Source: Clostridiales bacterium (GTDB lineage Bacteria > Bacillota > Clostridia > Lachnospirales > Lachnospiraceae). From it: a DNA stretch of 64,000 nucleotides. The notes beneath the pieces are model-generated. The model made no database searches. It was not told where the DNA came from and worked only from the letters and a program-made list of their open reading frames with translations. Where the stretch lies: NCBI GenBank assembly GCA_012520655.1, contig JAAYNW010000033.1, positions 1 through 64,000 of the forward strand, written 5' to 3'. A program made the position numbers and the translations under genes. Positions 1-64,000 of the stretch are shown piece after piece (the first letter of the stretch is position 1; every line of letters begins with the position of its first letter).

Positions 1-956
1 AGAAGAAAATGTCCGTCAAATACATATTCATCCATAAGGCCGCCAAAAAAGCAAAGCCTATCCGCTGTATTGGCAGAGTTCAAAAACTCCGTTGCCGCTC
101 CCGTTCCCCGGTATCCTCTGAAAATATGTTTAAGAGAGGCCGGATAACTCATGACTGCCATCCCTATGGAAACCACGAGACTAAGTCCGTATCGGAAGCA
201 ATTCATCAGATTCCTGTCACGCCATAATAACCATATACAGAATCCCACCGCCGTAAAAAACAGGAATATAATATAATAATATTGTGTCAGAAAGCCCAAA
301 TAACTTACAAGCATAAGGGGAAGAAGAAATCTGTGAAAACGCATATCTCCTTTTTTCATCGCCCATACATGAAGGCAGGCACAAAGAAGTACGAACAACG
401 TCAGCCATTCATACATTCTTATAAAAAGAACTCCCGAAATAATAACCGCATTAAAACCATGCGCTGCGCTTACAAGAAAAGTAAGAGTTTTATTTTTGTT
501 CGTTACCGTATTAGTAAGCCATGCCAACAGAATAAAATTAACGATATATGCGAATAAATTTACGCCGATACCCAACCATTTGCTAAATACCCCGGGAAAC
601 AGCGAGCATGCAGTATGTAGGAGAAAATAGAAAAAAGGCGGATGCACATCCCATGACTGCACAGTAGCCACCAATCCATAATTAAAGCCTTCCCCCTCAA
701 GCACAACAAACTCATTGCGGTAAGTATCCTTATCCATCCATTCCCTATCCGGTTCGAACAATCCCGCAGTACGGTTTGAAGAATAAAAAGAGTAATATTC
801 ATCCTCATGAAAGCCTGCCTTCCGGCCGCCATAGTAAAGTACCAGAAGAACCTGCAGGCACAATAGAACGAGCATGCTTAATTGCCATGCATATTTTCCA
901 ATATTCTTTTTATCGTTAATCTTGCATTCTTTTTTTGTCATACCGGTTTCCGCCAT
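1..956 (-). CDS. Polytopic membrane protein, probable GT39/ArnT-like glycosyltransferase (C-terminus runs off the window)
   Basis: Manual minus-strand reading from ATG at 956: MAETGMTKKECKINDKKNIGKYAWQLSMLVLLCLQVLLVLYYGGRKAGFHEDEYYSFYSSNRTAG...SWDVHPPFFYFLLHTACSLFPG; the HEDEYYS and VHPPFFYFLLH motifs are typical of GT39-like proteins. Missed by the ORF track because it runs off the edge. Confidence 0.72.
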   Translation of the reverse strand, partial: MAETGMTKKECKINDKKNIGKYAWQLSMLVLLCLQVLLVLYYGGRKAGFHEDEYYSFYSSNRTAGLFEPDREWMDKDTYRNEFVVLEGEGFNYGLVATVQSWDVHPPFFYFLLHTACSLFPGVFSKWLGIGVNLFAYIVNFILLAWLTNTVTNKNKTLTFLVSAAHGFNAVIISGVLFIRMYEWLTLFVLLCACLHVWAMKKGDMRFHRFLLPLMLVSYLGFLTQYYYIIFLFFTAVGFCIWLLWRDRNLMNCFRYGLSLVVSIGMAVMSYPASLKHIFRGYRGTGAATEFLNSANTADRLCFFGGLMDEYVFDGHFL

Positions 957-961
957 ATATT

Positions 962-1963
962 TTATTTCCTCATCTTCAGTCCATGCAGCTTCCGCACCGA
1001 CTTAGGCGCAACGGTGAGAAGCAGGAGGTATATTTTATTCTTTGCCGTGAGATAAGGGTTCTTAATCGTATCCGCCGCATGGGCGCGCAAATATCTTTTA
1101 ACCGACTGGTAGAATTCATCCTCACCGGTCATTTGGGAAATAGGAATATGAAGCATATAATCCAATCTTTGATACAGCCCAAACCGGATAGCTTCCTTTT
1201 TTAACGCAGGATATTTGTCATCTACCAGTTTTTCTGCCATATCCGCATTATTTACAATATCGATAAATACCCTTGAAAACTCATCCTTTGTTTTCTTTCT
1301 CGTATTGCTTCCAATCCGGTAAAACACGTGATAATATTGCTCAGGGACAATTGCGATTCCCCCTGTCTCTTCAAGCATATTCACCAGGAGATGGAAGTCT
1401 TCATTCAATACGCCTTCGGGAAACCGGCGGTTTTCAAACAAGCTTTTATCCGCAAGTTTCGTACAAAAAGAACAGTCCCCCTTATGCAACAGCAATTCCC
1501 GCATAAACATTTCGGACTGACATATATAAGTTTCTTTCGGCGGTTCGCATACATCGGGAAGCTTTTTCCCGCTCTCATCAATCTCATCCCGCGAGACTTG
1601 CGCAATGCGGACTCCATATTTCTCAATACACTCCATCAATCTCTCATACATCCGGCTGTCAATGAAATCATCGCTGTCCACAAAACCGATCCACTTCCCC
1701 TTGGCGACATTTATTCCCAGATTCCGCGCGGAAGATGAGCCTCCGTTTCCTTTGTGGAATACTTTAATCCTTCCGTCGTTCGCAGCAAGTTCATCCACCA
1801 GTTTTTCCGTTCCGTCATCGGAACCGTCATCAACAAGTATAATCTCCAGATTAGAATATGTCTGACCGCATATTGACTCCACGCATCTGGGAAGATAATC
1901 CGCGATATTATAAACAGGAACAATAATGCTGACCAAATCCTGCTGTTTCTTTCCAATCTCCAC
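962..1963 (-). CDS. Glycosyltransferase family 2
   Basis: VSIIVPVYNIADYLPRCVESICGQTYSNLEIILVDDGSDDGT...FVDSDDF. Confidence 0.95.
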   Translation of the reverse strand: MEIGKKQQDLVSIIVPVYNIADYLPRCVESICGQTYSNLEIILVDDGSDDGTEKLVDELAANDGRIKVFHKGNGGSSSARNLGINVAKGKWIGFVDSDDFIDSRMYERLMECIEKYGVRIAQVSRDEIDESGKKLPDVCEPPKETYICQSEMFMRELLLHKGDCSFCTKLADKSLFENRRFPEGVLNEDFHLLVNMLEETGGIAIVPEQYYHVFYRIGSNTRKKTKDEFSRVFIDIVNNADMAEKLVDDKYPALKKEAIRFGLYQRLDYMLHIPISQMTGEDEFYQSVKRYLRAHAADTIKNPYLTAKNKIYLLLLTVAPKSVRKLHGLKMRK

Positions 1964-2007
1964 TTTTCTGTCTCCAATCCTTATTCCCCATATGCCAGGG
2001 TATCTAT

Positions 2008-3198
2008 CTACAGCTTGTGCCTTATCACTTTTTCATACATCTTTCCCGGTGCAATGACCGGTGCCGGACTTAACGGTCCTTCCTTTGCCGGAATCACTTT
2101 CCCATCTATGAAATCTCCGCAAAAGCGAAGGAGCTCCTTTGCCGCATACTCTGCGTTCCACTTGCCTACAATGGTATTGTAGGCTTCTTTTCCCAGCTTC
2201 TTTCTCAACTCCGGATTTTCTACCAGTTTTTTCACCTGTACGGAAAAGTCTTCATAGGAGCCGTTCCTATACACCAGGCCATTCTCTCCATGTTTTATCA
2301 GAAATGGGACTGCACCTGCTTCCACATTGGCCACTACGGCGCAGCCGCTGTTCATCGCTTCATTGACAACAGCTCCCCATCCTTCCAGATAATTGCTCGT
2401 AAACAGATGAATATGACATTTTTCCATGATCTTTCTGACATTTTTCGGTTCTGTATATCCGTAAAAGGTAAAATATTCTTCCAAATCATTCTCGGTTACC
2501 CTGCGTTTCAATTCTTCATCCATTTCTCCGCTTCCGACCATGTGAATATGAAAACTTTTGTTCTCATTTTTCAATTCTTCCGCTATTCTTACCGCATATT
2601 CCGGATGCTTCAAAGGCATAAACCGACCAGCCCACACGATATCGGCTCTTCCGGTATCCTCCTTTAATTTCTCCAGTTCTCCCTCCGTATATATAACCGT
2701 TTCCGGGAAATAACCGAAACGCAACAGCTTATCCGGATATGCTCTTATTATATGAAAGTCCGAAGCCACGTACGCCCCCGCACACAAGAGACATACCGGT
2801 GCCTTTCGGTACTTCGTATGCTCCTTGTATTTCCGCAGCAGACCTCTGGGCGAAATGGCTTTCCACTGGCCTTCCCTATACAGCCTCTCGCTCACTCGGA
2901 TTGTAGGCTTCCCAGCTTCCAAACGTTCTGAAATGATATCTTCACGCCCCGTCCAGCCAAAAATCACGATATCGCTTTCCATAATCAATTCGCGACATTC
3001 TTTTTCTTGCTTATACCAGCAACGCACATACGGCAGCTTGTCGATATCCACACTCCACCCCATAGCGACACGTTCCGTTTCCATCGGTTCGGTCTGTATA
3101 AAATGATATCCTTCTCCTAGCTTTTCATAACATGCATCTGAAAAAGGAATCTGATGATGATTGATATAATTGGATACGAAAGTAACCGTCATACGCAA
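2008..3198 (-). CDS. Glycosyltransferase family 4
   Basis: GT4 C-terminal motif: WGAVVNEAMNSGCAVVANVEAGAVPFLIKHGENGLVY. Confidence 0.9.
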   Translation of the reverse strand: MRMTVTFVSNYINHHQIPFSDACYEKLGEGYHFIQTEPMETERVAMGWSVDIDKLPYVRCWYKQEKECRELIMESDIVIFGWTGREDIISERLEAGKPTIRVSERLYREGQWKAISPRGLLRKYKEHTKYRKAPVCLLCAGAYVASDFHIIRAYPDKLLRFGYFPETVIYTEGELEKLKEDTGRADIVWAGRFMPLKHPEYAVRIAEELKNENKSFHIHMVGSGEMDEELKRRVTENDLEEYFTFYGYTEPKNVRKIMEKCHIHLFTSNYLEGWGAVVNEAMNSGCAVVANVEAGAVPFLIKHGENGLVYRNGSYEDFSVQVKKLVENPELRKKLGKEAYNTIVGKWNAEYAAKELLRFCGDFIDGKVIPAKEGPLSPAPVIAPGKMYEKVIRHKL

Positions 3199-4478
3199 AT
3201 CTCCCTGTATATTTCCAAAAGCCTTTCATAATTGGCGTCCGCATCGTGGGCTTTGTGCGCCCGCATTCTCGCCGCCTCCGCTCTGCTGTCAGCTTCCCCG
3301 GGGTTTGTCCACACGCAGAGCACTGCCTCCGCCAGCTTATCCACATCGCCCGGAGCGTATAGGATTCCTTCTTTTCCATCTTCTATCATGCTGGGAATCC
3401 CCCCGGTCCGCGCCGCCACAACCGGCACCCCGAGAAGCATGGCTTCTCCCATAGAATTGGGGGAATTCTCCAAAGAAGAAGGACACACAAATACGCTGCT
3501 TTTTAAAAATTGCTCTTTCATCTCTTCCGCCGAAAGCTTGCCGAGTATCTTCACTTTATCCTTCAGCTGATATTTATTCACCAGCTCCAGCAAGTATTTC
3601 CCGTAGGACGATATCTTTATGCGGTCCTTTATCGTTTCATTGCCGGTAATACTGTTTCCCGCCACATAGATGCAGGCATCCGGATATTCGGATAGTATCT
3701 TCGGCATTGCCCGTAGCACATAGTGGAATCCCTTTAGCGGATAGTCTCCCTGGCTTAAAAAAATACTGTGAGAAACGCACTCTTCCCTCTTCCAGCTTCC
3801 GGTGTAGAACGGCGAACGCATTGTCTCGTTCATATGGTAATACGCCGCATGTTCATTGATTTTCTTCGTTTCTTCCTTGTCAAACAGAGTTCTACCCGTA
3901 ATATTGCCTGCTTTTCGCAAGGCTTCCTTTTCATATTCCCCTCGAACCTTGAACTTTTCCTGTTGTTTTCTGATGCTGTCTTTTTTCAATCTATCCCGCA
4001 ATGTCGCTCTATTTTGCACGTATTCGGGAAGATCTGCCATATAAGCCTCCGCACAGGCAAAGCAAAGCCCTTGTATGCCTATCAGTATTCTTTCCGGCCG
4101 TCGAAAAGCTCTTGTCATTGCAAGAGTGTGCGGGAATTCCGTTCCGAAAATATGCACTGCATCGGGTCTAAAATCCTCTAGGATTTCCAAGAAACGTCGT
4201 TCCATGCCCGCATCATACCTTTCCGGTGCCGCAAGCTCCTCTTCAAAAGCATAGCAAACAGTATTTCCCAGCTTCCATCGTCCCTTTTGCTCCTGAAGCT
4301 TTCCCTGAAGCTTTTTTACCGGAAAGCAGATTCCCAATTCGATTTGCAGCCTATCGTCCTCAGCTATGCGTCCGTATATCCCCGTCAGCCACCCTTCTCT
4401 GTTGCTGTATGACTGTCCGATACTTTCCGCAATTGCCGGAAGCATGATGTTACACAACCATAATATTCTCATTCTCAC
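3189..4478 (-). CDS. Glycosyltransferase family 4
   Basis: [47 protein letters not shown]4 C-domain. Confidence 0.93.
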
Positions 4479-5287
4479 TCTCCATGACCGCTCCTATATG
4501 CAAAAGCTTTTATTTTATTATAAAAACGAGCCGTCGCCTTATTGCGCGCCAACCACGTCCGCAGCGGGGCAAACGACAAAAGCATAATCATACGGTACTT
4601 GAATACCTGCCCTCCGGACATATATTTTCTTACAATCTCTTTATGTTCTTCCTTGGACTTCCTTCGATTCTCCTTCGTCTCCGAAAAACCGCCGCCTTCA
4701 TAGTCTGCGACCAGAAAAGGCATATAGACCGTCTTTGCCTTCCCTTCAAAAAAGCACCAGAGGAAATGTTCATAATCCGCTCTCACCCGATATTTCAAAT
4801 CGAACTTCTTCTGTCTCATCAGCTCTGACGCATAGAAACAAGCCTGATGACAAGGTACGTTCCTGTAGCATGCAAACGCGTCCATATGAGGATTGGAGCT
4901 TACCTTTTCCCCGGTCATCCTTTCTAAAATATCGCCGTAAAAAACAGCTTTTCCTTTCACTGAACTTTCTTCTATTTGCCCTGCAGTTCTTTGAAGCACG
5001 CCCTCATCATAGAAAATATCTCCGCAGTTTAAAAAGTAAACATAATCGCCGCTTACTTTATCCACCGCCTGGTTCATCGCATCATAAATTCCTGTATCCT
5101 TCAGGCAGTAAACCTTTATTCTCTCATCCTCAGGAAGCGTTTCGAGTGAACCATCCTTCGAAAGCCCATCCTTTACAATAATTTCATAGTTATCGTATGT
5201 TTGTTTCCTGATATTCTTTATTGTCTTCTTAAGTCGTTCCCCTTCGTTCAGGCAGACCACAACAATACTGAACATTACCTGTCCCAT
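4475..5287 (-). CDS. Glycosyltransferase family 2
   Basis: FSIVVVCLNEGERLKKTIKNIRKQTYDNYEIIVKDGLSKDGSLE...YFLNCGDIFYDE. Confidence 0.92.
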   Translation of the reverse strand: MGQVMFSIVVVCLNEGERLKKTIKNIRKQTYDNYEIIVKDGLSKDGSLETLPEDERIKVYCLKDTGIYDAMNQAVDKVSGDYVYFLNCGDIFYDEGVLQRTAGQIEESSVKGKAVFYGDILERMTGEKVSSNPHMDAFACYRNVPCHQACFYASELMRQKKFDLKYRVRADYEHFLWCFFEGKAKTVYMPFLVADYEGGGFSETKENRRKSKEEHKEIVRKYMSGGQVFKYRMIMLLSFAPLRTWLARNKATARFYNKIKAFAYRSGHGE

Positions 5288-5297
5288 AAGTTCTCCT

Positions 5298-6410
5298 TTA
5301 ATTTAAATCCGACAGAATCGGCACCATGTCATGAAACATAAAGGTCTGATACGGCAATACACGGATGCCGTCATCCCCTGCCCTCATTAAGTAAAGCACG
5401 AAATATCCTACTGCCGCCAAAGCTATCGCTATACTAAAGAATCTTTTCTGCCGCTTATCCGGTATCTTCATAACAATTGCAGGAATAAAAAGTATCTGCG
5501 TTATGTTAAGATAATACCCGATTCTCGTAATGATCGGCAGGAAAGAGCAGCAAGCATACAGCACCAAGGCGCCCAAGTTACAATAGAAATAAAAACGATT
5601 TCTCGTGCTGTCTTTTACTGCCTGTTTATAATACAGCAAAGATAAGACGAGGACTCCCGCACACCTTAAAATATTGAACCAGCTGACGCCGCCCTCCAAA
5701 TATTCCGTGTCCGCATAAGAGGGATATAAAAATACTACCACCTTTAAATAAAAGTTCTGTAAAAAGAAAAAGGTGGTGCAGAAAACAGCCATTAGCGCAA
5801 GCTGCCACCTTTTCCACGGCAGGGTAGCAAGAAAATACAACGGGATAATTACCAATAATGATTTATGAAAGGTCGCCCCTAAAAGAACCAATAAAATAAA
5901 CTTTCCCCATTCCCTGCGCAGCACATACTTTATAGAGTATAACGCGAGGGCGAGAGCAAAATAATAACGTACCGTGTTAAAAGTGTGAAAGTAAAACCCA
6001 AACGCCATAAATAAAAAAAAGCTGAAACCGAAGCTGTCACTCTGTTCATATATGGCTTTTAAAAAGAATAAAATCGTAAAAAAAGCAAATACCGCAAAAA
6101 CCAGCAGGAAATTCTCATATCCCGATATATCATATAATACCGTTACCAGTGCATTAAACCCTATTTCAGTAGGCACATAATCATATGCGTCACTGGCAAT
6201 CAGATGCATAAACTCCACATATTTGGCATAATCGTTGCCAACATTCAGTCTGCAGGCGGATACTGCAAATAAAATGGTAAAAATGGAAAACAGGCACAGC
6301 CCGTTCAAAGCCTGCTGCCTGCTCAAATTATTTTCTCCGTATATCGGCATAACCCGGACTGCAAAAGCCAGCAGTACCGTTATGACCACAATCGCTATAT
6401 AAAGAATCAT
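5298..6410 (-). CDS. EpsG-family polytopic protein (probable exopolysaccharide polymerase)
   Basis: Multi-TM; RLNVGNDYAKYVEFMHLI...PTEIGFNALVTVLYDISGYENFLLVFAVFAFFTILFFLKAIYEQS pattern of EpsG/Wzy-like proteins; sits between glycosyltransferases. Confidence 0.82.
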   Translation of the reverse strand: MILYIAIVVITVLLAFAVRVMPIYGENNLSRQQALNGLCLFSIFTILFAVSACRLNVGNDYAKYVEFMHLIASDAYDYVPTEIGFNALVTVLYDISGYENFLLVFAVFAFFTILFFLKAIYEQSDSFGFSFFLFMAFGFYFHTFNTVRYYFALALALYSIKYVLRREWGKFILLVLLGATFHKSLLVIIPLYFLATLPWKRWQLALMAVFCTTFFFLQNFYLKVVVFLYPSYADTEYLEGGVSWFNILRCAGVLVLSLLYYKQAVKDSTRNRFYFYCNLGALVLYACCSFLPIITRIGYYLNITQILFIPAIVMKIPDKRQKRFFSIAIALAAVGYFVLYLMRAGDDGIRVLPYQTFMFHDMVPILSDLN

Positions 6411-7180
6411 GCTTTATGAACCCCTTCCCGCATCCACTTATACGCCTGTTTCCAATCGATTTCCCTACACATCTCATCCCTATGTGCAAGCAAAAACCTC
6501 AGGGAAAAAGGAATCGCCATCCTTCCGTATAAATAGCGGTACAACACTCCTCTGTCCTTAAAAAATTTCTCGTTATATCCATGGAACCATGTGGATTCCC
6601 GTTCTATTTCTTCTCCGATTACGATAGGAGAAGCATATATCCGCAGCCCCGCCTTTAAACAATCTCTCAGAAAAAGGCTGTCCTCTCCGTTGCTGTATCT
6701 TGCTCCGCCGCCAAAAAGGAGCGAAAAACTCACATTTGCGCTATGAAGCGCCTCAGTCTTGGCCGCGATACTATATGCCGGGTATCTGCCATAATTATAC
6801 CAACGTACTCTCTTCTCCGTTTCATTCCAATATGTCTTCCTGGCCGGCGCTACCGTTACGTTGAACAGAAGGATATCCGCATCTTTTTTCTTGCTGAATT
6901 CTTCTTCTATTTTTTTCGCATATCCCGTTTCGTATACGATATCTTCATCCGCAAAAATGCATATATCCGCATCCGCACGCATGAGAGCCGTGTTCCTGCT
7001 AAGTCCCACGCCCTTTTCCTTCAGGCTGTAGCACTGCACCTTCCACCCCTTATGCTCATATTCATCATAGGCAAACCTTTGGCACTGATTAATAATGATA
7101 GCATCCGTTTCTATATTCATTTTATCTGCCAGCGTCAGGACTTCCTGATTCACTGCGGAAACCAGCATCTGCAATTTCAT
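6407..7180 (-). CDS. Glycosyltransferase family 2-like protein
   Basis: KGVGLSRNTALMRADADICIFADEDIVYETGYAKKIEEEF. Confidence 0.82.
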   Translation of the reverse strand: MKLQMLVSAVNQEVLTLADKMNIETDAIIINQCQRFAYDEYEHKGWKVQCYSLKEKGVGLSRNTALMRADADICIFADEDIVYETGYAKKIEEEFSKKKDADILLFNVTVAPARKTYWNETEKRVRWYNYGRYPAYSIAAKTEALHSANVSFSLLFGGGARYSNGEDSLFLRDCLKAGLRIYASPIVIGEEIERESTWFHGYNEKFFKDRGVLYRYLYGRMAIPFSLRFLLAHRDEMCREIDWKQAYKWMREGVHKA

Positions 7181-7193
7181 TCTCGGCTCCTGT

Positions 7194-8279
7194 CTATTTC
7201 CTGTTTTGAGGCTTCTTACACATATAATACTTCTTCAAAAAGCGAACATCCGCTTCCACAATCAATATGCCGAGCAACTTACAATCCTGCTTTTTTAGGT
7301 TGCTGACAGTACGTTCAATGAGTTTTCCGTTTCTTCTGCCATAGCGTACAATTAAGAGAACCCCATCCGTGTTCCGGGCTCTTTCATATCCCTCCGGCGA
7401 ATCCTCCGGCAATTCCACAAGGATATTCTCACAGTTGCCCGGCAGCTTTTCCGTACTGAGAATCTTCTCCATCGTCAGCTTCGCATTCTTGGCATCTTCT
7501 TTATAATCCACACTCATAAAGGATATTTTCTTCAAATTTCTGCATAAGTAAGTATAGTTCGATAAAAATTCATTACCATAGCTCTGAAAGGTTCCTGCCT
7601 CTCCCGCCGTAAATATGCCGAATACGGGCAGTCCAAACTGTTTTTCCGCATCCGTTTCCACGTAAACGGAATCATCCAGCACATAATACAAAGCCATAGA
7701 TATCAAAACAATGAAAAGCATTACGACAGCCCCGGTTACCGCCGCACTTACCGTACGGTCCTCCCACATAATCTGCTCCGGCCCCACCGTGCTGTAAATC
7801 TCTATACTGCTGAACAACTCATCCGTTTCTCCAAGGTGAACGAGGGATGCCTGTACCGCCTCCATAATCTGTGCCGTCAGCTCGGGATAGCCTGTCGTTA
7901 CTGTTATGGTAAGCAGACGGATATCCGATAAAATCTCCGCTTTCGTCGCAGCAGCCACTTGCTCCCTGCTTATATTGGTCGGCAATTCCTCCATCGCATA
8001 ATTTAGAATAGGATCAGTATCCAACAAATCATTCCATGTATACCCGTTATAAGAAAGCTCATTAAAGTCTTCCGGCTCACAATTAAAATTCAAATATATC
8101 TTCGATACCGACTGATATTCTTTCTCAGCCGCAAATACAAAATGTGCAATGAGATAAATTCCGACTCCCAAGACGGCACCTGACGCAATCGCTGCCACGG
8201 CCATCCATGCCTTATCCGCAAAACGCAGGAATACCTTTTTCAAGTCCACCCCTGCCTGCATATACCTTTCATTCTCCAT
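7194..8279 (-). CDS. Wzz/YveK-like chain-length determinant with C-terminal degenerate BY-kinase-like extension
   Basis: Two TM segments (WMAVAAIASGAVLGVGIYLIAHFVF; AAVTGAVVMLFIVLISMALYYVL) flanking an extracytoplasmic region; C-terminal DGVLLIVRYGRRNGKLIERTVSNLKKQDCKLLGILIVEADV resembles the C-terminal part of CpsD-type kinases; no GxxGxGKS P-loop. Confidence 0.78.
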   Translation of the reverse strand: MENERYMQAGVDLKKVFLRFADKAWMAVAAIASGAVLGVGIYLIAHFVFAAEKEYQSVSKIYLNFNCEPEDFNELSYNGYTWNDLLDTDPILNYAMEELPTNISREQVAAATKAEILSDIRLLTITVTTGYPELTAQIMEAVQASLVHLGETDELFSSIEIYSTVGPEQIMWEDRTVSAAVTGAVVMLFIVLISMALYYVLDDSVYVETDAEKQFGLPVFGIFTAGEAGTFQSYGNEFLSNYTYLCRNLKKISFMSVDYKEDAKNAKLTMEKILSTEKLPGNCENILVELPEDSPEGYERARNTDGVLLIVRYGRRNGKLIERTVSNLKKQDCKLLGILIVEADVRFLKKYYMCKKPQNRK

Positions 8280-8307
8280 TTCAATTACCTTTCACATAAA
8301 CCTATTC

Positions 8308-9687
8308 CTACTTGTCCTCTTCCTGCCGCAATGCGGTTATCTGTTTGCTATCCACACCCTCCGTGCTTTCCGCACGAAACAGTATCTTCAAGGTGAGCAG
8401 CATCAATTTAATATCCAGCCACACAGTGTAATTCTCGATATAAGCCAGGTCCAGTTTCAGTTTGTCGTAAGGAGTCGTATTATATTTGCCGTAAACCTGC
8501 GCATAACCCGCTAAGCCGGCCTTTACTTTCATCCGGAATACAAACTCCGGCATATCCTCCACATATTGTGCTATAATCTCCGGACGTTCCGGTCTCGGCC
8601 CTATAAACGACATTTCTCCCTTTAAGATATTGAACAGCTGAGGGAGCTCATCGATGCGTACCGCCCTAATAAATTTTCCAATAGGAGTAATCCGGGAATC
8701 GTTTTTTGCCGCCAATCTGGCCACACCGTCCTTTTCCGCATCCACCCGCATACTCCTGAACTTCATGATATAGAATTCCTCTTGATCTCTCGTGCAGCGA
8801 ACCTGCTTGTAGAGCACAGGGCCTCCATCATACAGCTTAATTGCAACTGCCGCAGCGAACATGATAGGGGCGGTTATAACGAGCAAAAGCAAGGAGCAAA
8901 CAATATCTATCAATCTCTTTACCGCTCGCTGCTCCACCGTCAGCGAATATTCTCTTGTCAAAAAGATAGGCGTATCAAAAAAATGCAATTGATCGGAGCC
9001 TTGAATGAGCACATCGGTAATCTTCGGCATCATATATACGCGAATGGATCTCCCGTAGAAAAACTTCAACAGCTTATTTCTTTCCTGGGTGGAAATATCC
9101 CAAAGAACGACAGCATCGTACCGTTTCAAGGCTTCTTCTTCAATCGCCTCAATTCCTTCACTGATATTCATGCATTTTGCGATTTTAAATTTATCTTTTC
9201 TCGTTGCGAACTTATTCAGTATATCATCGATGGCTCTTTCCCCGTATACGAGCAGCATTTCCCGCGGCGGAAATACGCTACGGTAAAAGGTATTGCAGAA
9301 ATATGTCCATATTCCGGATAACAGGAACTGTATTGCCGTCATCTGCAAAATAGGCCCTATGGGAGCCAGCCAGTTTCTCATAAGGGAAATTTGAAAATAA
9401 GAAATCACATTCACTGCCAATAAAGAAAACACTTGCGAGAAAAAAACTTCGGAAGGCTTTAAATATCCTATTTTCAATCCTCCGTAAGTATTTGAAAAAA
9501 AGAATAAAAGAACAAGATAAATGCCGATTATCAAAATGTGGCCATTAATATAGAATTTTAATTTCAATAATACGAGCGGATAATAGCTTGTAAACCAAAA
9601 ATATGCATAAACAGCCGTTTGCAGGCAAAGACCGATCAACGACAGCTGTAATATGATAATTCTCTTCATGGAATCCAAATGTTTCAC
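8308..9687 (-). CDS. Exopolysaccharide biosynthesis polyprenyl glycosylphosphotransferase (sugar transferase)
   Basis: KRLIDIVCSLLLLVITAPIM...GPVLYKQVRCTRDQEEFYIMKFRSMRVDAE...RAVRIDELPQLFNILKGEMSFIGPRPERPE. Confidence 0.96.
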   Translation of the reverse strand: MKHLDSMKRIIILQLSLIGLCLQTAVYAYFWFTSYYPLVLLKLKFYINGHILIIGIYLVLLFFFSNTYGGLKIGYLKPSEVFFSQVFSLLAVNVISYFQISLMRNWLAPIGPILQMTAIQFLLSGIWTYFCNTFYRSVFPPREMLLVYGERAIDDILNKFATRKDKFKIAKCMNISEGIEAIEEEALKRYDAVVLWDISTQERNKLLKFFYGRSIRVYMMPKITDVLIQGSDQLHFFDTPIFLTREYSLTVEQRAVKRLIDIVCSLLLLVITAPIMFAAAVAIKLYDGGPVLYKQVRCTRDQEEFYIMKFRSMRVDAEKDGVARLAAKNDSRITPIGKFIRAVRIDELPQLFNILKGEMSFIGPRPERPEIIAQYVEDMPEFVFRMKVKAGLAGYAQVYGKYNTTPYDKLKLDLAYIENYTVWLDIKLMLLTLKILFRAESTEGVDSKQITALRQEEDK

Positions 9688-9709
9688 AAATGCACCTCAT
9701 CCCTTATGT

Positions 9710-10462
9710 TTATATCCGTCTCAATACCGCTCCAAATGCCCATAAGACGAAATTATATATGCTGTACGGCAGGCTCAGTTGCTCTTCCTTCCTGTACAGG
9801 TTCCAGATTCTTTTTATTGCTACCAGCTTATTGGAGGAAAGCGATTTGCCCGGTCTCCTGTAAATCACGAGCACTTCATTAAGCCCATAGGCCGTATATC
9901 CGTTTCTTAAAATTTTCCACCATGTCGCCGTATCTTCGCTTTTCACAAGCGGCATTTCTATTAATTTCTTATCTATCTTTTCCGTATCGAATATGACCGT
10001 CGAGGTAAATATAACCGTTCTCGAAAGAGCTTCTCTATACGTAATCGTTTCCGGAACCTTTACTACTTTTCCGGTTCCTCTTGCCGACTCATCGCCGAAT
10101 TCATAACCGGAAAAAACAAACGCCGCTTTTTTTTCTTCCATAAAATGCAGCTCCTTTTCCAGTTTTTCCGGAAGCCATACGTCATCGGCATCCAAAAAGG
10201 CGATATATCTTCCCTCCGCCTTAAAGAGTCCCGTATTGCGGGCCAATGCCGCTCCTTCATTTTTCTCCTTGGCAATAAGGCGAATCCTCTCATCTCTGCA
10301 GCAGAATGCTTCTATTTTCTCCTTGCCGTCATCTTTGGAGCAATCGTCCACAAGCAAAAGCTCCCAACACGTGTATGTCTGACGGCATACCATTTCGATT
10401 GTCTCTTCTATATACGCCCCGGCATTGTATACCGGCACTATTATACTGACAAGCTTGTCCAT
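9710..10462 (-). CDS. Glycosyltransferase family 2
   Basis: VSIIVPVYNAGAYIEETIEMVCRQTYTCWELLLVDDCSKDDG...FLDADDVWLPEKLEKEL. Confidence 0.95.
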   Translation of the reverse strand: MDKLVSIIVPVYNAGAYIEETIEMVCRQTYTCWELLLVDDCSKDDGKEKIEAFCCRDERIRLIAKEKNEGAALARNTGLFKAEGRYIAFLDADDVWLPEKLEKELHFMEEKKAAFVFSGYEFGDESARGTGKVVKVPETITYREALSRTVIFTSTVIFDTEKIDKKLIEMPLVKSEDTATWWKILRNGYTAYGLNEVLVIYRRPGKSLSSNKLVAIKRIWNLYRKEEQLSLPYSIYNFVLWAFGAVLRRI

Positions 10463-10489
10463 TCAGCTTTCCCTCTATATACCGAACTT

Positions 10490-11419
10490 CTAGATTTCTT
10501 CTTTTACCAGATAAATCGGCCTTCTCTTTACTTCCATATAAGTCTTGGACAAATACTGTCCGACTATTCCGAGACAGAATAACTGTACACCGCTCACAAG
10601 CAATATAATACATACCAAGGAGGGCCATCCCGAAGTCGGATCGCCAAATATCAGCTTACGCACGATTATTACAATAATAAACAGAAAAGCAAAAACACAG
10701 AACAAAACGCCCATAATCGACGCAATGGCAAGAGGTACCGTGGAAAAAGCAGTGATTCCGTCGATGGAATATAAAAATAATTTCCAAAATGACCATTTCG
10801 TCTCGCCCTTTTTCCGTTCGATATTCTCATACTCCAGCCATTTCGTCTCATAACCTACCCAGCCAAAGATACCTTTTGTAAAGCGGTTATATTCCGTCAT
10901 GGAAAGAATAGCGTCCACAACTTGTCTCGTCATTAAGCGATAATCTCTCGCTCCGTCCACTATTTCCGTGCGGGAAATATGATTCATTATTTTATAGAAC
11001 ATTCTGGCGAACCAAGAACGGATGACCGGTTCTCCTTTTCTCGTCACCCTTCTTGTGGCTACCGAATCATAGCCTTCATCGATGTAGCGAAGCATATCCG
11101 GCAAAAGCGACGGCGGATCCTGTAAATCCGAGTCCATCAGCACCACATAATCTCCCTTAGCCTTTTTCAGCCCTGCGTAAAGAGCCGCTTCCTTTCCGAA
11201 GTTTCTGGAAAAGGACAGCAAATGAACGCGAGTGTCTTTTTGTATCAGCTCTTTTATTTTTTCTACAGTTTTATCCTTAGAACCGTCGTCTATATAGATG
11301 AGTTCCACATCCAAACCCCTTTTTTTAAAAAACGGCTCATTCTTCATCAACTCGTTATAAAAATCAAAAATATTTTCCTCTTCGTTATAGCAAGGAACAA
11401 TTACACTAAGTAACTCCAT
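10490..11419 (-). CDS. Glycosyltransferase family 2, GtrB/DPM1-like with C-terminal TM segments
   Basis: LLSVIVPCYNEEENIFDFY...LSFSRNFGKEAALYAGLKKAKGDYVVLMDSDLQDPP; two C-terminal TM segments. Confidence 0.94.
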   Translation of the reverse strand: MELLSVIVPCYNEEENIFDFYNELMKNEPFFKKRGLDVELIYIDDGSKDKTVEKIKELIQKDTRVHLLSFSRNFGKEAALYAGLKKAKGDYVVLMDSDLQDPPSLLPDMLRYIDEGYDSVATRRVTRKGEPVIRSWFARMFYKIMNHISRTEIVDGARDYRLMTRQVVDAILSMTEYNRFTKGIFGWVGYETKWLEYENIERKKGETKWSFWKLFLYSIDGITAFSTVPLAIASIMGVLFCVFAFLFIIVIIVRKLIFGDPTSGWPSLVCIILLVSGVQLFCLGIVGQYLSKTYMEVKRRPIYLVKEEI

Positions 11420-11504
11420 TTTATACCTCTTTTTGTCTGTGTTTACTCACGCCGTTCACATACGGTATCATTTTATCATATATTTCCAAAAATCACAAGA
11501 AAGT

Positions 11505-11537
11505 GTAAAAGGATGACCGCAGCCATCCTTTTCCTTT
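11505..11537 (-). terminator. Rho-independent terminator downstream of the Spo0A-like gene
   Basis: Inverted repeat aaaaggatg-accgcagc-catcctttt just after the stop at 11554 (minus strand). Confidence 0.65.
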
Positions 11538-11553
11538 ACATTTCTATTGTTCA

Positions 11554-11952
11554 CTATTTTTCACTATTTTTCATATCGAGATTTATTTTATCGGCAATCT
11601 GCGCAATATACTCGCTATTGGTAGGCCTGGTCTGTCCCGTCAGCAGCGAATATCCGAATAATTCTTCAAAGGTCTCGGGATTCCCTCTCGTCCAAGATAC
11701 TTCAATGGCATTGCGGATAGCTCTCTCCACCTTTTGCTCTGTCGTTTTAAATTGTTTCGCAATCTCAGGATATAAAAGTTTTGTTACGCTTCCGACTACT
11801 TCCATATCCCGTTTCGCCATGATAACTGCCGCACGCAGATAATGATATCCTTTTAAGTGTGCAGGTACTCCCATATCGAGCATTATCTCCGTTACGTGTT
11901 TTATCAATTCTGCATCTCTTAATCCGTCAATATCCATGATAAAATTCCCCAC
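11554..11952 (-). CDS. Orphan Spo0A C-terminal (DNA-binding) domain protein
   Basis: ELIKHVTEIMLDMGVPAHLKGYHYLRAAVIMAKRD...GSVTKLLYPEIAKQFKTTEQKVERAIRNAIEVSWTRG resembles the Spo0A effector domain; no receiver domain in the 132 aa. Confidence 0.9.
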   Translation of the reverse strand: MGNFIMDIDGLRDAELIKHVTEIMLDMGVPAHLKGYHYLRAAVIMAKRDMEVVGSVTKLLYPEIAKQFKTTEQKVERAIRNAIEVSWTRGNPETFEELFGYSLLTGQTRPTNSEYIAQIADKINLDMKNSEK

Positions 11953-12050
11953 ATATCCATATACTATACCTGTATTCTTACCGAAGCACGCTTATTCCGG
12001 CATTTTCCTGCAAAATTCATCATAACATATGCCGGTTTTTCTGTAAACCT

Positions 12051-12101
12051 TAAAGCGTCGCGCTTGTAAAAGCGTTGCGCTTGTAAAAGCGTTGCGCTCA
12101 A
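12051..12101. repeat. Three tandem 17-bp repeats (consensus aaaagcgttgcgcttgt)
   Basis: taaagcgtcgcgcttgt / aaaagcgttgcgcttgt / aaaagcgttgcgctcaa read directly, no spacers. Confidence 0.9.
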
Positions 12102-12122
12102 TTTTCTCCGATGGCTCTTTAT

Positions 12123-13229
12123 CTACAGGTATTGGTTTTTCCCTTGTTCTTCTAAGATCTCCACTATCTTTTTTACATCCTGCGCCTTGTTCTTATCGCA
12201 GACCAGTACCGCATCGTCCGTCTCCACAATAATGATATTGTCCAGCCCGATTGTGGCAATCAGCCTATTCTTGCCATAAGCAATACAATTTTTGGAACCT
12301 ATATGAATCTGTTCTCCGTAAATCACGTTGTTATTTCCGTCCACGTCGTACAATGTATCCAGCGCATCCCAGCTTCCCACATCGCTCCAGCCGAAATCGC
12401 CTTCCAACACGATTACGTTATCCGCGCGTTCCATAATTCCATAATCCACGGAAATTTTCGGAATCGTCGGATATACTCTGTCAATTACTTCCTTCTCCTT
12501 GTCTGTTCCGATCACTTTTTCGATTTCCAGCAAACATTCATATACATCAGGCAGAAGCTCTTCAAAGTATTTCAATATAACGGAGGTCTTCCATACGAAC
12601 ATTCCGCTGTTCCAGAGATAACAACCTTGCTCCACATAAGACTTCGCCGTGGAAAGGCTCGGCTTCTCTACGAAATCCGCTACCGGATATGCAGTAATGC
12701 GTTTACCGCTCTCCCGGCCTATCGTATGACCTACTTCCTTTATTTTTTTATTGTATTTGATATATCCGTAGCCGGTAGCCGGGCTCGTAGGTTTAATTCC
12801 TATCGTAACAAGCCTGTCCTCTTTTTCAGCCAGATCCATGGCAAAATTCATCACTTCCGTGTATGCGGTATTATCCTTAATATAGTGATCCGATGCCAGC
12901 ACACACATAATGCCATCACCATACTTCTTGCGGATTTCTATTGCAGCGTAGCCGATGCATGCCGCCGTATTTCTTGCGGCAGGCTCGGATAAAATATGTT
13001 CGGATTGAAGTTTCCCCTTTGTTACCTTCTTCATCAAGTCTGCCTGCATCTTATTCGTAACGATATAAATATTCTCGTCGGGTACGCTCTTCGCGATTCT
13101 ATCAATGGTTTCATTCACCATGGTATCTTTACCCGTGAGGTTTAACAGCTGCTTCGGTATCTCTCTTCGGCTCAAAGGCCAGAATCTCGTTCCGCCTCCG
13201 CCCGCCATAATTATGCCGTATCTTTCCAT
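12123..13229 (-). CDS. manC: Mannose-1-phosphate guanylyltransferase
   Basis: YGIIMAGGGGTRFWPLSRREIPKQLLNL...FVEKPSLSTAKSYVEQGCYLWNSGMFVWK...GDFGWSDVGSWDAL; no C-terminal isomerase domain. Confidence 0.95.
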   Translation of the reverse strand: MERYGIIMAGGGGTRFWPLSRREIPKQLLNLTGKDTMVNETIDRIAKSVPDENIYIVTNKMQADLMKKVTKGKLQSEHILSEPAARNTAACIGYAAIEIRKKYGDGIMCVLASDHYIKDNTAYTEVMNFAMDLAEKEDRLVTIGIKPTSPATGYGYIKYNKKIKEVGHTIGRESGKRITAYPVADFVEKPSLSTAKSYVEQGCYLWNSGMFVWKTSVILKYFEELLPDVYECLLEIEKVIGTDKEKEVIDRVYPTIPKISVDYGIMERADNVIVLEGDFGWSDVGSWDALDTLYDVDGNNNVIYGEQIHIGSKNCIAYGKNRLIATIGLDNIIIVETDDAVLVCDKNKAQDVKKIVEILEEQGKNQYL

Positions 13230-13264
13230 GTCATATTTTCCTTCCGCTATTTGTAGGTAATAAA

Positions 13265-14227
13265 TTATCTGCCTTCCATTCTCGCACTATCTATGTTTTC
13301 CTTAAACCATTCATAAGCGAGTCTTACGCCTTCATCGAGTTCCACCCGGTGTTTCCAGCCCATAGCATGAAGCTTGTCCACATTCGTAAGCTTTCTGGGC
13401 GTGCCGTCCGGCATATCCTTGTTCCATATTATCTCTCCCTCGAAGCCTACAGTCCGGCATACTGTTTCCGCCAATTCCTTGATGGTAACTTCCTTCCCGG
13501 TGCCTATGTTCACATGCTGCTCACCGCTATAGTTCTCGAGCAAAAATACGCAGGCATCCGCCATATCATCCACATACAGGAACTCTCTGAGCGGACTTCC
13601 CGTCCCCCACAATTCTACAGAAGGATTACCGTTTACTTTCGCCTCGTGGAATTTCCTAATCATGGCCGGCAATACGTGAGAATCCTTCAAGTCATAGTTA
13701 TCCTGAGGGCCATAAAGGTTCGTAGGCATACAACTGATGAAGTCATCCCCATACTGACGCTTGAAAAATTTACACATTTCGAGTCCAGCTATTTTCGCAA
13801 TTGCATATGCCTCGTTCGTTTCCTCAAGAGGTCCCGTGAGCAGTGCATCCTCCGGTATGGGCTGCGGAGCCATGCGGGGATAAATACAGGTGCTTCCTAA
13901 AAACAGCAGTTTCTTCACTTTATAATCATGGCAGCACTTAATCACATTGCATTGTACTTGCATATTCTCATATGCGAATTCCGCCGGTTTCGTGTTATTC
14001 GCATTAATCCCGCCTACTTTCGCTGCTGCGAGAACGACAATATCCGGTCTCTCCTCTTCAAAAAATGCGATTACATCTGCCTGTACCGTCAGATCCAATT
14101 CCTTATGTGTTCTTCCTACGATATTTGAGTAGCCTTTCGCCTGCAGGCTCCTTACAATCGCACTGCCTACCAGGCCCCTATGGCCTGCCACATAGATTTT
14201 GTCCGTCTTATTCATTATTTTCTCCAT
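13265..14227 (-). CDS. fcl: GDP-L-fucose synthase
   Basis: [38 protein letters not shown]...[17 protein letters not shown]...[15 protein letters not shown]. Confidence 0.96.
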
Positions 14228-14234
14228 TCCTTTA

Positions 14235-15941
14235 TTAATTTTGAATCGTTTTCTTATTATAACGAAAGCCGCTGTCTATATCCGCCCCCCGCAAAGCCAC
14301 CTCAGCTTTCACGGGAGAAGAGGGAAATGCCATATAACCTGTGCGGTCTCCTTCCGCCGGATAGTAAAAAGTAATTCCGCCTATCTCATAGGCTATCGTC
14401 TCAAAATTTTCATAATCCTTTTGATTTATAAAGTAATTTCCGTCATATGACGTAACGATTTCCCTGCCAAAGGCAAACGCTTTATAGCATGCCACAAATC
14501 CAAGCGCGATATAAACCGCCTTCCAGACCTTCCTGTTCTTTACTGCGAACGTCAAAAGCCCGCCAAAGGTTACTGCTGCCGCAAGCCACACATAGACGCA
14601 GCCGTAACGGATAAGGGGTGCTGAAAAAAGCCAGAACAAAAAAGATAAATTTACCGTTGCCGTCACGAGCAGCCAGCCATACATTTCCTTTTTCTTTTTC
14701 ATGAATATAACAACCAATGCCGCAATTGAGATAAACACCGCAAAACCGGCTGCAAAAACAGATAGCTTATCCAATGTTCCCAACCCATTTAGCCAGTCAC
14801 GGAACCAGAGGCTAATCGGTTCTGCATACCTGGTCACATCATAAATACCACGGCCCCATACTTGTATTTCTCTTGCATCATAATCGGCGATTCCCTTCGG
14901 TATCTTCCAATCCACGGAGAACATATCCACCGCCGTAAAGGGATAAACCAGCCAGCCCGATATAATAACATTTCGCAGCAAATACGGGATAATAACTATT
15001 ATTCCAAGCCCGATAAAAGAAAAAAAACCTCTATAGTTTCTTTTTTTTATCAGCATCGCTGCCGGTTTTATTACCAGCAATAAAATAAGCGCCGCGGATA
15101 GTTTCAGACTCATGGCATAAACCGAAACAAGACTCAAAAGTCCATACGGAACCCAGTATTCTTCTTTTCTTTCCAATAGATCCAGGAAACGGATGATGAG
15201 ATAGAAGACAGTAAGTACCGTAAAATAATCCGATGCCGGCGATACCATCTCGTCAAATATAATCAGCAAGTAATAAATACCTGCTATCCTTGCAAAATCG
15301 GAAAGAATCAACCTCCTTCGTTTGAAGGCCGTTCCTATTTCACCGCATACCTTTGCTAAAAGGAGCGCAAAAAATCCCGCCATACAATGGTAAGACTGTG
15401 TTCCCAGAAAAGAAAAGCTATAGAGAGCGGATAAGCTGAACGCCGAACTGTTATAAGCAAGCCTGCAATGCAGGTTCCCCAGCCCTTTTACTGTGCCGAA
15501 TTCTTCTATCCAACGAATGCTCTGCGCATGATAAAGCCCCGTGTCGTAATGGATAATGCCCCTTGAAGTCCCATAGGCAAATAATAGAAACAAAAATAAA
15601 CAGCCAAGCATTTTCCCTCTTGTTAGTCTTTCTTTTATCCCGAGAACTTCCCTGTATAATTGTTTTCTGAAAATAACTGCCGTAATGGTGCATATGATAA
15701 GAAGAATGATATTGGCGGCGAGCCCCACCTTGTAAAACAAACTGAATACCTGTGCATATACCGTAAGTGTTACAAGACCTGCCATACAATAGCTGTCTGC
15801 TTTTAAAGTATACCAAAATATCTCCGGCGCATCCGTCTCGCTTCTGCACGTACAAAAATGTCTGATACCTGTCAGTACCAGAAATCCCGCCACATACGCC
15901 GTCAGCAGCACGTACAAAAAGATCAGACTAACCGAAAGCAT
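14235..15941 (-). CDS. Large polytopic membrane protein (LIC_10190-like, possible GT-C-type)
   Basis: 568 aa, many TM segments; [49 protein letters not shown]. Confidence 0.7.
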
Positions 15942-16114
15942 ATATTATACCTCACATTGTGTTATTTTGCTATTTCATTAGCGAGTATACTATTGTATAA
16001 TGCAAGTAGCAACATATTATATTGCGTCAAAATAGTAAAATATTGCTGTTGCCGCAAAACGGCTTAATAATAAGTCTGTCGGCAATGGATAAAAGCCGGA
16101 AAGGAGAATATCGC

Positions 16115-16951
16115 ATGGCAAAATCTACTTCCAATCGTATTATTTCAACTCCTTCCGCCTATGCCAAAGAGCACTATCTTCATGTGCAGGAGGTCGGAAC
16201 TCTGCAAAGTCTGGAACCGCATATCAGCAAAAGGCAGAACCTGAATTCCTACTTGTTTTTTGTCGTGCTGGACGGTAGCGGGAAGGTTTTCTATGAAAAT
16301 AAAAGGCATTCGATTTCCGCCGGAGATTGCATCTGGATTGACTGCACCCGACCCTATTCTCACGAAAGTAGCGCTGACGATCCGTGGAGCCTGATGTGGG
16401 TGCACTTTAATGGTGTTATGGCAGAAGAATATTATAATAACTTTATCCGCCACGGCAATTCTTTTTTGTTCCGCCCGAGAAATCTCGTTGCTTTTACCGA
16501 TGCCCTCACGCAACTATATCAGACACAACAGGTAAAATCCGTATTCATGGAACTTCTTTCCAACAAATATCTTACCGATATCATCACTCTCTGTTATACA
16601 GAAAGCAGACCGGAACATGAGGGGGAGTATTCTATTTCGGAAAAGCTCATACAGATACATTCCTATCTGGAACAGCACTATAACGAAAAAATCACTCTGG
16701 AAAAACTATCCGAACGTTTTTTTATCAGCAAATATCATCTCTCAAGAGAATACAAAAAAATATACGGAATCACATTATTCCATGACCTTACTGCCAAGCG
16801 TATCTCTCATGCAAAATCCATGCTGCGTTTCAGCGATGATTCCGTAGAATCGATAGCAAACGCTACGGGATTTCAGGATGCGGGATATTTTATAAAAGTC
16901 TTCCGTAAATCGGAGAATATGACACCTCTGGAATACCGAAAAAAATGGTAA
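16115..16951 (+). CDS. AraC-family transcriptional regulator with AraC-like N-terminal ligand-binding domain
   Basis: Start chosen at ATG 16115 behind aaaggag; C-terminal ITLEKLSERFFISKYHLSREYKKIYGITLFHDLTAKRISHAKSMLRFSDDSVESIANATGFQDAGYFIKVFRKSENMTPLEYRKKW. Confidence 0.93.
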   Translation: MAKSTSNRIISTPSAYAKEHYLHVQEVGTLQSLEPHISKRQNLNSYLFFVVLDGSGKVFYENKRHSISAGDCIWIDCTRPYSHESSADDPWSLMWVHFNGVMAEEYYNNFIRHGNSFLFRPRNLVAFTDALTQLYQTQQVKSVFMELLSNKYLTDIITLCYTESRPEHEGEYSISEKLIQIHSYLEQHYNEKITLEKLSERFFISKYHLSREYKKIYGITLFHDLTAKRISHAKSMLRFSDDSVESIANATGFQDAGYFIKVFRKSENMTPLEYRKKW

Positions 16952-16981
16952 TCTCCCGGGAATCTCCCGGGGATTACCATT
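16944..16981 (+). terminator. Hairpin at the end of the AraC-family gene
   Basis: aatggtaatctcccggg-aatct-cccggggattaccatt; near-perfect inverted repeat with one bulged base; overlaps the last codons. Confidence 0.6.
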
Positions 16982-16988
16982 ATCCGTT

Positions 16989-17441
16989 TTATAAATACAT
17001 CAGTACGGCAATTACTATGCCAAGCAACGCTCCCATCAAAACCTGCAAAGGAGTATGACCCACGAACTCTTTCAGTTTATCTTCCACACTCATCTCTTTT
17101 CCCATGTGTATAAACATTTCCATCATTTCGTTGAGTACCTTCGCCTGTATCCCTGCCTCTCTTCTGACACCCATGGCATCGTACATAACGATAATAGCAA
17201 ATATTACAGCTATGGCAAATTGAAAACTACCGCCTCCATACTCAAAGCCCGTCGCTGTTGCAAGCGCACATACCGTTGCCGAGTGAGAACTGGGCATGCC
17301 GCCGCTTCCTACCAACCGTTCCGCCACGAACTTACGATTAAACCACATATGTATGCCCGTTTTCAGCACCTGGGCTACAAGCCATCCGGTAACCGAGGCC
17401 ATAAAAATGCGATTATATAATAATTCACTTAAAAATTCCAT
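16989..17441 (-). CDS. Divergent PAP2-family protein (YuiD-like)
   Basis: AQVLKTGIHMWFNRKFVAERLVGSGGMPSSHSATVCALATATGFEYG...YDAMGVRREAGIQAKVLN...KEFVGHTPLQVLMGALLGI. Confidence 0.93.
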   Translation of the reverse strand: MEFLSELLYNRIFMASVTGWLVAQVLKTGIHMWFNRKFVAERLVGSGGMPSSHSATVCALATATGFEYGGGSFQFAIAVIFAIIVMYDAMGVRREAGIQAKVLNEMMEMFIHMGKEMSVEDKLKEFVGHTPLQVLMGALLGIVIAVLMYL

Positions 17442-17490
17442 TTTTATCTTCCTTATTTCTTTTGTCAGTTAATGCCGTATCGGAACTTAT

Positions 17491-18345
17491 TTAAAGACTT
17501 CTCATATATTTTTCAATTGCATCATGCCAGTCCGCAAACCGGAAGTCAGTGGTCAGCTTAAGCATATAGTTTTCCAAGATAGAATACGCCGGTCTCGGTG
17601 CCGAAGCCGGATTAGCCGCCTCATATTGTGCTGTGGTAACTTCTTCAACCGCTGTCTTCTTACCGCCCAGTCTGAATATTTCCTTTGCAAAATCAGCCCA
17701 ATGACAGGAACCTTCACATGTCCCATGAAATAATCCGTAATTCTCTGTAGGAAGCAGATAACAAATCGCTTTTGCCAATTCCTCCGCACTCGTTGGCGTG
17801 CCGAATTGATCTGCCACTACCGTTACCTTATCCGTCTTCTCCGACAGCTGTAGCATTGTTTTCACAAAATTTTTACCTTCTCCGTACAACCATGCTGTAC
17901 GAATAATATAGTAATCCTTTGCAAAATCTTTTACGAAATTCTCCCCTGCCAATTTAGAACCGCCGTATACTCCCTGCGGACCGGTAGGATCGAACTCAAT
18001 GTAAGGCTTGTCCGCTGTCCCCGCAAAAACATAGTCCGTGGACACTTGCACGATCTTCGCGCCTGCTTCCGTTGCCGCAATGCTTAAATTGCGGGGACCA
18101 ATCGCATTGATTCGGTATGCATTCTCCACATCCGTCTCACAGGCGTTAACATTTGTATATGCTGCGCAGTTAATAATCGCATAAGGCTTTACCTCTTTTA
18201 CCAATTCCGTAACTTTATCTATATTTGTTATGTCGAGTTCCGCAACATCCGTATTGATAAGCTCAATATCCGTATTCCCCGCATATTGCTTATTGATGGC
18301 AATTCCCAATTGTCCGTTGCATCCGGTCACTATTACTTTTTTCAT
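17491..18345 (-). CDS. rfbD: dTDP-4-dehydrorhamnose reductase
   Basis: KKVIVTGCNGQLGIAI...INCAAYTNVNACETDVENAYRINAIGPRNLS...VQVSTDYVFAG...YIIRTAWLYGEGKNFVKTML. Confidence 0.95.
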   Translation of the reverse strand: MKKVIVTGCNGQLGIAINKQYAGNTDIELINTDVAELDITNIDKVTELVKEVKPYAIINCAAYTNVNACETDVENAYRINAIGPRNLSIAATEAGAKIVQVSTDYVFAGTADKPYIEFDPTGPQGVYGGSKLAGENFVKDFAKDYYIIRTAWLYGEGKNFVKTMLQLSEKTDKVTVVADQFGTPTSAEELAKAICYLLPTENYGLFHGTCEGSCHWADFAKEIFRLGGKKTAVEEVTTAQYEAANPASAPRPAYSILENYMLKLTTDFRFADWHDAIEKYMRSL

Positions 18346-18513
18346 GTTTGAAGCAATTCTCCTTTCAAAATCGGCAGCTTAATGCATATGCCGAACTATT
18401 ATCATAATACAACCCGCTATGCAAATATGCAAGTAAACTTTGTCACCTCCTGCCATGTTACACTTTTGTAATAAATTCTTAAGATTTTTGTATATAATTT
18501 TCATTTCTTTCTA

Positions 18514-18542
18514 GTGACTACGCCAATATTATATGCTATAAT
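18514..18542 (+). promoter_or_regulatory. Candidate sigma-A promoter of the DUF3048 gene (extended -10 tgcTATAAT)
   Basis: tgctataat at 18534-18542; weak -35 (tgacta) about 16 nt upstream. Confidence 0.45.
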
Positions 18543-18627
18543 TTGCGTTGTGGTGCTTTTAACGGGAGTTGTGTATATTAATTTTTCGATTTTAAGCCCA
18601 TTTTATTTATGAAAGCGAGGATTATAC

Positions 18628-19806
18628 ATGAAACGATTACAAGTACTTCTTCTTGTCGCTTTATCCTCCGCTCTTATATTAGTTGGTTGTGGTAAAAAAG
18701 AAGAAGTTGAAGAGCCTGTCGTTGCGCAGGTCATTGAACCTCAACCCGAGTTGGAGACGGATAAAACAGACGCTATTGAAGAATCAGCTACCGATGACGA
18801 CGTGCCCCCCGAAGAAGGCATGGTTAGAAGTACACTTACCAACGAATGGATAGATGGAGATCTTGAAGATATACGTCCTATTTCCATCATGGTTCCTAAC
18901 GATTCGGCAGCACTGCCGCATTACAACCTTTCCAAAGCGGACATCCTTTATGAATGTCCTGTTGAAGGCAGCATCACAAGAAGCATGGCTGTTATTAAGG
19001 ATTGGGATGGTTTGGAGCGCATCGGCAATGTCAGAAGCTGCCGCGATTATTTCGTATATTGGTCTTTTGAGTGGGATTCCATTTATCTCCATTTCGGCGG
19101 CCCGTTCTATATTGATAATATCGTAGAGAGAGAAGATACTGATCACATTACAGGCTGCGCTTATGGCGATAAGAAGACAGACGGTATGTACGAAGGTACA
19201 TTCTATCGCGCTACCGATAAGAAAGCTCCTCAGAACGCATATGCGAGTGCGGAAGGAATCAACAAAGGGATTGAGAAGTTCGGGTATTCCAAAACATACC
19301 GTGACAGTTATTACAATCCCGACCACTTTAAATTTGCTTCTTCCAAAAAACCAAATACTTTAGAAGCATACAGCGATGCCATTACTGCAAAAGAAGTTGA
19401 CATGAAGCCTGCTTATCCGGTAACCAAAACCTCTTTTACATATAACGAGGAAGATGGTTTATATTATAGGTATATGTATGGCAAACCGGATGTGGATGCA
19501 GCAAACAATGAAGCACAGCTCTCTTTCAAGAATCTGTTGGTTCAGTTTACATACCATGAGGTCAGAGATGAGAAAGGTTATCTCGCTTTCCAGGTACATG
19601 ACACCACTAGAGACGGCTACTACTTTACAAATGGAAAAGGCATCCATGTAACATGGAAAAAGACCGCCGACTATGAACCTACAAAGTACTATGACGATAA
19701 CGGAAACGAAATCCAAATAAATACCGGTAAAACAATGATTTGTGTTGTAGAAGAAGGCGATTCGTTCAATGTTGACGGCACATCCTTACAGTCTAAAGCA
19801 AAATAG
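18628..19806 (+). CDS. DUF3048 (YerB-like) lipoprotein
   Basis: Lipobox LILVGCGKK; RPISIMVPNDSAALPHYNLSKADILYECPVEGSITRSMAVIKDWDGLERIGNVRSCRDYFVYWSFEWDSIYLHFGG. Confidence 0.92.
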   Translation: MKRLQVLLLVALSSALILVGCGKKEEVEEPVVAQVIEPQPELETDKTDAIEESATDDDVPPEEGMVRSTLTNEWIDGDLEDIRPISIMVPNDSAALPHYNLSKADILYECPVEGSITRSMAVIKDWDGLERIGNVRSCRDYFVYWSFEWDSIYLHFGGPFYIDNIVEREDTDHITGCAYGDKKTDGMYEGTFYRATDKKAPQNAYASAEGINKGIEKFGYSKTYRDSYYNPDHFKFASSKKPNTLEAYSDAITAKEVDMKPAYPVTKTSFTYNEEDGLYYRYMYGKPDVDAANNEAQLSFKNLLVQFTYHEVRDEKGYLAFQVHDTTRDGYYFTNGKGIHVTWKKTADYEPTKYYDDNGNEIQINTGKTMICVVEEGDSFNVDGTSLQSKAK

Positions 19807-19809
19807 AAA

Positions 19810-19868
19810 AATCTTATAGAATAACAAAAGGCTTGCGAAACGCAAGCCTTTTGTTATTCTATAAGATT
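19810..19868. terminator. Bidirectional terminator between convergent DUF3048 gene and leuA; 28-bp perfect stem, AAA loop
   Basis: aatcttatagaataacaaaaggcttgcg-aaa-cgcaagccttttgttattctataagatt. Confidence 0.85.
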
Positions 19869-19885
19869 AATCACTATCATTTATT

Positions 19886-21583
19886 CTATCGCAAATCATT
19901 TTTCTGCCCTATTCCCAGGCGGTTAACTGCCGAGAAAATAGCTCTTACGGAAGCCCTGGTAATATTGGAGCTTACGCCGACGCCATAAGTAACTTTTCCC
20001 GTATCCACATCCAGCAGATGAATATAGGCGGCAGCCTGGGAATTGGAACCGCTTTGCAGCGCATGTTCCTCGTAATCCAATATCTTCATTTCTTCTCCAA
20101 TAACCTCCTGAAGTCCGCGCTTTACCGCATCGATGGGGCCGTTTCCTACTGCTTCAAACGATTTCTCCACACCGTGATCTGTATATATTACCATAACCTT
20201 CGTATCGAACTCGGAGGTTGTTTCTCCGCTTAAATCGTCGACTTTCAGCTTTCTGAAATGGATAGGCTCTTTTCGTTCCAGATATTCTTCCCTGAACTGT
20301 GCCATAATCTGATCCGGAGATACCTCTCCCTGCTTCTCCGATATAGCCTGAATCGCATTGGCAAACTCCTTATGCATTCCTTTCGGAAGTTTAAATCCAA
20401 AATACGTATCCATAACAAATGCCACGCCGCCCTTGCCTGACTGGGAATTGATTCTTACAATCGGCTCGTATTCTCTGCCTATATCCGCCGGATCGATCGG
20501 CAAATAAGGTACCTGCCATATCTTACTGTTTCTTTCCTTCATCGCCTTAACGCCCTTGTTAATGGCATCTTGATGCGACCCCGAAAATGCAGTGAATACC
20601 AATTTCCCGGCATAAGGATGTCTCGGATGCACCGGAATCTTGCAGCATCTTTCATATATTTCTATCGTTTCATTTATTTTTTCCACATTCAGCTCAGGAT
20701 TAATTCCCTGGGAAAACATATTATAAGCTATATTCAATACATCTACATTACCCGTTCTCTCTCCGTTGCCGAACAAAGTACCTTCCACGCGCTCCGCACC
20801 TGCCAAAAGCGCCAATTCCGTACTGGCAACTCCCGTCCCTCTGTCATTATGGGGATGAACGCTCAAAATAATGCTTTTCCTGTTTTTGAAATGGTTGTTC
20901 ATCCATTCGATCTGGTCAGCATATACATTGGGAGTCGTCATCTCCACGGTTGACGGCAAATTGATAATAATCGGCTCTTCTTCCGTGGCTCCCCACGTGT
21001 CCTGCACTGCCGTACAAATATTCAGCGCAAAATCGAGCTCCGTACCGGTAAAGCTTTCCGGAGAATATTCCAGAATAATCTTTCCAGGAAAATTCCCGGC
21101 GCGTTCCTTTACCCACTTTGTCCCCTGTACAGCAATATTTATAATCTCTTCTTTGTCCATTCCGAACACCACATCCCTCTGCAGGGTGGACGTAGAATTG
21201 TAAATGTGCATAATAACCTGTTTACAGCCTGAAATCGCTTCAAAGGTTCGTTCGATCTGTTCTTCCCTGCATTGGGTAAGCACCTGTATCCGCACATCGT
21301 CAGGAATCATTTTCCTGTCCACCAACTGCCGAAGAAAATCGTATTCTATCTGGCTCGCTGCCGGAAATCCGATTTCAATATCTCGGAATCCCAACTTTAT
21401 CAGATATTGGAACATCTCTATTTTCTCTTCTACTACCATCGGATCGATTAACGCCTGATTGCCGTCTCGTAAGTCCACACTGCACCAAACAGGCGCTTTT
21501 TGAATTTCCTTATTCGGCCACATTCTTTCCGGATATTCTATTACCGGATTGCGCTGATATCTTTTATAGTTTAACATAACCAT
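19886..21583 (-). CDS. leuA: 2-isopropylmalate synthase (true start may be an internal ATG near 21577)
   Basis: PVWCSVDLRDGNQALIDPMVVEEKIEMFQYLIKLGFRDIEIGFPAASQIEYDF...SVHPHNDRGTGVASTELALLAGAERVEGTLFGNGERTGN. Confidence 0.96.
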   Translation of the reverse strand: MVMLNYKRYQRNPVIEYPERMWPNKEIQKAPVWCSVDLRDGNQALIDPMVVEEKIEMFQYLIKLGFRDIEIGFPAASQIEYDFLRQLVDRKMIPDDVRIQVLTQCREEQIERTFEAISGCKQVIMHIYNSTSTLQRDVVFGMDKEEIINIAVQGTKWVKERAGNFPGKIILEYSPESFTGTELDFALNICTAVQDTWGATEEEPIIINLPSTVEMTTPNVYADQIEWMNNHFKNRKSIILSVHPHNDRGTGVASTELALLAGAERVEGTLFGNGERTGNVDVLNIAYNMFSQGINPELNVEKINETIEIYERCCKIPVHPRHPYAGKLVFTAFSGSHQDAINKGVKAMKERNSKIWQVPYLPIDPADIGREYEPIVRINSQSGKGGVAFVMDTYFGFKLPKGMHKEFANAIQAISEKQGEVSPDQIMAQFREEYLERKEPIHFRKLKVDDLSGETTSEFDTKVMVIYTDHGVEKSFEAVGNGPIDAVKRGLQEVIGEEMKILDYEEHALQSGSNSQAAAYIHLLDVDTGKVTYGVGVSSNITRASVRAIFSAVNRLGIGQKNDLR

Positions 21584-21662
21584 TCCTCCATCTATGCTCC
21601 ATTATATTTTCATAAAAAACGAAGAATCTGCACGGGATGCATTTTATTTTCCAAAATTATAC

Positions 21663-21687
21663 AAAAAACCGGCTCATAGAGCCGGCT
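21663..21687 (-). terminator. Terminator downstream of the HPr gene
   Basis: Minus strand agccggctctatgagccggttttttg. Confidence 0.8.
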
Positions 21688-21706
21688 ATTTCTCAGCTAT
21701 GTAGAT

Positions 21707-21970
21707 TTATTCCCCGAGGCCGCTTTCAATCGCATTAATCAAAGATTTCAATGCTAATTCTTCATCTTCGCCCTCACAAACAAACTCTATCTCATCGCCA
21801 CATTTTACACATGCACCGAGTACGCTAAGTACGCTCTTTGCATTTGCCGTATTATCTCTAAATGTGAATGTAATTAACGATTTAAATCGCATTGCCTCTT
21901 TGCATAGGATGCCTGCCGGTCTCAGATGTAGTCCTGTCGGGTTTTTAATAACTACCTTTTGGCTTACCAT
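21707..21970 (-). CDS. ptsH: HPr-family phosphocarrier protein
   Basis: NPTGLHLRPAGILCKEA (active-site His region) and NAKSVLSVLG (Ser46-like region). Confidence 0.93.
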   Translation of the reverse strand: MVSQKVVIKNPTGLHLRPAGILCKEAMRFKSLITFTFRDNTANAKSVLSVLGACVKCGDEIEFVCEGEDEELALKSLINAIESGLGE

Positions 21971-22094
21971 ACCCTTTTTCCTCCAATTTCATATGCTATT
22001 TAATGAATGGCATACGTTCCACATACATACTATATCATTTTTTTTTGCACTTCTCAAGTGTCTTCTTACCTTTTCCCCATTAAGAAAATGCATA

Positions 22095-23444
22095 TTACAG
22101 AAGGATATTCTGAATCAATTCCGCAAGCTTTCTGGCTTCCTTATCGATCTGTTCCTTATCTTTTCCTTCGATCATAACGCGCACCATAGGTTCCGTTCCC
22201 GACGGCCTAATAAGAACACGTCCTTCACCCGCGAACTTTTTATTCAGATCGTCGATGGCATCTGCTATCTCCGGATATTCCATATAATTTTCTTTTTTAT
22301 GGTTCGGTACTTTCGCATTTACAAGCGCTTGCGGCATGACTTCCATTACCTTTGCAAGCTCTGATAAAGGTTTGCCCGTTTCTACCATAACTTCGAGCAA
22401 ATGAAGCGCGCTTAAGAGTCCGTCACCCGTCGTGTTTTCATCCAGAAAGATAATATGTCCGGACTGCTCTCCTCCGAGGCTGGCTCCTATTTCTTTCATT
22501 CGCTCCAAAACGTATCGGTCTCCTACCTTTGTCTGTTCTATTTTTATCTTGTTCTTTTCCCCCATAAGGAAAAATCCCAGATTGCTCATAACAGTTGCCA
22601 CAATTATATTTTTTTTCAATGTACCTTTGTTTTTCATGTGGTTCCCGATAATTGCCATAATCTGGTCGCCATCTATCATATTACCCAGTTCATCCACAGC
22701 CATGAGCCTGTCTGCATCTCCGTCAAAAGCAAGACCGACATTCGCTTTTTCATACACTACCCGCGCCTGCAGCTCTTCCATATGTGTAGAGCCACAGTTT
22801 GCATTGATATTTGTTCCATCGGGATTATTGTGAATAGCGACTACTTCCCCACCTAATTCCTTCAAGGCTTCGATCGATGTATAATAGGAAGCTCCTTCCG
22901 CGCAGTCTGCCACAATCTTTAGCCCGCGGAAATCAACACCAATCGCTTTTATAGAATGATTGATGTACTCTTCTCTGGCGTCCGTACGGTACTTAATCTT
23001 ACCTACACTGCTTCCTGTTGGGAATTTGATATCTTTCATCCCCGATTTAATCATTAATTCGATTTCATCTTCCAAAGAATCCGGCAGTTTATAACCGTTG
23101 CCGTCAAAAAATTTAATTCCGTTGAATTCAACAGGATTGTGCGATGCGGAGATGACTACCCCTGCATCAACCTTATACTTTCTCGTAAGGTATGCGATTG
23201 CCGGTGTCGGAAGAATACCTACATATACACAGTTAGCCCCTACGGAGCATGCCCCTGCCATCAGCGCATTCGCAAGCATATCTCCGGACATACGCGTATC
23301 ACAACCTACCATAATCGTCGGTTTATGTTCATTTTCTTTTGTAAGCACATACGCTCCTGCCTGCCCTAACTGCATTGCAAGAAGCGGCGTCAGTTCTTCA
23401 TTAGCGACTCCCCTTACACCATCTGTACCAAATAATCTGCCCAT
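22095..23444 (-). CDS. glmM: Phosphoglucosamine mutase
   Basis: GRLFGTDGVRGVANEELTPLLAMQLGQA...GVVISASHNPVEFNGIKFF...LAFDGDADRLMAVDE...RPSGTEPMVRVMIEG. Confidence 0.98.
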   Translation of the reverse strand: MGRLFGTDGVRGVANEELTPLLAMQLGQAGAYVLTKENEHKPTIMVGCDTRMSGDMLANALMAGACSVGANCVYVGILPTPAIAYLTRKYKVDAGVVISASHNPVEFNGIKFFDGNGYKLPDSLEDEIELMIKSGMKDIKFPTGSSVGKIKYRTDAREEYINHSIKAIGVDFRGLKIVADCAEGASYYTSIEALKELGGEVVAIHNNPDGTNINANCGSTHMEELQARVVYEKANVGLAFDGDADRLMAVDELGNMIDGDQIMAIIGNHMKNKGTLKKNIIVATVMSNLGFFLMGEKNKIKIEQTKVGDRYVLERMKEIGASLGGEQSGHIIFLDENTTGDGLLSALHLLEVMVETGKPLSELAKVMEVMPQALVNAKVPNHKKENYMEYPEIADAIDDLNKKFAGEGRVLIRPSGTEPMVRVMIEGKDKEQIDKEARKLAELIQNILL

Positions 23445-23468
23445 ATAAAGCCTCCTGTCGAATACCTC

Positions 23469-24743
23469 TTATTTTTCTTTTATATTTAATCTTACAGTAA
23501 CATTTTCCCGTAATTCCACATTCTCCGGAAGATTAAAGGATAGAGGTACATCCCAATAGCCTTCTTTTACTTCCTCAATGATTCCTCTTTCCAGCAAATT
23601 GTCGATGTCAATCGTTCCATGCAGGTCCTCACCGTTTATATTATCCAGGTCGGCAGCTAATCCTATGACCTGTATAGAAAACTCATCTTCAAAAGTCGAA
23701 ATTACACCTTCGTATCCTTCAGGCATATTTTGAATAGTAATATCTTCTTCGGAAATAACAAAATTTCTTGCAATTTCCGGTTCAATATACACGACCGCTT
23801 CCACATATCCGTTGAATTTCTTATCGGCCAATTCAACATTGCTCGGTAAATATTCTCTCACGTCTATCGTAGTTACCATGTTCTCGGTTAATCCCGTAAT
23901 GTCGAGAACAGTATCAGGAATCTCCAGCACCGAAAGGTTCTTAAGCACATTTACTTTTCCTGCCAAGGTAACTGAACCCGGTACGCTGCTTATCACCCCG
24001 GTCGTACGATATCCTTCGGCTAATGTACCTGAAACGGCGAACTTCAAAGGAACTTCTTTTGTTGCCAAAATCTCCACATTAACACGTACCGTATTTATGT
24101 TAAGTGTAAGGCCATTCTTAGGTATTTCCACGCCATCGGCGTCGTAAAGCTTAATTTCCTCTTCCGTTCCGATATCACTTGTAAATCCTGTTACGCCTAC
24201 GTTCACTTCCGCCTTGTCAATTCGTGAAACTATGGATTCGGCTCCCGACACCCTTACGAGGTTTTGCTCTGTCGTGACATCGCCGATCATATATCCTGCC
24301 TCCACACTTCCTGAGGTAGTGGCCCTCAAAGCCAGGCCGACGCTCTTTTTATTTTCAATATTCAGTTTTACGTTATCGATATTTCCCGTTATGCTGTCCA
24401 ATCTGTCATTATACTTATTCGTAGACAGCTTAATACCAATCGTATTTAAGCTTGTTAAGTCGTTCATGTCGGCCACCGCAACGATATTATCCTTGCTGAT
24501 TGTATCAATAATAGATCTGGGTGCCACCACGGTAACCGAATCAATGACATCGGTATTATCCAATATTTCATATACCTTGCCTTGGCTGGTAATCACATCC
24601 GCATTCTGGATTACAACAGGCACATTTGAAAACTTCGATGGCGTAGCCGGATCGTTTATATTCGTCACCAGAAGCCACAAGATAGCAGCGAAAAGGACAG
24701 AACCTATTTTCAGAATCAAATTGCCCGTCAACTTATTTTTCAT
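23469..24743 (-). CDS. cdaR: YbbR-domain protein (CdaR), regulator of CdaA
   Basis: Start chosen at MKNKLTGNLILKIGSVLFAAILWLLVTNINDP; YbbR-like repeats; adjacent to cdaA and glmM as in many Firmicutes. Confidence 0.9.
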   Translation of the reverse strand: MKNKLTGNLILKIGSVLFAAILWLLVTNINDPATPSKFSNVPVVIQNADVITSQGKVYEILDNTDVIDSVTVVAPRSIIDTISKDNIVAVADMNDLTSLNTIGIKLSTNKYNDRLDSITGNIDNVKLNIENKKSVGLALRATTSGSVEAGYMIGDVTTEQNLVRVSGAESIVSRIDKAEVNVGVTGFTSDIGTEEEIKLYDADGVEIPKNGLTLNINTVRVNVEILATKEVPLKFAVSGTLAEGYRTTGVISSVPGSVTLAGKVNVLKNLSVLEIPDTVLDITGLTENMVTTIDVREYLPSNVELADKKFNGYVEAVVYIEPEIARNFVISEEDITIQNMPEGYEGVISTFEDEFSIQVIGLAADLDNINGEDLHGTIDIDNLLERGIIEEVKEGYWDVPLSFNLPENVELRENVTVRLNIKEK

Positions 24744-25605
24744 TCTTTGCCCTTCCCTTCCAAAGCTTGCGCTTCTTTTCTTCCAGCGGCTTATTCTGGA
24801 CAATGCGTAGTTTTTCTTTCAAAGCATCTCCATCCAGACTGCTGTCCAGACTGCCCTCATACGCCACGCTTATTTTTCCTGTTTCTTCCGAGACAATGAT
24901 TGTCATGGAATCTGTCGCTTCAGAAATACCGATTCCTGCTCTATGCCTCGTTCCAAGCTCCTTGCTCAGCTCCATATTATCGGACAGAGGAAGATAACAT
25001 GTGGCTGAAACCACGCGATTTCCGCGTACAATAACTGCACCGTCATGCAACGGTGTATTGTGTTCAAATATATTCACTAATAATTGACTCGAAACAATGC
25101 CATCTACGGCAATACCTGTTCTTTCATATTCCGCAAGGGACTGTGTCTGCTCCATTACGATGAGAGCACCTGTCTTTACTTTGGCCATTTCTACGCACGC
25201 CTTGGTAATTTCATTGATCGTACGATCAGAAAAAAGTCCTTCTTCCGGTTTGCTCGGCTCAAAGGGCAAGATGGAAGAAATGATATTCTTACGCCCTAAT
25301 TCCTCCAAGGCTTTTCGAAGCTCCGGCTGCAATATAACGATAATTGCCGTCGCCGCTATCCCCACTACATTTTCCGCAATCCAAAGTATTGTATTCATAC
25401 GGAAAACCGCGGCTAAAAATAGGAACACAGCAATAACGACAACACCTTTTAAAAGAGACCATGCCTTTGTATTTTTTATCCATACTAAAATATGGTACAC
25501 CAAAAAGGAGATAATAATTATCTCCACGATATCTGTCCATCTGATACTGGGCATGCGCCTGAAATAGGTATCTACAATCTGTGTAATTTGCTGCATCTTA
25601 TTCAT
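24733..25605 (-). CDS. cdaA: Diadenylate cyclase (c-di-AMP synthase)
   Basis: HNTPLHDGAVIVRGNRVVSATCYLPLSDN...LGTRHRAGIGISEATDS (DGA and RHR motifs); N-terminal TM helices. Confidence 0.97.
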   Translation of the reverse strand: MNKMQQITQIVDTYFRRMPSIRWTDIVEIIIISFLVYHILVWIKNTKAWSLLKGVVVIAVFLFLAAVFRMNTILWIAENVVGIAATAIIVILQPELRKALEELGRKNIISSILPFEPSKPEEGLFSDRTINEITKACVEMAKVKTGALIVMEQTQSLAEYERTGIAVDGIVSSQLLVNIFEHNTPLHDGAVIVRGNRVVSATCYLPLSDNMELSKELGTRHRAGIGISEATDSMTIIVSEETGKISVAYEGSLDSSLDGDALKEKLRIVQNKPLEEKKRKLWKGRAKNEK

Positions 25606-25644
25606 TCCAGTCTTTTATAATATGACAATCCGCATATCCATCCA

Positions 25645-26631
25645 TTATTTCTTTGTCGAACTTCTTCCATCCACCGTTCTTACTCCTTGCGACGGTCTCG
25701 TTCTTTTCTGCGAATTGATTTGCTTTACCTTCCGCTCAGGTGTAGCTACGGTTACTTTGGGTACTGCTTTTACATAGTAATAATATTCGTCGTCCTCAAA
25801 CTGAACTTTCTCCGTCCGGCTGTAATCCACGTTAAATTCAAAGAATTGAATCACTACAGCAATAATCGCCGATACAATCGTTCCAATAATTATCCCTGCA
25901 ATCGATACATTCGTATCGAACATTAAATCTCCCACAAGCAGAATCATCACATTCACCAAGGCGCCTGCAATAATGGCTATGGTCCATGAATGATCCATGG
26001 AAAGTCTGCGAAGCAAATATACGAGAATAATAGTAGCCGTAAAAGCCACCAAGGTTACAATCATTCCTTTATTATTCAAAATACCGTCAATCAAATATCT
26101 GAACTTCGCAGTCACTTCTTCTGTTTCCATAGAAACCAACGTGGTGGCACTTTGTCTTATGTATGCTATCAAGTAATATACAATCACTCCGCATGCGGTT
26201 GAGACCGCTGACGTCGGAGTACCGATGAGTCCCATGGATATGGGAATCACGTAAGGTATCTTCAGCCAAAAGCAAATAGGTGTAAGAACTACTACCAACA
26301 TATCTTTAGGCGAAAATCTGAAATACAGCAAGAACATAAGAAGAAAAATCGCCAGCGCTACAATCGCGCATTCCAAAGAAAGTGCATATAAGTGTGCAAC
26401 TACAAGTGCCGCCGCCACTATAATCACAAAATTCGACGGCATAAACGAGCACATAAGCGCCAATACCAATACTATTGCTATATTATTGATTTTATTCATA
26501 TAACCTAAGTTGGCATTTACCAATAAAAAACAAATGAATGAAATCAAAAACTTAAGCAGTGGCACTAAATATACTTCGTATTTCCCGTAAATCTTTTTTA
26601 TATATTGTTTCGCAACAAGTAATGATGTCAT
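25645..26631 (-). CDS. Conserved polytopic membrane protein of unknown function
   Basis: 328 aa, about 9 hydrophobic segments; no catalytic motif recognised; basic C-terminal tail. Confidence 0.75.
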   Translation of the reverse strand: MTSLLVAKQYIKKIYGKYEVYLVPLLKFLISFICFLLVNANLGYMNKINNIAIVLVLALMCSFMPSNFVIIVAAALVVAHLYALSLECAIVALAIFLLMFLLYFRFSPKDMLVVVLTPICFWLKIPYVIPISMGLIGTPTSAVSTACGVIVYYLIAYIRQSATTLVSMETEEVTAKFRYLIDGILNNKGMIVTLVAFTATIILVYLLRRLSMDHSWTIAIIAGALVNVMILLVGDLMFDTNVSIAGIIIGTIVSAIIAVVIQFFEFNVDYSRTEKVQFEDDEYYYYVKAVPKVTVATPERKVKQINSQKRTRPSQGVRTVDGRSSTKK

Positions 26632-26665
26632 AATAATTCCCTTTCAAGGCTGTTTAAGCCCTGTA

Positions 26666-27055
26666 TCATGTTTTATCATACATACCGGCCAGCCTGTTAA
26701 GATTGCTTATATACAACTTCATTTTCTTTTGAGCTTTTGCGTACCGATACGCATATATAGCATAGGAAATAATAGAATATATTCCTATTACAAGTAAATA
26801 TTTTATTAAAACAGACTTCCCAAACTGGAATAAATCCATTTTATATATATCTGTCATAAATATTTCAAAATCATAAAAAATATACATCCCAAACATAATT
26901 CCAAACGCAAATGTTCCGTAAATCACAGACTTCAACACTTGAAACCAGACATAGTCCCCACGAAAATAATTCATGACAGAAGCATTTTTCTTTCCCTCAT
27001 GTTCTTCGTAGGATGCCATTTTTGTCATTAGGATGACCCTGTCTTTATTAAGCAT
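26666..27055 (-). CDS. Small membrane protein, unknown function
   Basis: 129 aa with two TM segments (VIYGTFAFGIMFGMYIFYDF; LIKYLLVIGIYSIISYAIYAYRYA); fits the operon spacing. Confidence 0.75.
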   Translation of the reverse strand: MLNKDRVILMTKMASYEEHEGKKNASVMNYFRGDYVWFQVLKSVIYGTFAFGIMFGMYIFYDFEIFMTDIYKMDLFQFGKSVLIKYLLVIGIYSIISYAIYAYRYAKAQKKMKLYISNLNRLAGMYDKT

Positions 27056-27064
27056 AGTTTTCTC

Positions 27065-27478
27065 CTAGTGATCCAAATATCTCATTATCGCCTTCTCATC
27101 TTTCATCGTCTTCGGCTTAGGCTTCTCAGGTGCCGGTTCTTTTTTATAAGCGGTCTGCAGGTGACTAACCATTCCCGCCTTACATTTCTCGCAAAAGCGT
27201 CCGCTACGAATTAGCGTCCCACAATTCTCGCATTCCAGCCCCGTCGCGGAATCCGAGGAAAATTCAAGTCTTTCTTCCCTTAACCATTGCCTTATCTGCT
27301 GAGGTGTCACATCACAATCTTCTGAAACCTCCGCAATTCCACATCCCTTATGCTCAAAAATATATTTTTTCACTTCTTGGAACTTCACTTCCAACGCTTC
27401 TTTGCACTTCGGACAAAGAATCGGTCCCATCGAATAGTTGAAAAGTCTTGAGCATTTTCTGCAATTACGTATATCCAT
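27065..27478 (-). CDS. YvyF/TIGR03826-like flagellar-operon protein (zinc-ribbon type)
   Basis: IRNCRKCSRLFNYSMGPILCPKCKEA...VTPQQIRQWLREERLEF...CENCGTLIRSGRFCEKCK. Confidence 0.82.
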   Translation of the reverse strand: MDIRNCRKCSRLFNYSMGPILCPKCKEALEVKFQEVKKYIFEHKGCGIAEVSEDCDVTPQQIRQWLREERLEFSSDSATGLECENCGTLIRSGRFCEKCKAGMVSHLQTAYKKEPAPEKPKPKTMKDEKAIMRYLDH

Positions 27479-27495
27479 TTATTCATCCTCCCGGT

Positions 27496-28272
27496 TCATA
27501 ACCCCTTACCGATAGCCAGTGCCGCATAATAAATATTTATGATCCCTTTTTTCTGCAATTCATATGCGACCGCATCGATTGTACTTCCTGTTGTGTAAAT
27601 ATCATCAATAATTACAATCGTATTTAATTTTACATCATTTCTACAGATTTTAAAAGCCTTTTTCAAATTATTTTGCCGTTCCTCGTCGCTTAAATTCTTT
27701 TGAGGTGCCGTTTTTCTGCACCTTTTTATAATATCGGTTCTTAAAGGAATCCCCGTTTCCCTGCTAAGCCTTTTTGCGAGTACCTCCGCTTGATTATATC
27801 CCCGCGTCCGCATTCTTGAAGAATGTATCGGAACCGGTATAAACGCTTCCGGCTTCCATACCCGAAGATAATCCTCCAAATGCCCCGCCATCTTCTTTCC
27901 GAAGAATTCCGCATATTCCTGTCGCCCCTTATATTTAAAACGATAAATGGACGCTGCCATACTCTTATATTCAAACAAAGCCATGCCGCTCAAGTAAAAA
28001 TGTTTCCTCCGTGCGCAGTCATAGCAATATTCCCCTTCCTCCTCAGCTATGGACTTTCCGCACTTTACACAGACGGGATTCTTAACATATTTTACCAACC
28101 TTCGGCACTTCTCGCAAATCAGCATCTCCGAATATCCAATCAGACCGTCACAAACAGGACAATGCCTCGGATAAATCAAATCCGTAAATTTGCCTAATAA
28201 GTAATTTATTTTTTCTTTCATGCATGCTCCCTCCGCATTCTCCGGGCAAGGGAACAACCGATTAATTACCAT
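27496..28272 (-). CDS. comF: ComF-family amidophosphoribosyltransferase-like protein
   Basis: CPVCDGLIGYSEMLICEKC...PVPIHSSRMRTRGYNQAEVLAKRLSRETGIP...TIVIIDDIYTTGSTIDAVAYELQ. Confidence 0.93.
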   Translation of the reverse strand: MVINRLFPCPENAEGACMKEKINYLLGKFTDLIYPRHCPVCDGLIGYSEMLICEKCRRLVKYVKNPVCVKCGKSIAEEEGEYCYDCARRKHFYLSGMALFEYKSMAASIYRFKYKGRQEYAEFFGKKMAGHLEDYLRVWKPEAFIPVPIHSSRMRTRGYNQAEVLAKRLSRETGIPLRTDIIKRCRKTAPQKNLSDEERQNNLKKAFKICRNDVKLNTIVIIDDIYTTGSTIDAVAYELQKKGIINIYYAALAIGKGL

Positions 28273-28287
28273 GCTTAATATATCATT

Positions 28288-30573
28288 TTATATAGAGTAC
28301 AATTCTTTAATTCTTTCGCAAAGGCTCGTGTATCTCTTATTCTGATTTTCATTAGCTATCATATCGTTTACTGTCTGCCTGCTTCCTAATATCGTCACGC
28401 AGCTCTTGGCACGTGTAACTCCCGTATACAATAAATTACGGTTAAAAAGCATTTTGGGACCTGAAAGTAAAGGCATTATTACCGCCGGATACTCGCTTCC
28501 TTGCGATTTATGTATCGTTACCGCATAGGCGAGTTCGATTTCATCCAATTGATGAAAGAGGTAAGTCACTCTTTTATGTTCATCATATTCCACTACCATC
28601 TCCTGCGCATAATCGTTAATTTCCCTTATAATGCCGATATCTCCGTTAAATACCCCCATCCCCCTGTCTATAGGGATTCCATATTTACTCACAACCTCCC
28701 ATTCGAGCTGGTAATTGTTTTTTATCTGCATTACTTTATCTCCTACTCGGTATACACCTTCTCCGCTTGGATATTCCTCTTTTGATGCATCCGGCGGATT
28801 CAAATATTCTTGCAGAATACCATTCAGGACCTCCACTCCGAGACTGCCTTTCCGCATAGGAGTGAGCACCTGAATATCATAAGCACTTGCATTGACGTAA
28901 GACGGCAGCTTTTCGCATATTAATTGAATCATATGCTTATAAATCACATTCACATCATTACGTTCGAGAAAGAAAAAATCCTTGCTCTTATTGTTGAGTT
29001 CAATTTGTTTTCCTTTATTGATATCATGCGCATTGACGACAATGTCGCTTTCTTCTGCCTGTCTGAATATCTTCTGCAGCATGACTACCGGAAAGCATTG
29101 GCTGTCGATTAAATCTTTTAGAATCTGCCCCGGTCCTACCGATGGAAGCTGATTAATGTCGCCTGCCATAATCAGCCGGGTGCCCGGCATAATCGCCTTG
29201 AGCAACGATTGAAACAGATGTATATCCACCATCGACATCTCATCCACAATAATAACATCCGCTTCCAGCGGGTTTTCTTCATTTTTCTCAAACTTCGCTC
29301 TTTTACTTTCTTCCGGTACCGCTCCGCTCAATTCCAATAATCTGTGTATGGTTTTCGCCTCATATCCGGTAGTTTCCGTCATTCTTTTTGCCGCTCTTCC
29401 CGTAGGGGCAGCAAGAAAAATATCCATGTTCTCTTCCGCATAATATCTTATAATTGTATTAATAGTTGTTGTTTTTCCGGTTCCGGGTCCTCCGGTAAGG
29501 ATAAATAAGCCACTCTTGATGCTTTCCAGCACTGCCTTTCTCTGTAGCTCATCCAGTTCGATACCTTGCTCTCGCTCAATTATCTTTATGCGTTTCTCAA
29601 TATGCTCCGCTTCTGCCGAAAGCATTCCTCCTTCCACAAAGACAGATATATTCAAATCATGGAGCATCTTCGCACAGTTCAATTCTTCATAATAATAGGC
29701 AGCAGCATATATTTTTCTATCTTCTTCTCTTTCCGGCGAAGGAATTTTTATTACTATCTTTTTATCCATTGCCAGATTGGATACCTGTGGTTCGATTGCC
29801 GTCTCCTCCACTCCCAGAAGCTCCGCTGCCCTCTTTAATAATATATTCTCGGGTAGGTATATGTGTCCTTCCATAGTTGCCTGCAGAAGCACATAAAGAA
29901 TTGCGCTTCTTATTCGATAATCGGAATCCGTGTGAATACCTATTTTACTTGCTATCTCATCGGCAATTTTAAATCCTACCCCTGCGATATCTTCTGCCAG
30001 CTTATAAGGGTTTTCCTTTAGGACACCATAGACTCCCATTCCGTAAGTATTATATATTTTTATAGCAAGAGTGCCTGAGATTCCGTATTTCTGTAAAAAA
30101 ACCATGGCTTCTCTCATATCTTTTTTTTCTTCCATTTGGATAGCAATTTCTCTTGCTTTTCTTTCGCTGATTCCTTTTATCTCCGCCAGTCTCTCCGGTT
30201 CTTCCTCAATGATTCGAAAAGTATCCACACCGAATTTCTTTATAATCCTTGCTGCCAGAGCTTCCCCGATCCCCTTAATAGCACCCGAACCGAGATATCT
30301 TTCTATGCTGACAATATCATCGGGCTCGGTAACTTGATAACTTTCCACCTTAAGCTGCCTGCCATATACGGGATGTTCCACATAATTTCCTTCGATTTCA
30401 AGAGTCTCACCCTCGTCGATTGTCCTGAACATACCTACACAGATGACCTCATCCTGCCCACTCACCATATTCATGACCGTATAACCGTTTTCATTATTAC
30501 GGTATATAATATGCTCCACATAGCCCTTTATACTTTCCATCCATCTGTCCCTTTCGTTCTCACGGATAAACAT
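28288..30573 (-). CDS. recD2: RecD2-type ATP-dependent DNA helicase (likely start MESIKGYVEHIIY near 30540)
   Basis: FILTGGPGTGKTTTINTIIRYY...IIVDEMSMVDIHLFQSLLKAI...GDINQLPSVGPGQILKDLI...AYAVTIHKSQGSEYPAVIMPL. Confidence 0.96.
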   Translation of the reverse strand: MFIRENERDRWMESIKGYVEHIIYRNNENGYTVMNMVSGQDEVICVGMFRTIDEGETLEIEGNYVEHPVYGRQLKVESYQVTEPDDIVSIERYLGSGAIKGIGEALAARIIKKFGVDTFRIIEEEPERLAEIKGISERKAREIAIQMEEKKDMREAMVFLQKYGISGTLAIKIYNTYGMGVYGVLKENPYKLAEDIAGVGFKIADEIASKIGIHTDSDYRIRSAILYVLLQATMEGHIYLPENILLKRAAELLGVEETAIEPQVSNLAMDKKIVIKIPSPEREEDRKIYAAAYYYEELNCAKMLHDLNISVFVEGGMLSAEAEHIEKRIKIIEREQGIELDELQRKAVLESIKSGLFILTGGPGTGKTTTINTIIRYYAEENMDIFLAAPTGRAAKRMTETTGYEAKTIHRLLELSGAVPEESKRAKFEKNEENPLEADVIIVDEMSMVDIHLFQSLLKAIMPGTRLIMAGDINQLPSVGPGQILKDLIDSQCFPVVMLQKIFRQAEESDIVVNAHDINKGKQIELNNKSKDFFFLERNDVNVIYKHMIQLICEKLPSYVNASAYDIQVLTPMRKGSLGVEVLNGILQEYLNPPDASKEEYPSGEGVYRVGDKVMQIKNNYQLEWEVVSKYGIPIDRGMGVFNGDIGIIREINDYAQEMVVEYDEHKRVTYLFHQLDEIELAYAVTIHKSQGSEYPAVIMPLLSGPKMLFNRNLLYTGVTRAKSCVTILGSRQTVNDMIANENQNKRYTSLCERIKELYSI

Positions 30574-30607
30574 TCAATTCTTAACCAGATACAGGGTGTA
30601 TGTACAC

Positions 30608-30632
30608 AAAAAGGCTGCTTAAATAAGCAGCC
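30608..30632 (-). terminator. Terminator downstream of the flgJ-like gene
   Basis: Minus strand ggctgcttatttaagcagcctttttgtg. Confidence 0.8.
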
Positions 30633-30657
30633 TCTCTCATTCAAAAATCATATAACC

Positions 30658-31005
30658 CTACAAATTATAATTTCGCTTCATCTGCTCGAAGAGCATCTGC
30701 GCAAGACCAAGCCCTTCTTTCTCCGTAGAAATACTTGCCAACTCCTGTATAGTATTATCTTTAAAAAAGTCTACCAACGAATCGTTAGGGCTAGCATCGT
30801 CTTCTTTAAATACGTCTACAGTCTTCTGCATTTCTTTATAAATCTGTTCCATAAAATAAGACTCAAATTCTTTACACGCCGCTAAGAGCTGTTCATCGGA
30901 GGATTGCGAATAATCCTTCGTTTTTATATGGGTGTCCAACTTACTAGCTGCCTGCGAAGACAAGTAACTCGTATATGCAGAGGAAATACCGCTTCCTATA
31001 TCCAT
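30658..31005 (-). CDS. Rod-binding protein (FlgJ N-terminal domain)
   Basis: LLAACKEFESYFMEQIYKEMQKTV...FKDNTIQELASISTEKEGLGLAQMLFEQMKRN. Confidence 0.87.
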   Translation of the reverse strand: MDIGSGISSAYTSYLSSQAASKLDTHIKTKDYSQSSDEQLLAACKEFESYFMEQIYKEMQKTVDVFKEDDASPNDSLVDFFKDNTIQELASISTEKEGLGLAQMLFEQMKRNYNL

Positions 31006-31025
31006 TATGTACTCCTTTCATCAGC

Positions 31026-31853
31026 CTAACGTTTCAAATTATTCGCCTGCTGAAGCATTTCATCCGAAGTAGTAATCGCTTTGGAATTCATCTCGTAAGC
31101 TCTCTGAGCGACTATGAGATTTACCATCTCGTCCGCAACCTTGACGTTAGAGCCTTCCAAATACCCTTGTACAACTTTACTTTTAGTCACATCATTGCTT
31201 GTAGATTCGTTAACCGCTGCTCCGCTCGCACCCGTAGCCGCCCAAAGAGAATCTCCCTGCCGCTCCAGTCCACCGGGATTGCGGAACTGATAGAGTCCAA
31301 GCTTAATGTTCAAAGAAACGGGATTATTATTTGCATCCGGGTAGTAGAACCGCCCATCCGAAGATATCGTGATTTTACTTGTCACAATATCCCTATTCAA
31401 ATTAATGGGTTTCCCGTTTGCATCCAAAACCGGATACCCGTCGGTAGTCGTCAGCACAAGTTTACCATTTGTGTTTGTGCCTGACACAGACCACGTAAAA
31501 TCGCCGTTTCTTGTATAATTAATCTCACCGTTTTCATTTTGGACAGCAAAGTATCCGTCGCCTTCAATGGCAAAGGACGTATCGCTTTCGGAAGCAATCA
31601 AACTTCCCTGCGTAAATATCTGATTTATGGAAGAGTTGCGCACACCTAAGCCCACTTGAGAAGTAACAGGCTTCGGATCTCCGTTGGCCGTAGTCGTCTT
31701 CGTCTGTAAGTTTTGGTACAATAAAGATTTAAACTGAGCTACCTGTGATTTATAACCTACCGTATTTACATTTGCAAGGTTATTCGCAATAGTATCCACA
31801 TTTGTCTGTTGTGCATTCATTCCTGTTGCCGCCGACCATAAACTTCTAATCAT
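31026..31853 (-). CDS. flgG: Flagellar basal-body rod / hook-basal body protein (FlgG-like)
   Basis: MIRSLWSAATGMNAQQTNVDTIANNLANVNTVGYKSQVAQF...GYLEGSNVKVADEMVNLIVAQRAYEMNSKAITTSDEMLQQANNLKR. Confidence 0.93.
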   Translation of the reverse strand: MIRSLWSAATGMNAQQTNVDTIANNLANVNTVGYKSQVAQFKSLLYQNLQTKTTTANGDPKPVTSQVGLGVRNSSINQIFTQGSLIASESDTSFAIEGDGYFAVQNENGEINYTRNGDFTWSVSGTNTNGKLVLTTTDGYPVLDANGKPINLNRDIVTSKITISSDGRFYYPDANNNPVSLNIKLGLYQFRNPGGLERQGDSLWAATGASGAAVNESTSNDVTKSKVVQGYLEGSNVKVADEMVNLIVAQRAYEMNSKAITTSDEMLQQANNLKR

Positions 31854-31864
31854 CCTTCATCCTC

Positions 31865-32647
31865 CTACAGCTTTCCGATCTGATTTACAGCAATCTCCAA
31901 ACTGCTGTCGTAAGTCTGAATCACTTTCTGATTCGTTTCATAAGCTCTCGATACATTTATCATATTCGTCATCTCTGTTACTACCGAAATATTGGAGGTC
32001 TCCAGATATCCCTGGTTTACCTTTGCCGTAGCATCCTTAAACCTTGACCCCTCTACCGGTTGAAAATAATTCTCGCCGAATTTCTCCAAATAATTATAGT
32101 CCTCAAAATCGCGTATTCTCAAGGTTGCTACAGGCGTATTCTCTTCGCCCTGCATGATATTACCTGAAGTATCTACCCTGAAATCGAGAAGCGGATTCAG
32201 CTTGATTCGTGCGCCCGACGTGTTCAGAACATAATCGCCGTCATGTGTTACCAAATAGCCTTGCGAGTTCATAGTAAAGCTTCCGTCACGCGTATACTTT
32301 ATAGAAGTGTCTCCTTCTTTGTCAGTATACTGAACCGTAAAAAATCCCTCGCCTGATAATGCCAAATCAAAAGGATTCTCTGTTCCCTTTACCGGTCCTT
32401 GAGAATAATCCGTATAGTCTTCCCCAACCTTGACTCCCAGATTATTTACTCCCAATCTTTTCGCTGTTCCCCGACCTTCGGACATATCTTTAATCTTATA
32501 TGCGAGTACATCATCAAACGCCTGACTGGTCGCCCCCTCTTTCTTATATCCGTTCGTATTCGCATTGGCCAGATTATTGGTAAGGACATCCATTCTGTGT
32601 TGCTCGTTTACCATTCCCGTGTAGGCAGTGTATAGACCCTTAAGCAT
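31865..32647 (-). CDS. Flagellar hook-basal body protein (FlgF/FlgG family)
   Basis: MLKGLYTAYTGMVNEQHRMDVLTNNLANANTNGYKKEG...GYLETSNISVVTEMTNMINVSRAYETNQKVIQTYDSSLEIAVNQIGKL. Confidence 0.92.
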   Translation of the reverse strand: MLKGLYTAYTGMVNEQHRMDVLTNNLANANTNGYKKEGATSQAFDDVLAYKIKDMSEGRGTAKRLGVNNLGVKVGEDYTDYSQGPVKGTENPFDLALSGEGFFTVQYTDKEGDTSIKYTRDGSFTMNSQGYLVTHDGDYVLNTSGARIKLNPLLDFRVDTSGNIMQGEENTPVATLRIRDFEDYNYLEKFGENYFQPVEGSRFKDATAKVNQGYLETSNISVVTEMTNMINVSRAYETNQKVIQTYDSSLEIAVNQIGKL

Positions 32648-32697
32648 ATTACTACTCCTTTCCCCCTTAGTTCTTCATCTAATCCCTTTTATCTTAT

Positions 32698-33690
32698 CTA
32701 GTCCTCTTTATATCCCGCTAAAAATTCCACATATTTGCCTGTGCCGATTGCAACAGCCGTCATAGGATCTTCTGCAGTCATCGTATTTATTCCGGTCTTA
32801 GAAGCTATCAAATCTTCCAAACCGCGAAGAAGGCTTCCACCTCCGGTAAGAACAATACCCCTGTCCGCAATATCTGCAGCTAATTCCGGCGGTGTCTTTT
32901 CGAGCACGCTGTGTATTGTCTCCACAATCTGCGCCGTCGTCTCACGCAAAGCCTCCTCCGTCTCCTCCGAAGAAACCTTTACCGTTCTCGGCAATCCGGT
33001 TACGAGGTTACGTCCTCTGACATCCATATAATCCACCTCGGCACGCTTGTATGCCGAACCGATCTTTATCTTCAAATCCTCCGCTGTCCGTTCTCCGATC
33101 AGCAAATTATGTTTTTTTCTCATATAACGAACGATGGCTTCATCAAAATCATCACCGGCTATCTTAATAGAAGCGCTTACTACCGTGCCTCCCAAGGAGA
33201 TGACTGCAATATCGGAGGTGCCGCCCCCTATATCTACAATCATATTTCCACAAGGTTTGGAAATATCGATACCGGCTCCGATTGCCGCCGCAATCGGCTC
33301 TTCAATAATGGAAACTTCCCTTGCACCTGCTTGATATGTTGCATCTTCTACGGCTTTTTTCTCAACTTCCGTCACTCCACTCGGTACACATACAGCAATA
33401 CGCGGCTTACGGAAAGTTTTCTTGCCAAGCGCCTTCTGGATAAAATACTTCATCATTTTCTCGGTAACTCTGTAATCCGAAATAACGCCCTGTCTAAGAG
33501 GCCTTACCGCTACGATATTCCCGGGCGTTCTGCCGAGCATCAATCTGGCATCCTCACCGATCGCCCTTATTTTATCCGTATCCCTATCAAAGGCTACGAC
33601 CGAAGGTTCTTTTAAAACAACACCTTTTCCTCTGATATATACTAAAATACTTGCCGTTCCCAAATCAATTCCTATGTCTGTATACTGCAT
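32698..33690 (-). CDS. mbl: Actin-like cell-shape protein MreB/Mbl
   Basis: DIGIDLGTASILVYIRGKGVVLKEPSVVAFD...VDIGGGTSDIAVISLGG...GIVLTGGGSLLRGLEDLI; adjacent rod genes as in the mbl-flhO-flhP arrangement of Bacillus. Confidence 0.95.
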   Translation of the reverse strand: MQYTDIGIDLGTASILVYIRGKGVVLKEPSVVAFDRDTDKIRAIGEDARLMLGRTPGNIVAVRPLRQGVISDYRVTEKMMKYFIQKALGKKTFRKPRIAVCVPSGVTEVEKKAVEDATYQAGAREVSIIEEPIAAAIGAGIDISKPCGNMIVDIGGGTSDIAVISLGGTVVSASIKIAGDDFDEAIVRYMRKKHNLLIGERTAEDLKIKIGSAYKRAEVDYMDVRGRNLVTGLPRTVKVSSEETEEALRETTAQIVETIHSVLEKTPPELAADIADRGIVLTGGGSLLRGLEDLIASKTGINTMTAEDPMTAVAIGTGKYVEFLAGYKED

Positions 33691-33950
33691 ATGATAAACC
33701 CCTTTCTTTACGTCCTTTCAGGTCAAAATCTATCTTAATATTTTTTCGAATATCTTTAAGCTAAACACACACAGCTATTATACCTTAAAGATTGGGTTTT
33801 TCAAAGGGGTTTAATAAAATTTTATAAAAAAATCAGACACAGCAAATGAAAGCGGTTCCTTCCGCTCCACTTGCCGCCTCCATGCATTAATTTACTTTGT
33901 TAATATATCGGCTGATTTTGTCGATTGCTTAAGCCGTCTCTCCTATCTTT

Positions 33951-36845
33951 TTATACCTGTTTTTTATGGCGTTCCAATATTTTCTTAATATAATGTCCGG
34001 TGTAAGACAGAGGATTCTCCGCAACCTCTTCCGGCGTTCCTTCCGCAATAACGGTTCCTCCCTTATCTCCGCCTTCCGGTCCGATATCGATGATGTAATC
34101 CGCCGTCTTTATAACATCTAAGTTATGCTCGATGACAACAACCGTATTTCCGCTGTCTGCCAGCTTGTGCAATATTTCCGTCAATTTATGAACATCAGCA
34201 AAGTGAAGTCCCGTAGTTGGCTCATCCAATATATAAATTGTCTTCCCCGTACTTCTCTTGCTAAGCTCGGTAGCCAGTTTAATTCTCTGTGCTTCTCCGC
34301 CCGAAAGAGTAGTAGAAGGCTGCCCCAGCTTAACATAGGATAATCCCACATCGTTTAATGTTTCTATTTTTCTCCTGATGGAGGGAACATTCTCAAAAAA
34401 TCCCACCGCTTCCTCTACCGTCATGTCCAGCACATCGTATATACTCTTCCCTTTGTACTTTACATCGAGAGTTTCTCGGTTATAACGTTTTCCTCCACAC
34501 ACTTCGCAGGGAACGTAAACGTCCGGCAAAAAATGCATCTCTATTTTGATAATTCCGTCCCCGCTGCACGCTTCACACCTTCCGCCCTTTACATTAAAGC
34601 TGAAACGACCTTTTTTATATCCTTTTGCCTTTGCATCCGCCGTCGTCGAAAATAAATCTCGAATCTGGTCAAACACCCCTGTATATGTTGCGGGATTGGA
34701 ACGGGGAGTCCTTCCTATCGGAGATTGATCTATATCGATAACCTTATCCAGCTGCTCGATTCCGTCAATACCCGCATGCTTTCCGGGAATAACCCTCGCA
34801 CGGTTCAAATCCCTTGCCAAATGCTTATAGAGAATTTCATTTACGAGAGAACTTTTCCCCGAGCCGGATACCCCTGTCACGCAAGTCATAACTCCGAGCG
34901 GAATTCTTACGTCTATTCCCTTTAAGTTGTTTTCCTGTGCCTTTCGCACAATCAGTTCTCCCGAAGGTTTCCTTCTCTTCTCCGGAATCGGTATCTGCAG
35001 CTTGCCGCTTAAATATTGTCCCGTTATCGAGGACGGAATCCGCATGATTTCTTCCGCTGTTCCCTGCGCCACTACTTCTCCGCCATGGGAACCGGCTCCC
35101 GGTCCGATATCCACAATATAATCCGCTGCAAGCATCGTGTCTTCATCATGCTCCACTACTAACAGTGTATTTCCCATATCCTTTAAGTTGCGCAATGTGT
35201 TCAGGAGTTTATCATTGTCTCGTTGGTGCAGTCCGATACTGGGTTCATCCAATATATAGCAGACCCCTACCAGTCCTGAACCAATCTGCGTCGCAAGGCG
35301 GATTCTCTGCGCTTCTCCGCCCGAAAGAGTCCCTGTTGCTCTTGAAAGAGAAAGGTAATCCAGCCCTACATCGATCAAAAACCCGACTCTTGCATTAATC
35401 TCCTTTAAAATCTGATTGCCTATCAGCTGCTGTTGCTTTGTCAATGTCATTTCCTTAAGAAACTTATGCAACTTCTCTATGGAAAGTGAAGTGATTTCAT
35501 ATATATTCTTATCGCAGACAGTGACGGCTAATGCATCTTCCTTCAGTCGCATCCCCTTGCACTTTTTACACGGGGTAATATTCATAAAGGTTTCGTATTC
35601 CTGTTTCATCGCTTCGGAAGCCGTTTCGCGGTAGCGACGCTCCACATTTCTAATAATTCCTTCAAAAGCAACAGGATATACCCCCTCTCCTCTCTGTCCT
35701 TTATAATATACCTTTACCTCTTTGCCGTCGGTACCATAAATCAATACATGCTTCACTATATCCGAATATTGATCGAAAGGTGTATCCAGATCAAAATCGT
35801 ATTCTTTACAGAGAGCCTGAAGAATTGCATTGGTAAAGCTGCCCGGGTCGCTGCAGGATTGCCATCCCATTACCGCAATCGCACCTTTGCTAATGCACAG
35901 ACTCTTATCCGGAATCATTAGGTCGATATCGAATTCCATCTTGTATCCAAGCCCGAAGCATTCCGGGCAGGCACCGAAGGGATTGTTGAAGGAAAAGCTT
36001 CTCGGCTCTATCTCACTAATGCTAATCCCGCAGTCTGCACAGGAAAAGCTTTGGTTGAAGGTCATCGGTTCTCCGTCGATTACATCCACAACGAGCAACC
36101 CTTCGGATAGCTCCAATACGTTTTCGATAGAATCTGTCAGCCTTCTTTCTATCCCGGGTTTTACCACGAGCCTGTCCACCACTACTTCAATGTTATGCTT
36201 GATGTTTTTATCCAGCTTGATTTCCTCCGACAATTCGTACATATTACCGTCCACACGAACTCGTACGTAGCCGCTCCTCTTCGCCCTTTCAAATACTTTG
36301 GCATGTTCTCCCTTGCGCCCTCTTACCACAGGTGCCAGCAGCTGAATCCTGGTTCCTTCCGGTTGCTCCATAATCTGATCTGTCATCTGATCCACGGATT
36401 GTTTTTTGATTTCCTTTCCACAGGAAGGGCAATGAGGAATACCAATCCTTGCATATAAAAGACGGAAGTAATCGTAAATCTCCGTTACAGTTCCTACGGT
36501 AGAACGCGGATTGCGGTTCGTGGACTTCTGGTCGATGGAAATTGCCGGCGACAAGCCTTCTATCTTCTCCACATTGGGCTTCTCCATCTGCCCGAGAAAT
36601 TGGCGCGCATAGGAAGATAAAGATTCCATATAACGCCTTTGGCCTTCCGCATAAATTGTATCGAATGCCAGCGAAGACTTCCCTGACCCCGACAAACCGG
36701 TCAGAACCACCAGCTCATTTCTCGGAATATCCACATTTATATTTTTCAGATTATGCTCATTCGCTCCCCGAATTTTTATATATTCTCTTCGGGGAAGCAT
36801 CTTCTTATTTTCGCTTTCCATCACGTTTTCCATAATAGCCTCCAT
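33951..36845 (-). CDS. uvrA: Excinuclease ABC subunit A
   Basis: [68 protein letters not shown]; zinc-finger CPSCG; both ABC signature motifs. Confidence 0.99.
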
Positions 36846-36849
36846 ATGT

Positions 36850-38859
36850 TTATCCGTTTTTACCGAATACCTGTTCCTCCAAAGACGCGAGCTGCTTCTT
36901 CAGCTCTACCATCTTATCGCGCAGTTGTGCAGCCGCTTCGAAGTTTAAATCCGCAGCCGCTTTTTTCATTTTCTTTTGAACATCTTCTATAAGTTTCTCC
37001 AATTCCTTTCGGTCCATAGATTCCGGATCTTTCTCGAAGCGAAGTTCTTCTTTTTCTATGACCTTGGATATGCTGATCAAATCTCTTACTGCTTTCTTAA
37101 TCGTCTGAGGAGTAATGCCATGCTCTTCGTTATATTTCCTCTGAATCTCACGACGGCGTTCCGTCTCCGTAAGAGCTGCACGCATGGAATCCGTTATCGT
37201 ATCCGCATACATAATGACATGGCCTTCGGCATTCCGTGCCGCACGCCCTATCGTCTGAATCAGAGAGGTCTCCGAACGCAGAAATCCTTCTTTATCAGCA
37301 TCCAAAATAGCCACCAAAGAAATCTCAGGAATATCCAAGCCTTCCCTCAAAAGGTTGATGCCTACAAGCACATCGAATACGTCCAGGCGCATATCGCGGA
37401 TAATCTCTGCCCGTTCCAAAGTATCGATGTCGGAATGGAGATACTTTACGCGAATGCCCACTTCCTTCATATAATCCGTCAAATCCTCCGCCATACGCTT
37501 TGTCAGCGTAGTAACGAGCACCTTATTCTTCTTCTCCACTTCCTTGTTCACTTCTGAAATGAGGTCATCAATCTGCCCTTCCACCGGTCGCACGTTCACT
37601 TCGGGATCCAACAGTCCTGTGGGTCTGATAATCTGTTCCGTGCGAAGGAGTTCATGTTCACTTTCATAATCGGAAGGTGTGGCCGAAACAAACAGCATCT
37701 GGTCTATGTGGGCCTCAAATTCTTCGAAATTAAGAGGACGGTTGTCCAGTGCCGAGGGGAGGCGGAACCCGTAATCCACCAAAGTTGTTTTTCTGGAACG
37801 GTCGCCCGCATACATTCCTCTTATCTGCGGAATCGTCATATGTGATTCGTCTATAATAATCAGATAATCATTTTTAAAATAGTCCATGAGCGTATGGGGC
37901 ATCGCACCTGCTTCCATCCCGTTCAAATGTCTGGAATAATTCTCGATACCGGAACAGAAGCCGGTTTCTTTCAACATCTCAATATCAAAATTCGTGCGCT
38001 CGGAAATGCGCTGCGCTTCTAACAGCTTGTCTTCCCCTTTGAAATAGTGTACTCTCTCCTCCAGTTCCTTTTCAATATTTTTACATGCCGCGTTTATCTT
38101 TTCCGGTGCCACCACATAGTGAGATGCAGGAAAAATGGTGATGTGCTCCAACACTGCATGCACCTGTCCTGTGAGGGGGTCAGTCTCCGTAATCCGCTCT
38201 ATCTCATCACCAAAAAACTCTACCCTGATCAAATAATCTCCACCCTGTGCCGGATAGATCTCCACAACATCTCCCCTCACGCGGAAGCAGCCTCTGTCGA
38301 CATCCATATCGTTTCTATCGTATTGTATGTCAATCAGTTCCCGGATAACCCGGTCTCTGTCTTTTATCATTCCTGGGCGAAGGGATACAAGCATCTCCCG
38401 ATAATCATCAGGGCTTCCCAACCCATAAATACAGGAAACGCTCGCAACTACTACAACATCTCGGCGTTCCGTCAATGAAGCTGTCGCCGACAGGCGCAGC
38501 TTATCTATCTCATCGTTAATGGAAGAATCTTTGGCTATATAAGTATCGGAGGAAGGAACATATGCCTCCGGCTGGTAATAATCGTAATAAGATACGAAAT
38601 ACTCCACCGCATTATCCGGGAAAAACTCTTTGAATTCCCCATATAACTGGCCGGCCAGCGTCTTATTATGGGCTATAATCAACGTCGGCTTGTTCAGCGC
38701 CGCTATAATATTAGCCATCGTAAATGTCTTGCCGGAGCCGGTAACTCCAAGCAATGTCTGAAATTGATTTCCTTTTTTAAATCCTTCTACGAGTTCGGCA
38801 ATCGCCCGGGGTTGATCGCCGGTAGGAGCATATTCTGATACTAAATGAAAGTGGTCCAT
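36850..38859 (-). CDS. uvrB: Excinuclease ABC subunit B
   Basis: [18 protein letters not shown]...[17 protein letters not shown]...[43 protein letters not shown]-terminal UVR domain. Confidence 0.99.
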
Positions 38860-38950
38860 AGAATTCTCCTTTGAAAATGTATCATTATATTAATTCTTAT
38901 ATTATTGCCTGTTATAAATATCCGAAATCTATTTTACCACAAAGAATAAG

Positions 38951-38990
38951 AAAAGTACAGAACAAATTAGAACGTTTGTTCTGTACTTTT
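38951..38990 (-). terminator. Inverted repeat (16-bp perfect stem, 8-nt loop) between ctpA and uvrB; probable ctpA terminator
   Basis: aaaagtacagaacaaa-ttagaacg-tttgttctgtactttt, T-rich on the minus strand after the stem. Confidence 0.7.
38969..38982. promoter_or_regulatory. Candidate LexA (SOS) box, upstream of uvrB
   Basis: AGAACgtttGTTCT, fits the Gram-positive GAACN4GTTC palindrome core; about 110 bp upstream of the uvrB start. Confidence 0.6.
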
Positions 38991-39012
38991 TATAATATTA
39001 TTATTTCATTAT

Positions 39013-40353
39013 TTAAGGAGTTTCTGCCGCAATCTTTTCCTGAACAATCTCCTTCGCGCGTTCCAGCTGATTGTCATAACCGTCTTTATAATAACGATCG
39101 CTGTCAAGCTCACAAACCTCATCCGGCTCAATGCCGATTCCGTGAATATTATTCCCCTTGGGTGTGAAATAGCTGCTCACAGTGAGTTTAAGCGCTGTAC
39201 CGTCCGACAGGGACAATACTCTCTGTACAATTCCTTTTCCGAAAGTGGTCGTTCCAACCAGCTCACCCAATCCGTAGTCCTTAATGGCTCCTGCCAATAT
39301 TTCCGAAGCACTGGCCGAATATCCGTTGACCAATACGACCAGAGGAAGATCGAACACTTTTGATCCGTCACAGGAATATTCCGTTCTGTTTCCTTCTCTA
39401 TCCTCCGTATATACAATCAAACCCTTCGGAAGCATCTGTCTGGCAATCTCGGTTACCGTACTCAGGTTTCCGCCCGGATTCGACCGCAGATCCAGTACCA
39501 GACCTCTCATTCCTTGCCCACGCAGAACTGCCATCGCTTCCGTAAACTGATCCAAAGTAATATCATCGAACTCCGTAATCTGGAGATATCCGATATTATT
39601 TTCAAACATTTCGTGTTTGACCGTAGGACTTTCTATCTTCCGACGCTCTATATCGAACTCCAGATAATTATTTTCGCCTTCCCGATATAATGTAAGATGT
39701 ACAGTCGTTCCCTCAAGCCCTTTAATCCTGCTCACTACTTCTGAGAGCTCCAGACCCTGCACGTCTTCATCATCCACCTTATAGATGATATCGCCATCTC
39801 GTAATCCCGCTTCCTCCGCCGGCGTATCGTCTATCACACCGCTGATTTGCGCGAGCCCGGTCTGCACATCCATTCCGACATATGCGCCGATGCCGTAATA
39901 AATCCCCTCCGTCTCTTCCATCAGCCTTTCCACATCTTTTTGCGTATAATAAGTAGAGTATGGATCACCCAAAGATGCTACCACGCCTTCATACATCCCA
40001 TCGATCATGCTTTGCACATCCACGTCTTCTTTATAATAGTAATTGGAAATGGCATCTTCTATGGCTCGGAGCTTAGACATCGTCAAATCGCTTACTATTT
40101 CCTTGGGTTCTGCCATTTCCGCACTTGTGACTTCACTCGTCTCCTTCAAATGGTGCGTTGTGTAAATCTGTTTTGCCGTGAACAAGCAGCTCGCAACCAG
40201 AAGACTAAGCAGCACCCCCGTGAGAATTCCGCTGAGGAAACCGGCTCTGCCGCTTCCTCCCTGGGCATTATCATTTTTCCCATTCTCCGGATTTTCTTTC
40301 TGATATTTATCAGAATCATTCTTCAGATCATATTGCATTTCTATCATCTCCAA
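39013..40353 (-). CDS. ctpA: S41-family C-terminal processing peptidase with PDZ domain
   Basis: GDPYSTYYTQKDVERLMEETEGIYYGIGAYVG...GLVLDLRSNPGGNLSTVTEIARQMLP...NGYSASASEILAGAIKDYG...VGTTTFGKGIVQ. Confidence 0.96.
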   Translation of the reverse strand: MEMIEMQYDLKNDSDKYQKENPENGKNDNAQGGSGRAGFLSGILTGVLLSLLVASCLFTAKQIYTTHHLKETSEVTSAEMAEPKEIVSDLTMSKLRAIEDAISNYYYKEDVDVQSMIDGMYEGVVASLGDPYSTYYTQKDVERLMEETEGIYYGIGAYVGMDVQTGLAQISGVIDDTPAEEAGLRDGDIIYKVDDEDVQGLELSEVVSRIKGLEGTTVHLTLYREGENNYLEFDIERRKIESPTVKHEMFENNIGYLQITEFDDITLDQFTEAMAVLRGQGMRGLVLDLRSNPGGNLSTVTEIARQMLPKGLIVYTEDREGNRTEYSCDGSKVFDLPLVVLVNGYSASASEILAGAIKDYGLGELVGTTTFGKGIVQRVLSLSDGTALKLTVSSYFTPKGNNIHGIGIEPDEVCELDSDRYYKDGYDNQLERAKEIVQEKIAAETP

Positions 40354-41589
40354 TTATTTACTTAAGTAATTCCAAGGCGAAACATAACTTCCATTTTGAC
40401 GTACGCTGAAATGGAGATGGTTACCGGTAGAACGGCCTGTCGAACCCACCGCAGCAATCTTTTGTCCCTTTATAACAAAATCGCCTTTTGAAACATAAAG
40501 TGCAGATGCATGCATATAAATTGTATACAATCCGTCACCATGATCAACCATAATGTAATTACCCATAGAGCCGCTGTAGTCGGCAGCAACCACATTTCCG
40601 TCATATGCCGCCAGAATCGGCGAACCTCCCGGGGCAGCCATATCTACTCCGTTATGAAACTGCTCAACTCCGAGAATCGGGTGTATACGGGTGCCATAGT
40701 CATCGCTTATTCTCGAATAAGAAGGAGCGGGCCAAGCAAAGATGCCGCCGTCATACCTTAGATTGTTTTCTTCCGCAAGCCTAGCCTTTTCTTCGGCAAC
40801 CGCCTTTTCGAGTGCGGATATCGTCTCATTCTGTTCCGCAATATCGGCTTCATACTCTGCAATTGCAGCCTCTTTATTCGTTATATCCGTAGAGACTTCG
40901 GTAATTGTCCTTTCCTTTTCGTCTATCAGTTCATTGAGAGAAGCCTCTTCCTGCTCCACTCCTGCCTTGGCTTCTTCCAGATAATCTCTGTCCGCTTCCA
41001 GTTCTTCTTTATATAATTCAATCAGCTTTCTTGTTTTCACATATTCATCCAGCATCTTGCGGTCATAGGCGGACAGCATCTCTATATATTCCGCTTTATT
41101 TAACATCTCTCCAAAACTGGCGGAAGAAAAAATTAATTCCATGTATAAGTTATCTCCTTTCTCATACATGAACTTAATTCTCTTTTTCATAGCCTCATAC
41201 TGATTTTCCTGATCCTCAATGGCCGATTCCAGTTCATCCTCTGTCACTGAAATTTCTTTTTCCTTTTCTGTTATCTTATCTTTCAGATCCGCAATTTTTT
41301 CCTGAATAGACGTAAGCTGTGTGTCGAGCTGCGTCACATACGCAGTCAGATCCTTTTTTGACGCTTCCAGCTCTTCTTTAATCTTTTTAACGTTCGTAAG
41401 ATCCGATTGCAGCTTGTTTTTCAATTCCCGCGCGGTTTCGATTTCTTGTTCTTTCTGTTTGATACTTTCATTCGTAAGTTCTGAAGCTCTCACACTTATC
41501 GAAGTCGGCATCCAAAGCAGCGCAATACAAACTATCAGCGGGACACAAAGCATGGCATACAGAATCTTCTTCCATTGTCTCATATTCAA
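40354..41589 (-). CDS. Murein hydrolase activator EnvC-like / coiled-coil M23 peptidase
   Basis: Long N-terminal coiled coil; HPILGVEQFHNGVDMAAPGGSPILAAYDGNVVAADYSGSMGNYIMVDHGDGLYTIYMHAS...STGRSTGNHLHFSV. Confidence 0.95.
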   Translation of the reverse strand: MNMRQWKKILYAMLCVPLIVCIALLWMPTSISVRASELTNESIKQKEQEIETARELKNKLQSDLTNVKKIKEELEASKKDLTAYVTQLDTQLTSIQEKIADLKDKITEKEKEISVTEDELESAIEDQENQYEAMKKRIKFMYEKGDNLYMELIFSSASFGEMLNKAEYIEMLSAYDRKMLDEYVKTRKLIELYKEELEADRDYLEEAKAGVEQEEASLNELIDEKERTITEVSTDITNKEAAIAEYEADIAEQNETISALEKAVAEEKARLAEENNLRYDGGIFAWPAPSYSRISDDYGTRIHPILGVEQFHNGVDMAAPGGSPILAAYDGNVVAADYSGSMGNYIMVDHGDGLYTIYMHASALYVSKGDFVIKGQKIAAVGSTGRSTGNHLHFSVRQNGSYVSPWNYLSK

Positions 41590-41595
41590 TATTCC

Positions 41596-42516
41596 CTATA
41601 CTCTTAAGTGCTTTCTGACTGTTGCAATGCTTCCAAGGAAACCAATACCAACGCCCATAATAACCGATACCGGTGCCAAAGTATTGAAAATCGTTTCTAC
41701 AGGCAAAAAGCTTAAAAGCTGTGATAACATGGAAAATCTTTCTGTTACATAAACAATCACATTGTTATATATGAAATAAATAAGCCCAAGCGGTACGAGC
41801 GATCCGATCAGTCCTATCAGCATTCCTTCAATAACAAACGGTGACCTTACGAAAAAGTCCGTCGCCCCTATATATTTCATAATGTTGATTTCCTCTTTCC
41901 GCACGGAAATTCCTATCGTTACCGTATTGCTTATAAGGAATATGGATACCGCAAAAAGAATGCCGATAATACCGATAGAAACATAAGCTATCAACGCATT
42001 AACGCCGCTTAACGTAGTTGCCGTTATTTCCGATTTATTGATTCTGCGTATATCGTCGATGGATTCCAAGTAGGTCACGAGAGCCGGCTGAAGAGAGACA
42101 TCATTCAAATAAATCTCATAGTGAGCGGAATCTGCCAAGGGATTCTCCGTAAATCCGTCAGAATACTCACCTAAATAATCCTCTTTGAAGCTTTCCCAAG
42201 CTTCATCCGCGGAAACGAATTTCACATCCGCAACTTCTACTCTTTTCGCTATCATATCGCCGATTTCGGCAATTCTCGTATCGCTTACTCCTTCATCGAA
42301 AAATACAGTTACAGATACCCCTTCCTCTGCCGTTTTTACGATATGCTGAAAATTTGTAATAATCGCATAGAACAAGCCGAACAAGAACAAACATGCACCG
42401 ATTGTAGCTATAGAAGCGAGCGAAAACCACTTATTTCTTATAATATTACGGAATCCCTGTCCGATAGTATAAAAAAATGTACTAATTCTCATCGATATAA
42501 CCACCTTTTTCCTCAT
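41596..42516 (-). CDS. ftsX: Cell division protein FtsX (permease-like)
   Basis: FFYTIGQGFRNIIRNKWFSLASIATIGACLFLFGLFYAI...EEINIMKYIGATDFFVRSPFVIEGMLIGLIGSLVPLG. Confidence 0.95.
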   Translation of the reverse strand: MRKKVVISMRISTFFYTIGQGFRNIIRNKWFSLASIATIGACLFLFGLFYAIITNFQHIVKTAEEGVSVTVFFDEGVSDTRIAEIGDMIAKRVEVADVKFVSADEAWESFKEDYLGEYSDGFTENPLADSAHYEIYLNDVSLQPALVTYLESIDDIRRINKSEITATTLSGVNALIAYVSIGIIGILFAVSIFLISNTVTIGISVRKEEINIMKYIGATDFFVRSPFVIEGMLIGLIGSLVPLGLIYFIYNNVIVYVTERFSMLSQLLSFLPVETIFNTLAPVSVIMGVGIGFLGSIATVRKHLRV

Positions 42517-43228
42517 CGCTTACAACGATACCCTTCTTCATTGTAACGACTCTTTTCTGCATGGAATTCACAATTTCTCTATTGTGGGTCACCACCAGAA
42601 CCGTTGTACCATTTTCATTAATCTGCTCCAAAAGCTTCATAATCTCCCATGAATTTTTGGGATCCAGATTACCGGTCGGCTCATCGGCAAGCAATATGGT
42701 CGGTTTATTGATGAGCGCTCTGGCAAGGGCAACTCGCTGCTGTTCACCGCCGGAAAGCTGCTTCGGTTTTGCCTTATATTTTCCCGCAAGCCCTACCATC
42801 GACAGAATACTTGGCACATTTCGCTTTATTTCCTTATTCGACACTTGAATGATACGCTGTGCAAATGCAACGTTATCATACACGTTTCTATCCTTCAGCA
42901 ATCTGAAATCCTGAAAAACAATACCCAGATTTCTTCTGAACTTCGGGATCTTTCGGTGTTTAATCTTCACCAAATCATACCCCATAACATTGATATATCC
43001 TGAAGTCGGCGTTAATTCCCGAAGAAGGAGCTTGATTAAGGTAGATTTGCCGGATCCGCTGTCGCCTACGATAAAAACAAACTCTCCTTTATTAATATGT
43101 AAGCTGACTCCATTTAATGCCGGAGCACCCGTCGCATACGCCTTGCTGACATTTTCAAGAGTAATAATCTCATTGCCCAAATCAGCCTGCTTTTTCCCTC
43201 TTCGTCTCTTCCTATCTTTCTCAGTCAA
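42482..43228 (-). CDS. ftsE: Cell division ATP-binding protein FtsE
   Basis: LENVSKAYATGAPALNGVSLHINKGEFVFIVGDSGSGKSTLIKLLLRE...LSGGEQQRVALARALINKPTILLADEPTGNLDPKNSWEIMKLL. Confidence 0.96.
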   Translation of the reverse strand: MTEKDRKRRRGKKQADLGNEIITLENVSKAYATGAPALNGVSLHINKGEFVFIVGDSGSGKSTLIKLLLRELTPTSGYINVMGYDLVKIKHRKIPKFRRNLGIVFQDFRLLKDRNVYDNVAFAQRIIQVSNKEIKRNVPSILSMVGLAGKYKAKPKQLSGGEQQRVALARALINKPTILLADEPTGNLDPKNSWEIMKLLEQINENGTTVLVVTHNREIVNSMQKRVVTMKKGIVVSDEEKGGYIDEN

Positions 43229-43294
43229 AGTTTTTCACCCACCTAATTATTTTATCCTTTTTGTTCCTTTACATTAATAGCCTAAACACTTTTA

Positions 43295-44383
43295 TCAATA
43301 TTCAAAGGTTTCCATATATTTCATATATTTTACGACCATAAGCGCTATTTTGAAGGTAATTGCATCTTCAAAAACCCTAAGATCCAGTCCCGTGCTCTTC
43401 TGAAGTTTATCCAATCTATACACGAGCGTATTTCTATGAATAAACAGCTGTCTCGATGTCTCCGATACATTTAAACTGTTTTCGAAGAATTTATTGATTG
43501 TCATAAGCGTTTCTTCATCGAAATCATCCGGGCTCTTTCCGCCAAAAATTTCTTTTATGAACATCTTGCAGAGCGGTATGGGAAGCTGGTATATCAAACG
43601 GCCTATTCCGAGCTCGCTGTAAGCGATTATATCTCTCTCATCAAAGAATATTTTTCCGACATCCAATGCCATTTTAGCTTCTTTGTACGAGCGGCTCACT
43701 TCTTTTATCTCATTCACGGTTGTACCGTAGGAAATCCTTATGCTGTTCATACCCTCTTTTAAAAGGTAGGCTTCCGCGCTCTTCGCCGCCTTATCTATTT
43801 CTTTATTGCTGTCCCCTTCCGACAGGTCCTTTACTACTATAACATTATTTTCATCGACTGCGGTGATGAAATCTTTGGTATTGCTTCCAAAATATGTCCG
43901 CATAAGCTCCAGAACGTTGCTGTCTTTGCCGTTCTCAGTTTCAATAATCATGACAGCTCTTTTTCCATCCGTCTGAATATGCAGTTTTTTGGCGCGGCTG
44001 TAGATATCCACCAGCAGCAAATTATCCAGTAGCAAGTTTTTAATAAAGTTATCCTTATCAAAACGTTCTTTATATGCGACCAAAAGACTCTGAATCTGGA
44101 AAGCAACCATCTTTCCCACCATGTACACATCTTCGCCCGCTCCTCCGGCAATTAAAATATATTCGAGCTGCTGCTCGTCAAATATTTTAAAATACTGATG
44201 TCCCTGTATCTCCTGAGAATCTGCTGCCGAACCGGCAAACTCTACGGCTGCGGCAGAGCAGTTCTCCATACCCGCAGCAGTCGACGCTACCTCTTTGCCG
44301 TCCGTATCCATTACGCACAATTCCACTCTGGCAATCGCCTTAAGACCTTCTATTGTATTTTGCAAAATTTGGTTTGAAATCAT
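43295..44383 (-). CDS. PucR/CdaR-type helix-turn-helix regulator
   Basis: C-terminal LMTINKFFENSLNVSETSRQLFIHRNTLVYRLDKLQKSTGLDLRVFEDAITFKIALMVVKYM. Confidence 0.88.
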   Translation of the reverse strand: MISNQILQNTIEGLKAIARVELCVMDTDGKEVASTAAGMENCSAAAVEFAGSAADSQEIQGHQYFKIFDEQQLEYILIAGGAGEDVYMVGKMVAFQIQSLLVAYKERFDKDNFIKNLLLDNLLLVDIYSRAKKLHIQTDGKRAVMIIETENGKDSNVLELMRTYFGSNTKDFITAVDENNVIVVKDLSEGDSNKEIDKAAKSAEAYLLKEGMNSIRISYGTTVNEIKEVSRSYKEAKMALDVGKIFFDERDIIAYSELGIGRLIYQLPIPLCKMFIKEIFGGKSPDDFDEETLMTINKFFENSLNVSETSRQLFIHRNTLVYRLDKLQKSTGLDLRVFEDAITFKIALMVVKYMKYMETFEY

Positions 44384-44667
44384 TTCCCCGTTCCTTCTCC
44401 TTTTCTTTTCCTATCTTTATATGCAATTTATACAAAGCATAATTTGAAAAAAAATCTGTTTTTTCTACACCCATTTTTCATTTTAATTCAAAACTACAAA
44501 AAAATCCATACTAATTCTTCATCGTTTTGTGTATTTTTTATGTATTTTATAAATTTGTGCAGATTTAATCCAATGTACAACTTTCACAACAACCTTTAAG
44601 CCCGATTTCATGCCTGCCACAACGGATAAATTTGTCCCAGGAGCTTTAAATATTTTATATTAAAAAG

Positions 44668-44701
44668 GCAGATCTGAAACTATTTTTCATTTCAAATCTG
44701 C
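44668..44701 (-). terminator. Terminator downstream of the WecG/TagA-like gene
   Basis: Minus strand gcagatttgaaa-tgaaaaatag-tttcagatctgc followed by ctttttaatat. Confidence 0.75.
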
Positions 44702-45448
44702 TTACTGATTCTTTTCGTTTTCCTCATTATATCTGTTCATCCGATCGTGAAACATCTTCCTATAAATTCGGTTCATAGCTTTTTTCTGAAAAGATTCCCG
44801 GCGTTTTCCTAATTTCATGTCCTTTGAAATTCCCAGCCAAACTTCCGCATTAATATAAGGTTTAGCATCCACCATCCATTGCTCCTGCCTGCCCCAGGCC
44901 ATTCTAGAGATGATTACGTCGGGGGCAATATCGTTGATATCGTTTACGACCTCTTCCACTTTTTCTGTGCTTTCTCTTATCACCTGAACGCCGCTGATTA
45001 CTATTCCTCTTTGGAAGTCCTTCAGTTCACTCCGGAGCTTCTCCGCATCCGCTTCTGAATCGGATAATAAATACACTTTTTTACCGCCACGCACAATTCT
45101 TCTCAAAAATTCCTTAAAAAAGACAAGATTCTCCACTTCATACAGGCGGCTCTTAGACTCGATCTTCGCTACGCGCAAAATATCGGACTCTCCGCACAGA
45201 GTCATATCCATGGATTCTATCCTTTCTTTTTCATATTCATCTTTTCCCGCCAATATTAGCATCGGTGTAGTAACATATAGAATCGTGTTAAGAGCGCTGT
45301 TTTCTAAGAAACTATCCGTCAAAAGAAGCGACTCCTTGAGAGAATAATCGGTAAGCGTAACCCCTAAAATATCCATTTTCTGCATATTTTCACCATCATT
45401 TCCCCATATGGTTAACCTGTAACATTCTCTAAAACAATCTTTCTCCAA
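44702..45448 (-). CDS. WecG/TagA/CpsF-family glycosyltransferase (likely start MQKMDILG near 45385)
   Basis: MDILGVTLTDYSLKESLLL...KKVYLLSDSEADAEKLRSEL...APDVIISRMAWGRQEQWMVDAKPYINAEVWLGISKDMKLGKRRE. Confidence 0.72.
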   Translation of the reverse strand: MEKDCFRECYRLTIWGNDGENMQKMDILGVTLTDYSLKESLLLTDSFLENSALNTILYVTTPMLILAGKDEYEKERIESMDMTLCGESDILRVAKIESKSRLYEVENLVFFKEFLRRIVRGGKKVYLLSDSEADAEKLRSELKDFQRGIVISGVQVIRESTEKVEEVVNDINDIAPDVIISRMAWGRQEQWMVDAKPYINAEVWLGISKDMKLGKRRESFQKKAMNRIYRKMFHDRMNRYNEENEKNQ

Positions 45449-45480
45449 ACTTTATATTAATCTATTGAACTTCCCCCGAC

Positions 45481-45510
45481 TTGTCAAGTATATCAAAAAT
45501 ATGGTATACT
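45481..45510 (+). promoter_or_regulatory. Candidate promoter of the YjfB-like gene
   Basis: TTGTCA, 18-nt spacer, TATACT. Confidence 0.5.
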
Positions 45511-45563
45511 TGCAATATAATGATTCGAATTATAAAATTTCAAAATAAAGGGAGGTAATTATT

Positions 45564-45752
45564 ATGGATATTCCTGCATTATCAATGGCTCTTACACAGG
45601 CTCAGACTATGTCCGGCGTAAGCATTGCCGTTCTTTCGAAGTCGCTGGACAACATGGAAACAGGCGGTAACGCGATGGTGGATATGATGAAATCATCCAT
45701 GGAATTGTCCGTTAATCCTGCCATCGGTTCCAATATTGATTTGTATTTATAA
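45564..45752 (+). CDS. YjfB-family putative motility protein
   Basis: MDIPALSMALTQAQTMSGVSIAVLSKSLDNMETGGNAMVDMMKSSMELSVNPAIGSNIDLYL; ggaggt RBS upstream. Confidence 0.85.
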   Translation: MDIPALSMALTQAQTMSGVSIAVLSKSLDNMETGGNAMVDMMKSSMELSVNPAIGSNIDLYL

Positions 45753-45753
45753 G

Positions 45754-46668
45754 CTAATAGAGAATAAAATCAAGACTCATATAAGAAAGAGATAATACGA
45801 TTGCAATTAAAAGCGGTACGGTTATCATCGGGATACCCGTTTTATTTTTTCTGGCAGTCCAAACGGCGCGAAGATTTTCTTCGCGCTTTTCATTTTTGGC
45901 GATCCACGCAAGAACGCAGCCCGCAAGTGTAGTCGTAACTGCGGCAATAATCAGATAACCGCTAATAGCCGTCAGCATAATATCCGGAGTAATCTGCGCC
46001 TGCGCTTCCTCGAAGCTTTCCATGCCCATTGCCTTATATAAGTACATAAGGCATACCTGTTGGGAATTGAATATGATATGAAACAAAACAGAACTCCACA
46101 GACTCCCCGTGGCTTCCACCAGCACGACGAGTATCATGCCTATTACTAAGGCGTATGCAGCCTGATTAAAATTCATATGCATGAGCGCAAACAAAAGAGC
46201 GGATAAAAGAAGTGCCTGCAATCCTGTCCCCGACTTCTTATATCCCTGATAAATAATCCCTCTGAAAATCAGTTCTTCACAGAACGGACCAATAAATCCT
46301 ATGATAAAAAGCATAACAAAAAAGGGGATCTCTAAGATATCCCCACTTATTGCCACTACCGTATTATCCACAAACAGCATGGACACTGCATTTATCACAG
46401 TAGTTAAAGGCATAGCCAGAAAAGTAAAAAGAACAATCATCAACACCGAAGATATTTTAATCTTTCGGAAACCGACAAGCTTAAGGAGATTTTCTCCGGA
46501 AAGCAAAACCCCTATAAGAGCGGGTGCCAATACAATCAACTGACTGATTATAAAATTAGGTACTATTGTTAATGTAAAAAACGGACTCAAAACTCCCAGC
46601 AGAACGACCACCGCTATATGAAGCAGAATGACTGCAAGAAAAATCCGGTTTACCTTTTTACTGTTCAT
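45754..46668 (-). CDS. CPBP-family intramembrane glutamic endopeptidase
   Basis: GPFCEELIFRGIIYQGYKK...SALLFALMHMNFNQAAYALVIGMILV. Confidence 0.9.
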   Translation of the reverse strand: MNSKKVNRIFLAVILLHIAVVVLLGVLSPFFTLTIVPNFIISQLIVLAPALIGVLLSGENLLKLVGFRKIKISSVLMIVLFTFLAMPLTTVINAVSMLFVDNTVVAISGDILEIPFFVMLFIIGFIGPFCEELIFRGIIYQGYKKSGTGLQALLLSALLFALMHMNFNQAAYALVIGMILVVLVEATGSLWSSVLFHIIFNSQQVCLMYLYKAMGMESFEEAQAQITPDIMLTAISGYLIIAAVTTTLAGCVLAWIAKNEKREENLRAVWTARKNKTGIPMITVPLLIAIVLSLSYMSLDFILY

Positions 46669-46676
46669 TTGCTATC

Positions 46677-46910
46677 CTAGTTCTCCATCATAAAGTTAAC
46701 TAATTTAGTAATATCTTCAGGCTCATAGGCAATCAACTCAAGTTCCGCAATCGTCCCATCAGAAAAAATATTCGCCATGGATACATACTGGGAAAGCTTG
46801 GACTTAAGATTAAGTCTGTCTCCTTCACCTGTAACCAATTCTACTTTACCTACACAGCTATCAATTACTTTAAAAAACTTATCAATATCTCTGATATTTT
46901 GTACTTTCAT
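46677..46910 (-). CDS. Small protein with possible HPr-like fold, unknown function
   Basis: Start chosen at MKVQNIRDIDKFFKVIDSCVGKVELVTGEGDRLNLKSKLSQYVSMANIFSDGTIAELELIAYEPEDITKLVNFMMEN; resembles the 62658-62888 protein by eye. Confidence 0.6.
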   Translation of the reverse strand: MKVQNIRDIDKFFKVIDSCVGKVELVTGEGDRLNLKSKLSQYVSMANIFSDGTIAELELIAYEPEDITKLVNFMMEN

Positions 46911-47026
46911 TTCGTTCTCCTTTCCAAATCGAAGCAATAGCTTTTGTCATTAATCAAATTTTCTTTATACCATGATTATACTGATTTCATTATGAATATG
47001 CAAGACAATTATCAATATAACTGTGG

Positions 47027-47866
47027 TTACTCAATTTTCCTTATGCCGTTTCCATCAATAATTATTTTTCCTTCTTTTAAAAGACGTCCGACCGCGCGTT
47101 TAAATTCATTTTTGCTCATTTGCATCGCGCGCTTGATTGTATCCGGGTCCGCCTTATCATTGAAAGGAAGCACTCCGTCATAGCTTTCCAGCATTTTTAA
47201 TATTTTATCCGCATCGGTACTTATTTGAAGATATGCCTTTTCCCGAAGACTAAGGTCTAGCTTCCCATCCTCCTTGACTCCCGCAACTCTGGCATGAACT
47301 ATATCGCCCTCTCTTATATCTCCATATAACTCTTTTCCTGAAATCAATCCGGAATATTTGTCATCTACTGCCACAAAGGCGCCAAATTCCCTGCTTATTT
47401 CATAAACACGCCCGGTTACTCTGTCATCTTTCTTATATGGACTGTCCGTATTCAAGTAATGATATACCTTCATCGTAGCACACAGCCTATTGCTCTTATC
47501 AATATAAAGTGCTACAAGGCAATCCTCTCCTTCCCGAACCTGCCAGGTCTGTTCTTTGAAGGGAAGTAATAGCTGCTTTTCCAATCCCCAATCCAGAAAT
47601 GCTCCGATTTTGGCAACCTGTGCAACTTTAAGAACAGCTACTTTACCGAGCGTAAGCATTGCCTCCTTAGTCGTAGCGATTAAACGGTCGCTGGAATCTC
47701 TATATATAAATACCCGTATGATGTCTCCTGCCTGAGTTCCTTCCGGAACTTGTTTTTCCGGGAGGAGAACCTTCTCTTCGGTATTCCCGCCCTCCGCAGC
47801 CAGATATACTCCAAACTCTACTTTTTTTACAACTGTCAGGTCCTGTACTTCACCTAATTTAATCAT
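47027..47866 (-). CDS. CvfB-like S1 RNA-binding protein
   Basis: IKLGEVQDLTVVKKVEFGVYLAA...VLLPEKQVPEGTQAGDIIRVFIYRDSSDRLIATT...C-terminal winged-helix-like KADPDTIKRAMQMSKNEFKRAVGRLLKEGKIII. Confidence 0.9.
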   Translation of the reverse strand: MIKLGEVQDLTVVKKVEFGVYLAAEGGNTEEKVLLPEKQVPEGTQAGDIIRVFIYRDSSDRLIATTKEAMLTLGKVAVLKVAQVAKIGAFLDWGLEKQLLLPFKEQTWQVREGEDCLVALYIDKSNRLCATMKVYHYLNTDSPYKKDDRVTGRVYEISREFGAFVAVDDKYSGLISGKELYGDIREGDIVHARVAGVKEDGKLDLSLREKAYLQISTDADKILKMLESYDGVLPFNDKADPDTIKRAMQMSKNEFKRAVGRLLKEGKIIIDGNGIRKIE

Positions 47867-47927
47867 ATTATATCCATATTCCTTTCAAAGCATGTCCTAA
47901 ACGGCAGTCAACGAGTAATACAGCGAC

Positions 47928-48656
47928 CTATGCATTCCGGCACTCCATGCCCTTGAACTCTGCGATGCAATAAGCCTGTCCCTCTTTATTATTAAGCGCG
48001 ATTAAGCAAATATTATCCGAATGTCTATATACTACCGGCACAATAACGTCTCCGAGCACCGCTTGCTTTTTATATTCTGCACGCATTTGCCTTATTTCAA
48101 ACCCTTCCGGCAGATATTCCATAGCAATGCGGATATACTGTCCGTTATTTACATGGTGGTTCGTGTCCAAATGATGATGTCTTACTTCAACATCTTCCCA
48201 TCTTTGTCCCTCTATCTCAGGAATAGCTATTTTACGCGGCGCATAATCCATATCCAGCTTTCCTTCCAGAACGTAAGCTGTAGTCATCTCTTTTGGCACT
48301 CTGGCAGGGCGCATATGTTCCATATCCATCAGTGTCCAAACAGTATTAGCATAAGCCAGACGTTCTCCTTCCTCCGTCTCCATCAGGAAGTTGCGCCATC
48401 CCATAAATCCCTTAAAATCATAAGGCGCCGTTCCAATCAACACTCTTTCACCAAATGCCGGATATCTCTCGACAATTATCTGCCAAGCCGACATTACCCA
48501 AGCGAGGTGTCTCTCCTGCAGATATTTGAGACCTACTCCAATCTCCTCGGAATGAAAGGTCGAACAATCCTGAAAATAATCCAAAAGCGATTCCAAAGAT
48601 AGTTTTCCTTCGCTGTCCAATTCGCTGTATCGTATGCGTCCTTTAATTTTATACAT
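47928..48656 (-). CDS. Acyl-ACP thioesterase
   Basis: Start chosen at MYKIKGRIRYSELDSEGKLSLESLLDYFQDCSTFHSEEIG...VRHHHLDTNHHVNNGQYIRIAMEYLPEGF. Confidence 0.88.
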   Translation of the reverse strand: MYKIKGRIRYSELDSEGKLSLESLLDYFQDCSTFHSEEIGVGLKYLQERHLAWVMSAWQIIVERYPAFGERVLIGTAPYDFKGFMGWRNFLMETEEGERLAYANTVWTLMDMEHMRPARVPKEMTTAYVLEGKLDMDYAPRKIAIPEIEGQRWEDVEVRHHHLDTNHHVNNGQYIRIAMEYLPEGFEIRQMRAEYKKQAVLGDVIVPVVYRHSDNICLIALNNKEGQAYCIAEFKGMECRNA

Positions 48657-48886
48657 TTCACATTCCCGCCTTTTACCTGTCTTTATGCCAATGAAATAAT
48701 TATAGCACAGCATATCTTATAATTGCAAACAATTGCCCCCTGCTCCGGTCATTCGTTTACTTTTGATACTCCGACCGCAGAAGTAAAAACGCCTTTTGTA
48801 TTTCATATTAAAGATATTTAAGCATATATTTTATTAATATGTAATTGCATAGTCAGAAAAACAATAAACTTTGCAAGGAGATTTCT

Positions 48887-50560
48887 ATGGAAAAAGTAAT
48901 TGATGAAGATTATTATGATTTGATTATAGATAACGTTCTTGTTCCTAATTATGATACCGGCAACAACATTACATACCTAAACGAAAGACATTCCCTGCTG
49001 CATGTATTAAGCGGCCAGGTAAATATATGTGACCTCGGGACAAATCCTTATCACCGTTTTCCCTCTATCTTCACGCTCACTTCCGCTATCAGTCTGGGAA
49101 AATCGGGGGTCACCCAAATACAGCGTAACACCTCTCTTGCACTGTTCGGAACCGGTGTAATTATCGGGCTCGTAGATACGGGCATCGACTATCAGCATCC
49201 CGCATTCAGACACAATGACGGCAGTACACGAATCCTTTCCATATGGGATCAAACGCTACAGACAGGCGCAATCCCGGAAGACTTTAACTTCGGTTCCGAA
49301 TATAACAGGGAGTTAATCAATCTCGCGCTTTTATCCGCAAATCCTTTATCCGTAGTTCCTTCAGAAGATACAATCGGGCACGGTACTGCAATTGCCAGCA
49401 TTATAGCGGGCAAGCCCGCTCCTGACCAGAGCTTTAGCGGCGTCGTGCCGGAAGCCGAGTTTGTTGTTGTAAAACTAAAACAAGCAAAAGCAAATTTGCG
49501 AAGACTTTCCTTTGTGCCGGAATCCGCTATTTGTTATCAAGAATCCGATATTATTCTGGGAGCGCGTTATTTATTATCCGTTGCCCGCAAGCTCAATCGC
49601 CCTCTTGCGATGTGCATTGCTCTCGGTACCAGTCAGGGCGGCCACGATGAGCACGGTACCACCACCGGGTATTTGGATTTCCTCACTCATCGCCCGCAAA
49701 TCTGCATCTCCACCTCCGCAGGGAACGAGGGGAATAGCGGCAGGCATTATTATGCCAGTATAAACATCCCTCCATATGAAACCTCGTTCGAATTAAGGGT
49801 CGGCAGCGAGGATAAATTATTCGCAATGGAGATCTGGCCTTATGCTCCCAACCGCCTATCCATTGAAGTAGCTTCTCCCAGCGGAGAATCCACACCTATC
49901 GTTTATCCGGGCCTTAATTCCTGTGAACGATTCAATTTTGTGTTTAACCAAGGTACGCTCTGGATAAACAACATTAACTTCGAAGAAGAAACAGGAGAAC
50001 AGCTTATTCTATTGCGCTTTGAAAACCCAATTGCAGGTGTATGGAGCTTTAAGCTTTATAATCTGGAAGATGAACCTTTTTCCTTCCACTCATGGCTGCC
50101 TTCGGGAAATTTGATTTCCAGAGAAACTTATTTCTTGGAATCGAATCCAAACACCACCATTACTTCTCCGGGCAATGCCATCCGCATACTAACAGTAACC
50201 GCATACAATCAATTTAACGACAGTATATGGATAGATTCCGGAAGGGGATATACACGTACCAATCAGGTAAAGCCGGATATTGCTGCCCCCGGCTACGAGC
50301 TTCCCTGTGCATATCCGGACAACCTTTATGCCACAATAACCGGTACCGGAGCTGCTTGCGCTCATGCGTCCGGTGTTGTAGCCATGATCTTAGAATGGGC
50401 CGTCGTGCGCGGCAACTACACTTCAATCACAGGGACGGATATTAACCGCCTTATAACCCGCGGTGCATATCGCGATCCTAACGAAACTTATCCAAACAAT
50501 ATCTGGGGATATGGGCAGCTTGATATAAACGGAGTCTTTGAAAGATTCACCCTCTTCTAG
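48887..50560 (+). CDS. S8/subtilase-family protein (Csp-like), predicted pseudoprotease (Ser to Gly)
   Basis: Start at ATG 48887 after caaggag; VDTGIDYQHPAFRH (Asp), GHGTAIASIIAG (His), STSAGNEGN (Asn), but TITGTGAACAHASG has Gly at the catalytic Ser position. Confidence 0.9.
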   Translation: MEKVIDEDYYDLIIDNVLVPNYDTGNNITYLNERHSLLHVLSGQVNICDLGTNPYHRFPSIFTLTSAISLGKSGVTQIQRNTSLALFGTGVIIGLVDTGIDYQHPAFRHNDGSTRILSIWDQTLQTGAIPEDFNFGSEYNRELINLALLSANPLSVVPSEDTIGHGTAIASIIAGKPAPDQSFSGVVPEAEFVVVKLKQAKANLRRLSFVPESAICYQESDIILGARYLLSVARKLNRPLAMCIALGTSQGGHDEHGTTTGYLDFLTHRPQICISTSAGNEGNSGRHYYASINIPPYETSFELRVGSEDKLFAMEIWPYAPNRLSIEVASPSGESTPIVYPGLNSCERFNFVFNQGTLWINNINFEEETGEQLILLRFENPIAGVWSFKLYNLEDEPFSFHSWLPSGNLISRETYFLESNPNTTITSPGNAIRILTVTAYNQFNDSIWIDSGRGYTRTNQVKPDIAAPGYELPCAYPDNLYATITGTGAACAHASGVVAMILEWAVVRGNYTSITGTDINRLITRGAYRDPNETYPNNIWGYGQLDINGVFERFTLF

Positions 50561-50632
50561 ATTCCTACAAAAATAAATTATATAAATCTGCAGCAGGAAG
50601 TTTGTGGAAATCAAGAAAGGCATGGTATATTT

Positions 50633-52305
50633 ATGGAAAAAATACTTGATGAAAATTATTATGATTTTATTATAGATAATGTGCAGGTCCCTTTTTATGA
50701 TGTCGGCAACAATATTACCTATTTAAATGAACGGCAATCCTTGCTGCATGTATTGGCGGGACAAAAAAATATTTGTGACCTGGGAGCAAATCCTTACCAC
50801 CGCTTTCCTTCCCTATTCATAACGACCTCTCAAATCAGTCTCGAAAAGTCAGGCGTCACTCAAGTACAGCGCAATCCTGCACTCTCATTGTATGGAACCG
50901 GTACAATTGTAGGAATTATGGACACCGGCATCGATTATCAGCATTCTGCATTCCGGCACAACGACGGAACTACACGGATTCTATCCATATGGGATCAGAC
51001 AATTCAAACCGGAACGCCTCCGCAAGATATGGCCTTCGGTTCAGAATATACAAAAGAAATGATTAACCTCGCATTGCAGTCTGCAGATCCGCTATCCATC
51101 GTTCCTACCGAAGATGAGGACGGACACGGTACCGCAATTGCCAGCATAGCAGCCGGCAAGCCCAATGCAGAACAAGGTTTCAGCGGAGTGGCGCCGGAAG
51201 CCGAATTTATCATTGTAAAATTAAAACAGGCCAAAAACAATCTTCGGCGAATTGCCTTTGCTCCCGAGGATATATTATGCTATCAGGAATCGGATATTAT
51301 GCTGGCAAGCCGTTATATAACGTCTGCGGCCAATAGAATGAACCGTCCTGTCGCACTGTGCGTCGCCTTGGGCAGTAACAGTGAGAGCCACGATGGGCAA
51401 GGCGCGCCAGCGGCTATTTGGATTTTCTGACTCGTCTTACCAGAATATGTGTTACTGTCTCTGCCGGAAATGAGGGCAATAGCAGCAGGCATTTCTACGG
51501 TAATATAAGGCAATCTCCTTATCGTTCGGAAGTGGAGCTGCGCATAGACAGTCAGGACAGTCGATTTGCCGCCGAAATCTGGCCCTATGCTCCCGCCCGC
51601 CTCTCCATTGGAATAACTTCGCACAGCGGCGAAGCCACACCCTTAATCTACCCAAGAATCAATACTTGCGAAAAGTTAAACTTTGTATTTAATCAGGGAA
51701 CCGTTTGGGTAAGCAATATCAGTTTTGAAGAAGAGACGGGAGAACAATTAATATTGCTACGCTTCGAGAATCCAGTCTCAGGCGTCTGGCGTCTTAATCT
51801 CACCAATATGGAAAATGAGCCCTTTTCTTTTCATTCATGGCTGCCGGCCGGCAATATGATTTCAAACGAGACCTACTTCCTTCAGTCGAACCCCGATACT
51901 ACCATACTCTCTCCCGGCAACTCCATACATTGTCTGACGATGACTGCGTATAACCAGGACAACGACAGCGTATTAATCGATTCCAGTAGGGGATATAGCC
52001 GTAACGGCAATCTTAAACCGACTCTTGCCGCCCCCGGTTACGAGCTTACCTGTGCGCTCCCGAACAACAACTACGGTACACTGACCGGTACCGGTGCATC
52101 GACTGCCCATACGGCAGGCATCATCGCTCTTCTTTTAGAATGGGCCGTATCGAGAGGGAATTATACATCTATTACAGGTGTAGACATCAATCAGCTGTTA
52201 ATCAGAGCCGCAACACGAAGCTCCGGTACCGTTTATCCCAACAATATCTGGGGATATGGGCAGATTAATATAAACAAGGTCTTTGAGCAGCTCGCATTTC
52301 TTTAA
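50633..52305 (+). pseudogene. Second S8/subtilase-family copy, frameshifted near 51405; predicted pseudoprotease
   Basis: Two ORFs (50633-51430 and 51418-52305) together match the upstream copy end to end; 1 nt missing relative to copy 1 in ...caaggcgcg-ccagcggctatttggat; TLTGTGASTAHTAG also carries Gly for Ser. Confidence 0.85.
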
Positions 52306-52317
52306 CTATTAATAGCA

Positions 52318-52350
52318 AAAAACTCAGTTGATTGTCTCAACTGAGTTTTT
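52318..52350. terminator. Bidirectional terminator between the S8 gene and tRNA-Gln
   Basis: aaaaactcagttga-ttgtc-tcaactgagttttt; 14-bp perfect stem. Confidence 0.85.
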
Positions 52351-52353
52351 AAC

Positions 52354-52425
52354 CAGGGCTACAAGGATTCGAACCTTGAGATGACGGAGTCAGAGTCCGT
52401 TGCCTTACCGTTTGGCGATAGCCCT
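52354..52425 (-). tRNA. tRNA-Gln (anticodon CTG), CCA not encoded
   Basis: Minus strand agggctatcgccaaacggtaaggcaacggactctgactccgtcatctcaaggttcgaatccttgtagccctg; 7-bp acceptor stem, GTTCGAATC T-loop, anticodon loop ctCTGac. Confidence 0.95.
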
Positions 52426-52467
52426 ATTTTCGTTTGTCAGTGCGTTGTTTACACGCTACATTTTGGT

Positions 52468-52496
52468 ATTATACACGAATCATTTTCATATTGCAA
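52468..52496 (-). promoter_or_regulatory. Sigma-A-like promoter of tRNA-Gln
   Basis: Minus strand TTGCAA, 17-nt spacer, TATAAT. Confidence 0.75.
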
Positions 52497-52601
52497 GTCC
52501 TAGTTTTAATTTTTTTAGGTATTTTATAAATTTTATAAATAACTGACCTTAGAAGACAGAAGCATCATTCTAACCGGCATTACAATATACATAAAAGGGA
52601 A

Positions 52602-52628
52602 AAGATAAGGTTGTTTAAACCTTATCTT
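52602..52628 (-). terminator. Terminator downstream of glutamine synthetase
   Basis: Minus strand aagataaggtt-taaac-aaccttatcttttcccttttat. Confidence 0.8.
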
Positions 52629-52665
52629 CTCAAAAATCAAATATTTATTCCGGAGTATCCGGGTT

Positions 52666-54777
52666 TTATACCTCAAACATCAGATCCGCATAAGTAGGGA
52701 ACGGCCATACCTCTTTGTCTACGAGCATCTCCAGCTCATCTGCAGGCTTTCTCAGCGCATTCATAGCCTTAACTACCTTGTCTTTATAGAAAAATGCCTG
52801 TTCCTTTCCTTCCGGCATTTCACTGGCCTGTTTTTCTACTTCTTCGAGTTCTTTGAGAGCCGCCTTCATCTCAACCAGCCTGCTCGATATGCTGCCCAGC
52901 AATTCTGCCTGAACAGAAGCGTCCGCACCTGCTTCCTTCACAGCAATTACAGTATCTGCGAGAGATTTTGAATATTTCATAACTGCGGGAATAATCTGCT
53001 TGGAAGCCATACCGATCATCGTAAGAGCCTCAATATTAATTGTCTTCGCATATGTTTCATAGAGAACTTCTTCTCTGGATTCCAGTTCTGCCTTCGTAAA
53101 GATACCGAATTTCTCAAATAACTTCACTGACTTATCCGTTGTCAGGGTTTCCACTGCTTCCACCATACTCTTAATGTTAGGAAGTCCTCTTCTTTCTGCT
53201 TCTTCTACCCATGCATCGGAATATCCGTCTCCGTTAAAAATAATTCTCTGATGCTTTGTCATGTATTCTTTTATTAAATCATGTACAGCCAAATCGAAAT
53301 CGTCCGCTTTTTCCAGTATATCCGCCGCTTCGCAGAATACTTCGGCTACAATTGCATTGAGAGTCGTATTAGGACTCGCTAAGGAATCAGAGGATCCTAC
53401 CATACGGAATTCAAACTTATTGCCCGTAAATGCGAAGGGTGATGTTCTGTTTCTGTCAGTAGCGTCCTTTACAAGATCAGGCAATGAGGATACGCCGGTC
53501 TTCAATACTCCGCCTTCTTTGCAGGTTTCGGCAATACCGGTTTCCACAAGCTGCTTTACCACGTCTTCTAATTGTTCTCCGAGGAAGATGGAAATAATCG
53601 CCGGAGGCGCCTCGTTTGCTCCCAGCCTATGATCATTCCCCACATCCGATGCACTCTGGCGAAGCAAATCGCCGTGTATGTCCACAGCCCTCATAACGCA
53701 GGCAAGTACGAGTAAAAATTGGATATTTTCATTGGGCGTATCGCCGGGATCTAACAAGTTCACGCCATTATCCGTTCCGAGTGACCAGTTATTGTGCTTA
53801 CCCGAACCATTAACCCCTGCAAACGGTTTCTCGTGAAGCAGGCACCTCAGGTCGTGATGGATAGCTACTCGTTTCATTGTCTCCATAACGATCTGGTTGT
53901 GGTCTACAGCTATGTTGGCAGTTTCGTATACGGGTGCCAACTCGTGCTGTGCAGGAGCGACTTCATTGTGCTGTGTCTTAGCCGTTACGCCAAGCTTCCA
54001 AAGTTCCTCGTTCAAATCTTTCATGTATGCGCCTATGCGCTCTCTGATTACGCCGAAATAGTGATCCTCCATTTCCTGTCCCTTAGGAGCCGGTGCACCG
54101 AATAAAGTACGTCCTGCAAAAATAAGATCAGGCCTCTGCAAATATTTATCTTTATCAACAAGAAAATATTCCTGTTCTGCTCCTACGCTCGCCATTACTT
54201 TTGTTGCCTGCGTATTGCCAAAGAGTCTGACAATACGAAGCGCCTGCTCGCTGACCGCTTCCATAGATCTCAGAAGAGGTGTTTTTTTATCCAGAGCCTC
54301 TCCCTTATAGGAACAAAATGCCGTAGGAATACAAAGAATTACTCCCGTTCCCGCTTCTTTCAAAAATGCGGGAGATGTTATATCCCATGCCGTATAGCCC
54401 CTCGCCTCAAATGTCGAACGGAGTCCTCCTGAAGGGAAAGAAGATGCATCCGGCTCTCCTTTAATAAGCTCTTTACCGGAAAACTCCATAAGCATTCTGC
54501 CTTCTTCATCCGGATGAGTTACAAAAGAATCATGTTTTTCAGCAGTAATGCCGGTCAACGGCTGGAACCAGTGTGTATAATGTGTTGCACCGTTTTCTAT
54601 CGCCCAGTCTTTCATCGCCTTTGCAACGACATCTGCGGCTTCAAGAGATAATTCCCCCCCCTGTTCCATGACCCGTTTTACTTCCTTAAACACATTTTTT
54701 GGTAAACGTTCTTTCATTTTACCGAGAGTAAATACATTTTTTGCAAAAATCTTTTCCACATTAAAAACTTCGCCCAT
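52666..54777 (-). CDS. glnN: Type III glutamine synthetase (GlnN)
   Basis: Start chosen at [49 protein letters not shown]...[22 protein letters not shown]...[27 protein letters not shown]. Confidence 0.97.
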
Positions 54778-54850
54778 CTTTTTGCTCCCTTTCATTTTAA
54801 TATACTTTACATATGAATATCTGCGATATGGCAAGCACTCCATATGACAT

Positions 54851-54884
54851 AAAAAAAATGTCCCAAAAAAAACCTTTGGAACAT
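54851..54884 (-). terminator. Candidate intrinsic terminator/attenuator in the leader of the glutamine synthetase gene
   Basis: Minus strand ATGTTCC-aaaggtttttttt-GGGACAT followed by TTTTTTT, about 75 nt upstream of ATG 54777. Confidence 0.6.
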
Positions 54885-55086
54885 CTTCGTTCAAGATACC
54901 TTATACCTGAAGGTTGCCCTTCGTTTTCTTTAAGATACTCTATCGTATGCAAAATTGCAACCCCTTATTTTCAATTTCATTAAATATTGTAAAAAACAAG
55001 TCGTTTTCCGTCGGTTTGCTGTTCACATTGTACAATAGCTTCCTATTGCAGTCAATCTCTTTTTCCTCTATATAAATATATGCAAA

Positions 55087-56322
55087 TCAGTCTTCCTTGG
55101 ATGCCTCCAGCCTAAGAATATCGCTCTTTGCTGCTTTCTCTGTAAGTTCCACATATAGAATCTGCTTCGGATGAGGGGCACTTTCCACCTTCTCCCCTTC
55201 TTCTGTGGTCATCGACAGCACCGTGACAGGCACATTCGTTCCATCCGGCTTCATAATCTCAATTTTATCCCCTACGCAGAATTTGTTACGTTGCTCGATG
55301 CGCGCACGTCCTTTTTCATCCACTTCATCCACGATCCCCAGATATATATATTCATTCACATACGTATTGGAATCATAAATCTGAGTGTTTTCATCCGGCT
55401 TTCCAAAGTAAAATCCCGTGGTGAACTGCCTGTACGTGCATTTGGCAATCTCTGCTTTATACCATTCCATATTTGCATGATACTTTTCTTCCGATTCCAG
55501 ATAATCATCGATTGCTTTTCTGTAGGTTCTCGCTACCGTCGCCACATAAAGCGCAGTTTTCATTCTTCCCTCTATCTTGAAGCTGTCGATGCCCGCCTCA
55601 ATCATCTCGGGAATATGTTCAATCATACACAAGTCCTTGGAATTAAAGATATAGGTTCCTCTTTCATTTTCATATACAGGCATATATTCTCCGGGTCTTT
55701 TTTCCTCCACTACCGCATATTTCCAACGACATGGATGGGTACAAGCCCCTCTGTTAGCGTCCCTGCCTGTGAAATAACTGCTGAGCAGGCATCTGCCGGA
55801 GTAGGAAATGCACATTGCTCCATGTATGAAGCTTTCTATTTCCAACTCTGCCGGCACTTCTTTTCTAATCTCTTTTATCTCTGCCAGAGAGAGTTCCCGC
55901 GCCGAAACAACTCTTTTCGCCCCCTGTGCATACCAGTATTTAAAGGTCTCATAATTTGTGTTATTGGCCTGGGTAGAAACATGAATATCTATTTCCGGAC
56001 AAATTTCTCTAGCCATCATAAAAATACCCGGATCCGCTATAATGAGGGCATCCGGTTTTATATTTTTTAATTCATGAAAGTATTCCCTTACTCCGGGCAA
56101 GTCTTCATTGTGTGCTAATATATTCGCCGTAACATGAACTCTCACTCCATGTTCATGGGCAAACCGAATCCCTTCCGTCATGTCTTCCACGCTGAAGTTC
56201 TTCGCTTTAGCTCGAAGCCCAAACGACTCTCCACCTATATACACGGCATCTGCGCCGAACATAACAGCTGTTTTCAGCACTTCCAGACTTCCCGCCGGAA
56301 TCAAAAGTTCTGGTTTTTTCAT
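55087..56322 (-). CDS. Peptidase U32 family protein
   Basis: PELLIPAGSLEVLKTAVMFGADAVYIGGESFGLRAKAKNFS...ELEIESFIHGAMCISYSGRCLLSSYFTGRDANRGACTHPCRWKY. Confidence 0.97.
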   Translation of the reverse strand: MKKPELLIPAGSLEVLKTAVMFGADAVYIGGESFGLRAKAKNFSVEDMTEGIRFAHEHGVRVHVTANILAHNEDLPGVREYFHELKNIKPDALIIADPGIFMMAREICPEIDIHVSTQANNTNYETFKYWYAQGAKRVVSARELSLAEIKEIRKEVPAELEIESFIHGAMCISYSGRCLLSSYFTGRDANRGACTHPCRWKYAVVEEKRPGEYMPVYENERGTYIFNSKDLCMIEHIPEMIEAGIDSFKIEGRMKTALYVATVARTYRKAIDDYLESEEKYHANMEWYKAEIAKCTYRQFTTGFYFGKPDENTQIYDSNTYVNEYIYLGIVDEVDEKGRARIEQRNKFCVGDKIEIMKPDGTNVPVTVLSMTTEEGEKVESAPHPKQILYVELTEKAAKSDILRLEASKED

Positions 56323-56340
56323 CTTAATTGCATCTCCTTA

Positions 56341-56982
56341 TTATAATTTCACGCTTACGGTAGCTCCGTCCCCTACTTGCAAAATTGCCGTTTCCAGCTG
56401 TTCATTATGTTTCAGCTCGTAGAGGTATTCCCTCATTCTGGAATGAATCGTCCTGTCGCGCCTCGTTACGGCAAAGCGAGACTCGATGACGTCTCCGTCC
56501 TGCAGTACGTTATCCGATACGAGCAATCCGCCTTTTCTCAAAAGCCTCAATATATCCGGCAGAAAATTGATATATTGTCCCTTTGCAGCATCCATAAAAA
56601 TAAAATCATAGGTTCCCTGTAGTTCTTTTAAGATTTCCGCCGCATCTCCTTCCAGTAAAGTAATAGAAGCTTCTTTCCCTGCCTTGCGAAAATTTTCCTT
56701 AGCTATGGGAATTCTTTTCTCATATTTTTCTATTGTCGTTATCTTGCAGCCTTCCGGCGCGTATTCGCTCATAAGAAGTGCAGAAAAACCGATTGCCGTT
56801 CCCACCTCCAGGATGCTTTCCGGCCTGCCGACTGCCAAAAGCAGCCGCAGCAGGCTCTGCATCTGCGTGCGAATTACCGGCACATTCGTCCTTCTGCACT
56901 CATCTTCTATTTCATTCAGCAATTCCGTATTTCCCCGATCAAAGGAATTAATAAAGGCACTGACTCTTTCATCCGTAATCAT
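56341..56982 (-). CDS. SAM-dependent O-methyltransferase
   Basis: ESILEVGTAIGFSALLMSEYAPEGCKITTIEKYEKRIPIAKENFRKAG...YDFIFMDAAKGQYINFLPDILRLLRKGGLLVSDNVLQDG. Confidence 0.93.
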   Translation of the reverse strand: MITDERVSAFINSFDRGNTELLNEIEDECRRTNVPVIRTQMQSLLRLLLAVGRPESILEVGTAIGFSALLMSEYAPEGCKITTIEKYEKRIPIAKENFRKAGKEASITLLEGDAAEILKELQGTYDFIFMDAAKGQYINFLPDILRLLRKGGLLVSDNVLQDGDVIESRFAVTRRDRTIHSRMREYLYELKHNEQLETAILQVGDGATVSVKL

Positions 56983-56990
56983 TTCTGCAT

Positions 56991-57479
56991 TTACTCCATA
57001 CCCGTGTCTTGTGCGTCTTCCGCCTCGCCGGAGTCTTCTTCCGTACCGGCCTCCTCTGATGTATTTAAGCCATCTTCCGCTCCCTGGGATTCTTCATCTG
57101 CCTCACCTTCCGCATCTTGTGTAGCCATAATCGCCATCATCTCTTTGGTCGTCATGTCGCTGCTTAGTTCATAGATACCCGGCTTCAATTTGCCGTGGTA
57201 TTCGGAAAGCAGTTCCTGCACATAGAACAGATTCGCATCGTTAATCAATCCCTTTTCTTCCAATACCTCTCCTATATCCTTAGTGGACGCTTCCCCCGTA
57301 ATGGCTATACTGATGACTTTTGCGTTTCCTTCTTCGGCTACCGGCTTTTCGCTAAATATACGGTATCCGAAATTATAAGCTTCCGTTGCATATTTATAAG
57401 TGAACATGACCACCACTATTATAATGACGATTTTCAAAACCGTATCGAATACGGTTCCTATCAAATGTTTGGTATTCAT
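56991..57479 (-). CDS. MltG/YceG-like N-terminal-domain membrane protein
   Basis: TM helix then AKVISIAITGEASTKDIGEVLEEKGLINDANLFYVQELLSEYHGKLKPGIYELSSDMTTKEMMAIM; ends in an acidic tail, no transglycosylase catalytic domain. Confidence 0.75.
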   Translation of the reverse strand: MNTKHLIGTVFDTVLKIVIIIVVVMFTYKYATEAYNFGYRIFSEKPVAEEGNAKVISIAITGEASTKDIGEVLEEKGLINDANLFYVQELLSEYHGKLKPGIYELSSDMTTKEMMAIMATQDAEGEADEESQGAEDGLNTSEEAGTEEDSGEAEDAQDTGME

Positions 57480-57518
57480 TTCTATAACCATGCTCCTTTC
57501 AAACATCTCCTCGCAAAC

Positions 57519-57851
57519 TTATTGGAAATCCAATTCCTTTACTATCAGCTCGGTAGCCTCCTGCATCATCCTGCAGAATGAAGTTTCCGCAGCCAAGAAA
57601 TCCGATACAAGCGGAATCTCTCTTAAGCTTTCGTATTCTTTGTCCAATTCTTCCATACACTCCAGAAGGTTTTCTCCCTCTTCCGCATTCTGGAAGTTAA
57701 AATTCTTTCGTCTGAACTCATTCACTTTCGAATACAATTCCGGCTGCATTTTTATCTTATTAAGCTGCATAACATATTCACAGTATTCCGCCGACTTTCT
57801 GACTGCACTTACGAACTTCATAGACGCATCGCGCATACTGATATCTGTCAT
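57519..57851 (-). CDS. YlbF-family regulator
   Basis: MTDISMRDASMKFVSAVRKSAEYCEYVMQLNKIKMQPELYSKVNEFRRKNFNFQ. Confidence 0.78.
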   Translation of the reverse strand: MTDISMRDASMKFVSAVRKSAEYCEYVMQLNKIKMQPELYSKVNEFRRKNFNFQNAEEGENLLECMEELDKEYESLREIPLVSDFLAAETSFCRMMQEATELIVKELDFQ

Positions 57852-57877
57852 CCTCGTCCTCCTATAGTCAGTGCGCA

Positions 57878-59551
57878 TCATACTTCCATAATAATAGGAA
57901 GAATCATTGGTCTGCGCTTTGTCTTTTTCCAGACGTAGTCGCTAAGGGAGTCTTTGATACTCGTCTTAATCTTTCCCCAATCGCCGACACCTCTGTCCAG
58001 GCAATTATGAACCGCTTCATCCACTACGTATCTTGCCTCTTCCATCAGCTGATCCGACTCTCTTACATATACGAATCCCCTTGAAACAATATCCGGTCCG
58101 GATACGAGTTGATCCGTATACTGATCCAATGCGAGAACAACAATAAGAATACCATCTTCTGCAAGGTGTTGTCTATCCCTCAGTACAATATTTCCTACGT
58201 CGCCCACGCCGAGTCCGTCTACCAGAACTTCTCCCACAGGAACTTTTCCGGTTACCTTCGCCTCTTCCTTGTCTATCTCCAACACATCTCCCGAATTCAA
58301 AATAAAGATATTTTCCTTCGCTATGCCCAGTTCATTCGCAATCTTAGCCTGCGCCATCAGATGCTTATATTCACCGTGCACAGGGATTGCATATTTAGGA
58401 CGTACCAACGTATAAATCAATTTAATTTCTTCCCGGCAGGCGTGTCCGGATACATGGACATCCTGAAAAATCACATCGGCACCCTTTATCAGAAGTTCGT
58501 TGATAACATTCGTAACCGCTTTCTCATTCCCCGGAATCGGGTTAGAGGAAAAAATAACCGTGTCGCCGGGTCCTATCGATATTTTTCTATGGACATCGCT
58601 GGCCATGCGGCTGAGTGCCGCCATACTTTCCCCCTGGCTTCCCGTAGTAATAATCACAGTCTTTTCATTCGGGTAATTCTTTAATTGCTCAATATCAATT
58701 AAGGTCTTATCCGGTATATCCAGATAGCCCAGATTGGTTGCCGTTTCTATGATATTTACCATACTGCGGCCTTCTACCACAACTTTTCTTCCAAACTTAT
58801 TGGCCGAATTGATAATCTGCTGTACGCGGTCCACATTGGATGCAAAGGTAGCCACAATAATTCTCGTGTCTTTGTGCTCGGTAAAAATCGTATCAAACGT
58901 TTTTCCGACTGTTTTTTCGGACTGGGTAAAGCCGGGTCGTTCCGCATTGGTACTGTCACACATAAGCGCCAGAACGCCTTTTTTTCCAATCTCTGCAAAT
59001 CTCTGCAAATCGATGGCATCTCCGAACACCGGTGTATAATCCACCTTAAAATCTCCGGTATGCACTACGATTCCTGCCGGAGAATAGATAGCAAGTGCAG
59101 CGGCATCTACAATGCTATGGTTCGTTTTAATAAATTCGATACGGAACTGTCCTAAGTTGATGGATTGACCAAATTTAACGACTTTTCTTTTGGTGTTTCC
59201 GTTAAGGTTATGTTCCTTTAATTTGTTTTCTATGATTCCCATGGTCAGCTTCGTCGCATAAATAGGTACATTTATGTCGCGCAGCACATAAGGCAGTGCA
59301 CCTATATGATCTTCATGCCCGTGAGTGATCATAAAGCCTTTTACTTTGCTGATGTTATCCTTCAAATAAGTGGTATCCGGTATTACCAAATCAATTCCCA
59401 GCATGTCATCATCCGGGAACGAGAGGCCACAGTCCACCACAATAATACTGTCTTCATACTCGAAGGCAGTAATGTTCATTCCAATCTGTTCCAAACCTCC
59501 TAACGGAATTATCTTAAGCTTGGAAACATTCTCATTTTCACTTTTTTTCAA
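57878..59551 (-). CDS. rnjA: Ribonuclease J
   Basis: LKIIPLGGLEQIGMNITAFEYEDSIIVVDCGLSFPDDDMLGIDLVIPD...ITHGHEDHIGALPYVL...DVHVSGHACREEIKLIYTLVRPKYAIPVHGEYKHL. Confidence 0.97.
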   Translation of the reverse strand: MKKSENENVSKLKIIPLGGLEQIGMNITAFEYEDSIIVVDCGLSFPDDDMLGIDLVIPDTTYLKDNISKVKGFMITHGHEDHIGALPYVLRDINVPIYATKLTMGIIENKLKEHNLNGNTKRKVVKFGQSINLGQFRIEFIKTNHSIVDAAALAIYSPAGIVVHTGDFKVDYTPVFGDAIDLQRFAEIGKKGVLALMCDSTNAERPGFTQSEKTVGKTFDTIFTEHKDTRIIVATFASNVDRVQQIINSANKFGRKVVVEGRSMVNIIETATNLGYLDIPDKTLIDIEQLKNYPNEKTVIITTGSQGESMAALSRMASDVHRKISIGPGDTVIFSSNPIPGNEKAVTNVINELLIKGADVIFQDVHVSGHACREEIKLIYTLVRPKYAIPVHGEYKHLMAQAKIANELGIAKENIFILNSGDVLEIDKEEAKVTGKVPVGEVLVDGLGVGDVGNIVLRDRQHLAEDGILIVVLALDQYTDQLVSGPDIVSRGFVYVRESDQLMEEARYVVDEAVHNCLDRGVGDWGKIKTSIKDSLSDYVWKKTKRRPMILPIIMEV

Positions 59552-60003
59552 TCAGTTCTTCCTCCACATTCTGCACAGCACCCGTAGAGCTTCACTTCAT
59601 GATCTACCACTCGGAATCCGGTCGTCTTTGTGATTTTCTCTTCCAACTCCTCAAGCAAGTCGTCCTCAAAGGAATTAATTTTACCACAATTTATGCAAAT
59701 CAAATGATGGTGATGGTGTTTTGCCGTACCCATTCCCACATTTCCGATTTCATAACGAACAAAACCGTCGTCCAAATTGATGCGATCAATCAAATGTAAT
59801 TCTAAAAGTATCTGTATCGTTCTATAAACAGTAGCAAGCCCTATCTCCAGATAGTCTGCTTTTACCATTTCGTAAATTTCCTCCGCAGTCAGATGTTTGT
59901 CCGGACATGCAGCGAGAGCTTCCAGTACAAGAAGCCTTTGCGTGGTTACTTTTAAACCTTTATCTTTCAGCAATTGCTTAAACTGCTCTCTGTTCACTGC
60001 CAT
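59548..60003 (-). CDS. Fur-family transcriptional repressor
   Basis: LKVTTQRLLVLEALAACPDKHLTAEEIYEMVKADYLEIGLATVYRTIQILLELHLI...HHHHHLICINCGKINSFEDD; C-terminal CxxC. Confidence 0.95.
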   Translation of the reverse strand: MAVNREQFKQLLKDKGLKVTTQRLLVLEALAACPDKHLTAEEIYEMVKADYLEIGLATVYRTIQILLELHLIDRINLDDGFVRYEIGNVGMGTAKHHHHHLICINCGKINSFEDDLLEELEEKITKTTGFRVVDHEVKLYGCCAECGGRTD

Positions 60004-60062
60004 TTACTATCATCCCTTTTACACTTACAATCTGCCTTCGGTAAGCCTTTCCTTATTTAATC

Positions 60063-60317
60063 TCAGGAAAGTTCAATATCCTCCAGTATATTTTTAAAGA
60101 CCTCCGCAACAGCGTCAAGTTCTGCTTCATCCTCCACGATTTCATAAATCGCGTCAGACTCTTCCGGTGCTGAGATGTCTTTCAAAATCATTGCCTCTCC
60201 GTCTCCTTCTTCCTGTTCTGTTACAAGAATGTACTGGCACCCCCCTAATTTTGTCTGCTCCAGCACATAAAGTTCAACCGGCTCCTCATTCTCCGGTCTA
60301 AAGATTATCTTATCCAC
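60063..60317 (-). CDS. DUF1292 (YrzB-like) protein
   Basis: [32 protein letters not shown]...[10 protein letters not shown]; next to ruvX/ireB, a common Firmicutes arrangement. Confidence 0.88.
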
Positions 60318-60751
60318 AAATTGTTCTCCTCGTTCTTACGGTAATCCAAATACCCTTGTAAAATGAAACATGCAGCAATCCTATCCACATGTTCTTTCCT
60401 GTGTTCCCGCCGTATTCCTGCCTCCATCATAGCTTTGTCAGCCGCAACGGTCGTGAGCCTCTCATCCCACAGTTTCACAGGAAGTCCGGTTCTTCGTTCC
60501 AGTTTTTCTTTAAAATCTATGGTAAGTTCAGCCCGTGCGCCCAAGGTATCGTTCATATTCTTGGGCAGTCCGAGTACGATTTCTTTCACTTTGTATTCTA
60601 CAATAAGCTCTTCTAAACGAGCCAAAGTCTTCCGTAATTTATTCTCTTCTTTTCTCTCTATGATTTCAATGCCCTGAGCAGTGAGAAGCAGCGAATCGCT
60701 AATTGCCACTCCTACCGTTTTTGACCCGAAATCCAAGCCCATGATACGCAT
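60305..60751 (-). CDS. ruvX: Putative pre-16S rRNA nuclease / Holliday junction resolvase YqgF
   Basis: Start chosen at [31 protein letters not shown]...[19 protein letters not shown]...[15 protein letters not shown]. Confidence 0.96.
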
Positions 60752-60784
60752 GGATTCACCCTTATATCCTTCCATAAATGTCCT

Positions 60785-61054
60785 TTAATCATTTTTCCAA
60801 CGCTTCGCCTCAATATATTTCGTAAGCAGTTCTTCTACCAATTCGTCTCTTTCCACTTTCATGATAAGGCTTCTCGCACTTTTATGGCTTGTAATATATG
60901 TGGGGTCTCCGGACATAATATACCCTACAATCTGATTTACCGGATTATATCCTTTTTCCGTCAATGCTTCATATACTGTGGCCAGGACGACCTCTACTCC
61001 TGTCTCCGGCTCAGTTTCCACACTAAAAAATTGTGTATTTCCAAAATCCTGCAT
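60785..61054 (-). CDS. ireB: IreB-family regulatory phosphoprotein
   Basis: [56 protein letters not shown]. Confidence 0.95.
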
Positions 61055-61189
61055 ATAATCACGCCCTTATCTATCGTTGACAGTTAACTCTTCTAACCAA
61101 CATATTACCTTATTCCCCCAGAAAATTCAATCAATTTACACTAATTTAATGATTGACCAATTAATTTATCGGCTGTTTTTTTCACTTCC

Positions 61190-62566
61190 TTACTCCATAA
61201 GCAATAGATCTTCCTGCAAAAAACCTACGGCCTTTCCTTTTACCAATTGATTGGACAAGGAACCGTCTGCCGGCTTTGCCACTTTTACATATTGCTTGGT
61301 ATGCCCTGTCTGATAACGTTTCCCTTCTATCATTTTTTCTTCTTCAAACAGTACTTCTACCTCTTTTCCTATGTAACGGGCCCTATACTCTCTTGAATAT
61401 TCTTTCTCCATAGAGAGCAGGATGTTACTTCTTTCCGTTTTCTTATCGTCGGATACCTGATGATCCATTTGCGCTGCACGAGTGCCTTTCCTCTTGGAAT
61501 ATTTGAAAATATGCATTTCATAAAGCTTTATTTTCTCGAGATATTTCTCGGTAACAGCAAACTCCTCCTGTGTTTCTCCCGGGAAGCCGACAATAACGTC
61601 CGTCGTAATGGCCGGGTTATCAAATATATTCCGTAAAAGTTCCACTTTTTCGTAGTATTCCCCGGAGGTGTATTTTCTATTCATCCTTTTCAATGTTTCA
61701 TCGCAGCCGCTCTGCAAGGATAAATGAAAATGGGGGCAAAATTTCGGAAGTCTTTTCAGCTCCGATGCGAATTCCTCGGTAATTATTCCGGGCTCCAGCG
61801 AGCCTAATCGAATCCGCTCAATTCCCTCGACCTCATGAATAGCCTTTATAAGAGAAAGCAATGCCGGACCGCCAAAATCCACGCCGTAGGAACTGATATG
61901 GATTCCCGTCAATACTACTTCTTTATAGCCTTTCACGGCAAGTCCTCTGATTTCTTCAAGAACATCCTTCTCGTTTCTACTTCTTACCCTGCCTCTCGCA
62001 TAAGGTATGATGCAGTAAGAGCAGAATTGATTACATCCATCCTGAATCTTTATATAGGCGCGTGTGTTCCCCGAGGTCTCCCTAAGCCGCATGCTCTCAA
62101 ATTCTCTTGTATTTCCTATATCTATTATCGTCGTATCGTCAAGAGTCTTAGCATTCCACGCTTGCTCAGAAGTATTAGCATTCGTTTTTTCGTTTGTTTT
62201 CTCATATCTTTCTTCCAGGTATTTTTCCAAAATGGCAACGAGCTCTTTTTTCTTATTATTTCCAATCGCCAGGTCCACACCTGCGTCTTTTATCACGTCT
62301 TCTTTGCCTGTCTGCACATAACAACCCGCAGCGACGACCACTGCATCGGGATTCAATTTGCGCGCTTTATGAAGCATCTGCCTGCTTTTTCTATCCGCTA
62401 TATTGGTAACTGTACACGTATTTACGATATAAATATCTGCCCATTCATCAAATGGTACAATTTTATATCCTTTTTCTTGTAACATTTGTTGCATTACGTC
62501 CATTTCATATCCGTTGACCTTGCAGCCCAGGTTATGTAATGCTACACTTTTCATATTATTCCTCAC
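61190..62566 (-). CDS. mtaB: tRNA (N6-L-threonylcarbamoyladenosine(37)-C2)-methylthiotransferase
   Basis: VALHNLGCKVNGYEMDVMQQMLQEKGYKIV...IKIQDGCNQFCSYCIIPYARGRVRSR (radical SAM CxxxCxxC); C-terminal TRAM. Confidence 0.95.
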   Translation of the reverse strand: MRNNMKSVALHNLGCKVNGYEMDVMQQMLQEKGYKIVPFDEWADIYIVNTCTVTNIADRKSRQMLHKARKLNPDAVVVAAGCYVQTGKEDVIKDAGVDLAIGNNKKKELVAILEKYLEERYEKTNEKTNANTSEQAWNAKTLDDTTIIDIGNTREFESMRLRETSGNTRAYIKIQDGCNQFCSYCIIPYARGRVRSRNEKDVLEEIRGLAVKGYKEVVLTGIHISSYGVDFGGPALLSLIKAIHEVEGIERIRLGSLEPGIITEEFASELKRLPKFCPHFHLSLQSGCDETLKRMNRKYTSGEYYEKVELLRNIFDNPAITTDVIVGFPGETQEEFAVTEKYLEKIKLYEMHIFKYSKRKGTRAAQMDHQVSDDKKTERSNILLSMEKEYSREYRARYIGKEVEVLFEEEKMIEGKRYQTGHTKQYVKVAKPADGSLSNQLVKGKAVGFLQEDLLLME

Positions 62567-62587
62567 TTTTTTTGTATTGTTTTAGCA

Positions 62588-62616
62588 TTGACTTTTACCG
62601 GCCCACCCATTAGTAT
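62588..62616 (+). promoter_or_regulatory. Sigma-A-like promoter of the HPr-like gene
   Basis: TTGACT, 17-nt spacer, TAGTAT; ggaggt RBS before ATG 62658. Confidence 0.65.
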
Positions 62617-62657
62617 TATAGAAAGAAGGTATGAAAACATCAAGGAGGTAGAAACCG

Positions 62658-62888
62658 ATGAAAACAGTTCAGATTTCTTTAAATTCTATTGATAAGGTAA
62701 AATCTTTTGTAAATGATATCACAAAATTCGATTATGATTTTGATTTAGTATCCGGCAGATATGTTATTGACGCGAAGTCCATTATGGGCATCTTCAGCTT
62801 GGATTTATCAAAGCCGATCGACTTGAATATCTATGCGGAAGACAACGTGGAAGAAGTACTTAACACATTGAAGCCTTATATGATTTAA
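62658..62888 (+). CDS. HPr-like small protein lacking the active-site histidine
   Basis: MKTVQISLNSIDKVKSFVNDITKFDYDFDLVSGRYVIDAKSIMGIFSLDLSKPIDLNIYAEDNVEEVLNTLKPYMI; DAKSIMGIFSLDLSKP matches the HPr Ser46 region, no GLHxRP motif. Confidence 0.85.
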   Translation: MKTVQISLNSIDKVKSFVNDITKFDYDFDLVSGRYVIDAKSIMGIFSLDLSKPIDLNIYAEDNVEEVLNTLKPYMI

Positions 62889-62916
62889 TTTTTGCTTTAC
62901 ATCGATATTAAGGAAG

Positions 62917-62949
62917 AGCATTCGGATAACTTATCCGAATGCTTTTTTG
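62917..62949 (+). terminator. Terminator downstream of the HPr-like gene
   Basis: gcattcggataa-c-ttatccgaatgcttttttg. Confidence 0.85.
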
Positions 62950-62993
62950 TGTAATAGGACATTGCATGCTATTACATAACCTCTATTTATTGA

Positions 62994-64000
62994 TTATTGA
63001 TGCACAATAATCAGTTCATCGTTCTTGAGTGCCGTTTCCACTAAATCTTCAATCTTTTCTTCCAGATTCTGTTCGCTCCTTCTTATGATATTCAAATTCG
63101 GTTTCGTCACCGGATGCTTTGCCACAAAAATCGTGCAGCAGTCCTCATAAGGAAGTATGGAAGTTTCATACGTATTAATTTTCTCGGAAACTTCTACAAT
63201 TTCCATCTTATCGAATCCTATAAGCGGCCGATACACCGGCATCGTGCACACTTCATTAGTAGCCGCAAGACTCTGCATAGTCTGGGAAGCGACTTGACCG
63301 ATGCTCTCTCCCGTAATCAGCCCGAGGCACTCCGTTTCCTTCGCGATTCTCTCCGCAATGCGCATCATATAGCGGCGCATGATAATCGTCAGCTCATCGT
63401 GAGGACATTTCTCATAAATGTATAATTGAATATCCGTGAAATTGATAACATGCAGATAAATGGGGCCCGTGTAACGCGAAATCTGCCTGGCCAGATCCAC
63501 CACCTTCTGCTTCGCTCTTTCGCTCGTATACGGAGGCGCATGAAAATATACAGCGTCGATCTTCACTCCGCGTTTTGCAATCATATATCCCGCTACGGGA
63601 GAGTCGATGCCGCCCGATAAAAGGAGCATTGCCTTTCCGCCCGTGCCTACGGGCATTCCGCCGGGTCCGGGAATCGTCTCGGAATAAATATAGATTTTTT
63701 CTCTGATTTCAATATTCAGCATAATATCAGGTTTATGCACATCTACACGCATTTCAGGGTAGCTGTCCAAAATAACGCCGCCCATTTCGCTGTTAATTTC
63801 CATGGATGTTAAAGGGTAATTTTTCCTTGCCCGTCTGGCATTCACCTTGAATGTCTTATTTTTTTCAGGATATACTTCGCCGATATATTTGACTACATCT
63901 TTTCCAAGCTTCTCAAAGCCCTCGTCTTCCACATAAACGACCGGACAGATACCGGAAATTCCAAAGACAGTTTTAAGGTTGTCCACCGTTTCATCGAAAT
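62994..64000 (-). CDS. thiI: tRNA 4-thiouridine synthase ThiI (N-terminus beyond the window)
   Basis: Reading frame stays open to the window edge (FDETVDNLKTVFGISGICPV); KAMLLLSGGIDSPVAGYMIAKRGVKIDAVYFHAPPYTSERAKQKV...CLGLITGESIGQVASQT. Confidence 0.95.
   Translation of the reverse strand, partial: FDETVDNLKTVFGISGICPVVYVEDEGFEKLGKDVVKYIGEVYPEKNKTFKVNARRARKNYPLTSMEINSEMGGVILDSYPEMRVDVHKPDIMLNIEIREKIYIYSETIPGPGGMPVGTGGKAMLLLSGGIDSPVAGYMIAKRGVKIDAVYFHAPPYTSERAKQKVVDLARQISRYTGPIYLHVINFTDIQLYIYEKCPHDELTIIMRRYMMRIAERIAKETECLGLITGESIGQVASQTMQSLAATNEVCTMPVYRPLIGFDKMEIVEVSEKINTYETSILPYEDCCTIFVAKHPVTKPNLNIIRRSEQNLEEKIEDLVETALKNDELIIVHQ

Follow-up and report, generated by a model that had tools for sequence, protein, structure and literature searches.

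Tandem predicted pseudoproteases of the Csp family in Lachnospiraceae, with glycine at the nucleophile position and a possible role in spore germination

CspA of Clostridioides difficile was reportedly first described as a pseudoprotease in a 2015 paper. It is fused to active CspB in CspBA (PDB 9PR8, 9PR9; NF040809), carries Ala in place of the catalytic Ser and Gln in place of the catalytic His, and works together with a second pseudoprotease. This partner, CspC (PDB 6MW4, 9PR8; NF040808), has the Csp-type S8 fold with a jelly-roll insert and a Gly at the nucleophile position, and its catalytic His is also lost, being replaced by Thr. The CspC:CspA pseudoprotease heterodimer constitutes the germination signal node that acts on CspB and leads to the activation of SleC (PMC12880746). 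SleC is composed of SpoIID/LytB and peptidoglycan-binding parts (PMC5083711), and CspB of C. perfringens and C. difficile (PDB 4I0W, 9SJ6) possesses the catalytic Asp, His, Asn and Ser in addition to the prodomain PF18425. Csp pseudoproteases were considered to be limited to the Peptostreptococcaceae, the family of C. difficile, while the Csps of Lachnospiraceae were all predicted to be active (PMC6636752, PMC12880746).

The window, i.e. the whole stretch of 64,000 nucleotides analysed here (GenBank assembly GCA_012520655.1, contig JAAYNW010000033.1), contains two tandem genes of this family, separated by 72 bases. Both encoded proteins are Csp-family S8 subtilases, relatives of CspA and CspC but not their orthologues. 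The features of the locus are as follows:

48803..48830, forward strand: sigma-E-like promoter TCATATT-N13-CATATATT, 57-84 bases 5' of copy 1, found by pattern match
48875..48880, forward strand: ribosome-binding site AAGGAG of copy 1, a good one, read directly
48887..50560, forward strand: copy 1, predicted Csp-family S8 pseudoprotease, uninterrupted, 557 aa
50348..50350, forward strand: nucleophile-position codon of copy 1, GGA, Gly488 in place of Ser
50633..51430, forward strand: first part of copy 2, 265 aa, stopping at TGA, with Asp97 (50921-50923) and His165 (51125-51127) kept
51401..51409, forward strand: frameshift site of copy 2, GGCGC-GCC, one base short at about 51405/51406
51418..52305, forward strand: second part of copy 2, in another frame, with Asn280 (51469-51471) kept
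52093..52095, forward strand: nucleophile-position codon of copy 2, GGT, Gly

Copy 1 matches the peptidase S8 (subtilase) family PF00082 with 91.3 bits, against a gathering cut-off of 21.8, and the two parts of copy 2 reach 52.8 and 55.3 bits. Subtilase is the only Pfam match of both copies, and the CspB prodomain PF18425 was not detected in either of them by the Pfam search. Copy 1 retains Asp97 (49175-49177), His165 (49379-49381) and the oxyanion Asn280 (49724-49726). In the catalytic triad of both copies, Asp and His are present and Ser is replaced by Gly, and both proteins are predicted to lack protease activity. A preliminary description of this DNA had already read the kept Asp, His and Asn, the Gly for Ser and the different Gly codons of the two copies from the sequence, and each of these observations is confirmed.

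Alignment to Csp proteins, which had been proposed as a check, identifies C. difficile CspA and CspC as the best solved relatives. The eight best matches of copy 1 among solved structures are all Csp proteins, with CspA in first place (E 7.6e-75), followed by CspC and CspB. Residues 67-553 align to these three over the subtilase domain and the jelly-roll insert, while non-Csp subtilase structures give partial matches with far weaker E-values. The likeness to CspA and CspC suggested in the preliminary description stands insofar as all of these are pseudoproteases of the Csp family; orthology does not follow, because the C. difficile pair has lost the His too and forms a separate branch. The window's pair shares fold, insert and nucleophile Gly with CspC, which groups with CspA on that other branch. 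Copy 1, unlike CspA, is a separate gene, and the window's proteins share the common fold and the catalytic Asp, His and Asn with CspB but neither its Ser nor its prodomain. Assignment as a C. difficile-type CspC (NF040808, 284.5 against a cut-off of 675) or as a CspBA (NF040809, 303.1 against a cut-off of 1250) was rejected, and the triad loss differs in both cases. The C. difficile-type double loss of His and Ser was not found, the His being kept in all 43 Lachnospiraceae sequences with Gly. Some orthologues have also lost the motif's second conserved His, which is Tyr in three of the four Kineothrix copy 1 proteins. An AlphaFold model of copy 1 based on 14 sequences has a mean pLDDT of 53.7, with values below 50 around the nucleophile position. 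The window's Csp proteins have neither a signal peptide nor an anchor that can be recognised from their sequences.

The preliminary description did not mention that copy 2 is interrupted in this assembly: it is split into two frames by a base missing at about 51405, a position located by comparison with three other Kineothrix genomes in which copy 2 is intact. Over its two parts, copy 2 shares 61-68% protein identity with copy 1. A programmed frameshift was set aside, since the three relatives have a single uninterrupted frame. As both parts are still under purifying selection, copy 2 may be freshly broken in this strain, unless the assembly is wrong at this point. A tRNA-Gln gene (ctg) lies just downstream of copy 2 on the reverse strand (52353-52426).

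The distribution of the Gly form was analysed in a comparison set of 130 sequences, including 43 Lachnospiraceae sequences with Asp, His, Asn and Gly, 77 with a full triad and seven with Cys. A large clade from several genera contains 38 of the Gly sequences; in these the Gly is invariant and Asp, His and Asn are never lost. All 38 members group together with a support of 100 in a quick larger tree, and the clade is recovered with 100/100 in a careful tree of 17 representatives from which the motif columns were omitted. The named members, at 53-81% identity, are Kineothrix, Candidatus Pelethocola, Clostridium sp. C105KSO13, Lactonifactor longoviformis, Faecalicatena contorta, Muricomes intestini, a Ruminococcus MAG and Eisenbergiella tayi. 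Two expectations of the preliminary description are borne out here: the close Lachnospiraceae orthologues all have Gly, and the tree places the Gly before the duplication with retention afterwards. The presence of the Gly in 38/38 clade members and in 0/77 Ser-type sequences goes well beyond chance. Among 396 evenly drawn Lachnospiraceae genomes, with the three best-scoring places of each considered, at least 14 have a member of the clade; 388 genomes drawn across the class gave only two matches, both in Lachnospiraceae and including the window's own genome. The window's genome, of a gut-type bacterium, falls in the genus group of Kineothrix. The pair and the same upstream neighbour genes are present in four of 16 genomes of this genus, both copies being intact in the three others, which indicates that the pair is dispensable within the genus. 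Among the genomes surveyed, pseudo-Csps occur as pairs or arrays.

Between Kineothrix orthologues, dN/dS is about 0.04-0.16 for both copies, similar to the value for the adjacent thioesterase gene, although these values are loose because dS is near saturation. The clade also has fixed residues of its own. Cys48 is found in 38/38 members and is joined by Cys346 and Cys474 in 32/38; Asn362 and Gly516 are likewise particular to the clade. The Lachnospiraceae Ser-bearing S8 paralogues are nearest to the Gly clade, but they have Ser in 77/77 sequences and lack the three cysteines. With purifying selection and fixed residues of its own, the Gly clade resembles a protein that has taken on a new task rather than a relic, and its conservation suggests a task in signalling, not in cutting.

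A second Gly group, consisting of four Lachnospiraceae sequences, is nested among Ser sequences, and a single origin of all Lachnospiraceae Gly forms is rejected (p-AU 0.009). In all four genomes, a Ser paralogue precedes the gene of this second group on the same strand, in three of them at a distance of up to about 45 bases. With the large clade, the second group and C. difficile CspC on separate branches, the trees indicate three or more exchanges of Ser for Gly among Csp proteins, and a single Gly sequence (L027) is likely a fourth event. In a third S8 paralogue, the nucleophile Ser is replaced by Cys in seven Kineothrix-group genomes (L029, L031, L032, L033, L037, L038, L039), and the paralogue L038 has Cys for the catalytic Asp as well. 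The orthologue in the window's genome (C50:38229-39680) has Ser, as do those of other genomes; the Cys-type proteins would represent natural Ser-to-Cys subtilases.

Candidate genes for a germination pathway are present elsewhere in the window's genome. The active CspB-like partner that had been anticipated is encoded on contig C15; it contains the CspB prodomain (PF18425) and an intact triad, and its best match is C. difficile CspB. Contig C27 encodes a 422-aa SleC-like protein that contains SpoIID/LytB and peptidoglycan-binding parts, and the genome thus combines an intact CspB-like protein with a SleC-like protein, as looked for in a Csp-SleC pathway. Genes with a CspB prodomain and SleC-like genes are both present in 31/31 genomes checked. 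In F. contorta, the Ruminococcus MAG and Muricomes, a CspB-like gene is located 3-4 kb from a dead Csp, and a stretch of 17 kb in one genome (G303) comprises SleC-like, amidase_3, Ser-Csp, second-group Gly-Csp, Mn-catalase and CspB-like genes. No match to YabG was found in the window's own genome. The gene of a GerA-type receptor is present in two pieces on contigs C43 and C11, probably because of an assembly break. Since Kineothrix has GerA-type receptors, a sensor like that of C. difficile is not strictly needed.

In several relatives, including some Kineothrix species and the genomes G203 and G093, the sleC-like gene is split by inserts of 1.3-5.9 kb at two fixed points, one after the VYTEW codons and the other at the GWMTQW codons. 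Seven of the eight inserts examined (loci L155-L162) carry a large serine recombinase (PF00239, PF07508), and the inserts resemble skin-type elements. Such elements are excised from sporulation genes, and to our knowledge none has been described in sleC.

Sigma-E is the mother-cell sporulation factor, and the site upstream of copy 1 resembles its promoter consensus. The sigma-E-like pattern has two matches in the window against 0.40 expected, and the site upstream of copy 1 aligns with the sequence that precedes the orthologous gene in three other Kineothrix genomes. It is also at the top of the ranking when 25 pseudo-Csp upstream regions are scored against 541 other genes. The score exceeds the 95th percentile of these 541 genes in 7/25 pseudo-Csp upstream regions, with about one expected, several of the seven being close relatives and all of them matches to a consensus only. 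This excess is suggestive of sigma-E-type control of pseudo-Csp genes.

Membership in the Csp family, the tandem arrangement, the presence of partner genes and the promoter-like site together support the proposal that the window encodes a tandem pair of catalytically dead Csps, made in sporulation, that gates the activation of the SleC-like by the CspB-like protein without cutting; we give this reading a probability of roughly 55%. The pair belongs to an old Lachnospiraceae clade in which Gly has replaced the nucleophile Ser and the remaining active site is unchanged. The sporulating mother cell would produce the pair, which would then be loaded into the spore; there the two copies could form a dimer together, or dimers with an active Csp. 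At germination, the dead Csps would serve as sensors or holders that time the cleavage of the SleC-like cortex-lytic zymogen by the CspB-like protease. By analogy with C. difficile CspC:CspA, the window's pair may form a heterodimer gating the CspB-like protease encoded on C15.

The retention of Asp, His and Asn is odd in a protein without chemistry to perform, and the cleft may have a use of another kind. It could capture and hold a peptide (a prodomain, a coat protein or the tail of a substrate); the dead Csp would then be a decoy or an assembly chaperone, for spores or in another setting, and would not gate CspB. Conservation of Asp, His, the oxyanion Asn and the residues around them equals that in active paralogues, only the nucleophile is changed, and to the smallest residue, and the clade-specific cysteines suggest a specialised structure, all of which is compatible with such a role; this is nevertheless rather unlikely, because both the C. 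difficile precedent (PMC12880746) and the fact that SleC-like and CspB-like genes lie close by in some genomes favour germination. The kept residues could also belong to a protein that is still an enzyme, using another nucleophile residue or the Asp-His pair for a different chemistry. Asp and His occur in every member of the clade, and the Cys-type paralogues of some Kineothrix show that the family tolerates changed nucleophiles, but no new invariant Ser, Thr or Cys is found beside the nucleophile position, the sole invariant new Cys (Cys48) is N-terminal, and Cys474 is missing in 5/38 members, so that residual catalysis appears very improbable.

A Csp-derived family acting wholly outside germination would account for the large number of paralogues in some Lachnospirales genomes, where 20 or more candidates go beyond the needs of a SleC switch. 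Csp-like S8 candidates number more than 20 in each of the genomes G049 and G382, where many of them stand in arrays, and a single germination switch needs far fewer; these counts are based on matches from the search tools. The absence of an apparent signal peptide or anchor, the sporulation-like promoter and the linkage to spore genes in some genomes make a function of this kind improbable. Least expected of all are decaying, functionless duplicates. The frameshift of copy 2 and the lack of the pair in most Kineothrix species are what decay would produce, but the pairs are intact in three other Kineothrix genomes, strong purifying selection acts on copy 1 and on each of the two parts of the broken copy 2, and the proteins are conserved across genera.

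Control of germination by pseudoproteases may have arisen more than once: dead Csp pairs and arrays of Lachnospiraceae, formed by repeated exchange of Ser for Gly with the other active-site residues frozen, would gate CspB/SleC beside Ger receptors and independently of CspA/CspC. This wider proposal is tentative, and we rate it somewhat below an even chance. Judged from sequence, the conserved clade of dead Csps in Lachnospiraceae contradicts the view that the Csps of this family are all predicted to be active (PMC6636752, PMC12880746). Non-pathogenic organisms like Kineothrix alysoides offer systems for asking what a dead Csp does, and the dead-Csp pairs raise the question of whether bile acids are needed or whether these proteins work with Ger receptors. 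The repeated change of Ser to Gly, with Asp, His and Asn kept, poses a clean question on the purpose of an empty active site.
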